This document shows, one piece after another, positions 1 to 64,000 of a stretch of DNA of 64,000 nt; position 1 is the first letter of the stretch; every line of letters starts with the position of its first letter. This DNA comes from Pseudoxanthomonas sp. YR558 (GTDB lineage: Bacteria; Pseudomonadota; Gammaproteobacteria; Xanthomonadales; Xanthomonadaceae). The position numbers were made by a program, and so were the translations under genes. Location of the stretch: NCBI RefSeq assembly GCF_900116385.1, contig NZ_FPCI01000002.1:930001-994000 (forward strand), in the 5' to 3' direction. The notes beneath the pieces are model-generated. The model had not been told where the DNA came from. It worked only from the letters and a program-made list of their open reading frames with translations, and made no database searches.

Positions 1-89
1 TTGTTCTCGGTGAGTGCCTTCTTGCACTCCATCATGCCGGCGCCGGTGCGCTCGCGCAGTTCCTTGACCAGGGAAGCGGTGATTTCCAC
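1..89 (-). CDS. tsf: Elongation factor Ts, N-terminal fragment (runs off window)
   Basis: Guanine-nucleotide exchange factor for EF-Tu. Only the first 29 codons lie in the window; the rest is beyond position 1. The start is read as GTG at 87-89, giving [18 protein letters not shown], followed by [11 protein letters not shown], the strongly conserved EF-Ts N-terminal helix. It lies downstream of rpsB on the same strand, the usual rpsB-tsf order in bacteria. The gap of 128 bp holds two hairpins, so part of tsf expression may depend on readthrough. Confidence 0.93.
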
Positions 90-173
90 GGGATTACCTC
101 GGTTAGCGAATTCGGTGGACGGTACGGATGCCGTCCTGTCGTATCCCGGTCGGCGCGAATCGCGCCGGACGGG

Positions 174-205
174 AGGAAAGCCGCCGCGCAGCATGGCGCG
201 GCGGC
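174..205 (-). terminator. Strong intercistronic hairpin between rpsB and tsf
   Basis: Positions 180-189 and 196-205 form a perfect 10-bp GC stem around a 6-nt loop. On the minus strand it is followed by a short TTTCC run, so it is a weak or partial terminator. A second perfect 7-bp stem sits at 151-157/161-167. Either could lower tsf expression relative to rpsB or protect the rpsB 3' end. Confidence 0.45.
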
Positions 206-217
206 GTTGCAGCCGGA

Positions 218-1021
218 TTACTCGGCAGCGGCTTCGTCGGACTTCTTGCCGGCGGCCTTCTTGGCCGGGGCGCGACGGGCACCCTTGTCGTCGCCGCCTT
301 CAGCGAACTCTTCCTCGCGGACGGTCGCGGCGTTCGGCGACGCGGCCTTGCCTTCCAACACGGCGTCGGCGGCGGCACGGGCGTACAGCTGCACGGCGCG
401 GATGGCGTCGTCGTTGCCGGGGATGGCGTAGTCGACCAGGGCCGGGTCGTAGTTGGAGTCGACCACCGCGATCACCGGGATGCCGAGCTTCTTGGCTTCC
501 TTGATGGCGATGTCTTCATGGCCGATGTCGATGACGAACAGCGCGTCCGGCAGACGGTTCATGTCCTTGATGCCGCCCAGCGAGGCTTCCAGCTTGTCGC
601 GCTCGCGGCGCAGGCCCAGCACTTCGTGCTTGACCAGCTTCTCGAAGGTGCCGTCGGTTTCGGCGGATTCCAGTTCCTTCAGGCGGGCGACCGACTTCTT
701 CACGGTGGCGAAGTTGGTCAGCGTGCCGCCCAGCCAACGCTGGGTCATGTACGGCATGCCACAACGCACGGCCTCTTCCTTCACGGCTTCGCGCGCGCTG
801 CGCTTGGTGCCCAGGAACAGCACGGTGCCGCGCTTCTGGGCAACGCCCGAGAGGAAGTTCATCGCGTCGTTGAACAGCGGAACGGTCTTCTCGAGGTTGA
901 TGATGTGGATCTTGCCGCGGGCACCGAAGATGTACGGCGCCATCTTGGGGTTCCAGTAGCGGGTCTGGTGGCCGAAATGGACGCCGGCTTCCAGCATCTG
1001 GCGCATGGTGACTTGGGGCAT
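218..1021 (-). CDS. rpsB: 30S ribosomal protein S2
   Basis: Small-subunit ribosomal protein S2, 267 aa. The N-terminus [20 protein letters not shown] and the later segments [20 protein letters not shown] and [14 protein letters not shown] are family hallmarks. The start ATG at 1019-1021 has AGGAG about 7 nt upstream; longer in-frame extensions to 1150 have no family support. The C-terminus carries an Ala/Lys-rich tail ([14 protein letters not shown]). It is first in the rpsB-tsf operon, behind a strong promoter and a roughly 200-nt leader. Known biology: S2 represses its own operon in enterobacteria through the leader RNA; whether that holds here is inference. Confidence 0.98.
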
Positions 1022-1233
1022 TGCTCTACTCCTGATAAGGAACCCGCCGCCAGGCAAAAGGAAGGCGGTGCCCGCGAGGGCAGGGTTCCGGGGTTGGGCC
1101 TCCCTGTCGCTTCCGTGACCGAACCCTTCTGGTGAAGGGCACCCCGGCACGGGCGGTGGCGACAGGTGTGGATTCGTCGGTGACGCCCGACGTGGGCGGT
1201 CCGGCCGGGCGTGCCCGGGCGCGAAGCCGCGGG

Positions 1234-1263
1234 ATTATAGCCGTCATCGGCGGCTGGCCGCAA
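1234..1263 (-). promoter_or_regulatory. rpsB promoter
   Basis: On the minus strand the -35 is TTGCGG (1258-1263) and the -10 is a perfect TATAAT (1234-1239), with an 18-bp spacer. The start point would fall near 1227, leaving a leader of about 205 nt before the rpsB ATG at 1021. The 1022-1338 interval holds no gene; it carries this promoter, the leader and the map promoter. Confidence 0.75.
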
Positions 1264-1303
1264 ACCGAGGGCGGGCCGCGGAGGGGGCGGAAGTCCCGGG
1301 GCG

Positions 1304-1332
1304 TTCAGCTGGCGGGCCAAATGGGGGATAAT
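1304..1332 (+). promoter_or_regulatory. Possible map promoter (leaderless start)
   Basis: GATAAT at 1327-1332 is a good -10 hexamer, with TTCAGC at 1304-1309 as a weak -35 and a 17-bp spacer. The map ATG begins at 1339, only 6 nt after the -10, so transcription would begin at or next to the A of ATG and the mRNA would be leaderless. Confidence 0.4.
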
Positions 1333-1338
1333 CGGCCA

Positions 1339-2115
1339 ATGGCCATCCAGCTGAAAACCCCCGAAGACCTCGCCCAGATGCGCATCGCCGGCCGGCTGGC
1401 CGCCGAGGTGCTCCAGGTGGTCGCCCCGCACGTGAAGCCGGGCGTGACCACCGCCGAACTCGACCGCATCTGCCACGATCACATCGTCAACGTGCAGAAG
1501 GCGATCCCGGCGAACGTGGGCTACAAGGGCTTCCCGGCCACCGTCTGCACCTCGGTCAACAACGTCATCTGCCACGGTATCCCCAGCGAAGGGAAGGTCC
1601 TCAAGGACGGCGACATCCTCAACATCGATGTCACCGTCATCAAGGACGGTTGGCACGGCGACACCAGCCGCATGTACGTCGTCGGCACCCCGTCCGTGAT
1701 GGCGAAGCGCCTGGTGGACGTCACCCGCGAGGCCATGTTCCGCGGCATCCGTGCGGTGAAGCCGGGCGCCACCCTGGGCGACGTGGGTTACGCGATCCAG
1801 CAGTACGCGGAGGGCGAACGCTTCAGCGTGGTGCGTGAGTACTGCGGCCACGGCATCGGCAAGGTCTACCACGACGAACCGCAGGTGCTGCATTACGGCC
1901 GCTCGGGCGAAGGCGTGGTCCTGAAGCCGGGTATGACCTTCACCATCGAGCCGATGATCAACGAGGGCGCCCGCCATACCAAGGTACTGCCCGATGGTTG
2001 GACCGTGGTGACCAAGGACCGCAAGCTTTCGGCGCAGTGGGAGCACACGGTGGCGGTCACCGAGGATGGCGTCGAAATCCTGACCCGCGTGCCGGGCGAC
2101 GACAACGACCTGTGA
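1339..2115 (+). CDS. map: Type I methionine aminopeptidase
   Basis: Removes the initiator methionine from nascent proteins; 258 aa, close to the 264 aa of E. coli Map. Visible dinuclear-metal ligands are the two Asp of INIDVTVIKDGWHGDTSRMY-type sequence (here NIDVTVIKDGWHGDTSRM), the His of EYCGHGIG, the Glu of FTIEPMI and the Glu of QWEHT. The ATG at 1339 gives MAIQLKTPEDLAQMRIAGRL; earlier in-frame codons lack family similarity. It diverges from rpsB, and its stop overlaps the GTG of glnD, so the two are translationally coupled. Confidence 0.97.
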   Translation: MAIQLKTPEDLAQMRIAGRLAAEVLQVVAPHVKPGVTTAELDRICHDHIVNVQKAIPANVGYKGFPATVCTSVNNVICHGIPSEGKVLKDGDILNIDVTVIKDGWHGDTSRMYVVGTPSVMAKRLVDVTREAMFRGIRAVKPGATLGDVGYAIQQYAEGERFSVVREYCGHGIGKVYHDEPQVLHYGRSGEGVVLKPGMTFTIEPMINEGARHTKVLPDGWTVVTKDRKLSAQWEHTVAVTEDGVEILTRVPGDDNDL

Positions 2116-4754
2116 GCGTCCCGGTAGCCGCGAACGGACATGCGACGCGGCTTCCGGACATCGGCCCGGATGTCGCCGATGACGCGGCCTGGTCGGCCGC
2201 GGCCCGTATCTCGCTGGGTCACACCGATGCCCGCCTGGACAAGCGTTTCGACCAGGATGACGGCATGGACCGCATCTTGGCCTTGCGCGCGCGCGCGGTC
2301 GACCATCTTCTGAAAGACGCGTGGTTGCGCTGTATCCCGGAGAACGCGCCGATGGCCCTGTTCGCCGTGGGCGGTTACGGGCGCGGCGAACTGTTCCCGC
2401 AATCGGACGTCGACGTGCTCGTGCTGGCCGGTAGCGACGTGCAGCTGGCCCATCACGATGCGGTGGCGCGTTTCTTCGCGACGTTGTGGGATGCCGGCCT
2501 GCCGATCAGCCACAGCGTGCGTTCGGCGGTGGAATGCACTGCGGCTGCGGCCGCGGACCAGACCGTATTGACCGCGCTGATCGAAGAGCGCCTGATCGTC
2601 GGCGAGCCCGTCGACGAAGGTCTGCTGATCGATGCGATCGGCCCGGCCCGCGTGTGGCCGCCGCGCGATTTCTTCGTGGCCAAGCGCGAGGAACTGCGCA
2701 TCCGCCACGCGCGTTTCGGCGATACCTCGGACAATCTCGAACCCAACATCAAGGATGGTCCGGGCGGTCTGCGCGACCTGCACACGCTGGGCTGGATGGC
2801 GCTGCGCACGTTCGGTGTGCGCGATCTCGAACCCTTGGTGGGCATGGGCCACCTGGGCCAGGACGAAGCCGTGGCGCTGGCGCGAGAACGCCGTGCATTG
2901 GGCCGCCTGCGTTATGGCCTGCATCGCGTGGCCGGGCGGGCGGAAGAGCGGTTGCGCTTCGATTACCAGAAGACCCTGGCCCAGCGGCTGGGGTTCGCCG
3001 ACGACGCGGAAAATCTCGGCGTCGAGAAGATGATGCAGGGGTTCTACCGCAGCGCCGCCATCGTGCGCCGGATCAGCGATCGCCTGCTTCAGCGCTTCGA
3101 AGAGCAGTTCGACGGCGAAGCGCTGGCCGAACCGCTAGACGCGGACTTCGCCCTGCGTCGCGGCTACCTCGCCGCGCGCGACGCCGCTTGGCCGTCGGGC
3201 GATGCCTCGCAGGTTTTCGCGCTGTTCGCGGCGTGGGCCGCGAACCCGCAGGTGCGCGGGCTGCATTCGCGCACCGCGCGCGCACTGGCCGAGTCGTTGC
3301 CGAAGCTGTCGTCGTATCCACAGGCAGGGCGCAGTCAGCGCGATGCCTTCATGGCCCTGCTGCGCGGGCCGCGCGCGGTGGAAACGCTCACCCGCATGGC
3401 GCGGCTGGGCGTGCTGGGGCAGTGGATTCCTGCCTTCGCACGTGTCTCAGGACGCATGCAGTTCGACCTGTTCCACGTCTATACCGTCGACCAGCACACG
3501 CTGATGGTGCTGCGGAACATCGCCGCCTTCGCCGCCGGTCGCGCCGATGAGCGCTTCTCGATCGCGCACGAAGTGTGGCCGCGCCTGCGCAAGCCCGAGC
3601 TGCTGCTGCTGGCCGGGCTCTTCCACGATATCGCCAAAGGCCGGGGCGGCGATCACTCCGAACTTGGTGCGGTCGACGCGCGCGAGTTCTGTGCCGCGCA
3701 TGCGCTCAGCGAATCCGACACCGACCTGGTGGCCTGGCTGGTGGAGCAGCATCTGCGCATGTCGGTGACCGCGCAGAAGCAGGACATCGCCGATCCCGAC
3801 GTGATCCATGCGTTCGCCGCCTTGGTAAAGGACCGGGAGCGTCTCGACTATCTCTACCTGCTCACCTGCGCCGATATCGCGGGCACCAGCCCGAAGCTCT
3901 GGAATGCGTGGAAGGACCGACTGCTCGCCGACCTCTACTTCGCTGCGCGCCGCGTGCTGCGCGAAGGGCTCGAGAATCCGGTGGCCATGGAGGAGCGGCT
4001 CTTCGAAGCGCGCGGCAGCGTGCGCGCGCTCCTGGAAGTGCAGGGAATGACGGCGGCACAGGCCGACACCTTGTTCGCCACGATGCCGGAAGAGAGTTTC
4101 CTGCGCTTCCGGCCCGAGCAGCTGGCCTGGCAGGCCCATGCGATTCGCGGTGCGGCGTCGGGCGAGACCCGCGTGCGAGCACGTCGGATCGCCGACGATG
4201 CCGATGCGATGGAAGTGTTCGTTCATTCGCCGGATCGCGACGGTCTGTTCGCCGCCATCCTGGCCACGCTGGATCGCATGGGCTTCGCCATCCACCAGGC
4301 GCGTGTGCTGGTGGGGCCGCAGGGTGCCATCTTCGATACCTTCGAAGTGTTGCCGGCCGACACCTATGCGCCGCGCGACCCGGCCGACATCGAGCAGGGG
4401 CTTGGCGAAGCGCTGTCGCGACCGCTGGACAGCGTGCGCACGTCGCGCCGCGCCGTGCCGCGCCAGCTGAAGCATTTCCGGTTCGCGCCGCGCATCGAAT
4501 TCGGCACCACGCCGGATGGTCGCCGCACGATCCTCGGCCTGGTCGCGCCCGATCGCCCCGGCCTGCTGTCCGACGTCGCCCAGGTGCTGCGCCGCCAGCG
4601 CCTGCGCGTGCACGACGCGCGCATCGCGACATTCGGTGAACGCGCCGAGGACGTATTCCAGATCACCGACGAACACGACCAGCCCCTTACCGACACCGTC
4701 GAACAGGATGCGCTGCGCGACGCGCTGCGCGCCGGCCTCGATACCCCCACCTGA
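2112..4754 (+). CDS. glnD: Bifunctional [protein-PII] uridylyltransferase/UMP-removing enzyme
   Basis: Nitrogen sensor: uridylylates PII proteins (GlnB/GlnK) at low glutamine and removes UMP at high glutamine. It has 880 aa, against 890 in E. coli. Order: nucleotidyltransferase domain with [17 protein letters not shown] at residues 87-103; HD phosphohydrolase with [17 protein letters not shown] near residue 500; two C-terminal ACT domains ([17 protein letters not shown] and [18 protein letters not shown]) that bind glutamine. The GTG start at 2112 overlaps the map stop (GTGA). It lies upstream of dapD, the usual order in xanthomonads. Confidence 0.97.
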
Positions 4755-4776
4755 GCAGAACCCAGCAGGACGTTTG

Positions 4777-5628
4777 ATGACCCGCAAAGCCACCAAGACC
4801 GAAGAACTGAAATCCACCATCGAGAGCGCGTTCGAGCGCCGCGCCGAGCTGACGCCGGCCGAGATCGAGGGTTCCACCCGCACCGCCGTCGAACTGGCCA
4901 TCGAAGGCCTGGAAGCCGGCAAGCTGCGCGTGGCCGAGCCGGATGGCAAGGGCGGCTGGAAGGTCAACGAGTGGCTGAAGAAAGCCGTGCTGCTGTATTT
5001 CCGGGTCAACGAGATGGAGCTGGTCGAGGCCTATCCCGCGCCGTTCTGGGACAAGGTCGAAGCGCGTTTCGGCGCGTTCGACGAGAACGACTTCCGCAAG
5101 CTGGGCGTGCGTGTCGTCCCGGGTGCTATCGCGCGCCGCGGTAGCTACTTCGGCAAGGACGTCGTGCTGATGCCGAGCTTCGTCAACATCGGCGCATACG
5201 TCGGCGAAGGCACCATGGTCGACACCTGGGCGACGGTGGGTTCGTGCGCCCAGATCGGCAAGCATTGCCACCTGTCCGGCGGCGCCGGCATCGGCGGCGT
5301 GCTGGAGCCGCTGCAGGCCAGCCCCACCATCATCGAAGACCATTGCTTCATCGGCGCGCGCTCGGAAGTCGTCGAGGGCGTGGTGGTCGGCCATCACAGC
5401 GTGATCGGCATGGGCGTGTTCATCGGCCAGTCCACCCGCATCTATAACCGCGCGACGAAGGAAATCACCTACGGCTACGTGCCGCCGGGCAGCGTGGTGG
5501 TGTCCGGCTCGCTGCCGGCCGCCGATGGTTCGCACTCGCTGTACTGCGCCGTGATCGTCAAGCAGGTCGACGAGAAGACGCGCAGCAAGACCAGCGTCAA
5601 CGAACTGCTGCGCGGCCTGGCGGACTGA
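4777..5628 (+). CDS. dapD: 2,3,4,5-tetrahydropyridine-2,6-dicarboxylate N-succinyltransferase
   Basis: Succinyl-CoA-dependent step of the succinylase branch of lysine/meso-diaminopimelate synthesis, cytoplasmic; 283 aa. The N-terminal helical domain ([20 protein letters not shown]) is followed by a left-handed beta-helix of hexapeptide repeats, with [20 protein letters not shown] and [20 protein letters not shown]. The ATG at 4777 has AGGA about 8 nt upstream. It is 22 nt after glnD and 3 nt before yffB, so it is probably cotranscribed with both and with dapE two genes on. Confidence 0.97.
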
Positions 5629-5631
5629 TCG

Positions 5632-5994
5632 ATGGCGACGACGCTTTATGGCCTGAAGAACTGCGACACCTGCAAGAAGGCGACGAAGTGGCTGGACCGC
5701 TTCGGCGTCGCATACGAATTCGTCGACTACCGCGACAACCGGCAGGCGCCGGAGACGCTGAGGGAATGGGCGGAGAAGGCGGGTGGCTGGGATGCGCTGA
5801 TCAACAAGTCGTCGACGACGTGGCGGCAGTTGCCCGAGAACCGCAAGTCACCCGGTTCCGATGCGGAATGGAAGCTGTTGCTGAAGGAGTATCCGCAGCT
5901 GATCCGGCGTCCTGTGGTCGTCGGCGACGTGGCGGGCTTTTCACAGGGCTTCAGTGACAATGGCTTCAAGAAACTGTTCGGAGCCGGCACGTGA
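5632..5994 (+). CDS. yffB: YffB/ArsC-like Spx-family thioredoxin-fold protein
   Basis: Small (120 aa) ArsC/Spx-family protein. The [12 protein letters not shown] segment carries a Cys-x-x-Cys near residues 12-15, and the C-terminal RRPVV corresponds to the cis-Pro region of the fold. No arsenate reductase activity is implied: YffB-type proteins lack clear arsenate function, and the family's physiological role is unsettled. It is sandwiched between dapD and dapE, a recurrent arrangement in gammaproteobacteria, and its stop overlaps the dapE start. Confidence 0.88.
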
Positions 5995-7133
5995 GTGACG
6001 TCGTTGAACTTTCCAGCGAACTGATCCGTCGCCATTCGGTCACGCCCGACGACGCCGGATGCCAGCAGGTACTAGCGACGCGGTTGAACCAGTGGGGATT
6101 CCACTGCGAGCACCTGCGTTTCGGCGATACCGACAACCTGTGGGCCACGCACGGCAGCGGCGAGCCCGTGCTGGTGCTGCTCGGACATACCGACGTGGTG
6201 CCGCCGGGGCCGCTCTCTGCCTGGACCAGCGATCCGTTCGTGCCGACCGTGCGCGATGGCGTGTTGTACGGGCGCGGTACGGCGGACATGAAATGCAGTG
6301 TGGCCGCGTGCACGATCGCGCTGGAGCGCTTCGTCGATGCGCATCCTGACCATCCGGGCACGGTCGCGCTGCTCGTCACCTCGGATGAAGAAGGCGATGC
6401 GCACGACGGCGTGAAGAAGGTGGCGGCGCTGTTCCGCGAGCGCGGCCAGCGGATCGACTGGTGCATTACCGGCGAGCCCTCATCCAAGGAAACGCTCGGT
6501 GACCTGCTGCGCGTCGGACGGCGCGGCACGCTGACCGGCACGCTCAGCGTGCATGGCGTGCAGGGCCACGTGGCCTATCCGCACAAGGCGCTCAATCCGA
6601 TCCACAAGGCGCTGCCGGCGCTGGACGAACTCGCGGCGCGGCAATGGGACGAGGGCTACGAAACCTTTCCGCCGACCAGCCTGCAGATTTCCAACATCCA
6701 CGCCGGCACCGGCGCCAGCAACGTCATCCCCGGCGAATTGCAGGTGGTGTTCAACCTGCGCTTCAACCCGTCATGGACGGCGGAGAAGCTGGAGCAGGAG
6801 ATCGAAGCGATCTTCCGTAAGCACGGGCTGGAGTACAGCATCACGTGGTTACGTGGTGGCGAGCCTTTCTACACGCCCGAAGGCCATCTGCGGGCCACGG
6901 CGCGCGCGGTGCTCGGCGAGTTCGCCGGTGCGCCGCCGGAAGAGAGCACGGCAGGCGGCACCTCGGATGCCCGTTTCATCGCGCCCCTGGGCGCGGAGTG
7001 CATCGAGGTCGGTCCGGTCAATGCCAGCATCCACAAAGTCGACGAACATGTGCGGGTGACCGACCTGGAAGCCCTGCCGGGCCTTTACCAGGCCCTGGTG
7101 GAGCGTCTGATGCTGACCCGGCCCGCCCGCTGA
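5991..7133 (+). CDS. dapE: Succinyl-diaminopimelate desuccinylase
   Basis: Zn-dependent M20 hydrolase giving LL-diaminopimelate and succinate, two steps after DapD. 380 aa. Metal ligands are visible: His in [11 protein letters not shown], Asp in [14 protein letters not shown], the Glu pair in TSDEEGDA, and the C-terminal GGTSDARF segment. The start is a GTG at 5991 ([20 protein letters not shown]) overlapping the yffB stop as GTGA. Its own stop overlaps an ATG of the downstream leader frame (TGATG at 7131-7135). Confidence 0.96.
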
Positions 7134-7207
7134 TGACGGCAAGCGAGCCGGTTCCCTTACGGATGAAACAGTTGCGCGGCCCCGCCGGGACCGGTTACGG
7201 TCGCCCC

Positions 7208-7291
7208 ATGCCTTGCCGCGCCACCATCGCCAATAACCGCAACAACCTGCGCCCGAACAACGGGGCGCGGGCGATGCGGCTCTGCGACTAG
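7208..7291 (+). CDS. Asparagine-rich leader peptide of asnB
   Basis: A 27-codon frame ATG(7208)-TAG(7291) encoding MPCRATIANNRNNLRPNNGA followed by RAMRLCD. Six of 27 codons are Asn, in three adjacent pairs at 7232/7235, 7241/7244 and 7256/7259. The in-frame ATGs at 7163 and 7133 would give 42- or 52-aa versions; none has a clear Shine-Dalgarno. It ends 27 nt before a terminator hairpin and 100 nt before asnB. The layout is that of his, thr or leu leader peptides, with Asn as the sensed amino acid. Not recognised from a database; inferred from sequence. Confidence 0.72.
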   Translation: MPCRATIANNRNNLRPNNGARAMRLCD

Positions 7292-7351
7292 GCAAAGAAA
7301 GACCTGCCGGATTCCAGAAACCCGCATCGCAAGATGCGGGTTTCTTCGTTT
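7225..7351 (+). promoter_or_regulatory. Transcription attenuator controlling asnB (alternative RNA hairpins)
   Basis: Three mutually exclusive pairings can be read directly. Terminator: 7318-7328 with 7333-7343, 11 perfect bp, GCAA loop, then CTTCGTTT. Antiterminator: 7271-7279 (GCGATGCGG) with 7322-7330 (CCGCATCGC), 9 perfect bp, which consumes the 5' arm of the terminator. Anti-antiterminator: 7225-7231 (CATCGCC) with 7270-7276 (GGCGATG), 7 perfect bp. The Asn codons lie between 7232 and 7261. A ribosome stalled there would free 7271-7279 and allow readthrough; one reaching the stop at 7291 would cover it and allow termination. Confidence 0.75.
7318..7351 (+). terminator. Rho-independent terminator (attenuator hairpin) before asnB
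   Basis: Perfect 11-bp stem 7318-7328/7333-7343 with GCAA tetraloop, followed by a T-rich tail. It would end dapE transcription or act conditionally on asnB. The 5' arm is shared with the antiterminator described for this leader. Confidence 0.85.
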
Positions 7352-7391
7352 CAGGCCTCCGATTCCTAACCCCACCCAGGAGCTTCCACCC

Positions 7392-9095
7392 ATGTGTTCC
7401 ATCTTCGGCATCTTCGGGCTGCAGCCCGGCGACGACATCGCGGCGCTGCGACGGCAGTCCCTCGAGCTTTCCCAGAAGCAGCGCCACCGCGGGCCGGACT
7501 GGAGCGGCGTCTACCACGACGACGGTGCGATCCTGGTGCACGAACGGCTGGCCATCGTCGACCCGGCCGGCGGATCGCAACCGCTGCGCTCGGCCGATGG
7601 CACGCTGGTGCTGGCGGTCAATGGCGAGATCTACAACCACCGCGAGTTGAAAGCAGAGCTGGCGCAGGACTACGCCTTCCAGACCGGTTCGGACTGCGAG
7701 GTCATCAACGCGCTGTATCGCGAAGATACGCCGGCCGCCTTCCTCAACCGCCTCAACGGTATCTTCGCGTTCGCACTGTGGGACCGTGCGACGGGACGTG
7801 CGTTGATCGCACGCGATCCGATCGGCGTCTGCCCGCTGTACTGGGGCCATGATCGCGAAGGTCGCCTGTGCGTGGCCTCGGAGATGAAGGCGCTGGCGCC
7901 GATCTGCGCGGACGTGGCGCAGTTCCCGCCGGGTCACTACTACGACGCCGCCACGCGGGAATTGGTGAAGTACTACGAGAAGCCCTGGCGCGACTACCCC
8001 GCCGTCGAAGGCGTACAGGTGCGGAAAGAAGAACTGCGCGAAGCCTTCGAACGCGCCGTGCACCGGCAGCTGATGACCGACGTGCCGTACGGCGTGTTGC
8101 TCTCCGGCGGACTGGATTCGTCGCTGGTCGCGGCGGTCGCCGCGCGCTACGCACGCCATCGCATCGAGGACAACGACACGACGGAAGCGTGGTGGCCGCG
8201 CCTGCATTCCTTCGCCATCGGCCTGGACGGGTCGCCCGACCTGGCCGCGGCTGAAGTGGCGGCGAAGGCGCTGGGCACCGTGCACCACGGCTTCACCTAC
8301 ACGTTCCAGGAGGGGCTGGATGCGATCCCCGAGGTGATCCGCCATATCGAGACCTACGACGTCACCACCATTCGTGCGTCCACGCCGATGTACCTGTTGG
8401 CGCGGCGGATCAAGGCGATGGGGGTCAAGATGGTGTTGTCGGGCGAGGGCAGCGACGAAATCTTCGGCGGCTACCTGTATTTCCACAAGGCGCCGAACGC
8501 GCGGGAATTCCACGAAGAGTTGGTGCGCAAGCTGGACGCGCTGCACAACTACGACTGCCTGCGCGCCAACAAATCGATGATGGCGTGGGGCGTGGAGCCG
8601 CGCGTGCCGTTCTTGGACGTCGAATTCCTCGACGTGGCGATGAAGATGGATGCTGCACACAAGATGATCGACAAGACGAGCCAGGGCGCGAAGCGCATGG
8701 AGAAGGGCGTGCTGCGCGAGGCGTTCGATGGCTACTTGCCGGAATCGATCCTGTGGCGGCAGAAGGAGCAGTTCAGCGACGGCGTCGGCTATGGCTGGAT
8801 CGACGGCTTGAAGGCGCACGCCGAAGCGCAGGTCAGCGATCGCGAACTGGCGGCGGCCGACAAGCGCTTCCCGGTGAATCCGCCGCAGACCAAGGAAGCC
8901 TATTTCTACCGCACGCTGTTCGAGCAGCACTACCCGGGCCAGGCTTGCGCCGAGACGGTGCCGGGCGGCAAGTCGATCGCGTGTTCGTCGCCGGCCGCCA
9001 TCGCCTGGGACGCCAGCTTCGCGAAGATGGCCGATCCGTCCGGTCGTGCCGTCGCCGGCGTGCATGCGTCCGCGCTGCAGGCGGCGACGACATGA
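7392..9095 (+). CDS. asnB: Asparagine synthase B (glutamine-hydrolysing)
   Basis: Makes asparagine from aspartate, ATP and glutamine; 567 aa against 554 in E. coli. N-terminal class II glutaminase: Cys2 nucleophile (MCSIFGIFG), RHRGPDWSG, AVNGEIYNH and the GSDCEVI segment. C-terminal synthetase: PPi-loop SGGLDSS at 238-244 and LSGEGSDEIFGGYLYF. The ATG at 7392 is required for Cys2 and has AGGAG at 7379-7383. It sits behind an Asn-codon attenuator, and its stop overlaps the following small gene (ATGA), so the two are probably one transcript. Confidence 0.97.
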   Translation: MCSIFGIFGLQPGDDIAALRRQSLELSQKQRHRGPDWSGVYHDDGAILVHERLAIVDPAGGSQPLRSADGTLVLAVNGEIYNHRELKAELAQDYAFQTGSDCEVINALYREDTPAAFLNRLNGIFAFALWDRATGRALIARDPIGVCPLYWGHDREGRLCVASEMKALAPICADVAQFPPGHYYDAATRELVKYYEKPWRDYPAVEGVQVRKEELREAFERAVHRQLMTDVPYGVLLSGGLDSSLVAAVAARYARHRIEDNDTTEAWWPRLHSFAIGLDGSPDLAAAEVAAKALGTVHHGFTYTFQEGLDAIPEVIRHIETYDVTTIRASTPMYLLARRIKAMGVKMVLSGEGSDEIFGGYLYFHKAPNAREFHEELVRKLDALHNYDCLRANKSMMAWGVEPRVPFLDVEFLDVAMKMDAAHKMIDKTSQGAKRMEKGVLREAFDGYLPESILWRQKEQFSDGVGYGWIDGLKAHAEAQVSDRELAAADKRFPVNPPQTKEAYFYRTLFEQHYPGQACAETVPGGKSIACSSPAAIAWDASFAKMADPSGRAVAGVHASALQAATT

Positions 9096-9460
9096 CGCCG
9101 TCCGACGTCGTGCGCGAATGGGTCCGCCGCTTCAATGCGGCGGACGTCGACGGCTTGGCGGCGTTGTACGCCGAGGATGCCGTCAACCACCAGGTGGTGA
9201 CCGATCCGCTGCATGGTCGCGAGGCGATCGCGAACTTGTTCCGCACCGAATTCGCGCGCGCGACGATGGTGTGCGAGGTGGAACAGATCCTCGAGGACGG
9301 CGAGTGGGCCGTCATGGAATGGCGCGATCCGCTCGGACTGCGCGGCTGCGGCTTCTTCCACGTGCGCGATGGCCGCATCGTGTTCCAGCGCGGCTACTTC
9401 GACCAGCTCAGCTTCTTCCGCCAGCAGGGGCTGGCGGTGCCGGATCACTATTTGGATTGA
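9092..9460 (+). CDS. SnoaL/NTF2-like small protein coupled to asnB
   Basis: 122 aa with the alpha+beta cone pattern of the NTF2/SnoaL superfamily: a helix-rich start (VREWVRRFNAADVDGLAALY), the AEDAVNHQVV strand typical of ketosteroid-isomerase-like folds, then VCEVEQILEDGEWAVMEWRD and a final hydrophobic strand. Members are isomerases, dehydratases or binding proteins; the substrate cannot be told from sequence. It overlaps the asnB stop by 4 nt (ATGA), implying translational coupling and shared attenuation. It converges on the acylase gene with a 13-bp 3' overlap. Confidence 0.8.
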   Translation: MTPSDVVREWVRRFNAADVDGLAALYAEDAVNHQVVTDPLHGREAIANLFRTEFARATMVCEVEQILEDGEWAVMEWRDPLGLRGCGFFHVRDGRIVFQRGYFDQLSFFRQQGLAVPDHYLD

Positions 9461-11847
9461 GCGTTGGCGGGCCGCAGCGTGAGCGTGTGGGTCGCTTCGC
9501 CCGGCAGGAAGGGCGTCGGCCTGCCGTGCACCCAATCGTCATGGCCCGCGCCCCAGAACGGCGACATCGGATGACCGCTCTGGCCGCCGGGCATGTGGAT
9601 GATGCCGTCGGCCTCATGCCCCGGCGACACCACCATGCGTTCGGACGCACCGAACGCCGGGCCCTGCACGCGCGGCATGGCGCCGTCGCCGGCCAGCGGT
9701 TCGCCGGGCATGCATAGCCGCGGCTTGAGGAAGGCGGGCAGGGCGTTGGCCAGCGGATGGCAGATCTTCGCGGTGTTGCGCTCGCCCCAGCGACGCTCGG
9801 CGAGCGGTCCCTGTTGGGCAAGGTCGTCGCGCACTTCCTTCGCCGCGTCTTCCAGCAGCGCGTCCCAGGTCTGGTAGCGGCGCGACAGCAGATGGGCCGG
9901 GCGTTGTTCGAGCAACGGCCACACTACGCCTTCCAGCTGCGGCAGGTCGGGCATGATGAAGTCGTTGCCGAGTGCCGCCTGCGCGGGCGCGGTGAGACCG
10001 TCGGCGATGCGCGCATGCACGGCCAGGCGCCAGGCGCGGACCAGGCGGTAGCTCACCGAATCGATGCTCGCGGTGCCGTCCCAGGTCTTGCCGGCGTCGG
10101 CGAGAGCCTTCACGGCAGAATCTGCGGGCAGCTTCTTCGCTTCGTCCTGCAGTAGTGTCCACCAGCGCTGCAGGAAGAGCGCCCGATCGTCCAGCTGGAT
10201 CGCCAGCAGGTCTTTCTCGGTGAAACGATCCTTCGCCATCAGGCCATCGCGGATCTGCTTGGCGCGTGCGCCCAGCGCATATCCGCCATCACCCACGCGG
10301 GCGAGGGCGGCGCCATCCAGCACGCGAGCGTTGGCGGTCCAGAGGCGATGGTTTTCCGGTGACGTCAGCACCGGGGAGAGTTGGAAGGAGAGATCCCACG
10401 GCTTGCAGGGCAAGGCCGCAGCGTCGGCAGGCGCGGTCGTCGCAATGCCATCGAGGGCATGCGTGCATGCACCCGCACGCGAAGGCAGCGGCCCGAGAAT
10501 GCGCCAGGCGATGCGGCCGTTGCGGTCGGCGACGACCAGATTCTGCGCGGGCGTGGCGGTGCGCTGGGCCACGGCGAGGGCGGCGGACAGGTCGTCTGCA
10601 CGCGCGAGTTCCGACAAGCCGAAGTTCAACGCACCCGGCTGCTGCGCCACCCAGCGCAGCGCAAGCGCGGGCCGATCGCCCTTCGCGGGGTGAACGATTG
10701 GCCCGAGGCGCGTATCGAGCACCTCGAACGCGACGTCGTCACCGCCGGCGACCTTGATGGTTTCGGCGTGGCGCTCCACGGCCTCGCAGCCTTCGGTCGT
10801 CTTGCCCTCGCACGGCACTACCGGATACCAGTCGGCCGTGTCCGCGTAGCTGTTGGTGAAGCCCCAGGCGACGCGTCCGTTGCTGCCGACGATGATTGCG
10901 GGCAAGCCGGGGAGACTGAAGCCGGACACATCGACCTTGCCGCCCGGCGCGTGCGGATCGGGGTAGCGCAGGCGCACGCGGAACCAGATGCCGGGCGCGC
11001 GCAGGCCCAGGTGCATGTCGTCGGCGACGATGGCGCGCCCATCGGCGGTCAGCGCGCCGGCGACCGCCCAGTTGTTGCTGCCGGGGGTCCCCTTGTCGGC
11101 CAAGCGCTGATGGGAATCCGTCTTCGGCATCGGCAGCGTGCGCAGGTCCACCTCGCTGGCATCGGGCAGCGTGGCGTTGCCGCGCTGCTCCCCGAAGAGG
11201 GGCGCGTCCCATTCGGTGCCGTCGTGCGCGAGCAGGGTGTAGAGGCCCTGCGGCACGTGCTGGCGGATCTGCCACAGGCCCAGCTCGCGCACGTTCTGCG
11301 CATCCTGCAGATCAAAGTACATCGCGTAGCCCGTCAGCGCGGAATCCAGCACTTCCCAGCGGCGCGGTTCCTGTCGCAACAGCAGGTAGGGCCACGGACG
11401 CGCGCGCAGATTGCCGAGACCGGCATTCACGCCGTCGGCATAGGCCTGCAACTGCGGCATGCGGTTGCCCGCGAACGCGTCCAGGTGGTCCGACACGCGT
11501 GCGCGGATGCGGTGTACGCGACGTTCCTTGTCCAGGTCGATGGCGATGGGGCCGAACAGCTCCGCCAGCTCGCCCGCCGAGCTGCGGCGCATCAGGTCCA
11601 TTTCGAAGTAGCGTTCCTGCGCGTGCACGTAGCCGAGCGCGCGGACCGCATCGGTCTCGCTGGCCGCGTCGATGGTTACCACGCCCAATGCGTCGCGCTG
11701 CACGCTGGCCGGTGCGGACAGCCCGGCCAGCCCCGACTCGCCGTCCAGGCGCGGCAGGCTTCCCCGCAGCATCCACCATGCGATCAGTACCACCACGACG
11801 ATCAGGGCCAACAGCAGCAGCGCGATGCGCCGGGTCCACTTCAGCAT
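9448..11847 (-). CDS. Penicillin acylase family (S45) N-terminal-nucleophile amidohydrolase
   Basis: 799-aa periplasmic or membrane-tethered amidase. Residues 5-27 form a strong hydrophobic anchor. Residues about 45-250 are the alpha-chain (VQRDALGVVTIDAASETDAV, GYVHAQERYFEMDLMRR). Autocleavage is predicted between Gly256 and Ser257 in GTPGSNNWAV; Ser257 would be the catalytic N-terminus of the beta-chain. The family includes penicillin G acylase and the acyl-homoserine-lactone acylases PvdQ/QuiP, so quorum quenching is possible but not shown. Single gene, convergent with the asnB partner. Confidence 0.9.
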   Translation of the reverse strand: MLKWTRRIALLLLALIVVVVLIAWWMLRGSLPRLDGESGLAGLSAPASVQRDALGVVTIDAASETDAVRALGYVHAQERYFEMDLMRRSSAGELAELFGPIAIDLDKERRVHRIRARVSDHLDAFAGNRMPQLQAYADGVNAGLGNLRARPWPYLLLRQEPRRWEVLDSALTGYAMYFDLQDAQNVRELGLWQIRQHVPQGLYTLLAHDGTEWDAPLFGEQRGNATLPDASEVDLRTLPMPKTDSHQRLADKGTPGSNNWAVAGALTADGRAIVADDMHLGLRAPGIWFRVRLRYPDPHAPGGKVDVSGFSLPGLPAIIVGSNGRVAWGFTNSYADTADWYPVVPCEGKTTEGCEAVERHAETIKVAGGDDVAFEVLDTRLGPIVHPAKGDRPALALRWVAQQPGALNFGLSELARADDLSAALAVAQRTATPAQNLVVADRNGRIAWRILGPLPSRAGACTHALDGIATTAPADAAALPCKPWDLSFQLSPVLTSPENHRLWTANARVLDGAALARVGDGGYALGARAKQIRDGLMAKDRFTEKDLLAIQLDDRALFLQRWWTLLQDEAKKLPADSAVKALADAGKTWDGTASIDSVSYRLVRAWRLAVHARIADGLTAPAQAALGNDFIMPDLPQLEGVVWPLLEQRPAHLLSRRYQTWDALLEDAAKEVRDDLAQQGPLAERRWGERNTAKICHPLANALPAFLKPRLCMPGEPLAGDGAMPRVQGPAFGASERMVVSPGHEADGIIHMPGGQSGHPMSPFWGAGHDDWVHGRPTPFLPGEATHTLTLRPANAQSK

Positions 11848-12002
11848 TGCGGGTCCTGAGGGTAGGGGCGGGCGGGCCGATTATTCCACGGAAGCGTTGA
11901 CCGTCCATGCCGCGATGCGACGACGAACGCGACTGATTCCGATTCGGTCGCCGGTCCGTGGGATCGGGCATCCTGTGCGCCTCGCCACAGGAGCCGCCCC
12001 CC

Positions 12003-12488
12003 ATGAAAGGCCACCCGGACGTCGTCGAATACCTCAAGTTCCTGCTGCGCGGCGAGTTGGCCGCGCGCGACCAGTACTTCATCCATTCGAGGCGCTACGA
12101 GGACCAGGGCCTGAAGGCGCTGTTCCACCGCATCGACCACGAGATGCAGGAAGAGACCCAGCACGCCGACGCGCTGCTGCGCCGCATCCTGTTCCTGGAA
12201 GGCGACCCGGACATGCGCCCGGAAGCCTTCACCGCCGGCACGACCGTCGAAGAGATGCTCCAGCGCGACCTGGAAGTCGAATACGCAGTGCGCGCGCACC
12301 TGGCCAAGGGCGTGGCGCTGTGCGAGCAGTATGGCGACTACGTCAGCCGCGAAATCCTGCTGACCCAGCTGCAGGACACCGAAGAAGACCATGCGCACTG
12401 GCTGGAACAGCAGTTGGGCCTGATCAAGCGACTTGGCATCCAGCTGTACCTGACCTCCAAGCTCGACGGCGAACCCGCCGCCGAGTGA
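12003..12488 (+). CDS. Bacterioferritin-like ferritin lacking the haem-ligand Met
   Basis: 161-aa four-helix ferritin. [20 protein letters not shown] aligns with the E. coli Bfr start ([20 protein letters not shown]). The di-iron ferroxidase ligands are present: Glu18, Glu51, His54, Glu93, Glu127 and His130 (TEEDHAHWL). The residue matching haem-ligating Met52 of Bfr is Thr52 in [11 protein letters not shown], so intersubunit haem binding is unlikely. It probably stores or detoxifies iron, or is a partner subunit of a second Bfr elsewhere. The ATG at 12003 is chosen by similarity. Convergent with tpm. Confidence 0.88.
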
Positions 12489-13145
12489 TCAGCCGCGACG
12501 GAGACGGTAGACCGCCGTCTCCAGCGCGCTCAGGCCTTCTTCGCGGAAGCGCGGCTCTTGGTCCAGGATGTCGCGCCGCTCCAGCAGCGTGTGTCGCCAC
12601 GGCGCGGCGAACAACGCCTCGACCTCGGGTTGCTCCACCGAGAACGGTGGTCCGGCTTTTTCGGTTTGCGGATACTCCAGCGTGATCAACAGGCCCTGCG
12701 CCCCCGTGGGAAGCGACGCATAGACCGTGTCGCGATAGCGCAACCGCAGATCCGCGGGCAGCGCGATCAATGCCGCACGGTCGTAGACGCCGGCCACGTC
12801 CGCGAGTAACGCCGGATCCACGCCGAAAGCGTCGCCCAGGATGATCTCCACCGGCCCCGCGCTGAAATGCTCGCCGTAGCGACTGGTGGTCCGTACCGGT
12901 TCGAGTCCGGCTTCCTCGAAGAATTGCGTGACCGCCAACGGCGACAGTTCCACGCCGAGCACGCGATGTCCCTTCGCTGCCAGCCAGTGCATGTCCAGCG
13001 ACTTCCCGCACAACGGCACCAGCACGCGGCTGCCCGCCGGGAGTTGCAGCGACGGCCAGTGCTTCTCGAGCAACGGCATCACGTCGCTGCGGTGGAAGCC
13101 GATCTGGCCTTCCTGCCAACGCTGCAACCAGAAATCGGCGTCCAT
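12489..13145 (-). CDS. tpm: Thiopurine S-methyltransferase
   Basis: SAM-dependent methyltransferase, 218 aa, the usual bacterial TPMT length. [20 protein letters not shown] is the family N-terminus; [20 protein letters not shown] is the SAM-binding motif I region and [20 protein letters not shown] follows. Bacterial enzymes methylate thiopurines and also selenium or tellurium compounds. The start at 13145 has GGAGG-like sequence just upstream. It ends directly against the ferritin stop and lies 40 bp downstream of parC on the same strand. Confidence 0.93.
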
Positions 13146-13185
13146 CGGTGAATCCTCCCGGCGTCTTGGAAGCGTCGTAGGTGCG

Positions 13186-15429
13186 TTACTGGATATCCAG
13201 CCCGTCGACCTTCTGCCACCCACGCGGCAACAGCCCACCGCGTGTCGCCCGCGCGCCGACATATTCGTCCAGGTCCTTGAACGACAGGCTCATCGTGCGC
13301 TGCCCGCTCTTCACCAGCAGCGTGCTGCCCGGCGTGACGGCCGCGATGGCGACCACGCGCTCGGTGCCGAGCTTGGCCTTCGGGATCTCGATGATCTTGT
13401 TGCCTTTGCCCTTGTCCAGTTCCGGCAGTTCGCTGACCGGGAAGGCCAGCAGATGGCCCGCACTGGTCACGGCGACGATGCGATCGGTCTCGGTGTTGGG
13501 CACCTGCGCCGGCTGCAGCACGTTTGCGCCCGCGGTCAGGTTGAGCATCGCCTTGCCCGCCTTCTGGCGACCGGTGAGGTTCTCGAAGCGGGTGACGAAG
13601 CCATAGCCATGCGACGAGGCCAGCACGAAGCGGCTGTCGTTGTCGCCGCTGGCCAGTGCCTGGAAAGACGCGCCGGCGGCAGGCGAGAAGCGACCGGTCA
13701 GCGGTTCGCCATTACCGCGCGCAGAGGGCAGCGTATGCACGGCCGTCGAGTAGCTGCGGCCTTCCGAGTCGAGGAAGGCGACCTGTTGCGTGCTGCGCGA
13801 GCGCACCGCCGCCAGCAGGCCATCGCCCTCGCGGTAGGACAGCGTGGCGGCATCCACGTCGTGGCCCTTCGCAGCGCGTATCCAGCCCTTCTCCGACACC
13901 ACCACGGTCATCGGTTCGCTGGCGACCAGCTCGGTTTCGTCCAGTGCCTGCGCGGCATCGCGCTGCACCAGCGGCGACATGCGGGCGTCGCCGAACTTCT
14001 TCGCGTCGGCCGTTAGTTCGTCCTTGATCAGCTTCTTCAGCTTCGTCTTGGAATCCAGGATGCCGGCGATCTTCTCGCGTTCGGCCTGCAATTCGTCCTG
14101 CTCGCCGCGGATCTTCATTTCCTCGAGGCGGGCGAGCTGTCGCAGCTTGGTCTCGAGGATGTAGTCCGCCTGCTCCTCGCTCAACGCGAAGCGGGCGATC
14201 AACGCGGCCTTCGGCTCGTCCTCGGTGCGGATGATGCGGATCACTTCATCCAGGTTGAGGAACGCGACCAGCAAGCCCTCCAACAGGTGCAGGCGACGCT
14301 CGACCTTCTCCAGCCGGTGCTTCAGGCGGCGCGTCACCGTGTCGCTGCGGAACGCCAGCCATTCGGTCAGCAGCATCTTCAGGTTCTTGACCTGCGGACG
14401 GCCGTCCAGTCCGATGATGTTGAGGTTGACCCGGTAGCTCTTCTCCAGATCGGTGGTCGCGAACAGGTGGCCCATCAGTTGTTCGGCGTCCACGCGGTTG
14501 GAGCGCGGGATCAGCACGACGCGCACCGGGTTCGCGTGGTCGGATTCGTCGCGGATGTCTTCTAGCCAGGGCAACTTCTTCGCCCGCATCTGCGCGGCGA
14601 TCTGCTCGATCACCTTCGAGGGCGATACCTGGTAGGGCAGCGCATCGATCACGAGGTTGGCGTTGTCCTTGCGCCACACGGCGCGCGCGCGGACGCTGCC
14701 GGTGCCGTTCTCGTACATCGTGCGCAGATCGGACGCCGCGGTGATGATCTCCGCCTTCGTGGGGTAGTCCGGGCCGCGCACGTGTTCGCATAGGTCGGCG
14801 ACCGTCGCGTCCGGATCATCGATCAGGCGAATGCACGCGCTGACGATCTCGTTGAGGTTGTGCGGCGGCACGTCGGTGGCCATGCCCACGGCGATGCCGG
14901 TGGTGCCGTTGAGCAGCAGGTGCGGCAGGCGCGCCGGAAGCCACGTGGGCTCCTCCAGCGTGCCGTCGAAGTTGGAAGCCCAGTCCACCGTGCCCTGGCC
15001 GAGTTCGCCCAGCAGCACTTCGGCGATGGGGGTGAGCTTGGATTCGGTGTAGCGCATGGCCGCGAACGACTTCGGGTCGTCCGGCGAACCGAAGTTGCCC
15101 TGGCCTTCGATCAGCGGATAGCGGTACGAGAACGGCTGCGCCATCAGCACGAGTGCTTCGTAGCAGGCGCTGTCGCCATGCGGGTGGTACTTGCCGATCA
15201 CGTCGCCGACAGTGCGCGCGGACTTCTTCGGCTTGGCGCCCGCACTGAGGCCGAGCTCGCTCATCGAATAGATGATGCGGCGCTGCACGGGCTTGAGCCC
15301 ATCGCCGATGAAGGGCAGGGCGCGGTCGAGGACCACATACATCGAGTAGTCGAGGTAGGCGCGCTCGGCGTACTCGCGCAGCGGGATCTGTTCGAAGCCG
15401 TGGAAGGTGGGGCGGATGGTGTCGCTCAT
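13186..15429 (-). CDS. parC: DNA topoisomerase IV subunit A
   Basis: Decatenase breakage-reunion subunit, 747 aa. The quinolone-resistance region reads [20 protein letters not shown], with the wild-type Ser and Glu at the positions equivalent to E. coli Ser80 and Glu84. The catalytic-Tyr region is [20 protein letters not shown] (Tyr in AAMRYTE). The C-terminal beta-pinwheel carries repeated strands such as [23 protein letters not shown] at 15429 ([20 protein letters not shown]) is preferred; an ATG 9 nt earlier is possible. parE is not in the window. Confidence 0.97.
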
Positions 15430-15514
15430 CGGGTGCATTCGTCTGCAGCAGTGTCCTGCCGCAATTCTACCCGTCGCGGTCTCAGCGCTTGAGCGCGCGT
15501 TGCAGGAGACCGGA

Positions 15515-15548
15515 AACGAAAAACCCCCGCTTGCGCGAGGGTTTCGTT
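15515..15548 (-). terminator. Terminator after tRNA-Leu
   Basis: 10-bp stem 15521-15530/15535-15544 with one G-U pair and a 4-nt loop. A-rich on both flanks, so a T-run follows it on either strand. On the minus strand it ends tRNA-Leu before parC. Confidence 0.8.
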
Positions 15549-15553
15549 TTGCG

Positions 15554-15638
<85 letters not shown>

Positions 15639-15655
15639 AGGTAAGCGAGGCGCGC

Positions 15656-15684
15656 ATTTTGAGGACAGGGCAGGGGAATGTCAA
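15656..15684 (-). promoter_or_regulatory. tRNA-Leu promoter
   Basis: Consensus -35 TTGACA at 15679-15684 and -10 CAAAAT at 15656-15661 on the minus strand, spacer 17 bp, ending 17 nt before the tRNA 5' end. Confidence 0.75.
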
Positions 15685-15731
15685 CGGGTGTCTTCGCGCG
15701 GTGTTGTTCAGGCGGGGTGTACGATGCGCCG

Positions 15732-18203
15732 ATGACCAAGAAGACTCCCACGGGCGGCGGCAAGAAGCCCGCCGCGTCCGCCAAGGCCGGCGCGAAGCCG
15801 GCCTCCCGCAACACCTTCGGCAAGGCGGGCAAGCCCGCCGGCAAGCCGGGCAAACCGGCCAAGAAGAGCCTGCCGCCCTGGATGCCCGACCTGCCCGCAT
15901 CGGGCGGCCGTACCAAACCCGGTGCGCCGGCCCCCCATCGCGCCGGTCCGCCGCCGCGCGCTGCGGGACGCTTCGTCGATCCGCACGCACAGCGTGAAGC
16001 CCAACGCTACGAACAGCCCATCGCCAGCCGCGAAGCCATCCTCGGCTTTCTGGAAGCGGCCGAGGGCCCGCAGACCGCCGAGGAAATCGCGGGACCGTTG
16101 GGCCTGGACGCGCCCGACCGTTTCGATGCGCTGTCCAAGCGGCTCGGCGCGATGGTCCGCGACGGCCAACTGGTGCAGAACCGCCGCGGCGGCTTCGCGC
16201 CGGTACAGCACACCGACCTGATCGCCGGCACGGTGATCGCGAACCCCGACGGCTTCGGTTTCCTGCGGCCGGACACCGGCGGTGGCGACGATCTGTTCCT
16301 GCCGCCCTACGAAATGCGCAAGGTCATGCATGGCGACCGTGCGTTGGCCAACGTCACCGGCATCGATCGCCGCGGCCGCCGCGAAGGCAGCATCGCGCGC
16401 GTGCTGGAACGCGGCGTCACCCGCCTGATCGGGCGCTTCGGTTTCGAGGTGGGCATCGCCTACGTGGCGCCGGACGACAAACGCATCCAGCGCAACGTTC
16501 AGATCCCGCAGGATGCGACCGGTGGTGCGCGCGATGGCCAACTGGTCGTGGTCGAACTGACCCAGGCGCCGGATGCACGCCGCCCGCCCATCGGCAAGGT
16601 GATCGCCGTGCTCGGCGACAGCCTGACGCCGTCGCTCGTCGTCGAGGCCGCCATCCACGGACACAACCTGCCGCACGAGTTTCCGCAGGAAGTGCTGGAC
16701 GAAGCCACCGCGGTGCCGCTGGTCGTCGAGCCGACGATGATCGGCGACCGCGTCGACCTGCGGTCCACGCCGCTGGTGACGATCGACGGCGAAGACGCGA
16801 AGGATTTCGATGATGCCGTCTACTGCGAGCCCACGCGCGACGGCTTCCGTCTGATCGTCGCCATCGCCGACGTGTCGCACTACGTGCGTCCCGGCACGCC
16901 GCTGGATGATGAGGCGCAAAAGCGCGCGACCTCGGTGTATTTCCCAGGATTCGTGGTGCCGATGCTGCCGGAGACGCTGTCCAACGGCATCTGTTCGCTG
17001 AACCCGAAGGTCGACCGCATGACCTTCGTCTGCGACATGCACGTCAATCGCGACGGTGAAGTGACGCAGTCGAAGTTCTACGAAGCGGTGATGAACTCGC
17101 ATGCGCGCCTGACCTACACGCAGGTGTGGAAGGCCGTCGGCGAGAACGATGAAGAGACCCGCACGCAGATCGCCGCGGTGCTGCCGCACGTCGAGCGGTT
17201 GTACCAGCTGTACCACGTGCTGGCGAAAGCGCGCGCTACGCGTGGCGCGATCGAGTTCGAAAGTTCGGAAGTCCGCTTCGTGCTGGACAATCGCGGCGAG
17301 GTCACCCAGGCCGGCATGCTGGTGCGCAACGATGCGCACAAGCTGATCGAGGAGTGCATGATCGCCGCCAATGTGGAAGCGGCGAAATACCTGCTGGCCG
17401 CGCATATTCCCGCGCCGTACCGCATCCACGACAAGCCGCCGGAAACCAAGTACGCGGACCTGCTGGAATTCCTGAAGGAATTCAAGTTGTCGATGCCGTC
17501 CTGGGGCAAGGTGCAGCCGAAGGATTTCACCCAGTTGCTGAAGAAGGTACGCGAGCGTCCGGACGCCGCCTTGCTGGAATCGGTGCTGCTGCGCAGCCAG
17601 AGCCTGGCGGTGTACGCGCCCGACAACGTCGGCCACTTCGGCCTGGCGCTGGCGGCTTACGCGCACTTCACTTCGCCGATCCGCCGTTATCCCGACCTGC
17701 TGGTGCATCGTGCGATCAAGCACGGGTTGACGAAGCAGAAGCCCGATGCCTTCCAGTATTCGTCGCGCGACATGGCGGCGCTGGCGTTGCAGTGTTCCGA
17801 GCGCGAGCGCCGTGCCGACGAGGCGGAGCGCGAAGTCGACGAGCGTTATCGCGCGGCCTGGATGGAAAAGCATGTCGGTGGCCAGTTCGATGGCGTCATC
17901 AGTGGCGTCACCAGTTTCGGCCTGTTCGTGGAGTTGGACGAGTCCAAGGTCAACGGCCTGGTCCACGTGACCCAGCTCCCGCAGGACTACTACCACTTCG
18001 ACCCGACGCGGAAGACGCTGTCGGGCGAGCGCCGGGGCCTGTCGTACCGCCTCGGCGACCGTGTGCGCATCATCGTGCTCAAGGCCAGCCTGGAAGACCG
18101 CAAGATCGACTTCCGCCTGGTCGAGGACAAGACCAAGGACAGCGGCTTGCCGCCGCCCCCGCCGCGCGGCCAACCCGCCAAGCGCACCAAGAAGAAGTAC
18201 TGA
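15732..18203 (+). CDS. rnr: Ribonuclease R
   Basis: Processive 3'-5' exoribonuclease for structured RNA, rRNA quality control and trans-translation; 823 aa. Residues 1-95 are a Lys/Pro/Ala/Gly-rich, probably disordered basic extension. Then a winged-helix segment (SREAILGFLEAAEGPQTAEE), cold-shock domains, the RNB catalytic domain with the Asp cluster DGEDAKDFDDAVYC, and a C-terminal S1 domain (GQFDGVISGVTSFGLFVELD) ending in a short basic tail. ATG at 15732 by frame and family. It leads a short plus-strand group with the GFA protein and rlmB. Confidence 0.96.
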   Translation: MTKKTPTGGGKKPAASAKAGAKPASRNTFGKAGKPAGKPGKPAKKSLPPWMPDLPASGGRTKPGAPAPHRAGPPPRAAGRFVDPHAQREAQRYEQPIASREAILGFLEAAEGPQTAEEIAGPLGLDAPDRFDALSKRLGAMVRDGQLVQNRRGGFAPVQHTDLIAGTVIANPDGFGFLRPDTGGGDDLFLPPYEMRKVMHGDRALANVTGIDRRGRREGSIARVLERGVTRLIGRFGFEVGIAYVAPDDKRIQRNVQIPQDATGGARDGQLVVVELTQAPDARRPPIGKVIAVLGDSLTPSLVVEAAIHGHNLPHEFPQEVLDEATAVPLVVEPTMIGDRVDLRSTPLVTIDGEDAKDFDDAVYCEPTRDGFRLIVAIADVSHYVRPGTPLDDEAQKRATSVYFPGFVVPMLPETLSNGICSLNPKVDRMTFVCDMHVNRDGEVTQSKFYEAVMNSHARLTYTQVWKAVGENDEETRTQIAAVLPHVERLYQLYHVLAKARATRGAIEFESSEVRFVLDNRGEVTQAGMLVRNDAHKLIEECMIAANVEAAKYLLAAHIPAPYRIHDKPPETKYADLLEFLKEFKLSMPSWGKVQPKDFTQLLKKVRERPDAALLESVLLRSQSLAVYAPDNVGHFGLALAAYAHFTSPIRRYPDLLVHRAIKHGLTKQKPDAFQYSSRDMAALALQCSERERRADEAEREVDERYRAAWMEKHVGGQFDGVISGVTSFGLFVELDESKVNGLVHVTQLPQDYYHFDPTRKTLSGERRGLSYRLGDRVRIIVLKASLEDRKIDFRLVEDKTKDSGLPPPPPRGQPAKRTKKKY

Positions 18204-18206
18204 GCC

Positions 18207-18680
18207 ATGGGCGAGGCGGTCCGTACCGGTGGCTGCCAGTGCGGCGCGATCCGTTTCCGTGTCACCGGCGAACTGACGGACGCGTCCATCTGCCATTGCC
18301 GGATGTGCCAGAAGGCGTTCGGGGCCTACTACGCGCCGCTGGTGTCGACGCGAGGCGCGCGGCTCGAATGGACGCGTGGAGCGCCGAAGCGCTTCCGCTC
18401 GTCGAACGTGGTCCAGCGCGGCTTCTGTAGCGATTGCGGCACGCCGCTCACGTACGAAGCGCCGGACGGCGTGGCCGTGGCGGCGGGCGCCTTCGACGAT
18501 CCGGCCGGACTGGCCCCCTGGGTGCAGTACGGCATCGAAGGCAAGCTTCCCTACGTGGATGGCTTGCCGGCGCTGCCGCAGCGGCGCACCGAGGAGGACG
18601 AGGCCGCGGCCGCGTTCCTCGCCGATGTGGTGTCGTTCCAGCACCCGGACCACGACACGCCGGCCTGGCCGCCGCGCTGA
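18207..18680 (+). CDS. GFA-family (glutathione-dependent formaldehyde-activating fold) protein
   Basis: 157-aa zinc-binding protein. Cys ligands fit the GFA/CENP-V fold: CQCGAIRF, CHCRMCQKAFGAYY, and CSDCGTPLTYE. The fold's founding member was proposed to condense formaldehyde with glutathione, but most homologues have no proven activity, so the function is open. It begins 3 nt after rnr and 51 nt before rlmB, on the same strand. Confidence 0.88.
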   Translation: MGEAVRTGGCQCGAIRFRVTGELTDASICHCRMCQKAFGAYYAPLVSTRGARLEWTRGAPKRFRSSNVVQRGFCSDCGTPLTYEAPDGVAVAAGAFDDPAGLAPWVQYGIEGKLPYVDGLPALPQRRTEEDEAAAAFLADVVSFQHPDHDTPAWPPR

Positions 18681-18731
18681 GCGACGGGTCGGTGCGATAA
18701 TGCCGGCCTTTCCAGGGCGGCCGTACAGCGC

Positions 18732-19475
18732 ATGAGCAAGCAGAACCAGTGGATCGTCGGCGTCAACGCGGTGGCCTCGGCTATCGAGAACGATGCCGAC
18801 AACGTGCGCGAGGTGCTGGTCGAGGGCGGCAGCAAGAACGCACGCCTGACCGAGATCGAGGAGAACGCACGCCGCAAGGGCATCGACGTGCGCCGCGTCA
18901 CCGGGCAGGCGCTCGACGGTGTGGCGGGTTCGCTGCGCCACCAGGGCGTCGCCGCGCGCTATGCCGCCGCGAAGACCTGGGACGAGGGCGAGCTGCAGGG
19001 CCTGGTCGAGGCCGCCGAAGGCAAGGCACTGCTGCTGGTGCTGGATGGCGTGCAGGATCCGCACAACCTGGGCGCCTGCCTGCGCAGCGCCGCGGCGGCC
19101 GGTGTCACCGCGGTCGTGATTCCCAAGGACAAGTCGGTGGGCGTGAATGCCACCGTGCGCAAGACCTCGGCCGGCGCCGCGGACACCATCCCGGTGGTGC
19201 AGGTCACCAACCTGTCGCGCTGCCTGCGCGACCTGCAGCAGCTGGGCGTGTGGATCTACGGCCTCGCCGGCGAAGCGGAGGCATCGCTGTACTCGCTCGA
19301 CCTGCGCGGCAACGTGGCGCTGGTGCTGGGCGGCGAAGCCGACGGCCTGCGCCGGTTGACGCGAGAGAACTGCGATGGCTTGGTGAAGATTCCCATGCCC
19401 GGCGAGATCGAAAGCCTCAACGTGTCGGTCGCCGCCGGCGTCACCCTGTTCGAAGCCGTCCGCCAACGCCAATAA
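18732..19475 (+). CDS. rlmB: 23S rRNA (guanosine-2'-O)-methyltransferase RlmB
   Basis: SPOUT methyltransferase modifying G2251 of 23S rRNA in the peptidyl-transferase P loop; 247 aa. N-terminal substrate domain (WIVGVNAVASAIENDADNVR). The trefoil-knot SPOUT domain has LLVLDGVQDPHNLGACLRSA, ALVLGGEADGLRRLTRENCD and IPMPGEIESLNVSVAAGVTL. The start at 18732 matches the family. rnr-rlmB adjacency is widespread in proteobacteria. GATAAT at 18696-18701 may serve as a local -10. Confidence 0.96.
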   Translation: MSKQNQWIVGVNAVASAIENDADNVREVLVEGGSKNARLTEIEENARRKGIDVRRVTGQALDGVAGSLRHQGVAARYAAAKTWDEGELQGLVEAAEGKALLLVLDGVQDPHNLGACLRSAAAAGVTAVVIPKDKSVGVNATVRKTSAGAADTIPVVQVTNLSRCLRDLQQLGVWIYGLAGEAEASLYSLDLRGNVALVLGGEADGLRRLTRENCDGLVKIPMPGEIESLNVSVAAGVTLFEAVRQRQ

Positions 19476-19485
19476 AGGAATCCGC

Positions 19486-20676
19486 ATGCCCGCTGCGCCG
19501 CACCGTTCCTCGATCCGGCTGGCGGCGCTGCTGCTCGCCGCCGTTTCCGCCAGTGTTTTCGCGCAGGATGCACCGCGTGCACGCGCTCGCGATCTTGGCG
19601 TAGCGCCGGGCATCTTCGCACCCGGCACGCACAACGCGATCACCGACGTGGCCGGCGTGCGGGTCGGCCAGGTGACGCTGGTGGAAGGCGACACCGTGCG
19701 CACGGGCGTTACTGCGATCCTGCCGCATCCTGGCAACACCTACCGTTCGCGCGTGCCTGCTGCCGTGCATGTCGGCAACGGCTTCGGCAAGTTCATCGGC
19801 AGCACCCAGGTCAACGAACTGGGCGAACTCGAAACCCCCATCATGCTGACCTGCACCTTGTGCGTGTGGAAGGCCGCCGACGCGATGGCGGCCTGGATGC
19901 TGGAGCGTCCCGACATGCAGCAGGTGCGGTCGCTCAACGTCATGGTCGGCGAGACCAACGATGGTGGCCTCAACGACATCCGCGCCCGCCCGGTCACCGC
20001 CGAGGCCGTGCGACGCGCGCTGGACACCGCCCGCGATGGTGTCGTGCAGGAAGGCAGCGTCGGCGCGGGTACGGGGACCGTGGCGTTCGGTTGGAAAGGC
20101 GGCATCGGCACGTCGTCGCGCAAACTTCCTGCATCGCTGGGCGGGTGGACGGTGGGTGTGCTGGTGCAGGCCAATTTCGGTGGCGTGCTGCAGGTATCCG
20201 GTGCGCCGGTGGGGCGTGAGCTGGACCGCTACGCATTCCAGAACGCCGTGGCGGCGAACGCGAACGGTGCACGCGGCCGCGCGGACGACCGAGGCGACGG
20301 CTCCATCATCATCGTCATCGCCACCGATGCGCCCCTCGGCGACCGCAACCTGCGCCGGCTCGCCTCACGCGGCATGATGGGGCTGGGGCGCACCGGCAGC
20401 GCTGCTTCCAACGGCAGTGGCGACTACATCATCGCGTTCTCCACCGCGGACTCCGTACGCCGTGCATTCGACGCACCGCGCCTGGACACCCGCGAACTGG
20501 CGAACGAACAGACCACCGCGGTGTTCCAGGCCAGCGTCGATGCGGTCGAGGAAGCGATCTACAACGCGCTGTTCATGGCGACCACCGTCAGCGGCAATGG
20601 CGAGACGGTGGAAGCGATCCCGCTGGATCGCGTGCGCGATGTCCTGCGCCGGCACGGCATCGCACCGGCGAAGTGA
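19486..20676 (+). CDS. P1/S58 family aminopeptidase (DmpA/BapA type), secreted
   Basis: 396 aa with a Sec signal peptide (cleavage near Ala26 in ASVFAQ). N-terminal-nucleophile aminopeptidase family of D-Ala/beta-peptide specificity. Family segments: GITDVAGVRVGQVTL-like NAITDVAGVRVGQVTLVEGD, GETNDGGLNDI, GAGTGTVAFGWKGGIGTSSR, and the self-processing site Gly272-Ser273 in GDGSIIIVIATDAPL, where Ser273 becomes the new N-terminal nucleophile. Ten nucleotides after rlmB, so readthrough is likely. The true substrate (peptides or cell-wall D-amino acids) is unknown. Confidence 0.9.
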   Translation: MPAAPHRSSIRLAALLLAAVSASVFAQDAPRARARDLGVAPGIFAPGTHNAITDVAGVRVGQVTLVEGDTVRTGVTAILPHPGNTYRSRVPAAVHVGNGFGKFIGSTQVNELGELETPIMLTCTLCVWKAADAMAAWMLERPDMQQVRSLNVMVGETNDGGLNDIRARPVTAEAVRRALDTARDGVVQEGSVGAGTGTVAFGWKGGIGTSSRKLPASLGGWTVGVLVQANFGGVLQVSGAPVGRELDRYAFQNAVAANANGARGRADDRGDGSIIIVIATDAPLGDRNLRRLASRGMMGLGRTGSAASNGSGDYIIAFSTADSVRRAFDAPRLDTRELANEQTTAVFQASVDAVEEAIYNALFMATTVSGNGETVEAIPLDRVRDVLRRHGIAPAK

Positions 20677-20688
20677 TGCTCTCGTGGC

Positions 20689-21225
20689 TCAGTGCACGAC
20701 GTTGCGGATGAAGCGCAACGGCGTATCGGCGCCATTGCGGTAGGCGTAGTCGCGGTCGCTGGGGAAAACGAAGAAGTCGCCGGCGTCAACGGTCTGTTCG
20801 CCTTCCGGCAGCTCCACCACCAGTTGCCCCTCGATGACGAAGAACATCTCATGCCAGCCGGCGGGATCCGCGCCGCAGGTGTAGCGATCGCCGGGCATCA
20901 GGGTCCACGCCCACAGTTCGACATCGTGCGCCGCCGGCGCGGTGGCCAGCAGCACCGCCCGGGACCCTGGTGTGCGTCCCTGCCAGGCGAGGGCTTCGAT
21001 GCGGCGCAGGTCGTTGGTGGGGGCTTTCACCAGGTCGGCGAAGCTGACCTGCAGGGCTTCAGCGATGCGGTCCAGGGTGTTCAGGCTGACATTGGCGTCG
21101 CCGGATTCGATGCCGACCAGCATCCGCCGACTGACGTCGGCCGTCTCGGCCAGGGCTTGCTGGCTGAGGCCGGCGGCTGTCCGCAGACGGCGGACGTTCT
21201 CGGCCACGTGTTCAAGTACGCTCAT
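20689..21225 (-). CDS. Xre-family regulator with C-terminal cupin
   Basis: 178 aa. Residues 5-65 form an Xre helix-turn-helix (RRLRTAAGLSQQALAETADV...NVSLNTLDRIAEAL). Residues about 100-178 form a cupin barrel (GWHEMFFVIEGQLVVELPEG, AGDFFVFPSDRDYAYRN) that should bind a small effector. ATG at 21225 matches the HTH start; the upstream extension to 21585 crosses the operators and is not credible. It is divergent from an amino-acid exporter gene across two palindromes, so it likely controls that exporter and itself. Confidence 0.92.
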   Translation of the reverse strand: MSVLEHVAENVRRLRTAAGLSQQALAETADVSRRMLVGIESGDANVSLNTLDRIAEALQVSFADLVKAPTNDLRRIEALAWQGRTPGSRAVLLATAPAAHDVELWAWTLMPGDRYTCGADPAGWHEMFFVIEGQLVVELPEGEQTVDAGDFFVFPSDRDYAYRNGADTPLRFIRNVVH

Positions 21226-21235
21226 GGATAGGGGT

Positions 21236-21253
21236 TGCGCAATATATTGCGCA
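21236..21253. promoter_or_regulatory. Operator 1: perfect 18-bp palindrome between xre-cupin and exporter
   Basis: TGCGCAATATATTGCGCA is a perfect inverted repeat starting 10 bp upstream of the xre-cupin ATG. It shares the half-site TTGCGCAATAT with operator 2. Probable binding site of the adjacent Xre protein. Confidence 0.7.
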
Positions 21254-21266
21254 TAGGCTAAGCTTC

Positions 21267-21290
21267 GATTGCGCAATATAGTGCGCAATC
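21267..21290. promoter_or_regulatory. Operator 2: 24-bp near-perfect palindrome
   Basis: Arms GATTGCGCAAT and ATTGCGCAATC-type (GTGCGCAATC on the right) form a 24-bp inverted repeat with one mismatched pair. Its centre is 34 bp from operator 1. It lies 53 bp before the exporter ATG, where it would cover that promoter. Confidence 0.68.
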
Positions 21291-21343
21291 GTATCCCCCA
21301 CAAGCACAGGGCGCTCCGCGTGCCCTGGCAGGTAGTCTTCCCA

Positions 21344-22234
21344 ATGAAGTTCGTCTCGTCTTCTCCCGCTGCATCGCGCTGGCAGCCGATCGCCCTGCTG
21401 CTGGTCGCCATGGTGTCCATCCAGTCGGGTGCATCGCTGGCCAAGCATCTGTTTCCCGCCGTCGGTGCGACGGGGGCAACCGCGCTGCGCCTGGCCCTGG
21501 CGACGCTGCTGCTGGTCGCGGTGTTCCGCCCCTGGCGCATGCGCGTCGAGCGGCACCAGTGGCCCGCATTGCTGGCGTACGGCATCTCGTTGGGCCTGAT
21601 GAACCTGATGTTCTACAAGTCGCTGGAAACGGTGCCGCTGGGTATCGCCATCGCGCTCGAATTCACCGGGCCGCTAGCGGTGGCGCTGTTCGGTTCGCGG
21701 CACCTGCGCGACGTCGTCTGGGTGGCGCTCGCGGTGCTGGGGCTGGTGCTGCTTGTGCCGAAACAGGGCACGCAGGCGCTGGACCCGATGGGCGTGGCCT
21801 ATGCGTTGGGTGCGGGCACATGCTGGGCGCTGTACATCGTGTTCGGGCAGAAGGCGGGCAACGAACATGGTCCGCAGACGGTCGCGCTGGGAACCTGCAT
21901 TGCCGCGGTGGTCGCCGTGCCGTTCGGTGTCGCGCATGCCGGCACCGCGCTGCTGTCGCCGGCGCTGCTGCCGATCGCGTTCGCGGTCGCGTTGTTGTCA
22001 ACGGCCTTGCCGTACAGCCTGGAAATGGTCGCGCTGACGAAATTGCCGACCCGTACGTTCGGCATGCTGATGAGCCTGGAACCCGCCATCGGTGCATTGT
22101 GCGGCCTGCTGTTCCTGCACGAACAACTCAGCGTGCTGCAGTGGCTGGCGATCGTCGCGATCATCGTCGCATCCGCGGGCGCAGCGATGACGGCGCGCGC
22201 GCCGGTGGAGTCGGCGGGCAGCGGCGAAGGCTAG
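21344..22234 (+). CDS. rhtA: RhtA-like EamA-family amino-acid exporter
   Basis: Inner-membrane exporter of the DMT/EamA superfamily, 296 aa, about ten hydrophobic segments. [40 protein letters not shown] and [20 protein letters not shown] followed by [10 protein letters not shown] resemble E. coli RhtA (threonine/homoserine efflux). ATG at 21344 starts just before the first membrane helix; earlier in-frame codons overlap operator 2. Divergent from an Xre-cupin regulator, a common pairing for amino-acid exporters. Its TAG overlaps that of the macrodomain gene. Substrate by similarity only. Confidence 0.88.
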
Positions 22235-22731
22235 GCCAGCAACGCGCGGTAGAGCGCGAGATCGTCCTGGGAAAAGCAGCAGAAGGTCACGCTCGACGGC
22301 AACGTCGCATTGGCCAGGGTGGTGCGCACCGTATCGACCGCCACGCGCGCTGCGAGATCGGGGGGATACCCGTAGATGCCGGTACTGATGCAGGGAAACG
22401 CGATACTGAGCACGCCATGCCGCGCCGCCAGCGCGAGACTGTTGCGGTAGCAGGCTTCCAGCAGCGTGGGCTCGCCTTCATCGCCGCCGCGCCAGACCGG
22501 GCCGACGGTGTGGATCACATGGCGCGCGGGTAATCGATAGCCGCGGGTGATCTTCGCTTCGCCTGTGCGGCAGCCGCCCAGCAGGCGGCATTCGGCGACA
22601 AGCTCCGGCCCGGCGGCGCGATGGATGGCGCCGTCGACACCGCCACCGCCGAGCAGCGATGAGTTCGCCGCGTTGACGATGGCGTCGACATGCAGCGTCG
22701 TGAGGTCGGCCAGGAGCGCAGTCAGCTGCAT
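22231..22731 (-). CDS. Macrodomain protein (ADP-ribose/O-acetyl-ADP-ribose binding)
   Basis: 166-aa single macrodomain. [20 protein letters not shown] is the signature of the ADP-ribose site (Asn, Asn and [10 protein letters not shown] loop), followed by [15 protein letters not shown] and [15 protein letters not shown], the second phosphate loop. This is the YmdB/MacroD-like subgroup that deacetylates O-acetyl-ADP-ribose or removes mono-ADP-ribose. ATG at 22731. Same strand as and 19 bp downstream of RNase T; convergent with the exporter. Confidence 0.93.
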
Positions 22732-22750
22732 CGCAGGCTCACGCGGAATC

Positions 22751-23380
22751 TCAGGCCAACGGCCGCGGCCACGCGTTCGCGATCGTGCAGAACAGGCGGG
22801 CGGTCTGCTCGGCGTCGTAGACGGCGGAGTGCGCGTCCTCGGCGTTCCAATCGAAACCGGCAGCGGCGACGGCACGCGCAAGCACGGTTTGGCCGTAGGC
22901 CACGCCGGCCAGCGTCACCGTGTCAAACACGCTGAAGGGATGGAACGGGTTGCGCTTGTGGCCGACGCGCGCGACCGCAGCGTTGAGGAAGTTCAGGTCG
23001 AAGTGCGCGTTGTGGCCGACCAGGATCGCGCGCTGGCAGCCGTGCTTCTTGACCGCCGCGCGCACCGGCGCGAACACGTGGTCCAGCGCGTCCTTCTCGT
23101 GCTTGGCGAAGCGGAAGGGGTGGTCGAGGTCGATACCGGTGACTTCGAGCGACTTGGGATCGATCTCCAGGCCGGGCGCCGGATGCAGGTGCACGCTGGA
23201 GGTGGTGCCGGGCACCAGCAGGCCGTTCTCATCCAAGTCGAGCGGGACTGCGGCCAGTTCGAGCAGGGCGTGCCGGTTCCAATCGAAGCCGCCGGTTTCC
23301 ACATCCACCACGACCGGCAGGTAGCCGCGGAAGCGGTGGGCCATGGGTGTGATGCGGGCGGTTTCGGCGGCGTTTTCCAT
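22751..23380 (-). CDS. rnt: Ribonuclease T
   Basis: DEDD 3'-5' exonuclease that trims tRNA and other stable RNA 3' ends and turns over tRNA CCA; 209 aa. [20 protein letters not shown] holds the first Asp-Glu pair, [16 protein letters not shown] the second Asp, and [14 protein letters not shown] the catalytic His and last Asp (DEDDh). Starts at 23380. It follows the MNIO cluster by 76 bp on the same strand. Confidence 0.93.
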
Positions 23381-23456
23381 GCGCGGAAGGGTAGCAGACG
23401 GCGCGGCCGCTTCCCGTGCTGGAACCACAACCGCGCGTGAGTGTTGCCGGTCGCGA

Positions 23457-24209
23457 CTACTGTGGGGCGGGTTCCACACCCACCAGCGTGCCTTCCTCGC
23501 GCATGCGCTGCAGCATGGCGGCACCCTGCTCGATGAAGGCGGGCACGTCATCGACGCCGGCCTCGTCGGCGAGCTGGCGAAGGACGTCGTCCCCGCTGCG
23601 CTCTCGCGTACCCAGGAGTTCGACCAGCCGGTAGACCAGCGGCGAGATCGCGGCGAACCGCACCTGCTGGTCGTCGCCACGCCGCACGAGCAAACATGTG
23701 GGTTCGGCGGGAGGCACGTCGGGCTGGTAGTCGGGACCGACGCGATGCACCGGCCACTGGTACGCCAGCGCCCATGCGAACGGCGACACCACGGGCACGC
23801 CCGCGAGCAGGTCGCCTTCCGGATCATGCGGGGGCACGGTGTCGTCTGCGATCTGCAGTGCCAGCTCCACCCATTCGTAGTGAGCGAGTTCGCGCAACCA
23901 CGACGGATCGCCATCATCCGCGCGGGTTTCGAGGAAGCGGATGAACTCGCGCGCGACCTCGGGGAACAGCGGCGTGTGGCTGCGATGGTTGGCGTAGAAG
24001 TCCCGCACCAGGCGGCGCCAGGCATCATCGCCCAGGGTCTTGCGGATCACCGGGAAATTGCCGGCCAACAGCCCTTCGATGTTGTTGAAGAACAGGTCGC
24101 GATAGACCGCGAGCCGCCGCTCCTCGATGCCGGGCGGCGGCGGGTGCGCGGAGGGGTCCCGCAGATGCCGTGACAGCGCGAACTGTTGGTCGTGCAGGGT
24201 GTCAGCCAT
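23457..24209 (-). CDS. hvfC: DUF2063/HvfC-like partner of the MNIO enzyme
   Basis: 250 aa. Matches the DUF2063 family (annotated 'putative DNA-binding' but now known as the partner that presents the precursor peptide to DUF692 enzymes). The N-terminal helical domain has [20 protein letters not shown] and [20 protein letters not shown], the family core; the C-terminal half ([20 protein letters not shown]) is a winged-helix-like RiPP-recognition region in characterised members. The ATG at 24209 lies inside the end of hvfB (8-bp overlap), so the pair is translationally coupled. Confidence 0.88.
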
Positions 24210-25053
24210 GGGTCGTGCGTGCGCTCGCGCTTGCGTGTGCGACCTGCGCGTGGCGGATGCACTGCACTTCCGCGGCGAGCTCTGCCAGCGGCGGGAAGTT
24301 GAAATCGCGTTCGAGCAGGGTGGGGCGTACGCCATGCTGTTCGTATGCCAGCGACAGCAGCGACCAGACATCGTCCTTCACTGGTGCGCCATGAGTGTCC
24401 ACCTTCAGGTCGTCGGCTTCGTCGTAGTGGCCGGCGATGTGGTACGACGCGATCCGCGCCGACGGCATGCGGGCCAGGAAAGCGCGCGCGTCGTAGCCAT
24501 GGTTGATGGCATTGACGAAGATGTTGTTGACGTCCAGCAACAGGTCGCAGTCGGCTTCGTCGAGCACCGCGCGAACGAAGTCGGCTTCCGCCATCGCCTG
24601 GTAGGGCGCGGCGTAGTAAGAGACGTTCTCGACCGCGATGCGCCGGCCCAGGGCATCTTGTGCCTGGCGGATGCGCGCGGCGACATGGTGCACGGCTTCC
24701 TCGGTGAACGGGATCGGCATCAGGTCGTACAGATGGCCGTCGTCGCTGCAGTAGCTCAAGTGCTCGCTGTAGAGCGATACGCCGTGCTGGTCGAGGAAGC
24801 GACGGGTGCGCGCGAGGAAGGTGTCGTCCAGCGGCGCCATGCCGCCCAGTGACAGCGACAGTCCGTGGCACGTGATCGGATAACGGGCGGACAGTCCGCG
24901 CAATGCTTCGCCGTAACGGCCGCCCACGCCGATCCAGTTGTCGGGTGCGCACTCGAGGAAGTCGAAGCTCCCCGCGGGCGCACTCAGCAGGTCATCGAGC
25001 AGCGCACGGCGCAAGCCAAGGCCTGCAGAGGCGGTGGGCAGGGGTGTGGTCAT
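24202..25053 (-). CDS. hvfB: DUF692 multinuclear non-haem iron oxidative enzyme (MNIO, HvfB/BufB-like)
   Basis: 283-aa TIM-barrel enzyme. Likely iron ligands follow the family pattern: His98 (YSEHLSY), Glu142-Asn143 (VENVSYYA), Asp174 with Asn176-177 ([18 protein letters not shown], His185), His205 and His209 (SYHIAGHY), Asp219/His221 (VDTHGAPV), Glu249. Family knowledge: such enzymes oxidise precursor-peptide cysteines to oxazolone-thioamide or thiooxazole groups that bind copper. It lies between a precursor with EGKCG repeats and a DUF2063 partner. The start at 25053 is preferred over one 12 nt upstream. Confidence 0.93.
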
Positions 25054-25104
25054 GCAGGAGGGCATAGGGTCCCGGCGGAGGCGCCGGGACCCTTTCGCGC
25101 AGGC

Positions 25105-25515
25105 TTACTTGTCGCCGGTCTTCTTGTCGGCGCCGCACTTACCTTCGCCACACTTGCCTTCACCGCACTTGCCCTCGGCACCCTTCGCACCGGCGTGGGC
25201 CTTGTGCTCGGCGGCGTCGATAAAGCCGTCCTTGTTGGTGTCGATGCCGGCGAAGTCGGCCGCCTTGTCCGGATGGGCGGCGGCGAACTCGGCCTGCGAG
25301 ACCTTGCCGTCCTTGTCGGTGTCGGCCTTGGCCATGCCGCACTTGCCCTCGCCGCATTTGCCTTCACCGCACTTGCCTTCGCCGGCTTTCGCGGCTTCGG
25401 GCGCGGCCAGCAGGTAACCCTGTGCGAGCGGCTCCATCGCGAAGCTCGAACCGGCCAGCAGGATGCCGCCCGCCAGCGCGACAGCGACAGCAGCGGGTTT
25501 GGTGGTCTTGGACAT
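25105..25515 (-). CDS. hvfA: EGKCG-repeat precursor peptide with two EF-hands (bufferin/HvfA-like)
   Basis: 136 aa with a Sec signal peptide (cleavage near Ala26, GSSFA). Two blocks of three EGKCG pentapeptides put Cys at 49, 54, 59 and at 117, 122, 127, the only Cys in the protein. Between the blocks are two canonical calcium loops: Asp65-Asp67-Asp69-Gly-Glu76 and Asp92-Asn94-Asp96-Gly-Glu103. EGKCG is the core motif modified by HvfB-type MNIO enzymes. Product predicted: an exported, thioamide-bearing metal-binding protein. ATG at 25515 with GGGAGA upstream; first gene of the cluster. No DoxX-like fourth gene is adjacent. Confidence 0.87.
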   Translation of the reverse strand: MSKTTKPAAVAVALAGGILLAGSSFAMEPLAQGYLLAAPEAAKAGEGKCGEGKCGEGKCGMAKADTDKDGKVSQAEFAAAHPDKAADFAGIDTNKDGFIDAAEHKAHAGAKGAEGKCGEGKCGEGKCGADKKTGDK

Positions 25516-25562
25516 CGTGTTCTCTCCCAGAGCGTGCGGGGGATCCGCACCAGCGTGGCGGG

Positions 25563-25568
25563 ATTGTA
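25563..25568 (-). promoter_or_regulatory. Possible -10 element for the hvfABC cluster
   Basis: TACAAT on the minus strand (25563-25568), about 48 bp before the hvfA ATG. No convincing -35 at 16-18 bp, so an activator or alternative sigma factor may be needed. Confidence 0.35.
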
Positions 25569-25610
25569 GCGGCCGGACGTTAGCGGCCCGTTGGTGCCAG
25601 GCCCTGAACG

Positions 25611-25638
25611 GACAAGCCCCGCCGGAGCGGGGCCTGTC
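25611..25638 (-). terminator. Terminator-like hairpin after phoU
   Basis: 12-bp stem 25611-25622/25627-25638 with one mismatch and a 4-nt loop, just downstream of phoU. It lacks a clear U-run. Confidence 0.5.
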
Positions 25639-25662
25639 GCGTGTTGCGGTGCGGCGCAGGAA

Positions 25663-26373
25663 TCAGACGGCGCCGGTGGTGCTGGTGTCGTCGCGCTTGG
25701 CCCGCGGCGGCAGCGGCTGTTCGCCATGCACCAGGAACCACACGTTCTCGGCGATGTTGGTGGCGTGGTCGCCGATCCGCTCCAGGTTCTTGGCCATGAA
25801 CAGCAGATGCGTGCACGGCGTGATGTTGCGCGGGTCTTCCATCATGTAGGTCAGCAGCTCGCGGAACAGCGCGGTGTAATGCGCGTCCAGCTCGGCATCG
25901 CGCTCGCGCACTTGCACGGCCTGTTCCGCGTCGCCGTTCTGGTACGCGACCAGAACATCGCGCACCTGGCGGGCCGCCAGCTTGCCGAGCGCACGCAGGC
26001 CGGTGATCTGCGGCATCGGCGGCGACACGTTGAGGGCGATGGAGCGCTTGGCGACGTTCGCGGCGTAGTCGCCGATGCGCTCGATGTCGGCCGGGATCCG
26101 CAAGCCGGCGAGGATCTCGCGCAGGTCGCGCGCCATCGGGCCACGCAAGGCCAGGTGCATCACGTCGTGGCTGACCTGGTGCTCGATGGCGTCGATGGCC
26201 TCATCGTTGGCGATGATGCGTTGGGCGGCCTTGTCGTCGCGGCGTTCGACCACGTCCAGCGCGGCCTCCAGCTGGGCGACGGCGGTCTCGCCCATGCGGA
26301 CGATCTCGGCCACCAGGCGGCGCTGTTCTTCGTCGTAGCTCTTCACGATATGGTCGTTGGGTTGTGTGTTCAT
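25663..26373 (-). CDS. phoU: Phosphate signalling protein PhoU
   Basis: Cytoplasmic regulator linking the PstSCAB importer to PhoR kinase; represses the Pho regulon when phosphate is plentiful. 236 aa, two three-helix repeats each with the metal-binding motif: IPADIERIGDYAANVAKR and MAKNLERIGDHATNIAENVW (E/DxxxD type). ATG at 26373; 8 nt after pstB, so cotranscribed. phoB and phoR are not next to it, as they would be in many relatives. Confidence 0.96.
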   Translation of the reverse strand: MNTQPNDHIVKSYDEEQRRLVAEIVRMGETAVAQLEAALDVVERRDDKAAQRIIANDEAIDAIEHQVSHDVMHLALRGPMARDLREILAGLRIPADIERIGDYAANVAKRSIALNVSPPMPQITGLRALGKLAARQVRDVLVAYQNGDAEQAVQVRERDAELDAHYTALFRELLTYMMEDPRNITPCTHLLFMAKNLERIGDHATNIAENVWFLVHGEQPLPPRAKRDDTSTTGAV

Positions 26374-26381
26374 GGGCGTCC

Positions 26382-27200
26382 TCAGCCGAAACGTCCGGTG
26401 ATGTAGTCTTCGGTCTGTTGCTTGCCGGGGTTGGAGAAGATCGTCGACGTGGCGTCGTGTTCGACCAGCTCGCCCAGGTACATGAAGGCCGTGTAGTCGG
26501 ACACGCGCGCGGCCTGCTGCATGTTGTGCGTCACGATCGCGATGGTGTACTGGTGCTTCAGTTCTTCGATCAGCTGTTCGATCTTGCTGGTCGAAATGGG
26601 ATCCAGGGCGGAGGTCGGTTCGTCCAGCAGGATCACGTCCGGGCGCAGGGCGACGGCGCGCGCGATGCACAGCCGCTGCTGCTGGCCACCGGAGAGGCCC
26701 AGCGCGCTCTGCTTCAGCTTGTCCTTGGCTTCTTCCCACAACGCGGCCTGGCGGAGCGCCTGTTCGACGCGCACATCCATGTCCGCCTTGTTCAGGCGCT
26801 CGTGGTGGCGGATGCCGTACGCGACGTTTTCATAGATCGTCATCGGGAACGGCACCGGCTTCTGGAACACCATGCCCACCTTGCTGCGCAGGCGGTTCAT
26901 CGGGTACTTGGGGTCCAGGATGTTCTCGCCATCCAGCAGCACATCGCCAGCGGCACGCAGCTTCGGGTACAGCGAGTAGATGCGGTTGAAGACGCGCAGC
27001 AGGGTGGACTTGCCGCAGCCGGAGGGACCGATCAGCGCGGTGACGCGCTTCTCCGGGATCTCCAGGTTGATGTTCTTCAACGCGTGGAAGTCGCCGTAGT
27101 AGAAATCTAGGCCCTTGGCGGCCAGCTTCACGCTGGCGGGCGCGGCGAGGTCGTCGTGGCGTTGCGGCGTCACCACGGCAATGCGGGCGGCGTCATTCAT
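26382..27200 (-). CDS. pstB: Phosphate ABC transporter ATP-binding protein
   Basis: ATPase of the high-affinity phosphate importer, 272 aa. Walker [13 protein letters not shown]-loop FQKPVPFP, signature [14 protein letters not shown], Walker [15 protein letters not shown]-loop THNMQQA. The N-terminal 25 aa precede the usual core start. It overlaps the pstA end by 8 bp, consistent with translational coupling in the pstCAB-phoU unit. Confidence 0.98.
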
Positions 27201-28044
27201 GGGTCACCTTGTTTCGAAGAAGGATGGTTCGCGCAATCAGGCTGAGGATCAGCACCATGCCGGTGACCAGGAAGGCGCCGGCCCAGGCCAGCGAATTCCA
27301 GGAGTCGTAGGGGCTCATCGCGTATTGGAAGATGACCATCGGCAGGTTGGCCATCGACTGGTTGAGGTCGGTGCTCCAGAACTGGTTGTTGAAGGCGGTG
27401 AACAACAGCGGTGCGGTTTCGCCGCTGATGCGCGCCAGCGCCAGCAGGATGCCGGTGACGATGCCCGGCAACGCCGAACGCATCAGCACCTGGGTGGTGA
27501 CCTTCCACTGCGGCACGCCCAGCGACAGCGCGGCCTCGCGCATCTGCTGCGGTACCAGCCGCAGCATCTCGTCGGTGGTGCGCACGATCACCGGCAGCGC
27601 GATGAACGCCAGCGCCACCGCACCGGCCCATGCCGAGTAGTGCCCCATCTGCGCCACCATCACGGTGTAGATGAAGAGGCCCAGCACGATGGACGGTGCC
27701 GACAGCAGGATGTCGTTGACGAAGCGGACGGTTTCGCCCAGCCAGTGCTTGTTGGCGTACTCGGCCAGGTAGGTGCCGGCGGCGATGCCGATCGGCGTGC
27801 CCAGCAGGATCGCCAGCAGGCTGATCACCACGCTGCCGAACAGCGCATTCGCCAGGCCGCCCGGTTCGTTCGGCGGCGGTGTCATCTGGGTGAAGAGATC
27901 GAGGTTGAGGCTGCCCATGCCCTTGGTGATCGTGGTCCAGAGGATCCAGACCAGCCACATCAGGCCGAACAGAGCCGCGGCGATGGACAGCGTGAGCGCG
28001 ACGACATTCTTGACTTTGCGCCAGGTGTAGAGCGAAGCGGACAT
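27193..28044 (-). CDS. pstA: Phosphate ABC transporter permease PstA
   Basis: 283-aa inner-membrane permease with about six helices ([60 protein letters not shown]). The EAA-like coupling loop is [20 protein letters not shown]. Pairs with PstC to form the channel energised by PstB. Its ATG overlaps the pstC stop as TGATG. Lies in the middle of pstSCAB-phoU. Confidence 0.97.
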
Positions 28045-29015
28045 CAGTTGCCCTCCCGCTTGGCGAGCTGGCGCAGCATCAGGCGTGCGATCGCCAGCAC
28101 AATGAAGGTCAGCACGAACAGAGTGAAGCCGAGCAGCAGCAGCGAGCCCTTGTGCAGCGGATCGGTGGCTTCGGCGAACTCGTTGGCGATGGTGGCGGCG
28201 ATCGAGGTGCCCGGTTCCAGCAGCGCCAGGCTTATCGCGTAGGCGTTGCCGATCACGAAGGTGACCGCCATCGTTTCGCCGAGCGCGCGGCCCAAGCCGA
28301 GGAACACGCCACCGATCACCGCGGAGCGGGTGTAGGGGAGCACGATGTCCCAGATCACTTCCCACTTGGTCGAGCCCAGCGCGTAAGCCGATTCCTTCAG
28401 GCGGCCCGGCACAGTCAGGAAGACCTCGCGCATCACCGACGAGATGAAGGGGATCACCATGATCGCCAACACCAGGCCGGCGGTCATCATGCCGATGCCC
28501 AGCGGCGGACCGGAGAGCAGCACGCCCACGAGCGGCAATTGGCCCAGGTTGTCGTTGATCCACGGATAGACGTGTTCGCTCAGCTGCGGCGCTAGCACGA
28601 ACAGGCCCCACATGCCGTAGATGATCGAGGGAATGCCGGCCAGCAATTCGATGGCCATGCCGACCGGGCCGCGCATCCAGGCCGGTGCGACCTCGGTCAG
28701 GAAGACGGCGATGCCGAAGCTCACCGGCACCGCGATCAGCATGGCGATGCCAGCGCTGACCAGCGTGCCGAAGATCGGCACCAGCGCGCCGAATTCGCGC
28801 GTGCCGACATTCCACTCGGTGCTGGTGAAGAAACCCAGGCCGAAGGTCTGCAGGGCTTCGCGACCACCCCACAGCATCGACACGGCGGCGGCGATCAGCG
28901 AGATCAGGACGAACAGGCCGGCGCCGGTCAGCGTGAGCCGGAACAGCGTGTCTGCGCGCGCATCTTTGGCAGTGCGTGCGTCCGTCAAGGAAACGGGGAG
29001 GGCAGTGGCGTTCAT
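28044..29015 (-). CDS. pstC: Phosphate ABC transporter permease PstC
   Basis: 323-aa inner-membrane permease. The N-terminal helix follows a short cytoplasmic lead (RLTLTGAGLFVLISLIAAAV); later segments include IELLAGIPSIIYGMWGLFVL and the coupling loop LKESAYALGSTKWEVIWDIV, then GRALGETMAVTFVIGNA. The start at 29015 suits the family. It is 110 bp after pstS1, a gap holding a hairpin that could reduce permease expression relative to the binding protein. Confidence 0.97.
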   Translation of the reverse strand: MNATALPVSLTDARTAKDARADTLFRLTLTGAGLFVLISLIAAAVSMLWGGREALQTFGLGFFTSTEWNVGTREFGALVPIFGTLVSAGIAMLIAVPVSFGIAVFLTEVAPAWMRGPVGMAIELLAGIPSIIYGMWGLFVLAPQLSEHVYPWINDNLGQLPLVGVLLSGPPLGIGMMTAGLVLAIMVIPFISSVMREVFLTVPGRLKESAYALGSTKWEVIWDIVLPYTRSAVIGGVFLGLGRALGETMAVTFVIGNAYAISLALLEPGTSIAATIANEFAEATDPLHKGSLLLLGFTLFVLTFIVLAIARLMLRQLAKREGN

Positions 29016-29087
29016 GCAACCCGATGGGTGGGGGAGGGCGGTGTGGCGGTCTGGCTAGTGCACGGGTACGTCGTTACCGCGTGATGA

Positions 29088-29117
29088 CACCGGGCCGCCC
29101 ATCACGGCAGCCCGGTG
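29088..29117 (-). terminator. Intercistronic hairpin between pstS1 and pstC
   Basis: Perfect 8-bp arms CACCGGGC (29088-29095) and GCCCGGTG (29110-29117) around a 14-nt loop, without a U-run. Probably stabilises the pstS mRNA or gives partial termination, not full stop. Confidence 0.4.
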
Positions 29118-29125
29118 CGGATGAC

Positions 29126-30220
29126 TCAGAGCTTGATCTCGGTGCTCCAGTACTGCTCGATCTGGCCCACCAGTTCCGGGGGCAGCGGCACGTAATCCAG
29201 TTCGTTGGCCTGCGCCTGGCCCTGCGCGTAGGCCCACTTGAAGAATTCGAGCGTGTGCTTGGCCTTCGCCGCGTCCTTGGGCTGCTTGTAGACCAGGATG
29301 AAGTTGGTGGCGGTGATCGGCCACGCCTGCTCGCCCGGCGCGTTGGTGATGACCAGGTTGAAGTCCTTCGCGTTGGCCCAGTCGGCGCTGGCCGCGGCCG
29401 CGGCGAAGCTCTCGGCGGTGGGCAGCACGAACTGACCGGCCGCGTTCTGCAGCGAGGCGTACGACATCTTGTTCTGCTCGGCGTAGGCCAGTTCGACGTA
29501 GCCGATCGAGCCCTTCAGCTGGCGCACGTAAGCAGCCACGCCTTCGTTGCCCTTACCGCCGACGCCGCCCGGCCAGTTGACGCTGGTGCCTTCGCCGACG
29601 GTGTCCTTCCACGCCGGACTGACCTTGGACAGGTAGTTGACGAAGTTGAAGGTGGTGCCCGAGCCATCGGAGCGGTGCACGGTGTTGATCTTGCCGGCCG
29701 GCAGGGTGACGCCCGGGTTCAGCGCGACGATGGCCGGATCGTTCCAGGTGGTGATCTTGTGCAGGAAGATGTCCGCCAGCACGGTGCCGTTGAGCTTCAG
29801 CTGGCCCGGCTGCAGGCCTTCCAGGTTGATGACCGGGACCACGCCGCCGATCACCGACGGAAACTGGCCCAGGCCGGCCTGCGCCAGTTCTTCCGGCGAC
29901 AGCGGCTTGTCGGACGAGCCGAAGTCGACGGTCGCGGCCTTGATCTGCGCGATGCCGCCGCCGGAACCGATCGACTGGTAGTTGATCTTGGCGCCGGTGG
30001 CCTTGTTGTAGTCCGTGGACCAGCGAGCCATCAGCGGATAGATGAAGGAGGCGCCGGCGCCGGTGATTTCGGCCGAGATCTTCTGCGCACCTTCGGTGGG
30101 AGCGGCAGCGCCTTCGACGCCCGTGCTCGCGGCCGGGGCATCGGTCTTTCCACCGCAGGCGGCGGTGAAGAGGGCGGTGGCCAGGGCCAGCGTGGCCAGG
30201 CGGGCGTTACGGACGTGCAT
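29126..30220 (-). CDS. pstS: Phosphate-binding protein PstS, lipoprotein form
   Basis: Periplasmic phosphate receptor of the Pst importer, 364 aa. Unlike its paralogue it has a lipobox (ALFTAAC, Cys22) followed by a 25-aa Ala/Thr/Gly-rich linker, so it is probably membrane-anchored. Phosphate-site segments: TGAGASFIYPLMARW, SIGSGGGIAQIKA, VDFGSSDKPLS, VHRSDGSGTTFNFVNYLSK. Closest to pstC, hence the core operon copy. A Pho-box-like sequence lies about 50 bp upstream. Confidence 0.95.
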   Translation of the reverse strand: MHVRNARLATLALATALFTAACGGKTDAPAASTGVEGAAAPTEGAQKISAEITGAGASFIYPLMARWSTDYNKATGAKINYQSIGSGGGIAQIKAATVDFGSSDKPLSPEELAQAGLGQFPSVIGGVVPVINLEGLQPGQLKLNGTVLADIFLHKITTWNDPAIVALNPGVTLPAGKINTVHRSDGSGTTFNFVNYLSKVSPAWKDTVGEGTSVNWPGGVGGKGNEGVAAYVRQLKGSIGYVELAYAEQNKMSYASLQNAAGQFVLPTAESFAAAAASADWANAKDFNLVITNAPGEQAWPITATNFILVYKQPKDAAKAKHTLEFFKWAYAQGQAQANELDYVPLPPELVGQIEQYWSTEIKL

Positions 30221-30270
30221 GGGCTCTCCAGACGGGTCGTTTGTGATCCACGCTATGAAATGATGTTTTT

Positions 30271-30288
30271 GTTACAGGGTGATGACAT
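30271..30288 (-). promoter_or_regulatory. Pho box upstream of pstS1
   Basis: On the minus strand it reads ATGTCATCACCCTGTAAC, two 7-mers (ATGTCAT, CTGTAAC) 11 bp apart as in the PhoB consensus. Located 51-68 bp before the pstS1 ATG. Confidence 0.7.
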
Positions 30289-30340
30289 CGTGGTCTCGCA
30301 CTGTCATGCGACCGCCATGCCCCTTCGCCCGGGACCAAAT

Positions 30341-30363
30341 AGAAAGCGGGCCCGAAGGCCCGC
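30341..30363 (-). terminator. Terminator after pstS2
   Basis: Perfect 7-bp stem 30346-30352/30357-30363 with CGAA loop (TTCG on the minus strand), followed on the minus strand by TTTCT. Confidence 0.75.
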
Positions 30364-30434
30364 CGGTTGAGGCTGCGCGGGAGGGAGCGCAGCTTCGGTG
30401 CCGGCACGGGGGAGAGACCGTGCCAGCCGTGCAG

Positions 30435-31451
30435 TTACTTGACGTTCTGCGACCAGTAGGCCTCGACCTGCTTGACCAGCGCGTCGGGCAACGGCACGTA
30501 ATCCAGCGCCTTGGCCTGTGCGTCACCGTTGGCATAGACCCAGGTGAAGAAATCGCGCGTATCGCGGGTGCCCTGCGGGTTCTTCGGCTGCTTGCTCACC
30601 AGGATGAAATTGGTGGCGGTGATCGGCCAGGAATTCGCGCCAGGGGCGTTGGTCATGACCAGGTAGAAATCCTTGGCCGAGCCCCAGTCGGCGCCGGCGG
30701 CGGCGGCGGCGAAGGTTTCATCGCTCGGCAGGACGAAGTTGCCGGCGGCGTTCTTCAAGCGGGCGTAGGCCATCTTGTTCTGCAGCGCATACGACAGTTC
30801 GACGTAGCCGATGCCGCCCTTGATCTGCTTCACATAGGCGGCGACGCCTTCGTTGCCCTTGCCGCCGATGCCGGTCGGCCACTGCACCGTGGTGCCTTCA
30901 CCGACCGACTTCTTCCACTCCGGATTGACCTTGGAGAGGTAGTTGACGAAGTTGAACGTGGTGCCGGAACCGTCCGAACGGTGCACGACGGTGATCTTCT
31001 GGTTCGGCAGCTGCACGCCACCGTTCAGGGCCGCAATGCGCGGGTCGTTCCAGGCCTTGATCTTGCCCAGGAAGATGTCGGCCAGCAGCTCGCCATCCAG
31101 CTTGAGCGCGCCGGAGGCCACGCCCGGAACGTTGATCACCGGCACGACGCCGCCGATCACCGACGGGAACTGGGCGAGATTGAACTTGGCCAGCTCTTCC
31201 GGCTTGAGCGGGGCATCGGACGAGCCGAAGTCCACCGTGCCGGCCTTGATCTGCGCGATGCCGCCGCCGGAGCCGATCGACTGGTAGTTGACCCGCTTGT
31301 TAGTGGCCTTGGCGTAGTCGGCCGACCACTTGGACATCACGGGATAGACGAACGAGGCGCCGGCGCCGGTCACGTCGGCGGCAGCGGCGTTGGCCGAGAC
31401 CGCGGTGGCGAGCGCCAGAAGCGCGGCGCGGGACTTGAAGGACTTGAACAC
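30435..31451 (-). CDS. pstS: Second phosphate-binding protein PstS, soluble periplasmic form
   Basis: 338-aa paralogue of the adjacent PstS with the same phosphate-site segments (TGAGASFVYPVMSKW, SIGSGGGIAQIKAGTVDFGS, VHRSDGSGTTFNFVNYLSK). It has a plain signal peptide (ATAVSANAAAADV) and no lipobox, so it is free in the periplasm. The start is GTG at 31451 with AGGAG 5 nt upstream; the longer frame to 31499 would bury that signal. It has its own Pho box and terminator, so it can be expressed alone, probably at high level during phosphate starvation. Confidence 0.94.
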   Translation of the reverse strand: MFKSFKSRAALLALATAVSANAAAADVTGAGASFVYPVMSKWSADYAKATNKRVNYQSIGSGGGIAQIKAGTVDFGSSDAPLKPEELAKFNLAQFPSVIGGVVPVINVPGVASGALKLDGELLADIFLGKIKAWNDPRIAALNGGVQLPNQKITVVHRSDGSGTTFNFVNYLSKVNPEWKKSVGEGTTVQWPTGIGGKGNEGVAAYVKQIKGGIGYVELSYALQNKMAYARLKNAAGNFVLPSDETFAAAAAGADWGSAKDFYLVMTNAPGANSWPITATNFILVSKQPKNPQGTRDTRDFFTWVYANGDAQAKALDYVPLPDALVKQVEAYWSQNVK

Positions 31452-31508
31452 GAAAGGCTCCTGGAGGAAAAAGCGGCGAGTGCTGCCGTCAGGGCGCATT
31501 TCACGACG

Positions 31509-31542
31509 TTTCCATGACAGCTCGGTGTCTCATGTATGACAG
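31509..31542 (-). promoter_or_regulatory. Pho box array upstream of pstS2
   Basis: Two exact CTGTCAT elements on the minus strand (31536-31542 and 31514-31520) are 22 bp apart, exactly two 11-bp PhoB repeat units; weaker 7-mers (GAGACAC and ACGTCGT) occupy the intermediate and next registers. Confidence 0.72.
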
Positions 31543-31572
31543 TCGCGTGACGGCCTCGCGCCGCTCGACAGC

Positions 31573-31600
31573 AAAAAAGGGCGCGACTCGCGTCGCGCCC
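31573..31600 (-). terminator. Terminator after the phosphate porin gene
   Basis: Perfect 9-bp stem 31579-31587/31592-31600, TCGC loop, then six U residues on the minus strand (31573-31578). Confidence 0.9.
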
Positions 31601-31629
31601 CTTGCAGGTACCTTGCTTGGCTCTGGGGG

Positions 31630-32796
31630 TTACCAGAAGAACTGCGCGCGGGCTTCCAGGATGTTCGGGTTGTCTTCGAGCACACCCTTTTCCTGCTTCA
31701 CGGTCACGTAGTTCAGCATGAACTTGAAGTTGGAGTGCCAGTACCAGTTCACGCCGGCGGTCCAGCTGTCCATCTTGCCGCCGACCACCGCGCCATCGGT
31801 CAGATCGATGGTGTCGTAGCGCAGGCCGAGCTGCCACATGCCCTTGCCGGGGTCGTTCGGCAGACCCGTAGTCGGCGTGCCGGACTTGTAGCCCCAGGTC
31901 TCGCCCGTCAGGTTCCACAGACCCGAGACGTAGTAGCCGTCGCCGCTGTAGTCATCGAAGCTGCCGTAGCGCTGCACGTCGATGGTCATGTATTCGGCCT
32001 GCAGCTTGAAGGGGCCCTTGATCCACAGGCCCTCGGCGCCGATCACGCTGGCGCGGTCGCTGGCGCGCAGCCCGCTGCTGCCGGTATCGACGAAACGCGT
32101 CGGCACCATGTCGGCCATCGGGCGGGCGCGCAGGCGGATCACGTCGCCGTCCGTGTCCTTGTCCAGGTACGAGGCACCGAAGTGCAGCACGTTGCCGGCT
32201 TCGTTGATCGGGGCCCAGTAGCCGCGCAGGGCGTAACCGCTGCCGTGCTCGCGGTTGCGGGTCAGCTCGCGACCGAAGTAGCTGGCCGTCACGGCCCAGT
32301 CGGCGTCGCCGATGTTGTACTGGAAGCCGACGCGGCGCGGGGTGCCCAATGAGTTCGTGATCGAAGACTTGGCGACGAAATCATTGTTCTTCGTGCTCGA
32401 CAGCTCTTCCAGCGTCGCGCCGGGCTGCTTGAACTGGCCCAACTGGATGAAATGGTTGGCGTTGTTGCCGAACTTGTACTTGGCGTTCACGTCCAGCCAC
32501 TTGTCGTCCTTGGCGTCGTAGCCCAGCACCCACTCGATGTTGCCCGGGCCCTTGCCTTTCAGAACGAGCTCGGCGCGGCGCAGTTCCTGCAGGTAGTCCT
32601 TGCCGTCCAGATCGGTCGACGAGTCCGCGCCGTAATCGATGGTGTCGCTGTCGAACTTGTAGAAGTCGGCCTGCACCAGGCCTTCAAAGCTCACTTCCGA
32701 GCCGCCGATGACGTCGATGGTGATCTCGGCGTGCGCCGCCGGGGCAACAAGGGCGGCGAGCAGGGCCAGGGACAGGGTGCTGCGGGACAGTTTCAT
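31630..32796 (-). CDS. Phosphate-selective porin (OprP/OprO family)
   Basis: Outer-membrane channel for phosphate or polyphosphate, 388 aa. Signal peptide ends near Ala23 (APAAHAEI). Many amphipathic beta strands alternate with Asp/Gly-rich loops (VLGYDAKDDKWLDVNAKYKF, FIQLGQFKQPGATLEELSST), and the chain ends in a strand with terminal Phe-Trp (EARAQFFW), the usual outer-membrane insertion signal. It heads the pstS-pstS-pstCAB-phoU series and has its own Pho-box-like site and terminator. Confidence 0.92.
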   Translation of the reverse strand: MKLSRSTLSLALLAALVAPAAHAEITIDVIGGSEVSFEGLVQADFYKFDSDTIDYGADSSTDLDGKDYLQELRRAELVLKGKGPGNIEWVLGYDAKDDKWLDVNAKYKFGNNANHFIQLGQFKQPGATLEELSSTKNNDFVAKSSITNSLGTPRRVGFQYNIGDADWAVTASYFGRELTRNREHGSGYALRGYWAPINEAGNVLHFGASYLDKDTDGDVIRLRARPMADMVPTRFVDTGSSGLRASDRASVIGAEGLWIKGPFKLQAEYMTIDVQRYGSFDDYSGDGYYVSGLWNLTGETWGYKSGTPTTGLPNDPGKGMWQLGLRYDTIDLTDGAVVGGKMDSWTAGVNWYWHSNFKFMLNYVTVKQEKGVLEDNPNILEARAQFFW

Positions 32797-32848
32797 GGGG
32801 TAGCCCTTCGGGCGAGGTGGAAGATGCCGCGAAGACTAGGGTGTGAAA

Positions 32849-32866
32849 GTTGCGTTATTGTTACAG
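32849..32866 (-). promoter_or_regulatory. Possible Pho box upstream of the porin gene
   Basis: Reads CTGTAACAATAACGCAAC on the minus strand, with CTGTAAC and the weaker ACGCAAC 11 bp apart. Located 53-70 bp before the porin ATG. Confidence 0.5.
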
Positions 32867-32962
32867 CGCTGTCTTATTTCGCTGGCGTGACCGAGTCGTG
32901 ACAGGCCGAGTGTCCAGGGCGTCCGTCGGGGCAAGCCACATCTTCAGGGGAATCGAAAAACG

Positions 32963-34585
32963 ATGACGGTAATCCGCAGGGGGATTGGCGCCTTGGCGCT
33001 GGGGATCGCGCTTTGTCAGCCGGCGTGGGGAGGTTCCGGAGAACCGGTTGACCTCGATGTGGTCGCGAGGATCCGCTACGAGGCGTTCAACCGCTCGCAG
33101 GCAGCGGCCAACCTGAAGGAGCTCACCGAGACCGTCGGGCCGCGCTTAACCGCGTCGCCCAACTACGCGCGCGCCAGCGCGTGGGCACGTGGCAAGTTGT
33201 CCGGTTGGGGCCTGTCCGGCGTGCACGAGGAGATCTTCGATCCTGCTTTCGGCCGCGGCTGGGCGTTCGAATCTTCGCGCGTGGAGATGGTGTCGCCGCG
33301 GCAGGCGCCCGTGCATGCGCTGCCCAAGGCCTGGACGCGCGGCACCGGCGGTGCGGTGGAAGGCGAGGTGGTCCTGGCCTCGTTCAAGACGCTGGAGGAC
33401 ATCGACAAGCAGCGCGGCAAACTGCGCGGGAAGATCGTGCTGCTGGACGACGCGCGCGCCTTCAAGCCGGCCGACAAGGCCGATTTCCGTCGCTACAGCG
33501 AGGCCGACCTGGGCGAACTGCAGACATTCCCCATCGCCGAAGACGCCGCACCCGATGCGCAGGAGAAGCGCCTGGAGGAGTACCGCAAGCGCCAGGCCCT
33601 GACCAAGGCGCTGAATACCTTCCTTGCGGAAGAGGGTGTACTCGCGACGCTCTCGCTCAGCTCGTGGGACAACGGCATCATCCGTGCCACCGGCGGTGGT
33701 GCGCGCAAGGCGGACGAGCCGGTGGGCGTGACCGAGCTGGTCCTGCCTACCGAGCACTACAACCCGCTGGTGCGTGCGGTGCAGGGGAAGCAGCCGGTGC
33801 GCCTGCGCATCGACGTCGATTCCCGCTTCACCAGCGAGCAGGACCTGCCGGCCACCAACACGTTCGCGGAAATCCCGGGCAGCGGTGGCAAGGCGGGCGA
33901 GGTCGTCATGATCGGCGCGCACCTGGATTCGTGGCACACCGGGACAGGCGCCAGCGACAACGGCGCCGGCGTCGTCGTGATGATGGAGGCCATGCGCATC
34001 CTGAAAGCGATCGGGGTGAAGCCCCGCCGCACCATCCGCCTGGCGCTGTGGGGCGGTGAAGAACAGGGACTGCACGGCTCGGCGGGCTACGTCGCCAAGT
34101 ACCTGGCCGACTACCCGCCCCCGACCGATCCGGAGCAGAAGGCGTTGCCCCGTGCATACCAGCGTGGCACCGGGCCATTGCAACGCCAGCGTGGTTACGG
34201 GAGCTTCTCTACGTACTTCAACTTCGACAACGGCACGGGCCGCATCCGCGGCATCTATGCACAGGAAAACCATGCCGCCGTGCCGATCTTCAAGGCATGG
34301 CTGGAGCCGTTCGCCGACATCGGCGCGACCATCGTGACCACCCGCAACACCGGCAGCACGGACCACATCTCGTTCGACCGTGTCGGCCTGCCGGGTTTCC
34401 AGTTCGTGCAGGACCCGGCGGACTACTTCACCCACGTCCACCACACGCATCTGGACACCTACGACCACGTGGTGCCGGAAGACCTGAAGCAGGCCGCGGC
34501 GATCATCGCTTCGTTCGCGTACCACGCCGCGATGCGCGAAGAGCGCCTGCCGCGCAAGCCGTTCGTGGAACGGGACGAGCAGTAA
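32963..34585 (+). CDS. M28 family zinc metallopeptidase with PA-type insert, secreted
   Basis: 540 aa with a signal peptide (ALALGIALCQPAWGGS). Residues about 35-300 contain a protease-associated-type segment (VEGEVVLASFKTLEDIDKQR, KLRGKIVLLDDA). The catalytic M28 domain has IGAHLDSWHTGTGASDNGAG (first Zn His and bridging Asp), LALWGGEEQGLHGSAGYVAK (Glu-Glu), STDHISFDRVGLPGF and HVHHTHLDTYDHV (last His). Related to carboxypeptidase Q-type enzymes; peptide specificity unknown. Divergent from the porin and convergent with nth through a terminator. Confidence 0.92.
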   Translation: MTVIRRGIGALALGIALCQPAWGGSGEPVDLDVVARIRYEAFNRSQAAANLKELTETVGPRLTASPNYARASAWARGKLSGWGLSGVHEEIFDPAFGRGWAFESSRVEMVSPRQAPVHALPKAWTRGTGGAVEGEVVLASFKTLEDIDKQRGKLRGKIVLLDDARAFKPADKADFRRYSEADLGELQTFPIAEDAAPDAQEKRLEEYRKRQALTKALNTFLAEEGVLATLSLSSWDNGIIRATGGGARKADEPVGVTELVLPTEHYNPLVRAVQGKQPVRLRIDVDSRFTSEQDLPATNTFAEIPGSGGKAGEVVMIGAHLDSWHTGTGASDNGAGVVVMMEAMRILKAIGVKPRRTIRLALWGGEEQGLHGSAGYVAKYLADYPPPTDPEQKALPRAYQRGTGPLQRQRGYGSFSTYFNFDNGTGRIRGIYAQENHAAVPIFKAWLEPFADIGATIVTTRNTGSTDHISFDRVGLPGFQFVQDPADYFTHVHHTHLDTYDHVVPEDLKQAAAIIASFAYHAAMREERLPRKPFVERDEQ

Positions 34586-34593
34586 GCGCAAGC

Positions 34594-34625
34594 GACGGCG
34601 GCCGCATCAGGCCGCCGTCTTCTCC
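34594..34625 (+). terminator. Terminator after the M28 peptidase gene
   Basis: Perfect 10-bp stem 34594-34603/34610-34619 with 6-nt loop, followed by a T-rich tract. It overlaps the 3' end of convergent nth. Confidence 0.7.
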
Positions 34626-35269
34626 TTGAAGCGGCAGATGTCGCGGATCACGCACTGCGGGCAGTCCGGCTTGCGCGCCTTGCACACGTAGCGGCCGTGC
34701 AGGATCAACCAGTGATGCGCATCCTGCATGAACTCCGCTGGCACCACCTTCAGCAGTTTGTCCTCCACCGCGCGGACGTCCTTGCCGGGCGCCAGGCCGG
34801 TGCGGTTGGCCACGCGGAAGATGTGCGTGTCCACCGCAATGGTCGGTTCACCGAAGGCGGTATTGAGCACCACGTTCGCGGTCTTGCGTCCCACGCCAGG
34901 CAAGCCTTCCAGTGCTTCGCGCGAGCGCGGCACCTCGCCGCCGTACTGATCGATGAGGATGCGGCAAGTGGCGATCACGTTCTTCGCCTTGGCGTTGAAC
35001 AAGCCGATCGTCGCGATGTACTTCTTCAACCCCTCTTCGCCAAGCGCAAGGATCGCGGCCGGGGTGTTGGCCACGGGGAAGAGCCGTCGCGTCGCCTTGT
35101 TGACGCCCACGTCGGTCGCCTGCGCGGACAGGGTCACCGCGACCAACAACTCGAAGGGCGTGCTGTATTCCAGTTCCGTGGTCGGACGGGGATTGAGTTC
35201 GCGCAACCGCGAGAACAGTTCCACCACTTCATCACGCTTGAGCGTCGGGCTCCGCCGCGGTGCACTCAT
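34607..35269 (-). CDS. nth: Endonuclease III
   Basis: Base-excision glycosylase/AP lyase for oxidised pyrimidines, 220 aa. Helix-hairpin-helix LEGLPGVGRKTANVVLNTAF with the catalytic Lys, catalytic Asp in IAVDTHIFRV, and the C-terminal 4Fe-4S Cys set C-x6-C-x2-C-x5-C (CKARKPDCPQCVIRDIC). ATG at 35269 overlaps the stop of the upstream small Cys-containing gene (ATGA), and that gene overlaps the crotonase gene the same way, forming a tight three-gene unit. Confidence 0.97.
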   Translation of the reverse strand: MSAPRRSPTLKRDEVVELFSRLRELNPRPTTELEYSTPFELLVAVTLSAQATDVGVNKATRRLFPVANTPAAILALGEEGLKKYIATIGLFNAKAKNVIATCRILIDQYGGEVPRSREALEGLPGVGRKTANVVLNTAFGEPTIAVDTHIFRVANRTGLAPGKDVRAVEDKLLKVVPAEFMQDAHHWLILHGRYVCKARKPDCPQCVIRDICRFKEKTAA

Positions 35270-35643
35270 GGTTTGGTGCGCTCCGCGGCCTTGGCGCGTG
35301 CGCGTTCCAGGATGGCGGCGGCAGCCGCCGGCAACGCGGGTCTCACCGGTGTCGCGGGACCGACGGGCTGCAGCGTGACGCGCCTTGCCTCGCGTTCGGC
35401 CGCACGACGTTCCAGTCGCGCCGCGCGCTGGCGGTAGCGTTCGCGTGCTGCCCACGCGGCGTGCAGGCGAACCTGCGCGCGGATGATCGCGTCTGCATCC
35501 GCAGGCGCGGTGCATCCACCTGCGCACGGCGCCCACGCCATGAGGCCGGCCTGCAACGCAGCATCGACCTCGTCGTCGGCCAGCAAGCGTGCCAGGTCGC
35601 GTGCCTCCTCGCAGCCGGGGCAGGGCGCAGTCATGTGGCTCAA
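35266..35643 (-). CDS. Small protein with paired cysteines, between crotonase and nth
   Basis: 125 aa, not recognised. The N-terminal third carries two Cys pairs, CPGCEEARDLARLLADDEVD and then WAPCAGGCTAP, which could bind a metal. The rest is a long Arg/Ala-rich helix (AAWAARERYRQRAARLERRA), probably coiled coil, with a basic tail. The start at 35643 forms an ATGA overlap with the upstream gene; an alternative ATG at 35634 gives 122 aa. It also overlaps nth by 4 nt. Tight coupling to nth suggests a real gene; a role with the Fe-S enzyme is speculation. Confidence 0.7.
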   Translation of the reverse strand: MSHMTAPCPGCEEARDLARLLADDEVDAALQAGLMAWAPCAGGCTAPADADAIIRAQVRLHAAWAARERYRQRAARLERRAAEREARRVTLQPVGPATPVRPALPAAAAAILERARAKAAERTKP

Positions 35644-36422
35644 CGGCCGGTGAAGCTGGGCTTGCGGCGTTCAGTGAAGGCGCGCGTCCCTTCGCGCATG
35701 TCATCGGTCGAGAACATCAGGCCGAACTGCGCGGTTTCATACTGCAGGCCTTCCTCGATGCCGCACTCGCCACCGATGTTGACCACATCCAGCGTGGCGC
35801 GCAGGGCCAGCGGTGCGGAGACCGCAAGCTGCGCGGCAACCTTTTGGGTTTCGTCCTCCAGCTCTGCCGCCGGCACGACCCGGTTGATGATGCCCAACTG
35901 CAGCGCGCGTTCGGCCGTGATCGGTGTGCCCAGCAGGCAAAGTTCCAGGGTCGCGGCACGGCCGGCGAGGCGCAGCAGGCGCTGGCTGCCCCCGAAGCCG
36001 GGGATCAGTCCCAGGTTGATTTCCGGCTGCCCGACCTTAGCCGTGTCCGCGGCAATGCGCAGGTGGCAGGCCATCGCCAGTTCGAGGCCGCCGCCCAGGG
36101 CGAACCCGTTGACCATCGCGATCACGGGCTTGGGCAGCGTTTCGATGGTGCGCATCAACCGCTGGCCGCGCAGCGAGAAATCGCGGCCGTCGGTGGCCCG
36201 CAGGTCCGCCATTTCAGCGATGTCCGCCCCCGCCACGAAGGCCTTCGGGCCCGCGCCGGTCAGGATGACCACGCGCACGGACGCGTCTTCGGCAGCGGCC
36301 GTGAAGGCGGCCTGCAACGCGTCGAGCGTGGCCGCATTCAGGGCGTTCAGCTTGTCGGGACGATGAACGGTGAGGCGGCGGATGCCATCGGCATCGCTAA
36401 CCAGAACAAGGCTTTCGGACAT
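35640..36422 (-). CDS. Enoyl-CoA hydratase
   Basis: 260-aa crotonase-fold enzyme that probably hydrates 2-enoyl-CoA. Oxyanion-hole segments: AFVAGADIAEM and NGFALGGGLELAMACHLRIA; catalytic glutamates in GGGLELAMAC and QPEINLGLIPGFGGSQRL, both present as in short-chain enoyl-CoA hydratases. C-terminal FTERRKPSFTGR is typical. Start at 36422. First gene of the unit with the small Cys protein and nth. The pathway is not evident from neighbours. Confidence 0.92.
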   Translation of the reverse strand: MSESLVLVSDADGIRRLTVHRPDKLNALNAATLDALQAAFTAAAEDASVRVVILTGAGPKAFVAGADIAEMADLRATDGRDFSLRGQRLMRTIETLPKPVIAMVNGFALGGGLELAMACHLRIAADTAKVGQPEINLGLIPGFGGSQRLLRLAGRAATLELCLLGTPITAERALQLGIINRVVPAAELEDETQKVAAQLAVSAPLALRATLDVVNIGGECGIEEGLQYETAQFGLMFSTDDMREGTRAFTERRKPSFTGR

Positions 36423-36579
36423 GGGATTTTCAGGGGTTTTGTAAAAATTCGGTAAAGAGGGAACTCTGTCGCGGAGGGCCGGTCAGAGCAGCCTGCTGTC
36501 AGTGGCGGTTAAGCGCCCCGGCCGCTATCCTAGCGCGTCCATTCCAGGCGGTATGCCGCCCATCCCGGAGAGTGTTTTG

Positions 36580-37281
36580 ATGAAGTTGCGTTCGTTAGTG
36601 GTCGCTGTTGCGGCATTCGCCATGGCCGGTAGCGCCCTGGCCCAGGACGTATCGTCCGAGAAGGGCAAGCTGAGCTACTACTTCGGCTACGACTATGGCA
36701 ACAACCTGGCCGAGCTGACCGCCCGTGGCGAGCAGCTGGACATCAATTCCGTCGTCAAGGGCCTGCAGGATGCCTACGCCAAGCAAAAGCCCGCGCTGAC
36801 CAGTGAGCAGCTGAAGCCCGCGCTGGAAGCCTTCCAGAAACGTGAGCAGGCCCGCGCGCAGCAGGCCAAGGCCGAGTACGACAAGGTCGCGGCCGAAAAC
36901 AAGACCAAGAGCGACCAGTTCATCGCCAGCTTCAAGGGTCAGGCCGGTGTGAAGCTGCTGCCCAGCGGCGTCGCTTACAAGGTGTTGGAGAATGGCACCG
37001 GTGCGAAGCCGACGCAGGCCAGCACCGTCGAGTTGCAGGTAGCAGGCGCCTATCCGATGGGCCAGCGCCCCGCTGAGGCGCGTCCGCCGCAGCAGATGAA
37101 GGACGTGAAGGTCAGCGCCATCGAAATGCAGGCTATGCGCGAAGTACTGCTGCAGATGCCGGTCGGCTCGAAGTGGGAAGTCGCGCTGCCGCCGGAGAAG
37201 GCGTATGGCGCCGACCCGCGCACGGGCTTCCCGCCCAACGTGGCCGTCGTGTTCGAGATCAAGCTGGTCAGCGCCAAGTAA
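36580..37281 (+). CDS. Secreted FkpA/Mip-like protein with a divergent FKBP domain
   Basis: 233 aa with a signal peptide (AMAGSALAQ). Residues 25-120 match the Mip/FkpA N-terminal dimerisation helices (KLSYYFGYDYGNNLAELTAR, EAFQKREQARAQQAKAEYDK). The C-terminal part starts like an FKBP (LPSGVAYKVLENGTGAKPTQ) and ends like one (GSKWEVALPPEKAYGADPRT, VVFEIKLVSA), but the central Tyr-x-Gly...Asp-Gly...Phe-Asp-Ser-Ser active-site stretch is replaced by ELQVAGAYPMGQRPAEARPP. Chaperone activity is plausible; prolyl isomerase activity is doubtful. ATG at 36580. Confidence 0.87.
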   Translation: MKLRSLVVAVAAFAMAGSALAQDVSSEKGKLSYYFGYDYGNNLAELTARGEQLDINSVVKGLQDAYAKQKPALTSEQLKPALEAFQKREQARAQQAKAEYDKVAAENKTKSDQFIASFKGQAGVKLLPSGVAYKVLENGTGAKPTQASTVELQVAGAYPMGQRPAEARPPQQMKDVKVSAIEMQAMREVLLQMPVGSKWEVALPPEKAYGADPRTGFPPNVAVVFEIKLVSAK

Positions 37282-37382
37282 TTCCCGCCTGATCGTTCCA
37301 TCCCTGCGCCGGCCTCGTGCCGGCGCAGTGCTTTTCGCGGCAGGAAGCTTTTTCGCGCTACCCTCCGCAGGTGTCCGACGAC

Positions 37383-38186
37383 ATGAATACCGCTTTCCGC
37401 GCCGTGCTCAGCCCGTGTATCGGCGTTTGCACGCTCGACGACGCCGGCCTCTGCCAGGGTTGCCTGCGCACCACCTCGGAGATCGCACGCTGGTCGCAGA
37501 TGAACGATGACGAACGCCTGCGCCTGATGGAATCCGTGCTGCCTGCACGCGAACGCGCGCGCGCGCCGCTTGTCGAACAATTGCACGAAGGCGCCCGCTT
37601 GCAGCGCGCCCTCCATCCGTTGGGCGCAGTACCGCGCACGGCGGGTTGGAACCACGAAGAACTCATCGATCTGTTACCGCCCGGGCCGCTGGCGGAGGCC
37701 GCGGTGCTCGCCGGCCTGGTCCCGCGCGACAGCGGCACCCAGGTGTTGCTGACGCGACGCACGGACGGACTGCGCCACCATGGCGGACAGGTAAGTTTCC
37801 CCGGCGGACGCATCGAGCCCAGCGACGCGGACGTCGTGGCCGCTGCGCTGCGCGAGAGCCGCGAGGAGATCGCGTTGCAGGCCTCGCAGGCGGTGCCGCT
37901 AGGCTTCCTGGACCCCTTCACCACCATCAGCGGCTTCCGCGTGGTGCCGGTGGTGGCGGTGATCGATCCGGCGTTCGTGCCGACGCCGGAGCCCGGCGAG
38001 GTGGCCGATGTCTTCGAAGTGCCGCTCGACTACCTGCTCGCACCCGACAACCTGCGCCGCGTGGAGGTCGACTACCGTGGCCGCCGCCGCGCGGTGCTCG
38101 AGTACGACTGGCCAGGGCAGCGCATCTGGGGCGCCACCGCCGCCATCCTGTTCAACCTGCGGCAACGCCTGGAGCAACTCGCATGA
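37383..38186 (+). CDS. DUF1289-NUDIX fusion (CoA pyrophosphatase family)
   Basis: 267 aa, two parts. Residues 1-55 are a DUF1289 domain with four Cys (SPCIGVCTLDDAGLCQGCLR) and the following TTSEIARWSQMNDDERLRLM. Residues 85-267 are a NUDIX hydrolase of the NudL/CoA pyrophosphatase type, with VLLTRRTDGLRHHGGQVSFP before the Nudix box GGRIEPSDADVVAAALRESR-EEI. DUF1289 usually occurs as a separate 60-80-aa protein. ATG at 37383, or GTG at 37371. The stop overlaps the sseA ATG. Confidence 0.9.
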   Translation: MNTAFRAVLSPCIGVCTLDDAGLCQGCLRTTSEIARWSQMNDDERLRLMESVLPARERARAPLVEQLHEGARLQRALHPLGAVPRTAGWNHEELIDLLPPGPLAEAAVLAGLVPRDSGTQVLLTRRTDGLRHHGGQVSFPGGRIEPSDADVVAAALRESREEIALQASQAVPLGFLDPFTTISGFRVVPVVAVIDPAFVPTPEPGEVADVFEVPLDYLLAPDNLRRVEVDYRGRRRAVLEYDWPGQRIWGATAAILFNLRQRLEQLA

Positions 38187-39040
38187 ACTGGACCGCGCTT
38201 GTCGATGCACAGGCATTGTCGGCCGCCATCGGCGCACCCGACCTTCGATTGGTGGATGCGCGTTTCGTCATGCTCAACGCAGCCCCCGACGCAGGCCGCC
38301 AAGCCTATGCACAGGGGCATCTCCCCGGCGCGGTCTATGCCGATCTGAATCTGGATCTGTCGGATCTTTCCAAAGTCGGCGAGGGGAGGCACCCCATGCC
38401 CGATGAGGCCGTCTTCACGCGCCGGCTTGGCGAGTGGGGCATCGCGCCAGCGCATCAAGTCGTGGTGTACGACGCGGGCGATGGCAGCATGGCCGCCGCC
38501 CGCGCGTGGTGGCTGTTGAAATTGCTTGGCCATGAGCGCGTTGCCGTCCTCGACGGTGGGCTGGCCGCCTGGCGTGCCGCGGGGGGTGCCGAGACCGCGG
38601 CGCTTCCTGATATCGCGCCGACGCCAGCGTATCCGGCACGTTTCGACATGCGACAGTGCGTGAGTACGGACGAGGTGGTGGCGCGCCTGGGCGAAGACTC
38701 GGGGTGGTTGTTCGACGCGCGGGCAGGCGAACGTTTCCGCGGCGAAGTCGAACCCATCGATCCCATCGCGGGCCACGTGCCGGGTGCGGTCAATCTGCCG
38801 TTCGCTCAGGCACTCCGCGATGGGCGCTTCACATCGGCGTCCGAGTTGCGTTCCCTGCTGTCGCCCCTGCTGGGCGATCACCAGAGTTCCGAGAGCGTGC
38901 TGATGTGCGGTTCCGGCGTGACGGCATGCCATCTGCTGCTCGCCTTCGAACATGCCGGCCTGCACGGTGCACGGGTCTATCCCGGATCGTGGAGCGGCTG
39001 GATCAGCAACGCTGCTCGCCCGGTCGCACGCGGCCCTTGA
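38183..39040 (+). CDS. sseA: 3-mercaptopyruvate/thiosulfate sulfurtransferase
   Basis: 285 aa, two rhodanese domains. The N-terminal inactive domain has LVDARFVMLNAAPDAGRQAY, GHLPGAVYADLN and VVVYDAGDGSMAAARAWWLL. The C-terminal active domain has DARAGERFRGEVEPIDPIAG and the active-site loop VLMCGSGVTACHLLLAFEHA; the CG[ST]GVTA loop favours 3-mercaptopyruvate as donor. ATG at 38183 overlaps the stop of the NUDIX fusion (ATGA), so they are coupled. Confidence 0.93.
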   Translation: MNWTALVDAQALSAAIGAPDLRLVDARFVMLNAAPDAGRQAYAQGHLPGAVYADLNLDLSDLSKVGEGRHPMPDEAVFTRRLGEWGIAPAHQVVVYDAGDGSMAAARAWWLLKLLGHERVAVLDGGLAAWRAAGGAETAALPDIAPTPAYPARFDMRQCVSTDEVVARLGEDSGWLFDARAGERFRGEVEPIDPIAGHVPGAVNLPFAQALRDGRFTSASELRSLLSPLLGDHQSSESVLMCGSGVTACHLLLAFEHAGLHGARVYPGSWSGWISNAARPVARGP

Positions 39041-39051
39041 AGCGCGGCGCG

Positions 39052-39828
39052 CTACTTTTTCAATTTGTCGATCAACGCGCGCAGCGCGGCCTGCGTGTCC
39101 GGCGCATGCCAGGCATCGACGAAGCGCTCGAGCTGGATCAATCCCGGGTCCAGCGCTTCCACAAGGTCGCGACGGGCGAGGGCACGGGTCTGCAGCATCG
39201 GATGGTGCGGCAGTGCCAGTAGATGTTGTAGCCAGGCAATCGCACGCGTGGTGACGTTGTCCTGGTCCACCAGTTCATCGACCAGGCCGATTTCCAGCGC
39301 GCGCTCGGCCGGCACCATCTCGCCGGCCACCAATAGGCGCTCCGCGCGATAGGGGCCCACCACGCGGCGCATCAGGCGTTGGATGCCTTCCGGTACCACC
39401 AGGCCGACCTGTGTTTCATTGAGCCCCAACGCGAACGGACGCGCCGGATCGGGGCTGCGTGCCATCACGCGGTAGTCGCAGCACAGGGCCAGCACGCAGC
39501 CGCCTGCCGGCGCGTGGCCGGTGATCGCGGCGACCACGGGCACGCGTGATTCCGCCAGCGTGCGCGCCGCACCGAAGAACGCCTGCCAGGCATCGAGCAG
39601 CGACTTGCGGTCGTCGCCCAGCGACATCAGGTAGGGCACGTCCATGCCGGCGGAAAAGATCTTGGGATTGCCGGCCAGCACGATGCCACGCACGCCGTCA
39701 TCGAGCGCGGTATTGAGCGCATCGATCAGGGCGCGGCACAGGTCCGTGTTGAGGGCGTTGACCGGCGCGCGCGCCAGCCGGATCTCGCGGATGTCGCCGT
39801 GATCGGCGATTTCGATGAGGGCGCTCAT
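39052..39828 (-). CDS. Enoyl-CoA hydratase/isomerase family protein
   Basis: 258-aa crotonase-fold protein. Fold segments VRGIVLAGNPKIFSAGMDVP and AAITGHAPAGGCVLALCCDY are present, but one catalytic Glu position differs: GGCVLAL replaces GGGxELAL, while NETQVGLVVPEGIQRLMRRV keeps an acidic residue. It is more like delta3-delta2-enoyl-CoA isomerases than hydratases. Convergent with sseA, divergent from the copper chaperone. Distinct in sequence from the crotonase ending at 35640. Confidence 0.87.
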   Translation of the reverse strand: MSALIEIADHGDIREIRLARAPVNALNTDLCRALIDALNTALDDGVRGIVLAGNPKIFSAGMDVPYLMSLGDDRKSLLDAWQAFFGAARTLAESRVPVVAAITGHAPAGGCVLALCCDYRVMARSPDPARPFALGLNETQVGLVVPEGIQRLMRRVVGPYRAERLLVAGEMVPAERALEIGLVDELVDQDNVTTRAIAWLQHLLALPHHPMLQTRALARRDLVEALDPGLIQLERFVDAWHAPDTQAALRALIDKLKK

Positions 39829-39866
39829 TCACCATCTCCCTGGAGTCAGGTCGCTATCATAGGCGC

Positions 39867-40310
39867 ATGAACCGACGCTTCGTGATGCTCCCGCTGCTGG
39901 GTCTGGCGTTTGCCAGCGCGCTCCCCGCCATGGCCGCCGAATGCTTGCCGAAGGCGCAAGGCGCCTGGGTGCGCGTACCGCCGGTGGCCATGCCGATGAT
40001 GGCCGGCTTCGCCCGCATCGAGAATCCGTGCCGCGCACCGGTCACGGTGGTGGGGGCGGAGAGCCTGGCCTTCGCGGACGTGTCGCTGCACGAAACGCGC
40101 GATGAAGGCGGCGTCAGCCGGATGCGCGAAGTGGAGCGTCTGCCCATCGCACCCGGCAAGCAGGTCGAACTGAAGCCCGGCGGCCTGCACCTGATGCTGC
40201 ATGGCGCTTATGCGCCAGTGGCTGCCGGCGAGAAGGTGGTGATCACGCTGAAGCTGGCCGACGGGCGCTCGGTGCCGGTGCAGTTCGAGGCGCGCAAGAG
40301 CGCGCCCTGA
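39867..40310 (+). CDS. Periplasmic copper chaperone, PCu(A)C family
   Basis: 147 aa with a signal peptide (FASALPAMAAEC). The copper-binding motif H-x10-M-x21-H-x-M is exact: His75, Met86, His108, Met110 (SLHETRDEGGVSRM ... GGLHLML). Family role: carries Cu(I) to the CuA centre of cytochrome oxidase or buffers periplasmic copper. No cytochrome oxidase genes are adjacent. Two further Cys (26, 55) may form a disulfide. Confidence 0.94.
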   Translation: MNRRFVMLPLLGLAFASALPAMAAECLPKAQGAWVRVPPVAMPMMAGFARIENPCRAPVTVVGAESLAFADVSLHETRDEGGVSRMREVERLPIAPGKQVELKPGGLHLMLHGAYAPVAAGEKVVITLKLADGRSVPVQFEARKSAP

Positions 40311-40318
40311 TCCGCTGA

Positions 40319-40734
40319 CTACTCCGACACCGCCCGGATCGCCGCCGGCAGCGGTGCGCTATGGCCGGTCTGGGTGTCCATCCACACCACCACCACGTTG
40401 CCGTCGGAATACAGCACGCTGTCGTCCTTCGCCGACACGATCCGGTGCCCGATGGTGACGCTGCTGGTGCCGAGCCGGTCGACGTAGAGTTCCACCACCA
40501 CGTCGTTCGGCCAGGTCAGCGGGCGCTTGTAGTTGATGTTGTTGGCGGCCACGACGGGCGCGATGCGGTCGGTCATCGAGACTTCCGGCACCGTCAGCAT
40601 CCAGCGCACGCGCGCTTCCTCCAGGTACGAAATGTACTTGGCGTTGTTCACGTGGCCCATGCTGTCCATGTCCCGCCAGCGCACGCTGATCGGGATCTTC
40701 GCCAGCAGTTTGCGGCCGTCGTCGTGGGGTTGGC

Positions 40735-40738
<4 letters not shown>
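40319..40738 (-). CDS. Acyl-CoA thioesterase, hotdog (4HBT) fold
   Basis: 139 aa, single hotdog domain. [20 protein letters not shown] is the 4-hydroxybenzoyl-CoA thioesterase-type active-site segment (Asp, His, Asn), followed by LEEARVRWM and a C-terminal [14 protein letters not shown] strand. YbgC/FadM-like; acyl chain unknown. It overlaps uvrA by 4 bp on the same strand (ATGA), so it is translated just before or with the end of that message. Confidence 0.9.
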
Positions 40739-43668
<2,930 letters not shown>

Positions 43669-44096
43669 CGGGTGGGGGATCCGGAAAGCGAACAAGGAAG
43701 CGTAGCGATCTGCTCAGATGGGGGCAAATCGCCCCATGCACCAGTGCAGGGAGACGCGGAGAGGTGGAAGCGGTCAGGCGGCAGTGGGACTGTCGAGCCC
43801 CGTTCCGGCGCGTACCGTCCCGAAGCGGGCATGCGCTGAAGCCGCTGAGGGCAGAGACAGGCAGGAAGATCGGGGCAAGTCCATGAATCTCAAGGGCTAT
43901 GGGAGGGGCGGATGGTCCAAGCCGGTCAGTGTGGAGGCCCACCTAGGGCGGATTCCGTCCGCAATCGAGCCGGGATGGTCAGGAGGAGGGGGGGGGGAGT
44001 TGACCCTAACCGTCTGAATCCCTTAGAATTCCGCTTCTGTCCGCCCTCGATGGCAGGCAGGCTCCAGAAAATAACTACAGAAACCAAGGAATCCAC
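43669..44096. other. Intergenic region uvrA/rplU
   Basis: 428 bp without a supportable gene. Short frames run through it but have no family similarity. It holds an ATGGGG/CCCCAT 6-bp hairpin near 43720-43740, an uninterrupted run of ten G at 43988-43997, and the rplU promoter. No uvrA promoter or LexA box is evident to me. Confidence 0.6.
44000..44029 (+). promoter_or_regulatory. rplU-rpmA promoter
   Basis: -35 TTGACC (44000-44005) and -10 TAGAAT (44024-44029), spacer 18 bp, 67 bp before the rplU ATG. The -35 begins 2 nt after the G10 run and one AG dinucleotide. Confidence 0.75.
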
Positions 44097-44405
44097 ATGT
44101 ACGCAGTCGTAGTCACTGGCGGTAAGCAGTACCGCGTGATGAAGGGCGAGACGCTCCGCGTCGAGAAGCTCGAGGCCGAAGCCGGCAACGAGATCACCTT
44201 CGACAACATCCTGATGCTGGGCGATGGCGAGACCATCAGCCTGGGCGACGCCCTGAAGGGCGCCAACGTCACCGCGAAGGTCGTCGGCCATGGCCGCGCC
44301 GACAAGGTGCGCATCATCAAGTTCCGCCGCCGCAAGCACCACATGAAGCGTCAGGGTCACCGGCAGCATTACACCGAAATCGAAATCACCGGCATCAACA
44401 AGTAA
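44097..44405 (+). CDS. rplU: 50S ribosomal protein L21
   Basis: 102 aa, normal length. [20 protein letters not shown] and [20 protein letters not shown] are the family's N- and C-terminal signatures (23S rRNA binding). ATG at 44097, about 9 nt after AAGGA. First gene of the conserved rplU-rpmA-obgE set. Confidence 0.98.
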
Positions 44406-44417
44406 GGAGAAGCAGTC

Positions 44418-44678
44418 ATGGCACATAAAAAGGGCGTAGGCTCATCGCGCAACGGCCGCGACTCCAACCCGAAGATGCTGGGCGTGAAGGTCTTTGGCGG
44501 TCAGGCGATCGACGCGGGCAACATCATCATTCGCCAGCGCGGCACCCAGTTCCACCCGGGTCCGGGCGTCGGCCTGGGTCGCGACCACACGCTGTTCGCG
44601 CTGGTCGACGGCAAGGTCGAGTTCTCGATCAAGGGCGCCAAGAAGCGCCGCACCGTCAGCGTGGTAGCGGAAGCCTGA
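44418..44678 (+). CDS. rpmA: 50S ribosomal protein L27
   Basis: 86 aa. [20 protein letters not shown] is the flexible N-terminus that reaches the peptidyl-transferase centre, without the extra cleavable extension found in Firmicutes. [20 protein letters not shown] follows. Start preceded by AAGGAGA. 12 nt after rplU; followed by a good terminator. Confidence 0.98.
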
Positions 44679-44704
44679 GGCTTCGCGCACACGCGTCGCG
44701 AAGG

Positions 44705-44731
44705 GCCCCGCCGCGTGCGGGGCTTTTCGTT
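44705..44731 (+). terminator. Terminator after rpmA
   Basis: 7-bp GC stem 44705-44711/44717-44723, 5-nt loop, then TTTTCGTTT. Lies between rpmA and obgE, so obgE is partly separate. Confidence 0.8.
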
Positions 44732-44773
44732 TGCGGGGACGCTGATCCCTGCGTCCCACCCTCCAACGATTGA

Positions 44774-45838
<1,065 letters not shown>

Positions 45839-45844
45839 TGTTCG

Positions 45845-45868
45845 AAACCCGCCGGAAGGCGGGTTTTT
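45845..45868 (+). terminator. Terminator after obgE
   Basis: Perfect 9-bp stem 45845-45853/45858-45866 with GGAA loop and a T5 run. Confidence 0.9.
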
Positions 45869-45906
45869 CGTATGCGCGCCGCGCGGGTCGTGTGCGGTGG
45901 GTAGGC

Positions 45907-45933
45907 AAAAAGAAACCCGCCTTTCGGCGGGTT
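45907..45933 (-). terminator. Terminator after rpsT
   Basis: Perfect 8-bp stem 45914-45921/45926-45933, 4-nt loop; on the minus strand followed by TTTCTTTTT. It shares the AACCCGCC/GGCGGGTT arms with the obgE terminator 40 bp away. Confidence 0.88.
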
Positions 45934-45962
45934 CCGTGTCTTCGCGTCCGTGTACCGCTGGA

Positions 45963-46232
45963 TCAGGCGGCTTGCAGCGCCTTGATGCGGGCGTTCAGGC
46001 GGCTCTTGTGGCGAGCGGCCTTGTTACGGTGGATCAGGCCGCGCGAGCTCAGACGGTCGAGGATCGGCTGGGCCGAGACGAACGCGGCCTGGGCGCCAGC
46101 GGCGTCGTTGGCATCGAGGGCTTTCAGGACTTTCTTGACGGCGGTGCGCAGCATCGAACGCTGACCGGCGTTGCGCGCATTGCGCACGACGGTCTGCTTG
46201 GCGCGCTTCTTGGCGGACTTGATATTGGCCAC
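45963..46232 (-). CDS. rpsT: 30S ribosomal protein S20
   Basis: 89 aa, Lys/Arg/Ala-rich helical bundle. (M)[19 protein letters not shown] is the family N-terminus; [20 protein letters not shown] is conserved near the end. The start codon is GTG (46230-46232) with AGGA upstream; a non-ATG start for rpsT is also known in E. coli (UUG) and limits its expression. Divergent from murJ, with its own promoter. Confidence 0.97.
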
Positions 46233-46300
46233 AGTGGGATTCCTGGTGAATACCTGAGAGAATTCAGGGGTTGAACGGAAGACGGATAATCGAGCCGGAA

Positions 46301-46329
46301 ATTATGGGGCATTCAATGGGTTGCGTCAA
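46301..46329 (-). promoter_or_regulatory. rpsT promoter
   Basis: On the minus strand, -35 TTGACG (46324-46329), 17-bp spacer, -10 CATAAT (46301-46306); leader of about 60 nt to the GTG. Confidence 0.75.
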
Positions 46330-46359
46330 GCTGGTGATTCTGTCGGGGGATCTGCCCCG

Positions 46360-47970
46360 ATGAGCGGGAAGCTCCTGCGCTCCGCCGCCGTCTTCAGCTC
46401 CATGACCTTCCTGTCCCGGCTCTCGGGACTGGTCCGGGACCAAGTCTACGCCCATGTCTTCGGCGCGGGCGGGATGATGGACGCCTTCTTCGTGGCGTTC
46501 CGGATCCCCAACTTCATGCGCCGGCTCTCAGCCGAGGGCTCGTTCTCGATGGCCTTCGTCCCGGTCCTGGCCGAGTACAAGGCCACCCGGAGCCCGGAGG
46601 AGGTCAAGGCGCTGATCGACCGGGTCACCGGTACGCTGGCCGCGGCGCTGCTGGTGCTGACTGGCGTCGTCATCCTGCTGGCCCCGCAGATCGCCCGCCT
46701 GATCGCGCCGAACTTCGACGCCGAGCAGATGAGGGTGCTGACCGACCTGCTGCGGATCACCTTCCCGTACGCGCTGTTCATTTCGCTGGCCTCGCTGGCG
46801 GGCGGCATCCTCAACAGTTACCAGCGCTTCGCCATTCCGGCGCTGTCGCCCGTACTGATGAATCTGTCCATGATCGCCGCCGCTGTGGGCTTCGCGCCGC
46901 TGATGGACTACTCGGTCATGGTGCTGGGCTGGGGCGTCTTCGCCGCCGGTGTGCTGCAGCTGGGCTTCCAATTGCCGTCGCTGGCCCGCTTGGGCCTGCT
47001 GCCCCGCCCGAAGCTGGACTTCGCCCACGCCGGCGTCCGCAGGATCCTCACCCTGATGGTGCCCACGCTGTTCGGCTCGTCGGTGGCCCAGTTCAACCTG
47101 CTGCTTAACACCTGGGTGGCCGCGCTGCTGATCAGTGGCAGCGTCAGCTGGCTGTACTACAGCGACCGGTTGCTGGAATTCCCCCTGGGCATGTTCGGTG
47201 TCGCCATCGGCACGGTGATCCTGCCGCACCTGTCCAGCCGTCATGCCGAGACCGATCCGGAGGGCTATTCGAAAGGCCTGGATTGGGGTTTCCGGCTCTG
47301 CCTGCTGATCGGACTGCCGGCCTGCGCCGGCCTGATCCTGTGTGCCCAGCCCTTGCTGGCGACGTTGTTCCAGTACGGAAAGTTCGACGCCACCGACGTG
47401 CAGATGGCAAGTTGGAGTTTGATGGCCCAGTCCATCGCCGTGCCGGCCTTCCTGCTGGTGAAGGTGCTGGCGCCGGCGTTCTATTCGCGGCAGGACACGC
47501 GCACGCCGGTCAAGGCCGCGGTCGTGGCAGTCCTGACGAATGCGCTGTGCACGCTGGTCTTCTTCCTCGTGCTGCTTTACGGCACCGAGCCGGGCCGCCA
47601 AGCCTTGCAGGCCACCGGAGGCGACCTGAAGCTAGCGCTGGGCCAGGTGCAGGGCGCGCACGCGCTGCTGGCCTTGGCCATCGCCGTCGCTGGATGGGTC
47701 AATGCGCTGCAACTGGCCTGGCTGCTGCGCAAGGCAGGCGTGTACCGGCGCCAGCCTGGCTGGCGCCGGTTCCTGCGCCAGATCGGCGTGGCCACGGTGG
47801 CGATGACGCTGGTGGTGCTGGCCTTCCGCCTGTTCTGGCCGGACTGGACGCCCTGGGCCTGGTGGGACCGCGGCTGGCGCCTGGCCGTGATGGTGGGCGC
47901 GGGCGGCGCACTGTATGCCGGCCTGCTGTGGGTGCAGGGCATCCGCCCCCGTGACCTGCGTGGCCATTGA
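46360..47970 (+). CDS. murJ: Lipid II flippase MurJ
   Basis: Inner-membrane flippase for peptidoglycan lipid II, 536 aa, about 14 membrane helices. FLSRLSGLVRDQVYAHVFGA and DAFFVAFRIPNFMRRLSAEG carry the family's Arg residues in the first helices, followed by SMAFVPVLAEY. ATG at 46360; the frame extends upstream from 46321 without family support. rpsT/murJ/ribF/ileS/lspA order is conserved in gammaproteobacteria. Confidence 0.96.
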   Translation: MSGKLLRSAAVFSSMTFLSRLSGLVRDQVYAHVFGAGGMMDAFFVAFRIPNFMRRLSAEGSFSMAFVPVLAEYKATRSPEEVKALIDRVTGTLAAALLVLTGVVILLAPQIARLIAPNFDAEQMRVLTDLLRITFPYALFISLASLAGGILNSYQRFAIPALSPVLMNLSMIAAAVGFAPLMDYSVMVLGWGVFAAGVLQLGFQLPSLARLGLLPRPKLDFAHAGVRRILTLMVPTLFGSSVAQFNLLLNTWVAALLISGSVSWLYYSDRLLEFPLGMFGVAIGTVILPHLSSRHAETDPEGYSKGLDWGFRLCLLIGLPACAGLILCAQPLLATLFQYGKFDATDVQMASWSLMAQSIAVPAFLLVKVLAPAFYSRQDTRTPVKAAVVAVLTNALCTLVFFLVLLYGTEPGRQALQATGGDLKLALGQVQGAHALLALAIAVAGWVNALQLAWLLRKAGVYRRQPGWRRFLRQIGVATVAMTLVVLAFRLFWPDWTPWAWWDRGWRLAVMVGAGGALYAGLLWVQGIRPRDLRGH

Positions 47971-47993
47971 GAGCCGGTATGCCCGGCTATACT
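47967..47993 (+). promoter_or_regulatory. Possible ribF promoter
   Basis: TATACT (47988-47993) preceded by TTGAGA (47967-47972), spacer 15 bp, which is short. It overlaps the murJ stop. About 55 nt of leader precedes ribF; no FMN riboswitch is seen. Confidence 0.4.
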
Positions 47994-48054
47994 TCAAGGT
48001 TGTTGCATTCTTCCCGGATCGCCCACGTTGGCTGATCCGCCCTGACAGGATTCC

Positions 48055-49002
48055 ATGAGCAGGCTGTTCCGTGACGTCGATGGCGGGTCTCTGTGCCCGC
48101 ACGGTAGCGTGGTCTGCATCGGCGCCTTCGATGGCCTGCACTCGGGCCACCGCGCGCTGGTGCGGCATGCCGTGGCGCGTGCGCGTGCGCTGGGCGTCGA
48201 GTGCGTCGTCGTCACCTTCGAACCGCTGCCGCGAGAGTTCTTCTCCAAGGACCATCCGCCGCCGCGCCTGACCCTGGCGCGTGCCAAGGTCGAAGGCCTG
48301 CTGGACCTGGGCGCCGATCGCGTGGGCCTGCTGCGCTTCGACGCCAAGCTTTCGGCGATGTCCGCCGAGGACTTCGTCCGCACCCTGCTGGTCGGCCGGC
48401 TGGCCGCCCGCGAAGTCTGGATCGGTCCGGAATTCCGCTTCGGCCACCGCCGCGCCGGCGATGTCGCGCTGCTGCAGGCGATGGGAAGTGAGCTGGGCTT
48501 CAGCGCCGACGCGATCGCGCCGGTCGAAGTGCATGGCGAACGCGTGTCCAGCACGCGCATTCGCGAAGCCCTGAAAAGCGGCGACTTCACCACGACCACC
48601 CGCCTGCTCGGCCGACCCTATGCCATCGGCGGCCGCGTCGTGCGCGGCAAGCAGCTCGGCCGCACGCTCGGCTTCCCCACCGCCAACCTGCGCTTCCCGA
48701 AAGCACCGGCCTTGTCTGGCATCTACGCCACCTGGGTGCACGGCGTGGGCGATGCACCGTGGCCGTCGGTCTCCAGCTTCGGCACGCGTCCCACGGTGGA
48801 CGGCGTCGAGCCGCTGCTGGAAGCCCATCTGTTCGACTTCGCCGGCGACCTCTACGGGCGCCACATCGAAGTCGAATTCGTCGCCAAGCTGCGCGATGAA
48901 CTGAAATTCCCCGATCTGCCCAGCCTCACCGAGCAGATGCACCGCGATGCCGACCAGGCGCGCGCACTCCTTTCCGAACACAAAGAACGAGCGACGGCGT
49001 GA
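48055..49002 (+). CDS. ribF: Bifunctional riboflavin kinase/FMN adenylyltransferase
   Basis: Makes FMN then FAD, 315 aa. The N-terminal adenylyltransferase has [16 protein letters not shown] (nucleotidyl-transfer HxGH-like motif) and [14 protein letters not shown]. The C-terminal kinase has [13 protein letters not shown] (flavin/ATP loop) and [23 protein letters not shown] at 48055. Stop overlaps the ileS GTG (GTGA), the classic ribF-ileS coupling. Confidence 0.97.
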
Positions 49003-51830
49003 GCCAGGACTACAAAGCGACCCTCCATCTGCCCGCCACGGATTTCCCGATGCGCGGCGACCTGCCCAAGCGCGAGCCCGACACGCTGGCCCGCTGGGAA
49101 AGCCAGGGCCTGTACGCGCAGCTGCGCGAGAACGCCAAGGGCCGCCCGCTGTTCGTGCTGCACGACGGCCCGCCGTACGCCAACGGTGCGATCCACCTGG
49201 GCCATGCGGTCAACAAGATCCTGAAGGACATCATCGTCAAGTCGCGCTACCTCGCCGGCTTCGATGCGCCGTACATCCCCGGCTGGGATTGCCACGGCCT
49301 GCCGATCGAGATCGCCATCGAGAAGAAGTTCGGCAAGGTGGGCGTGAAGCTGGATGCGGTCGAGTTCCGGCAGAAGTGCCGCGAATACGCCGAGTCGCAG
49401 ATCGATATCCAGCGCAAGGACTTCAAACGCCTGGGCGTGATCGGCGACTGGGACAACCCGTACAAGACACTGGATTTCCGCTTCGAAGCGAACGAGATCC
49501 GCGCGCTGGCGAAGATCGTCGCCAACGGCCACCTGACCCGCGGCGTGAAGCCGGTGCACTGGTGCTTCGATTGCGGCTCGGCGCTGGCCGAGGCGGAGAT
49601 CGAGTACGCCGACAAGGTGTCGCCCGCCGTCGATGTCGCCTACGCCGCGCGTGATGCGCAGGCGGTGGCGACGGCGTTCGGCGTCACGGTGCCGGCGGAT
49701 GTCGAGGTCGCGCTGCCGATCTGGACCACCACGCCGTGGACGCTGCCCGCGTCGCTGGCGATCTCGATCGGTGGGGAGCTGGAATACGCCCTGGTCGAAG
49801 GCCCTGCGCACGACGGCAAGCGTCGCTGGCTGGTGCTGGCCGATGCGCTCGCGGCGCGCGCGCTGCAGCGCTACGGCGTCACCGACGTGGTCGTGCACGC
49901 GCGGGTGAAGGGCAGTGCACTGGAAGGCCTGCTGTTCGCGCATCCGTTCTACGACACGCGCGACATCCCCGTGCTGTTGGGCGACCACGTGTCGGCCGAA
50001 GACGGTACCGGCGCCGTGCACACCGCACCCGGCCACGGCCAGGAAGACTATGTCGTCAGCAAGCAGTACGGCTTGCTGGACAAGTACACCGCCGCGCAGC
50101 TCAACCCGGTCGATGGCCGTGGCGTCTACCTGCCGTCCACGCCGGCCGCGCATGGCGTGGAACTGGCCGGCCTGCACATCTGGAAGGCCAACGACGTCAT
50201 CATCGACGTGCTGAAGCAGAGCGGCGTGCTGCTCGCCTTCAGCAAGATGGAACACAGTTATCCGCATTGCTGGCGGCATAAGACGCCCATCGCGTTCCGG
50301 GCCACGCCGCAGTGGTTCATCTCGATGGAGCAGGCCCACCTGCGCGCCGACGCGCTGGAAGCGATCAAGCAGGTCGGCTGGTTCCCGCAGTGGGGCGAAG
50401 CCCGCATCGCCGGCATGGTCGATGGCCGTCCGGACTGGACCATCTCGCGCCAGCGCACCTGGGGCGTGCCGATCGCGCTGTTCGTGCATCGCGAAACCGG
50501 CGAGCCGCATCCGCGCAGCGTCGAACTGATGCGCGCGGTCGCCGACCGCGTGGAGCAGGGCGGCGTCGATGTCTGGTACACGCTGGACGCCGCCGAACTG
50601 CTGGGCGACGAAGCGAAGGACTACGACAAGATCACCGACATCCTCGATGTCTGGTTCGACTCCGGCGTGACCCACGAAGGCGTGCTGCTGGAGCGTGGCC
50701 TCGGCAAGCCGGCCGACCTCTACCTGGAAGGCTCGGACCAGCATCGCGGCTGGTTCCAGTCCTCGCTGCTGACCGGCGTGGCGATCGACAAGCGGGCGCC
50801 GTACAAGCAATGCCTCACCCACGGCTTCACCGTGGACGAGCACGGCCGCAAGATGTCCAAGTCGCTGGGCAATGGCATCGAGCCGCAGGACATCATGAAG
50901 ACCCTCGGCGCGGACATCCTGCGCCTGTGGATCGCCAGCGCCGACTACAGCAACGAGATGTCGCTGTCGCAGGAAATCCTGAAGCGCAACGCCGACGCCT
51001 ACCGTCGCCTGCGCAACACCGCGCGCTTCCTGCTCAGCAACCTCGACGGCTTCGATCCCGCGCGCGACCTGGTGGCGCCGGCCGACATGGTCGCGCTGGA
51101 CCGTTGGATCGTGCACCGCGCGTTCGAAGTGCAGGAGAAGATCAAGGCCGCCTACGACCGTTACGACTTCGCCGAAATCGTGCAGGCGTTGCTGAACTTC
51201 TGCAGCGTCGACCTCGGCTCGCTGTACCTGGACGTCACCAAGGACCGCCTGTACACGATGCGTGAGGATTCGCGCGGTCGCCGCAGCGCGCAGAGCGCGA
51301 TGTATCGCATCGCCGAGGCCTTCGTGCGCTGGATCGCGCCGGTGCTCAGCTTCACCGCCGACGAGATGTGGGGCTACTTGCCCGGCGAGCGCGCCGGCAA
51401 CGTGCTGTTCGCCACCTGGTACGACGGCCTGGCGCCGCTGCCGGCCGACGCTGCGTTGAACGCCGCCGACTTCGACCAGCTGCTGGCCCTGCGCGAACAG
51501 GTCGCCAAGGTGCTGGAACCGATGCGCGCCAACGGCCTGATCGGTGCCGCGCTGGAAGCGGAGATCGCGGTGTCCGTGAACGCCGCCACCGCCGCCAAGT
51601 GGCAGACGCTGGCCGAGGAACTGCGCTTCTTCTTCATCAGCGGCGACGTCACCGTCTCCGAAGTCAGCGCCGACGAGGTCTTCGTCCTCGCCACGCCGAC
51701 CACCAAGAGCAAGTGCGTGCGCTGCTGGCATTACCGCGCCGATGTCGGCGCGCATGCCGAGCATCCGGAACTGTGCGGCCGCTGCGTCAGCAACATCGAC
51801 GGCGCCGGCGAAACCCGGGAGTGGTTCTGA
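48999..51830 (+). CDS. ileS: Isoleucyl-tRNA synthetase
   Basis: Class Ia synthetase, 943 aa (E. coli 938). HIGH-type motif in [26 protein letters not shown] catalytic loop, CP1 editing domain between them ([27 protein letters not shown]), and a C-terminal zinc knuckle [12 protein letters not shown]...CGRCV. GTG start at 48999 inside the ribF stop. Its TGA overlaps the lspA ATG (TGATG). Confidence 0.98.
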
Positions 51831-52327
51831 TGACGGCCGCCCCCAAGCCCAACGCGCTGCTCTGGCTGCTGCTGTCGGCGGTGGTGATCGGCCTGGACCA
51901 GTGGTCCAAGGCCTGGGTGCTGGCGTCGCTGCCGGAATACACCGCCATCCCGGTGATCGACGGCTTCTGGAACTGGTTCCGCACCTACAACACCGGCGCG
52001 GCATTCAGCTTCTTGGCCGACGCGGGCGGCTGGCAGCGCTGGTTCTTCACCGTGCTCGCGGTGGGCATCAGCGGCCTGCTGGGCTACTGGCTGTCGCGCA
52101 CGCGCCGTGGCGATTGGCGCCAGGCGCTGCCGTACGCGCTGGTGATCGGCGGCGCGCTGGGCAACGTGATCGACCGCCAGATCCACGGCCACGTGATCGA
52201 TTTCATCCAGTGGCACTGGCGTGACCACTTCTGGCCGGCGTTCAACATCGCCGACTGCGCGGTCGTCGGCGGGGCCATCGGCATTGCGCTGTTCGGCCTG
52301 TTCGACGGCAAGAAGAAGGCCGCGTAG
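51830..52327 (+). CDS. lspA: Lipoprotein signal peptidase II
   Basis: Cleaves prolipoprotein signal peptides ahead of the lipidated Cys; 165 aa, four membrane helices. Catalytic Asp pair in [15 protein letters not shown] and [23 protein letters not shown] is the conserved periplasmic loop. It would process lipoproteins such as PstS1. ATG at 51830 overlaps the ileS stop. Confidence 0.97.
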
Positions 52328-52387
52328 GGCGGGCCTTGGCCCGCCGCTCGGTGACACACCCCTACCGTGGGCCAAGGCCCACCCTAC
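52324..52387. repeat. GTAG-type REP inverted dimer
   Basis: GTAGGGCGGGCCTTGGCCCG at the left is mirrored by GGGCCAAGGCCCACCCTAC at the right; the two 21-nt units are inverted copies with two mismatches, separated by about 22 bp. Each unit is itself palindromic (GGGCC-TT-GGCCC) and starts with the GTAG tetranucleotide of the Stenotrophomonas SMAG/REP family. Located in the gap between lspA and ispH, where REP dimers commonly sit. Confidence 0.8.
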
Positions 52388-52519
52388 GGCGTCGCGGCGG
52401 TCTGGTCCTCACCTCGTTCCCTTCTTCCGCAGCCGGGCGGGGGGCACAGGCGTCATGCGGGATCGGCGCCGGCAACAGATTTACCTTTTCATTTCCCTGC
52501 CTTCGGTAAGATCGGTTTT

Positions 52520-53470
52520 ATGGACGTCCTGCTCGCCAATCCCCGCGGTTTCTGCGCCGGTGTCGACCGCGCCATCGAGATCGTCAAGCGCGCCATCGAA
52601 ACGCTGGGCGCACCTATCTACGTGCGCCATGAAGTGGTGCACAACCGCTTCGTCGTCGACGACCTGAAGCAACGCGGCGCGATCTTCGTGGAAGAACTCG
52701 ACGAAGTGCCGGATGGCGCCACCGTCATCTTCAGCGCGCATGGCGTTTCGCAGGCGGTGCGCGGCGAAGCCACGCGACGCGGATTGAAAGTGTTCGACGC
52801 CACCTGCCCGCTGGTCACCAAGGTGCACCTGGAAGTCGCACGCCACTGCCGCGCCGGGCGCGACGTGGTGTTGATCGGCCACGCCGGCCACCCCGAGGTG
52901 GAAGGCACGATGGGCCAGTGGAACCGCGAAGGCGGGGAAGGGCAGATCTATCTGGTGGAGGACATCGACCAGGTGGCCACGCTGGAAGTCAGCCAGCCCG
53001 AGAACCTGTTCTACACCACCCAGACCACGCTGTCGGTCGACGACACGGTGGGCATCATCCAGGCGCTGCAGGCACGTTTCCCGGCCATCCACGGGCCGAA
53101 GAACGACGACATCTGCTACGCCACCCAGAACCGTCAGGACGCCGTGCGCGACCTGGCCAAGCAGTGCGACCTGGTACTCGTGGTCGGTTCGCCGAACAGC
53201 TCCAACTCCAACCGCCTGCGCGAGCTGGCCGAGCGCGACGGCGTGGAGTCGTACCTGATCGACGGCGCACACGAGATCGACCCGCGCTGGATCGACGGCA
53301 AGCAGCGCATCGGCGTCACCGCCGGCGCCTCCGCGCCGGACGTACTGATCGACGGCGTCATCCAGCGCCTGCGCGACCTCGGCGCCGCCGGTGTCAGCGA
53401 ACTGGACGGCGAGCCCGAGAACATGGTGTTCGCCCTGCCCAAAGAACTGCGCCTGCAGCTGGTCGGCTGA
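52520..53470 (+). CDS. ispH: 4-hydroxy-3-methylbut-2-enyl diphosphate reductase
   Basis: Last step of the MEP isoprenoid pathway, making IPP and DMAPP; 316 aa, 4Fe-4S enzyme. The three Cys ligands are in [22 protein letters not shown] and [11 protein letters not shown]. Conserved [14 protein letters not shown] and [10 protein letters not shown] segments. ATG at 52520 ([18 protein letters not shown]); TAAGAT at 52507-52512 may be its -10, which would make the leader very short. Confidence 0.97.
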
Positions 53471-53507
53471 GGCGCGGCCGCACGCGCACGCGGAACGGGA
53501 TAAGCGA

Positions 53508-54152
53508 ATGTCGGAATGCTGCGGATGCGGGAAGGTCGTCGATGTCGCCGCGCTGGAGGCGAAGCAGCGCCGCGTGTTGCGCCTCGTGCTGGCGATCAAC
53601 CTGGCCACGTTCGCGATGATGATGTTCGCCGCCTGGCGTGCGCATTCGTCGTCGCTGCTGTCCGGCAGCCTCGACAACCTCGGTGATGCGCTGACCTATG
53701 CGATCAGCCTGGCGGTGGTGGGCGCGTCGCTGCGTGCGAAGGCGAAGGTCGCGTTCTTCAAGGGGCTGCTGATCCTCGGCGCCGCGGTTGCGGTGGGCGT
53801 GCAGATCGCGTGGCGGCTGGCCAACCCCGCGGTGCCGCTGTTCGAAGGCATGGGCATCGCCGCGGCGTTGAACCTGGCGGCAAACGCAGTCTGCCTGTGG
53901 CTGCTCACGCCGTACCGCACCGGCGACGTCAACATGGCCTCGGCGTGGGAATGCTCGCGCAACGACATCTTCGAAGGCGGCGCGGTGCTGCTGGCCGCCG
54001 CGCTTGTGTGGCTGTTCGGAGCAGGCTGGCCCGACTTGCTGATCGCGGCCGCGCTGCTGGTGATGTTCCTGCGTTCGTCCTCGCGTGTGCTGCGCGCCGC
54101 CTGGCGCGAGCTGAAGGCCGAACCGCCGACGGGCGTCGCCGCCGCACGCTGA
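53508..54152 (+). CDS. Cation diffusion facilitator-like transporter, Cys-rich N-terminus
   Basis: 214 aa, six predicted helices and no C-terminal CDF cytoplasmic domain. Residues 4-7 give Cys-Cys-Gly-Cys. TM2 has SLDNLGDALTY with Asp56 and Asp60, where CDF transporters bind metal; TM5 has WECSRNDIFEGG. Such short CDF relatives lie near metal-resistance genes in other bacteria; the substrate is unknown. 37 bp after ispH, so possibly read through from it. Confidence 0.85.
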   Translation: MSECCGCGKVVDVAALEAKQRRVLRLVLAINLATFAMMMFAAWRAHSSSLLSGSLDNLGDALTYAISLAVVGASLRAKAKVAFFKGLLILGAAVAVGVQIAWRLANPAVPLFEGMGIAAALNLAANAVCLWLLTPYRTGDVNMASAWECSRNDIFEGGAVLLAAALVWLFGAGWPDLLIAAALLVMFLRSSSRVLRAAWRELKAEPPTGVAAAR

Positions 54153-54300
54153 TCCCGACGCGCGCGCTTGTTCTGGGGTCGCCACGCCGCCTAAGATCGA
54201 CCGTGCATCCAGGGGAGGCGCGCCGTGTCGGGGCGCTGTGGATGCAACGGCAGCCGCGATGTCATCGGGCTGCCGCGCGCGGCGATGACAAGGGGATTTG

Positions 54301-54876
54301 ATGAAGCGTTCGATGATGGCGGCAGGGGCCGCATTGCTCTGCCTGTGCGGCACGTTGGCGGCCCAGACGGCCGCGCCGCCGGGAGCGGCGAAGTTGGTGA
54401 CCTACCTGTTCGAGGTGTTCCGCGGGGACGAGGCGATCCTGCAGTCGATGCGGGAGCAGATGCCCACCGATCCCACGGAGCGGGCGATGATGGAAAGCTC
54501 GATGGCCGCGTTCGATGTCAACGCGCTGGCCGCACGCCTCGACGTGCCGTTGTCGCGCCTGCTGACGCCGCAGGAATCCGAGCACTGCCTAGCGTTGATC
54601 GCCTCCGACAGCGCGACCGACCTGGCCGAGGCCGGGCGCCGGGCCGCCACGCTCGACGACCTGCTGCCGGAGCTGGAGCGATTGCCCGCCGCCAAGAAGG
54701 ACGCGATCGCCGCCATGTTCGAAGCGCCCTGCTTCAAGAAAACCCTGGCCTACATCAACTCGGCCGAGGCCCAGCAGGTGTCGTCGGACTACGGCAAGAG
54801 CCTGGTCTGCGACTACCTGGCGAAGACCGAGCCGGAGAAGTCGGCGCTGGCGAAGCAGCATGGGCTGTGTCCTTAG
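54301..54876 (+). CDS. Secreted hypothetical protein
   Basis: 191 aa, not recognised. Signal peptide (AAGAALLCLCGTLAAQ) with cleavage near Ala21. The mature part is mostly helical, with ERAMMESSMAAFDVNALAAR, LTPQESEHCLALI and EAPCFKKTLAYINSAEAQQV; four Cys remain in the mature chain (including LVCDYL and GLCP at the end), consistent with disulfides. ATG at 54301 is preferred over the TTG 3 nt before. Isolated, with 148 bp upstream and 30 bp downstream. Confidence 0.75.
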   Translation: MKRSMMAAGAALLCLCGTLAAQTAAPPGAAKLVTYLFEVFRGDEAILQSMREQMPTDPTERAMMESSMAAFDVNALAARLDVPLSRLLTPQESEHCLALIASDSATDLAEAGRRAATLDDLLPELERLPAAKKDAIAAMFEAPCFKKTLAYINSAEAQQVSSDYGKSLVCDYLAKTEPEKSALAKQHGLCP

Positions 54877-54906
54877 TCGCGTCGACATCGGCTTGTTAGA
54901 AGAAGG

Positions 54907-55392
54907 GTGAGATTCCAAGTGAATCGAGTGAATCATCTGGTTATTTCGCGATCGCGCTGTTTTCAGCTGCTCGTTGTACTGGCGTCTGCCGCCCTGCTGT
55001 GGGCCTGCAGGCCGCCTGGCTCAGGCGTTGACGTCGAGCTAGTTGAAGGAAAGGAATTCGCCATTGCCGTGAGCAACAGATCTCCAGACGTTCTGGTGGT
55101 CGACGATCGGCTATTTGGACTGAGCATCGAATCTTCGGTCAAAGTGGAAGTGGCGCAGGCCGACCGAACGATCATTCCCTCCTGCGGTTACCTGGACTAT
55201 GTGGGCACGGGATCGCGTATGTCCGTACCTCCCGGGGAAAAGAGCGTCCTGTCCGTTCCATTGACCGCGCTTACAGCGACGCGCTGCCTTGCCCCCAATG
55301 AGCGGTACTTGTTCAGGGCCTTGCTGGTTTCAGGTGATGCAGATGTTGCTCGCACCGACTGGGTGCCGTTTCGGGCTGCATCTCTGGAATGA
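54907..55392 (+). CDS. Putative lipoprotein of unknown function
   Basis: 161 aa from a GTG at 54907; GTG codons at 54919 and 54928 are alternative starts. A hydrophobic segment ends in a lipobox (ASAALLWAC). The mature part is beta-rich: EFAIAVSNRSPDVLVVDDRL, VPPGEKSVLSVPLTAL, resembling small immunoglobulin-like secreted domains. Its codon use and GC look lower than its neighbours by eye, so it may be acquired. No function assigned. Confidence 0.65.
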   Translation: MRFQVNRVNHLVISRSRCFQLLVVLASAALLWACRPPGSGVDVELVEGKEFAIAVSNRSPDVLVVDDRLFGLSIESSVKVEVAQADRTIIPSCGYLDYVGTGSRMSVPPGEKSVLSVPLTALTATRCLAPNERYLFRALLVSGDADVARTDWVPFRAASLE

Positions 55393-55545
55393 CGCAAGGG
55401 CCATGGGTGGGTCCTGCGGTCGCATCACTCCGACTTAACCGCAGCGGAGGACACTTCAATCCGCAGGGGTTGCGATGACGGGAGTGGCGCCGCGCGCGTA
55501 ACGCGCGCTTCGGTGCGTGCTTCCGTCGAACCTTGGGAGCAGGTC

Positions 55546-56235
55546 ATGAGCAAGCCGGCAATCGTTTTGGTGCATGGCTTCTGGGGCGGCGCGGCGCATT
55601 GGACCCGCGTCATCCTCGAACTGAAAGCGCTGGGACACTCCGACATCCGCGCGGTCGAGAATCCGCTCACGTCCTTGGCGGACGATGCGGAGCGCACCCG
55701 CAAGATGGTGGCGCAGATCGACGGCCCGGTCGTGCTGGTGGGACATTCCTACGGCGGTGCCGTCATCACCCAGGCGGGTAACCTGCCGAACGTGAAAGCG
55801 CTGGTGTTCATCGCAGCGTTCGCTCCCGATGCCGGTGAGAGCCCGGGGGGCATCACTCAGGAACATCTCCCCGAGGCTGCACCCAACCTGGCGCCCGATA
55901 GCGATGGCTATTTGTGGCTGAAACCCGACAAGTTCCACGAGAGCTTCTGCCAGGATCTCCCGGCGGATGAAGGCTTCGTCATGGCGGTCACCCAGAAGGC
56001 GCCGCTGGCGGGCACGTTTGGCGACGCGATCACCGATCCGGCGTGGAAACACAAACCCAACTGGTACCAGATATCCAGCAAGGACCGGATGATTGCGCCG
56101 GAAAACCAGCAGCGCATGTCGGGCCGCATGGATGCGCGCAAGGTGATCACCCTGGACGCGAGTCATGCATCGCTGGCATCCCGTGCGAAAGAGGTTGCGG
56201 CGCTCATCGACGAAGCGGCGAAGGCGACGGCCTGA
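55546..56235 (+). CDS. Alpha/beta hydrolase (EstC-like esterase family)
   Basis: 229 aa, cytoplasmic. Oxyanion segment VLVHGFWGGAAHW, nucleophile elbow GHSYGG (Ser68), and a C-terminal catalytic His in LDASHASLAS. Typical of small esterases/haloperoxidase-like hydrolases that include salicylate esterase-related proteins; substrate unknown. ATG at 55546 with AGGTC/GGAGC-type sequence upstream. No evident operon partner. Confidence 0.9.
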   Translation: MSKPAIVLVHGFWGGAAHWTRVILELKALGHSDIRAVENPLTSLADDAERTRKMVAQIDGPVVLVGHSYGGAVITQAGNLPNVKALVFIAAFAPDAGESPGGITQEHLPEAAPNLAPDSDGYLWLKPDKFHESFCQDLPADEGFVMAVTQKAPLAGTFGDAITDPAWKHKPNWYQISSKDRMIAPENQQRMSGRMDARKVITLDASHASLASRAKEVAALIDEAAKATA

Positions 56236-56558
56236 GCCGGCTTCGCGTCTGCATCGGGCAGGTGGCAGCCGCGTGTCCTGAGGCGCCCGACCCGGTCGTG
56301 CCGCCTGCGGGCAACAAGGAGGCGGCGATGTCCTGGCGCGCCGGTCTGCCAGCGGCTGGTCACGCGCGGCTTTCCGCCGCGCGTTCGGTTCCCGTGCCTC
56401 TGTTGATCCCGAAAACGACACGCTCTGGCGTGTGCCGTTCAATATCCATGACTCATTGCACTGCCTTGGCGCGCGCGACTGGCCGAGGCTTGCCGGCCGG
56501 CGTGCGGCCATCGACGGCGCGCGCACGTCCGCAAGACGATTCGATACAAGGGGAAAGC
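56236..56558. other. Gap between the two hydrolase genes
   Basis: 323 bp with no clear gene. An ATG at 56328 preceded by AAGGAGG is in frame with the downstream serine hydrolase and open throughout, giving a 77-residue Arg/Ala/Pro-rich extension without family similarity. I treat it as non-coding. Confidence 0.5.
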
Positions 56559-57653
56559 ATGTTGTCTGCACTGTCGCGTACCGCCGTCCTCGCGTTTCTC
56601 CTGTGGACGGGGTTGTCGTCCCTCGCACGTGCGGCCACTCCTCTTGAGGAGGCCAACGAGAAGACCCGGGCGTTCGTTCGGGCCACGATGGAGCAGCAGC
56701 GCATCCCGGGGCTGCAGGTGGCTGTCGTCCGCCAGGGACGCATCGTGTTGCTGGAAAATGTCGGCTTCGCCAATGTCGAGAACCGGGTGCCGGTCACCGG
56801 CAAGACGCTCTTCCCCATCAACTCGGCAACCAAGGCGTTCACGGGCGTGGCCGTCATGCAGTTGGTCCAGGACGGGCGCGTGGACCTGGATGCGCCGCTG
56901 TCCCGCTATCTCGACGACGTGCCCGACGCGTGGCGCGAAGTACGCATCCGGCAGCTGCTGGGGCACACGTCGGGCCTTCCCGAGATCGTCGATACCCAGG
57001 GCTCGCTGGGTGGCTTGAAGGAACGCGACGCATGGACGGCGGTCGAGGCGCGGCAGATCGAGGCCCACCCCGGGGAACAGTTCGCCTACAATCAGACGAA
57101 CTACGGCCTGCTGTCGCGGATCATCTCCACCCTGACCGGGCAGCCCTATGAACGGTTCGTCGCGCAGCGGCAATTCGATGCCGCGGGCATGGCGTCCACC
57201 ACGTTCGGCGACAGCTACGACCTGGTGGCCGGTGCGGCCACGATCTACAGCGTTTCGCCGCGCGGCACGATGGCGCCGAACGACGCGGACCGGTTGTCGC
57301 ACTGGCTCTACGACATGCCTTACAGCCTGTGGGCGGGCGGCGGCATCCAGACCACGGCGGAGGAACTGTCGCACTGGATCATCGCGCTGACGGAGAACCG
57401 CCTGCTGGACGCGCCGCAGGTGCAGCGCATGTGGCGTCCCGAGCGGCTGAACAATGGCGCCGAGGGTGAATGGGCCGCGGGGTGGCCCGTGCTGAAGTCT
57501 GATGCCCCGCGCCAGATCGCCGGCATCGGTGGCGCCCGCGCCGCCTTCGTCATCTATCCCGACGAAGACCTGGCGGTGGTGGTGCTGACCAATCTCGCCG
57601 GCGCGAACCCGCAGCGGTTCATTCGGCAGATTGGGGATTTCTACCTAAGGTAG
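56559..57653 (+). CDS. Beta-lactamase-family serine hydrolase, secreted
   Basis: 364 aa with a signal peptide (FLLWTGLSSLARAA). Class C beta-lactamase/DD-peptidase fold: Ser89-x-x-Lys92 in INSATKAFTG, Tyr177 in FAYNQTNYGLLSRI (Tyr-x-Gln in place of Tyr-x-Asn), and a late GIGGARAAFVIYPDEDLAVV strand where the Lys/His-Thr-Gly triad would lie but is not seen. It is more likely an esterase or peptidase than an antibiotic-resistance enzyme. ATG at 56559 with GGGGAAAG upstream. Confidence 0.88.
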   Translation: MLSALSRTAVLAFLLWTGLSSLARAATPLEEANEKTRAFVRATMEQQRIPGLQVAVVRQGRIVLLENVGFANVENRVPVTGKTLFPINSATKAFTGVAVMQLVQDGRVDLDAPLSRYLDDVPDAWREVRIRQLLGHTSGLPEIVDTQGSLGGLKERDAWTAVEARQIEAHPGEQFAYNQTNYGLLSRIISTLTGQPYERFVAQRQFDAAGMASTTFGDSYDLVAGAATIYSVSPRGTMAPNDADRLSHWLYDMPYSLWAGGGIQTTAEELSHWIIALTENRLLDAPQVQRMWRPERLNNGAEGEWAAGWPVLKSDAPRQIAGIGGARAAFVIYPDEDLAVVVLTNLAGANPQRFIRQIGDFYLR

Positions 57654-57674
57654 TTTGCCCCTGGTGTCGCGCGG

Positions 57675-59852
57675 TCACGGCCGTACCAGTGTCCAGCCGA
57701 CCGGATAGTCGCTCATCGGCAGGCCGAGGAAGGCATTGCCCTGCGACTGCCAAAGCTGCATGTGCCGGCCATTGCTCCACACGATGTCCGCATAGCCATC
57801 GGCGTTGAAGTCGCCGGTCTGCAGGATGCGCCAGTTGGCACCTACGGCATAGCCGCGCCCGCGGATGTCGTCGGGGCCGCGATACTCCCAGACGGCCAGT
57901 TCATCGCGCTGCGGCTGAAACCACAGGAAGTCCGCGTTGCCATCGCCGCTGACATCGGCGATGCCTGACAGCTGCCAGCCGGCGGGGTAGGCGGGTAGCA
58001 CGACACCCGCGAACACCAAGCTCGCCTGCGACTGCCACATCTGCATCTGCACGCCATCGGTCCATAGCAGGTCTTCGCGGCCATCGCCGTTGAAGTCGCC
58101 GCTGCCCTCGATGCGCCAAGCGGCGTCGGTGACGTAGTTGCGTTGCTGCGCGACAAAGGCACCGTCCAGCCGCCACAGCGCCAGGTCCGTGTCGGCGGTG
58201 TTGCGCCACATCAGATCGTCGTTGCCATCGCCGTCGAAGTCGCCGTGTGCCACCAGCCGATAGCCTTGCGGGTACGCCGGCAACCCGCTGCCGGCGTAGT
58301 TGCCCTGGCCGTCGCCTTCCCATAGCTGCAGGTGCTGGCCATCGGTCCACACCAGGTCCATCCAGCGGTCGCCGTTGAAGTCGCCGCTGGCCAGGACCCT
58401 CCAGGCCGGCGAAGTGGCATAACCCACGCCAGTGACGCGAGTGGCACCGTCCATCTTCCACAGTGCCATATCGCGCAGAGCATCATGGCGCCACAGCAAG
58501 TCGGTCTTGCCGTCGTCATCGAAGTCGCCAAGCGTGGAGAGCACTCTCGCGCAGCCGGTTCCGCGTGTAGCCCAGCCGCCACTGGCAATAGCCACGCCAT
58601 TGCAAGCCGTGCGCACCAAGTCCAGCACGGCCAGACTTGACGCATCGTACTGCGCCGTCTGAATCGCATTGCTTGTGCTGAGGAAACGCGCCGACGACAT
58701 CGTGCCGGTCTTGAGTTGCAGGTAGTACGCCAATCGCTTGGTGTTGGTTGAACCGGACACGATATCCATGCGGCCGTCGCGATCCAGATCGGCCACCTTC
58801 AAGGCCGTGCTCAAGGCATCGGCGGGATACGACATTCCTTCGGAGAGCACGCCAGAGGTGTTCTGAGTGAACGTTCGCAGCAATCCAATGCCTGACTGCG
58901 TTTGCGTGGCCACAAGGTCGTCGAGACCGTCACGATTGATGTCGCCGGCGCCAAGCAGATGCAAGCCCACGTTGTCTGCCAGCACATACGGTGGCAAGAA
59001 CGACCGCGCTTTGTCGTTCAGGAAGACCTTGATCGGATAAGTCCGCGTGGCCGTCGTGGCATCGAGCTGCTCAAACAGGATGGCGATATCCGCCCAGCCA
59101 TCGTGATTGAAATCCCCGCTGACCATATGGCGTGCACTTTGCTTGCTGTTGGCCGCGGAACCACCCGTGGCGTAGTCCAGTTCCTCGGCGAAGTCGTTGG
59201 CTCCGTTGCCACGGAAGACCACCAGCTGGCTGGTGTTCCCCGGATTGGTTCCCGCCATGCTCATGTGGAACGCAACATCGTTGTGCCCGTCATGATCGAA
59301 GTCGGCGGCGACCGGCACCGTGTCAATTTGCAGCGGTCCTGGCAAGATCTGGAAGTAAGGTGCGGCGGCAGTCGTGCCGGTGTGGGTGATCAACTCCAAG
59401 GTGTGCCTGGCAGCCACGAGCAACTCCACGCGACCATCGTGATTGAAGTCAAGCGTCGTGGCGCCCGTGATCTCGCGTTTGTCGGATTTCAGCTCCAAGG
59501 ATGCCACTACCAGATCAGCCGGGTAGGTTCCCCCTGGGTAAGGATATAGCCCGCCGTCCACGAGCACAGCCTTGAATTGGGGGGGCGTCCTGTACTGGTT
59601 GTTGTCGATGGTAAGCAGTTCTTCTCGACCCGCCACCACAAACCCGCCGGCATTGCTGATGAGTCCGTAGATGGGCCACTCGAAGTTCCAACTGCCGTTG
59701 CGATAGATCGTCATCGAGTAGTCGGATGCAGTTGGCCGTTCTTGAGCTTGTGCCAGCGAAGGTGCCGTGGCGGAAACGGCCAACACTGCGATGAACATCC
59801 AGCTGATGTGCTGCAGGGCGAACATGCCTATTCGACTTCTCTTGATGCTCAT
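57675..59852 (-). CDS. Secreted FG-GAP/VCBS-repeat protein
   Basis: 725 aa with a signal peptide (VSATAPSLAQAQ). About ten FG-GAP-like repeats with Asp-rich calcium loops, such as GDFNHDGWADIAILF, GDINRDGLDDLVATQ, GDFDDDGKTDLLWRHD, GDFDGDGNDDLMWRNT and GDFNADGYADIVWSNG, the last five alternating with W-containing strands. Likely a beta-propeller surface or secreted adhesion-type protein. ATG at 59852 is favoured because it overlaps the stop of an upstream paralogue remnant (ATGA); 59870 is possible. No catalytic domain seen. Confidence 0.85.
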   Translation of the reverse strand: MSIKRSRIGMFALQHISWMFIAVLAVSATAPSLAQAQERPTASDYSMTIYRNGSWNFEWPIYGLISNAGGFVVAGREELLTIDNNQYRTPPQFKAVLVDGGLYPYPGGTYPADLVVASLELKSDKREITGATTLDFNHDGRVELLVAARHTLELITHTGTTAAAPYFQILPGPLQIDTVPVAADFDHDGHNDVAFHMSMAGTNPGNTSQLVVFRGNGANDFAEELDYATGGSAANSKQSARHMVSGDFNHDGWADIAILFEQLDATTATRTYPIKVFLNDKARSFLPPYVLADNVGLHLLGAGDINRDGLDDLVATQTQSGIGLLRTFTQNTSGVLSEGMSYPADALSTALKVADLDRDGRMDIVSGSTNTKRLAYYLQLKTGTMSSARFLSTSNAIQTAQYDASSLAVLDLVRTACNGVAIASGGWATRGTGCARVLSTLGDFDDDGKTDLLWRHDALRDMALWKMDGATRVTGVGYATSPAWRVLASGDFNGDRWMDLVWTDGQHLQLWEGDGQGNYAGSGLPAYPQGYRLVAHGDFDGDGNDDLMWRNTADTDLALWRLDGAFVAQQRNYVTDAAWRIEGSGDFNGDGREDLLWTDGVQMQMWQSQASLVFAGVVLPAYPAGWQLSGIADVSGDGNADFLWFQPQRDELAVWEYRGPDDIRGRGYAVGANWRILQTGDFNADGYADIVWSNGRHMQLWQSQGNAFLGLPMSDYPVGWTLVRP

Positions 59853-59965
59853 GGCGTCGTCCGCGTCCATCTGGAAGGATAGTTATCCATCGGCAGTCCC
59901 AGGAACCCATTGTCCAGTGATTGCCACAGTCGTATGTTCCGGCCGTTGGTCCACACCAGGCCGAG
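59849..59965 (-). pseudogene. 3' remnant of a tandem FG-GAP paralogue
   Basis: The frame reads LVWTNGRNIRLWQSLDNGFL then GLPMDNYPSRWTRTTP and stop. It matches the last 38 residues of the neighbouring gene (IVWSNGRHMQLWQSQGNAFL, GLPMSDYPVGWTLVRP). No start or upstream FG-GAP sequence remains. Its TGA overlaps the intact gene's ATG. So two paralogues once lay in tandem and the first has lost everything but its end. Confidence 0.8.
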
Positions 59966-60018
59966 GCGACGGTTTGAGCCGCCAGCTTGCTTGCTCGGCG
60001 TCAAGCAGCATGCCAGAA

Positions 60019-60134
60019 GCTTACCACCCCCTCCCCAACACCCCCTCGCATTGACCCGACCCCACCCTAGCCCCAACCCCTAAAATTCGCGGCTCCGCCG
60101 GAATGGCTCAGTGGGTAGAGCGGCGCATTCGTAA
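60019..60134 (+). repeat. Left copy of a direct repeat containing the tRNA-Thr promoter and 5' half
   Basis: Matches 60997-61106 with a few substitutions and a 6-bp insertion. It includes TTGACC (60051-60056), TAAAAT (60081-60086) and the first 38 nt of tRNA-Thr (60097-60134), with two mismatches. The insertion stretches the promoter spacer to 24 bp. Identity stops in the anticodon loop, straight after GTAA. Confidence 0.85.
60097..60134 (+). pseudogene. Truncated tRNA-Thr (5' half only)
   Basis: GCCGGAATGGCTCAGTGGGT and on to the anticodon CGT and two A, then unrelated sequence. It lacks the anticodon 3' stem, variable loop, T arm and acceptor 3' strand, so it cannot be a tRNA. Confidence 0.85.
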
Positions 60135-60180
60135 AGCCTCCAACACAGTTCCGAAGCGACACTTACAAGCAACACCGAAC

Positions 60181-60210
60181 AAGGCCCGCTAACGCGGGCC
60201 TTTGTTTTTT
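60181..60210 (+). terminator. Terminator downstream of the truncated tRNA-Thr
   Basis: Perfect 9-bp stem 60181-60189/60194-60202, TAAC loop, then TGTTTTTT. It resembles in place and form the terminator behind the intact tRNA-Thr. Confidence 0.88.
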
Positions 60211-60377
60211 ATAGGTGATTCCAGCAGATACGAACGAAAACCGCCCGAGGCGGGAATCAATGCTTTCGACGCAATTTGGCTCAGCCACGGCTTCGGATCT
60301 TCGGACATTTTCTGCGTAAGATCTGCCTCAAGCCGTAGCCGCAATTGTGGGCATACTTCGGGCAAATGGGGTGAACA

Positions 60378-60854
60378 TTGATACGAGTCTCGTCGGTCCT
60401 CGGTTGGTCGTTCATGGTCTTCGCAGGAAGCCTGCATGCACAGGATTTGCAGAAACTTGATGGAGAGCCCGAGACGGTCGGTCGCTACCTGCTTTCGATG
60501 CCGGCACGCACGTTGGATCCAATCATTGAACACTGTTCCCAGAAGCTCCCCGAGCTGAGGGAAGCGTTGATGAAGGAACGGGCGGGATTCTTCGTGAAAC
60601 TTAGCGAGGCGAACAAGCCCCTAATGGCGCAATTGAATGACGACCCTGAGTTCAATGCGCGTGTGCAAGAAGCGATGCGACAGCGCGTACAAACCTTCAA
60701 CGATGGCGCGCTCGGCAAGTTTAAGCAGTATGACCCCGCAGTCGTATGCCCGACAGTCCTGGAAAACATCCAAGGCGCCACGGTAGATAAGCTTACCCAC
60801 GTGGTCCAGGACACATATCGAGCGTACCTACCAGTCGTTCGAGAGAATAACTGA
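60378..60854 (+). CDS. Orphan secreted hypothetical protein
   Basis: 158 aa from a TTG at 60378 (GGGGTGA 6 nt upstream); an ATG at 60414 would remove most of the signal peptide (SVLGWSFMVFAGSLHAQ). The mature chain is mostly helical with charged segments (LPELREALMKERAGFFVKLS, VQEAMRQRVQTFNDGALGKF) and two Cys. Not recognised. It lies between the two tRNA-Thr repeats and looks AT-richer than the genome norm, so it may have come with the event that made the repeat. Confidence 0.65.
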   Translation: MIRVSSVLGWSFMVFAGSLHAQDLQKLDGEPETVGRYLLSMPARTLDPIIEHCSQKLPELREALMKERAGFFVKLSEANKPLMAQLNDDPEFNARVQEAMRQRVQTFNDGALGKFKQYDPAVVCPTVLENIQGATVDKLTHVVQDTYRAYLPVVRENN

Positions 60855-60996
60855 CGGCAGCGCCATAGGTTGGGGTGAGCTTGCGAACCCCAACAGGCTG
60901 AGACGATGATGGACGCGACTTCGATGACACGTCCGTCAGGCCAAACCATCAAGCCGAGCGGGCAGGGTGCAAGCCACACCCCCCGGCTTCCCGGCG

Positions 60997-61106
60997 GCTT
61001 ACCAACCCATTCCCCAACACCCCCCGCATTGACCCGCCCCCGCCCCAACCCCTAAAATTCGCGGCTCCGCCGGAATAGCTCAGTTGGTAGAGCGGCGCAT
61101 TCGTAA
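60997..61106 (+). repeat. Right copy of the direct repeat (intact tRNA-Thr promoter and 5' half)
   Basis: Counterpart of 60019-60134; here the promoter spacer is a normal 18 bp and the tRNA continues past the anticodon loop. The two copies are 978 bp apart. Confidence 0.85.
61029..61058 (+). promoter_or_regulatory. tRNA-Thr promoter
   Basis: -35 TTGACC (61029-61034), 18-bp spacer, -10 TAAAAT (61053-61058), 10 nt before the tRNA 5' end; followed by the GC-rich discriminator GCGGCTCC. Confidence 0.8.
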
Positions 61107-61144
61107 TGCGTAGGTCGTAGGTTCGATTCCTATTTCCGGCACCA
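61069..61144 (+). tRNA. tRNA-Thr (anticodon CGT)
   Basis: 76 nt including encoded CCA; reads ACG. Acceptor GCCGGAA pairs with TTCCGGC; D arm AGCTCAGTTGGTAGAGC; anticodon stem GCGCA/TGCGT with loop TTCGTAA; T arm AGGTTCGATTCCT. Its 5' half is duplicated 972 bp upstream. Confidence 0.98.
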
Positions 61145-61151
61145 GTCGTGA

Positions 61152-61184
61152 CAAAGCCCCGCTTCGGCGGGGCTTTGTTTTTTT
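61152..61184 (+). terminator. Terminator after tRNA-Thr
   Basis: Perfect 11-bp stem 61152-61162/61167-61177 with TTCG tetraloop, followed by a run of T. Confidence 0.92.
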
Positions 61185-61249
61185 CCGGATCTCGCCTGCG
61201 GAGACGGCGGGCCGATACAGTAGCCGCTCGCCGTCCCGACAGGTTTCCC

Positions 61250-62638
61250 GTGGCCAAGACCTCCGCCAAGTCCCGTACCGCCTACGTCTGCGCCGAATGC
61301 GGGGCCGACCACAGCAAATGGCAGGGCCAGTGCGCCGACTGCGGGGCGTGGAATTCGCTCAGCGAGATCGTGCTGGAGACCGCCGCCGGCGCACCACCGG
61401 CGGCCCGCCGCTCGGGCTGGGCCGGGAAGGCCGAAGCCCCGAAGATCACCGCCCTGAAGGACGTGCGCCACAGCGAAGAGGCGCGCGTGACCACCGGCAT
61501 CGGCGAGTTCGATCGCGTGCTGGGTGGCGGCCTGGTGGAGGGCGCCGTGGTGCTGGTGGGCGGCGACCCCGGCATCGGCAAATCCACCCTGTTGCTGCAG
61601 GCACTGGCCCGGATGTCGGCCAGCCTGCCGGCGCTGTACGTCACCGGCGAGGAATCGCTGGCCCAGGTCGCCGGCCGCGCCGTGCGCCTGGATCTGCCGC
61701 TGGACAACCTGCAGGCGCTGGCCGAGACCGGCATCGAGACCATCCTGCAGCACGCCTCGGTGGCGCGGCCGAAACTGATCGTCGCCGACTCCGTGCAGAC
61801 CCTGTGGACCGAATCGCTGACCGCCGCGCCGGGTTCCGTCAGCCAGGTGCGCGAGAGCGCTGCGCGGCTGGTGCGCTACGCCAAGGAGACCGGCACCGCC
61901 GTGTTCCTGGTGGGCCACGTGACCAAGGAAGGCGGCATCGCCGGACCGCGCGTGCTGGAGCACATGGTCGATGCGGTGCTGTACTTCGAAGGCGAGAGCG
62001 GCAGCCGGTTCCGCGTGCTGCGCGCGTTCAAGAACCGCTTCGGCGCGGTGAACGAGCTCGGCGTGTTCGCGATGGGCGAGAAGGGCCTGAAGGAAGTGCC
62101 CAACCCGTCGGCGATCTTCCTCTCCGGCAGCGCGCAGCAGCCCGGCAGCTGCGTGATGGTCACCCGCGAGGGCACGCGCCCGCTGCTGGTGGAAGTGCAG
62201 GCGCTGGTGGACAGCTCACCGTTGTCCAACCCGCGTCGCGTGGCGGTGGGTCTGGAACAGAATCGCCTGGCGATGTTGCTGGCCGTGCTGCATCGGCACG
62301 GCGGCGTGGTGGTGGGCGACCAGGACGTGTTCGTGAATGTCGTCGGCGGCATCCGCGTGCAGGAAACCGCGGCCGACCTGCCAGTGCTTCTGGCGGTGCT
62401 GTCCTCGCTGCGCGACCGTCCGCTGGCCGAGAAGACCGTGGCCTTCGGCGAAGTGGGCCTTTCGGGCGAGATCCGTCCCGTGCCCAACGGCGAGGAGCGC
62501 CTGCGCGAAGCGGCCACGCACGGTTTCAAGCGCGCCATCGTACCCAAGGGCAACGCGCCGAAGTCGGGCACGTTCAAGGGGTTGGAAGTGGTGGCCGTTG
62601 AGCGGCTGTCGCAGGCGCTGGAGGCGGCGGCGGAGTAG
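61250..62638 (+). CDS. radA: DNA repair protein RadA
   Basis: RecA-like branch-migration ATPase for recombination intermediates, 462 aa. N-terminal zinc finger CAECGADHSKWQGQCADCGA; Walker A GGDPGIGKSTLLLQ; RadA-specific KNRFG motif in AFKNRFGAVNELGVF; C-terminal Lon-protease-like domain (GLEQNRLAMLLAVLHRHGGV, AFGEVGLSGEIRPVPNGEER). GTG start at 61250 chosen by family (VAKTSAKSRTAYVCAECGA); the frame is open upstream to 61148 through the tRNA terminator. Follows tRNA-Thr. Confidence 0.96.
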   Translation: MAKTSAKSRTAYVCAECGADHSKWQGQCADCGAWNSLSEIVLETAAGAPPAARRSGWAGKAEAPKITALKDVRHSEEARVTTGIGEFDRVLGGGLVEGAVVLVGGDPGIGKSTLLLQALARMSASLPALYVTGEESLAQVAGRAVRLDLPLDNLQALAETGIETILQHASVARPKLIVADSVQTLWTESLTAAPGSVSQVRESAARLVRYAKETGTAVFLVGHVTKEGGIAGPRVLEHMVDAVLYFEGESGSRFRVLRAFKNRFGAVNELGVFAMGEKGLKEVPNPSAIFLSGSAQQPGSCVMVTREGTRPLLVEVQALVDSSPLSNPRRVAVGLEQNRLAMLLAVLHRHGGVVVGDQDVFVNVVGGIRVQETAADLPVLLAVLSSLRDRPLAEKTVAFGEVGLSGEIRPVPNGEERLREAATHGFKRAIVPKGNAPKSGTFKGLEVVAVERLSQALEAAAE

Positions 62639-62701
62639 GGGCACTCGGCTAGAACAGAACGCACGCGCCGCCAGGGGCTGACCATTGAACGGGGAGACGA
62701 C

Positions 62702-63571
62702 ATGCTGAAAGAGATGCTGAGGGTGGCGGGCGGTCTGATGCTCTGCCTGTGGTTGGCGTGCGCGCCCGCGTACGCGGCCGACAAGGACATGCCAGCCGAG
62801 GTGTTCACCCGGCAGGTGGCGGAGATGGTGCGGGAGCGGATGCCGGGCGTGAAGGTCGAGGTCATGGCCCCGCTGGAGCTGAACCTGGTGCCGGCCTCGG
62901 GCGAAGATGCGCGGATCTATCTCAACAACATCTACACGCTTTACCTGGCCGAGCAGGTGGACGGCAGGCCCGCCCTGCTGGAGCGCTACATCGCCTCCTA
63001 CACGGAGCCGCTGCCCGAAGCACCGGTAAAGCGGGAAGAAGTCGTGGCCGTGATCAAGGGCAACGATTGGTTGGCGGAGATGGAGCGGTTGGCCAAGGGA
63101 CAGGGAAAGCCCTATGAAGGCATCTATGAGCGGTTGAACGCCCACTTGTTGGTCTTCTATGCGCAGGACATGCCCACCCGCATGCGCTATCTGAACAAGA
63201 GCGACCTGGAGGCCGCCGGGCTCGACCGCTCCGGATTGCGGCCGCTCGCGGTCGCCAACCTGAAACGCCAAATGCCGGAGATCGAGGTGTACCGCGAGGA
63301 GGTGTTCTCGATGGTGGTCGCCGGAGGTACCTACGAAGCGTCGATCTTGCTGTTCGACGATTTCTGGAAAGGGGAGCGGGCGCGGATGGCGGGGCCTCCC
63401 ATGGTGTCGGTGCCGGCCCGCGACCTGTTGCTGTTCGTCGACTCCAGCAATCCGGAGGCGGTCGCTCAACTCGAAGCGCTGACCAGGAAAATGTGGGGCG
63501 ATACGGCGTACGCGGTGAGCGATGCGCTGTTCATTGCGGCCCCGGGAGGGTGGCGCCCGGTCGAACGCTAG
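62702..63571 (+). CDS. Secreted DUF1444-like protein
   Basis: 289 aa with a signal peptide (LCLWLACAPAYAADK). YERLNAHLLVFYAQDMPTRM and YLNKSDLEAAGLDRSGLRPL resemble the DUF1444/UPF0354 core, as does ARDLLLFVDSSNPEAV; DUF1444 proteins are usually cytoplasmic and uncharacterised, so a secreted version is unusual. 63 bp after radA. Family assignment is from memory and moderate. Confidence 0.7.
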   Translation: MLKEMLRVAGGLMLCLWLACAPAYAADKDMPAEVFTRQVAEMVRERMPGVKVEVMAPLELNLVPASGEDARIYLNNIYTLYLAEQVDGRPALLERYIASYTEPLPEAPVKREEVVAVIKGNDWLAEMERLAKGQGKPYEGIYERLNAHLLVFYAQDMPTRMRYLNKSDLEAAGLDRSGLRPLAVANLKRQMPEIEVYREEVFSMVVAGGTYEASILLFDDFWKGERARMAGPPMVSVPARDLLLFVDSSNPEAVAQLEALTRKMWGDTAYAVSDALFIAAPGGWRPVER

Positions 63572-63587
63572 CCGGTCCGCGTGCTGG

Positions 63588-64000
63588 CTACAGACGCATT
63601 CCCAGCCAGATGACCGCCTCGGTCGAAACACGGACAACAGGGGTCAGGATCGGCGGCCAGAAGGCGCCGGACGGCATCGCGTCCCGGCCATGATCGTGGT
63701 GTTCCTGTTCTTCCGCCACGATGCGCGACACGGCCTCGAAAGCCTCTGAGTCAATCGGCGCGAGTTGCCGCTGCTGCTTCATCAGATGCTGCAACACCAC
63801 GCTTTCGACGGCGAAGGTGGTGGCCGCGCTGGCGGAGGGCCCCAGCAGGCCGGTCAGCAGCCCCAGCGTCCAGCCACCGACACCGCACAGCATGTAGCTG
63901 CGGCAGCGACGGACACCGCGAAGCTGAAGCGCATTCAAGAACAGGGCGCGATGCCCTCGTTCGTGTTCGAGAAAATGCCGAAGTACCGGCGTCATGTGCG
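63588..64000 (-). CDS. Coq7-like (demethoxyubiquinone hydroxylase family) protein, 3' part
   Basis: The frame is open to the window edge, so the start lies beyond 64000; an ATG at 63995 is probably internal. Di-iron carboxylate signature EHERGHRALF (ExxH) and, near the end, EEQEHHDHG (second ExxH). In between, RSYMLCGVGGWTLGLLTGLL is the membrane-associating stretch of Coq7-type enzymes, followed by AATTFAVESVVLQHLM. Likely ubiquinone biosynthesis hydroxylation or a paralogue. Convergent with the DUF1444-like gene. Confidence 0.78.
   Translation of the reverse strand, partial: HMTPVLRHFLEHERGHRALFLNALQLRGVRRCRSYMLCGVGGWTLGLLTGLLGPSASAATTFAVESVVLQHLMKQQRQLAPIDSEAFEAVSRIVAEEQEHHDHGRDAMPSGAFWPPILTPVVRVSTEAVIWLGMRL

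What the first reader, a model, noticed from the sequence alone, without database searches (positions are those of the whole stretch)
23457..25515. MNIO RiPP cluster whose precursor unites six EGKCG motifs and two EF-hands
The 136-aa exported precursor has two triplets of EGKCG flanking two canonical calcium loops, followed by a DUF692 MNIO enzyme and a DUF2063 partner. In HvfA/bufferin-type systems the EGKCG Cys are converted to oxazolone-thioamide groups that bind copper. A precursor with a calcium-responsive module set between two modified blocks would be a distinct architecture: calcium binding could position the two copper-binding arms or act in export-dependent folding. The usual DoxX-like fourth gene is not adjacent.
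Basis: partly seen in the sequence, partly recalled or inferred. Interest (0 to 1): 0.85.

Follow-up and report, generated by a model that had tools for sequence, protein, structure and literature searches.

The report
Copper-peptide precursor with calcium-binding core
A bacterium carries a gene for a small exported protein whose two cysteine-rich arms, probably turned into copper-binding groups, flank a calmodulin-like calcium-binding core; fusions of these two parts are already in print, while the two-armed form was not found described in what could be read.

Summary
Window 25105-25515 (-) encodes a 136-aa precursor with a signal region, three EGKCG, two canonical EF-hand loops and three more EGKCG, followed by an HvfB-family MNIO and an HvfC partner; no DoxX is adjacent. 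The reading is partly right. This is an HvfABC/captophorin-type metallophore cluster, but the modification is now assigned as 5-thiooxazole, and EGKCG|EF-hand fusions were published in 2025 (PMC12452194: EF-hands at the C-terminus of the EGKCG part). The 'sandwich' form (EGKCG-EF-EF-EGKCG) is not described in the passages I read. It is common in the window's family: 56 of 100 HvfC places fetched, 54 of them beside phoU and/or rnt, a conserved gene site. The published layout mostly sits elsewhere (8 of 9). In the 54, the last N-terminal EGKCG lies at one fixed register before EF loop 1 in 48, whereas the C-terminal spacer and motif numbers vary freely. AlphaFold2 folds only the EF pair; the arms are disordered. 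Most likely function: a periplasmic copper buffer whose calcium-loaded EF pair is a folded hub for two thiooxazole arms. Calcium control of copper is untested. New variant of a known kind.

The parts
25105..25515 (-). hvfA-like precursor, 136 aa: signal region about 1-26 (by eye), conserved MEPLAQGY just after it, EGKCG x3 (residues 46-60), EF-hand pair (61-110), EGKCG x3 (114-128)
24202..25065 (-). hvfB, MNIO enzyme (287 aa; start may be 25053)
   Evidence: PF05114 E=5e-102; NF003818 432.7 bits over cut-off 360; PDB 3bww E=1.2e-70
23457..24209 (-). hvfC, DUF2063 + C-terminal domain partner protein (250 aa)
   Evidence: PF09836 and PF22106; NF050145 311.7 bits over 142; PDB 3dee E=2.2e-8
25066..25093 (-). 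12-bp perfect hairpin between hvfA and hvfB; probable attenuator or 3'-end stabiliser that keeps precursor mRNA above enzyme mRNA (inferred)
   Evidence: stems of 8 bp or more in 31 of 116 distinct stretches of 60 nt after hvfA, 2.4 expected from shuffles
25534..25550 (-). 6-bp hairpin (GTGCGG-ATCCC-CCGCAC) in the presumed 5' leader of hvfA
   Evidence: stems of 5 bp or more in 79 of 114 distinct upstream stretches, 27 expected; a control stretch further upstream was also above shuffles (55 of 115 against 37)
25563..25582 (-). promoter-like motif TAAC-N10-TACAAT shared by near relatives; role inferred
   Evidence: pattern set after looking at the alignment; 12 of 116 upstream stretches, 0 in a control stretch further upstream
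22751..23380 (-). rnt-like DEDDh exonuclease (RNase_T), conserved downstream neighbour of the site; not thought to be part of the pathway
   Evidence: PF00929 E=8.9e-19; downstream in 27 of 28 sandwich loci
25663..26373 (-). phoU, conserved upstream neighbour of the site (from MNTQPND); named from recall, no family call was run on it
   Evidence: upstream in 25 of 28 sandwich loci

Best explanation
An HvfABC-type (captophorin) RiPP cluster. HvfB with HvfC converts the six EGKCG cysteines to 5-thiooxazoles in the cytosol, with the Sec signal region acting as leader. The protein is exported, the signal is removed, and the two thiooxazole arms bind Cu(I). Between them the EF-hand pair binds calcium at periplasmic levels and folds into a calmodulin-lobe-like hub, so that the product is one folded two-armed copper buffer rather than a loose peptide. 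Shown here: gene content, family membership, conserved layout, purifying selection and a confident EF fold model. Inferred from studied relatives: thiooxazole, copper binding, export. Inferred only: calcium occupancy and its role as a hub.
For: Family models and solved relatives. hvfC follows hvfB in 80 of 80 loci. Sandwich form in 28 of 80 genome-contig loci and in 56 of 100 family places. A conserved site. Position 9 of the loops, which the final search pattern left free, is S or T in 72 of 72 (loop 1) and S, D or T in 72 of 72 (loop 2) distinct cores; pN/pS is 0.26 over the EF core in 19 pairs. AF2 block means of 74-88 pLDDT for residues 61-110 and under 50 for residues 1-58 and 111-136. 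Foldseek probability 1.00 to a polcalcin and calmodulin-type lobes. Thiooxazole and copper binding in relatives: PMC13097082 and PMC13419390 passages.
Against: No experiment on this protein. HvfA equivalog model NF050188 not reached (23.3 against 95 bits). Foldseek E-values are weak (best 0.025, none at or under 0.001), with disordered arms in the model. At the same gene site 29 of 85 relatives have EGKCG-only precursors, so the EF core seems dispensable for the basic task. The first EF-hand has only a 4-residue entering helix in the model, so its calcium affinity may be low.
Confidence: 0.72

Rival explanations
1. The EF pair is a calcium switch: calcium loading changes copper affinity or release of the thiooxazole next to it (or copper changes calcium binding), because the last N-terminal EGKCG is held in fixed register against EF loop 1.
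For: Distance from that EGKCG to loop 1 is 9 in 48 of 54 syntenic sandwiches and needs 6 changes on the HvfB tree, against 20 for the C-terminal spacer and 23 and 22 for the motif numbers. The published layout has its own fixed value, 12, in 25 of 26 and in 8 of 8 non-syntenic family cases.
Against: Fixed spacing may only protect the 4-residue entering helix. The model gives no defined place to the arms (under 50 pLDDT). 6 of 54 have other spacings; in the named set 8 of 29 sandwiches, window included, do.
Confidence: 0.2
2. The EF pair is only a spacer or solubility and stability domain with no calcium role specific to the pathway.
For: EF presence changes at least 9 times on the HvfB tree at the same site; EGKCG-only forms persist.
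Against: Calcium ligand positions are kept in both loops with pN/pS 0.26; a pure spacer would not need them. Part of that ligand count is built into my search pattern (positions 1, 3, 5, 6, 8 and 12 were constrained).
Confidence: 0.25
3. The protein serves calcium signalling or homeostasis and the EGKCG arms are secondary (EfhP-like role, as suggested for EF-hand chimaeras in PMC12452194).
For: Suggestion in print.
Against: EGKCG arms are kept in forms with and without the EF pair, and all of these loci were found through the MNIO or HvfC gene beside them, so precursors without those genes were not sampled.
Confidence: 0.06
4. The product binds another metal than copper (for example gold, zinc or a lanthanide) as its main ligand.
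For: Metal range of thiooxazole products is open (PMC13097082 passage); weak lanmodulin model match of 25 bits.
Against: The lanmodulin match is far below its cut-off of 135 bits. The loops have mostly T or A at position 2, not the proline recalled for lanmodulin; L092 and L156 do have a proline there in loop 2.
Confidence: 0.12

Closest known systems
[quoted passage not shown]
   Same: Signal region, EGKCG motifs, two EF-hand_5 domains, MNIO and DUF2063 partner
   Different: Published type: EF-hands at the C-terminal end of the EGKCG part. Here a second EGKCG block follows the EF-hands. Loci that I class as the published layout mostly lie elsewhere in the genome (phoU and rnt neighbours in 1 of 26), with register 12 instead of 9
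Oxazolin HvfABC of Haemophilus (PMC13419390)
   Same: HvfB/HvfC pair, six EGKCG-type Cys, Sec signal region acting like a leader
   Different: No EF-hands described; DoxX-like HvfX in the operon
Fontiphorin FonABC (PMC13097082)
   Same: EGKCG repeats, MNIO with DUF2063 partner; captophorin class
   Different: The word EF-hand does not occur in its main text; seven thiooxazoles
Bufferins Buf1 (DUF2282) and Buf2
   Same: MNIO and partner, exported precursor, copper protection
   Different: Other precursor families; no DUF2282 match here; bufferin maturase model not reached (267.7 against 310 bits)

Membership tests
HvfA/Buf_EGKCG metallophore precursors | Repeated EGKCG motifs over the curated domain cut-off | tested here: met
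   NF050137 37 bits against 19.5
HvfA equivalog (NF050188) | Whole-protein model score of 95 bits or more | tested here: not met
   23.3 bits; so it is an HvfA-family relative, not an HvfA ortholog by this model
HvfABC / captophorin gene cluster | MNIO of the HvfB type next to the precursor | tested here: met
   NF003818 432.7 against 360 bits; gap to precursor 39 nt with the 25065 start
HvfABC / captophorin gene cluster | DUF2063-RRE partner (HvfC) | tested here: met
   NF050145 311.7 against 142 bits
HvfABC / captophorin gene cluster | DoxX-like gene (frequent, not universal) | tested here: not met
   Three DoxX genes in the genome, none near
HvfABC / captophorin gene cluster | 5-thiooxazole on Cys and Cu binding | not testable with these tools
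   Needs mass spectrometry and metal titration
[quoted passage not shown]
   PF13202 two stretches, E=9.2e-9
[quoted passage not shown]
   Three EGKCG follow the EF pair
Bufferin 1 (DUF2282) | DUF2282 precursor and BufB enzyme model | tested here: not met
   No DUF2282 match up to E=0.1; BufB 267.7 against 310 bits
Lanmodulin | Equivalog score of 135 bits or more | tested here: not met
   25 bits
Calmodulin-like EF-hand pair | Paired EF-hand fold with 12-residue loops | tested here: met
   AF2 core 61-110; Foldseek to polcalcin and calmodulin lobes, probability 1.00 but E 0.025 at best
Calmodulin-like EF-hand pair | Calcium binding | not testable with these tools
   Needs titration

The most novel reading that the evidence does not exclude
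A calcium-gated copper peptide: the EF pair and the thiooxazole that abuts it in fixed register form one bimetallic unit, so that calcium met on export folds the hub, locks the two arms into a copper site and makes copper capture depend on leaving the cytosol.
Probability: 0.15. Interest if true: 0.8.

Novelty: new variant of a known kind. Interest (0 to 1): 0.45.

Why it matters
RiPP metallophores are usually pictured as loose modified peptides. A form with a folded calcium-binding core between two modified arms, kept at one gene site in much of a bacterial family and gained or lost several times, gives a natural test of what the EF-hands do: related species differ in that core at the same locus. 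If calcium matters, it would join two metals in one ribosomal natural product and offer a simple answer to how an exported RiPP avoids acting before export.

Tried and rejected
Tried and set aside. (1) 'Categorically new': rejected, because EF-hand fusions are in print. (2) That the sandwich and the published layout are one lineage: not supported; they differ in gene site and register. One non-syntenic place, L168, shows the published register (12) with a C-terminal EGKCG block, so a sandwich may have arisen there apart. Whether the EF pairs of the two layouts share an origin was not tested. (3) That the sandwich is one clade of HvfB: not so, 9 changes on the tree. (4) A link between EF-hands and the sigma gene: 20 of 29 EGKCG-only and 19 of 56 EF-bearing syntenic rows have the sigma gene, but on the tree there are 4 supported independent pairs (9 on all branches), median p 1. 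(5) Lanmodulin and XopAW matches: far below cut-offs. (6) Rfam over 23000-26500: no match at gathering thresholds. (7) DoxX in relatives: not settled; of my three DoxX queries only one looks like a proper DoxX frame, and it matched no locus. (8) A measure of arm-to-arm distance in the model: coordinates are not in the box (file list).

Limits and dropped rows. The 100 family places were picked by hand from the list, mostly from its top; the list itself was cut and lower places were not fetched. Every locus was found through its MNIO or HvfC gene. The two sets overlap in species. L020 and L140 gave no precursor (contig ends); L028 and L035 are cut at contig ends and L105 holds N, yet are counted as EGKCG-only. 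One search missed two EF-hand precursors (L087, L151); one search corrects this. L011 was left out of alignment A1 (27 of 28 fetched sandwiches plus the window). In some searches start codons were placed by rule, loci without a fitting start were dropped, and at least L010, L125, L138 and L173 look wrong. The hairpin and promoter tests were set up after looking at the sequences. output was cut in the middle. All trees were of the 'quick' kind.

Full report
What is there. The three genes lie head to tail on the minus strand. hvfA (25105-25515) encodes 136 aa: a signal region, the conserved stretch MEPLAQGY, three EGKCG, two EF-hand loops and three more EGKCG. Pfam finds two EF-hands and NCBIfam the HvfA-type KCG repeat. 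hvfB (24202-25065) passes the HvfB-family model and not the bufferin maturase model; its best match among solved structures is 3bww. hvfC (23457-24209) passes the HvfC model and matches 3dee. The genome (3.79 Mb, 4 contigs) gives one match each for the KCG repeat and the MNIO family. The nearest named HvfB found is 93% identical, from Pseudoxanthomonas sp. Root630, so the window is probably from that genus. Three DoxX genes lie elsewhere.

What is already known. PMC12452194 (passages read; [quoted passage not shown] It suggests copper, and possibly calcium, roles. PMC13097082 (passages) and PMC13419390 (passages and section 23) assign the Cys product of such enzymes as 5-thiooxazole, with copper binding; in the latter, HvfA without its signal sequence is modified far less. 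Searches for papers joining these enzymes with EF-hands or calcium (lists capped) gave PMC12452194 as the only paper that I saw to treat both, and none of the passages I read describes a second EGKCG block after the EF-hands. Papers outside the held library were not searched.

Three architectures. Among 80 MNIO loci from genome contigs, 28 are sandwiches like the window's, 26 have EF-hands after the last EGKCG (the published layout), 25 have no EF-hand and one lacks a precursor at a contig end. hvfC follows hvfB in all 80. In the window's family, 155 of 197 genomes have an HvfC match. Of 100 places fetched, 56 are sandwiches, 33 EGKCG-only, 9 of the published layout, one has EF-hands and only a C-terminal EGKCG block, and one lacks a precursor.

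One gene site. In the first set the exonuclease gene rnt lies downstream, within the stretch held, in 27 of 28 sandwiches, 23 of 25 EGKCG-only and 1 of 26 of the published layout; phoU lies upstream in 25 of 28, 13 of 25 and 1 of 26. The one exception, L027, has the sandwich's register of 9 and looks like a sandwich that lost its C-terminal arm. In the family set 85 of 99 classified places have at least one of the two neighbours: 54 sandwiches, 29 EGKCG-only, 1 published layout, 1 EF-then-EGKCG; of the 14 others, 8 have the published layout, 4 are EGKCG-only and 2 sandwiches. Some genomes hold both kinds, for example G033 with L135 and L175. On the HvfB tree of the 85 rows the presence of EF-hands needs at least 9 changes, 4 of them forced by well-supported branches. 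The EF core has therefore probably come and gone within one gene at one site; the count cannot tell gain from loss.

Fixed register. From the E of the last N-terminal EGKCG to the first Asp of loop 1 the distance is 9 in 48 of 54 syntenic sandwiches; loop-to-loop distance is 27 in 46 of 54. On the same tree these need 6 and 5 changes, while the spacer from loop 2 to the next EGKCG has 11 values and needs 20, and the numbers of N- and C-terminal motifs need 23 and 22. In the first set, window included, the value is 9 in 21 of 29. The published layout has its own fixed value of 12 (25 of 26; 8 of 8 non-syntenic family cases). At register 9 only four residues separate the last modified motif from the first calcium ligand. 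This may reflect a shared Ca/Cu unit, or only protection of a very short entering helix; the data do not decide.

Selection and fold. Over 19 near pairs pN/pS is 0.26 in the EF core, 0.24 in the N-terminal part and 0.19 in the C-terminal part. In 72 distinct cores position 9 of both loops, which the final pattern left free, is always S, T or D, and position 12 is always E although D was allowed; position 1 was demanded by the pattern and is not evidence. AlphaFold2 on 28 aligned sandwiches gives an EF pair at residues 61-110 with block means of 74-88 pLDDT and disordered arms; mean pLDDT of the whole is 55.5. Foldseek ranks a polcalcin and calmodulin-type lobes first, with probability 1.00 but E-values of 0.025 and above.

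Expression features. A gene like an ECF sigma factor lies in the fetched stretch of 6 of 28 and 19 of 56 sandwiches, 19 of 25 and 21 of 33 EGKCG-only loci, and 0 of 26 and 0 of 9 of the published layout (first set, then family set). Two examples were confirmed by Pfam, and in these it lies between phoU and hvfA. The window lacks it, and its genome has only matches of 34% identity or less. A strong hairpin lies between hvfA and hvfB in the window; stems of 8 bp or more occur in 31 of 116 distinct stretches against 2.4 expected. A smaller hairpin lies upstream of hvfA; stems of 5 bp or more occur in 79 of 114 against 27 expected, though a control stretch further upstream was also above shuffles (55 of 115 against 37).

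Most likely mechanism. By analogy with HvfBC the six Cys are made into thiooxazoles in the cytosol, the product is exported, and the arms bind copper. The EF pair, exposed to calcium outside the cytosol, folds and holds the arms. The first half rests on studied relatives, the second on conservation and a model. EGKCG-only relatives at the same site suggest that the EF core is an addition, not a need.

Verdict. Observation confirmed; interpretation partly supported; a common and orderly variant of a published kind of precursor, not found described in what I could read. A specialist would find the sandwich, its fixed register and its repeated gain or loss at one site worth testing, but not a surprise of the first rank.

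Noticed in passing
L007:1812-2372 (+), L016:1919-2434 (+): An ECF-type sigma factor gene between phoU and hvfA in these two; a similar gene is in the stretch of 40 of 89 family sandwich and EGKCG-only loci. The window lacks it and its genome has no close match. A possible regulator of hvfABC.
   Followed up: partly
window 25066-25093: Strong hairpin between precursor and enzyme genes, recurring with changed but still paired sequence in near relatives (L089, L094).
   Followed up: partly
window 25534-25550: Short hairpin in the presumed 5' leader of hvfA; about the same place in many relatives holds stems of other sequence.
   Followed up: partly
window 25414-25437: MEPLAQGY just behind the signal region: a hydrophobic-x-x-Gly-Tyr motif lies before the first EGKCG in all 84 sandwiches of the first classification (window included) and in 165 of 179 precursors (several of the 14 misses are cut at contig ends, but six of the published layout, all Stenotrophomonas or near, really lack it). 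A candidate recognition element for HvfBC.
   Followed up: partly
L044:4638-5051, L060:4650-5069, L061:4651-5070; L041:4669-5247, L052:4630-5265: Of eight loci of the published layout scanned, three are followed by OsmC and two by a ferric-reductase-like protein; three gave no family.
   Followed up: no
L168:1-4711: A non-syntenic precursor with register 12 (published layout) that also has a C-terminal EGKCG block: perhaps an independent sandwich.
   Followed up: no
L013:1871-2396: A second EF-hand precursor with fewer and partly altered EGKCG motifs lies just upstream of the main one in Pseudoxanthomonas sp. isolate BIN6: tandem precursors.
   Followed up: no
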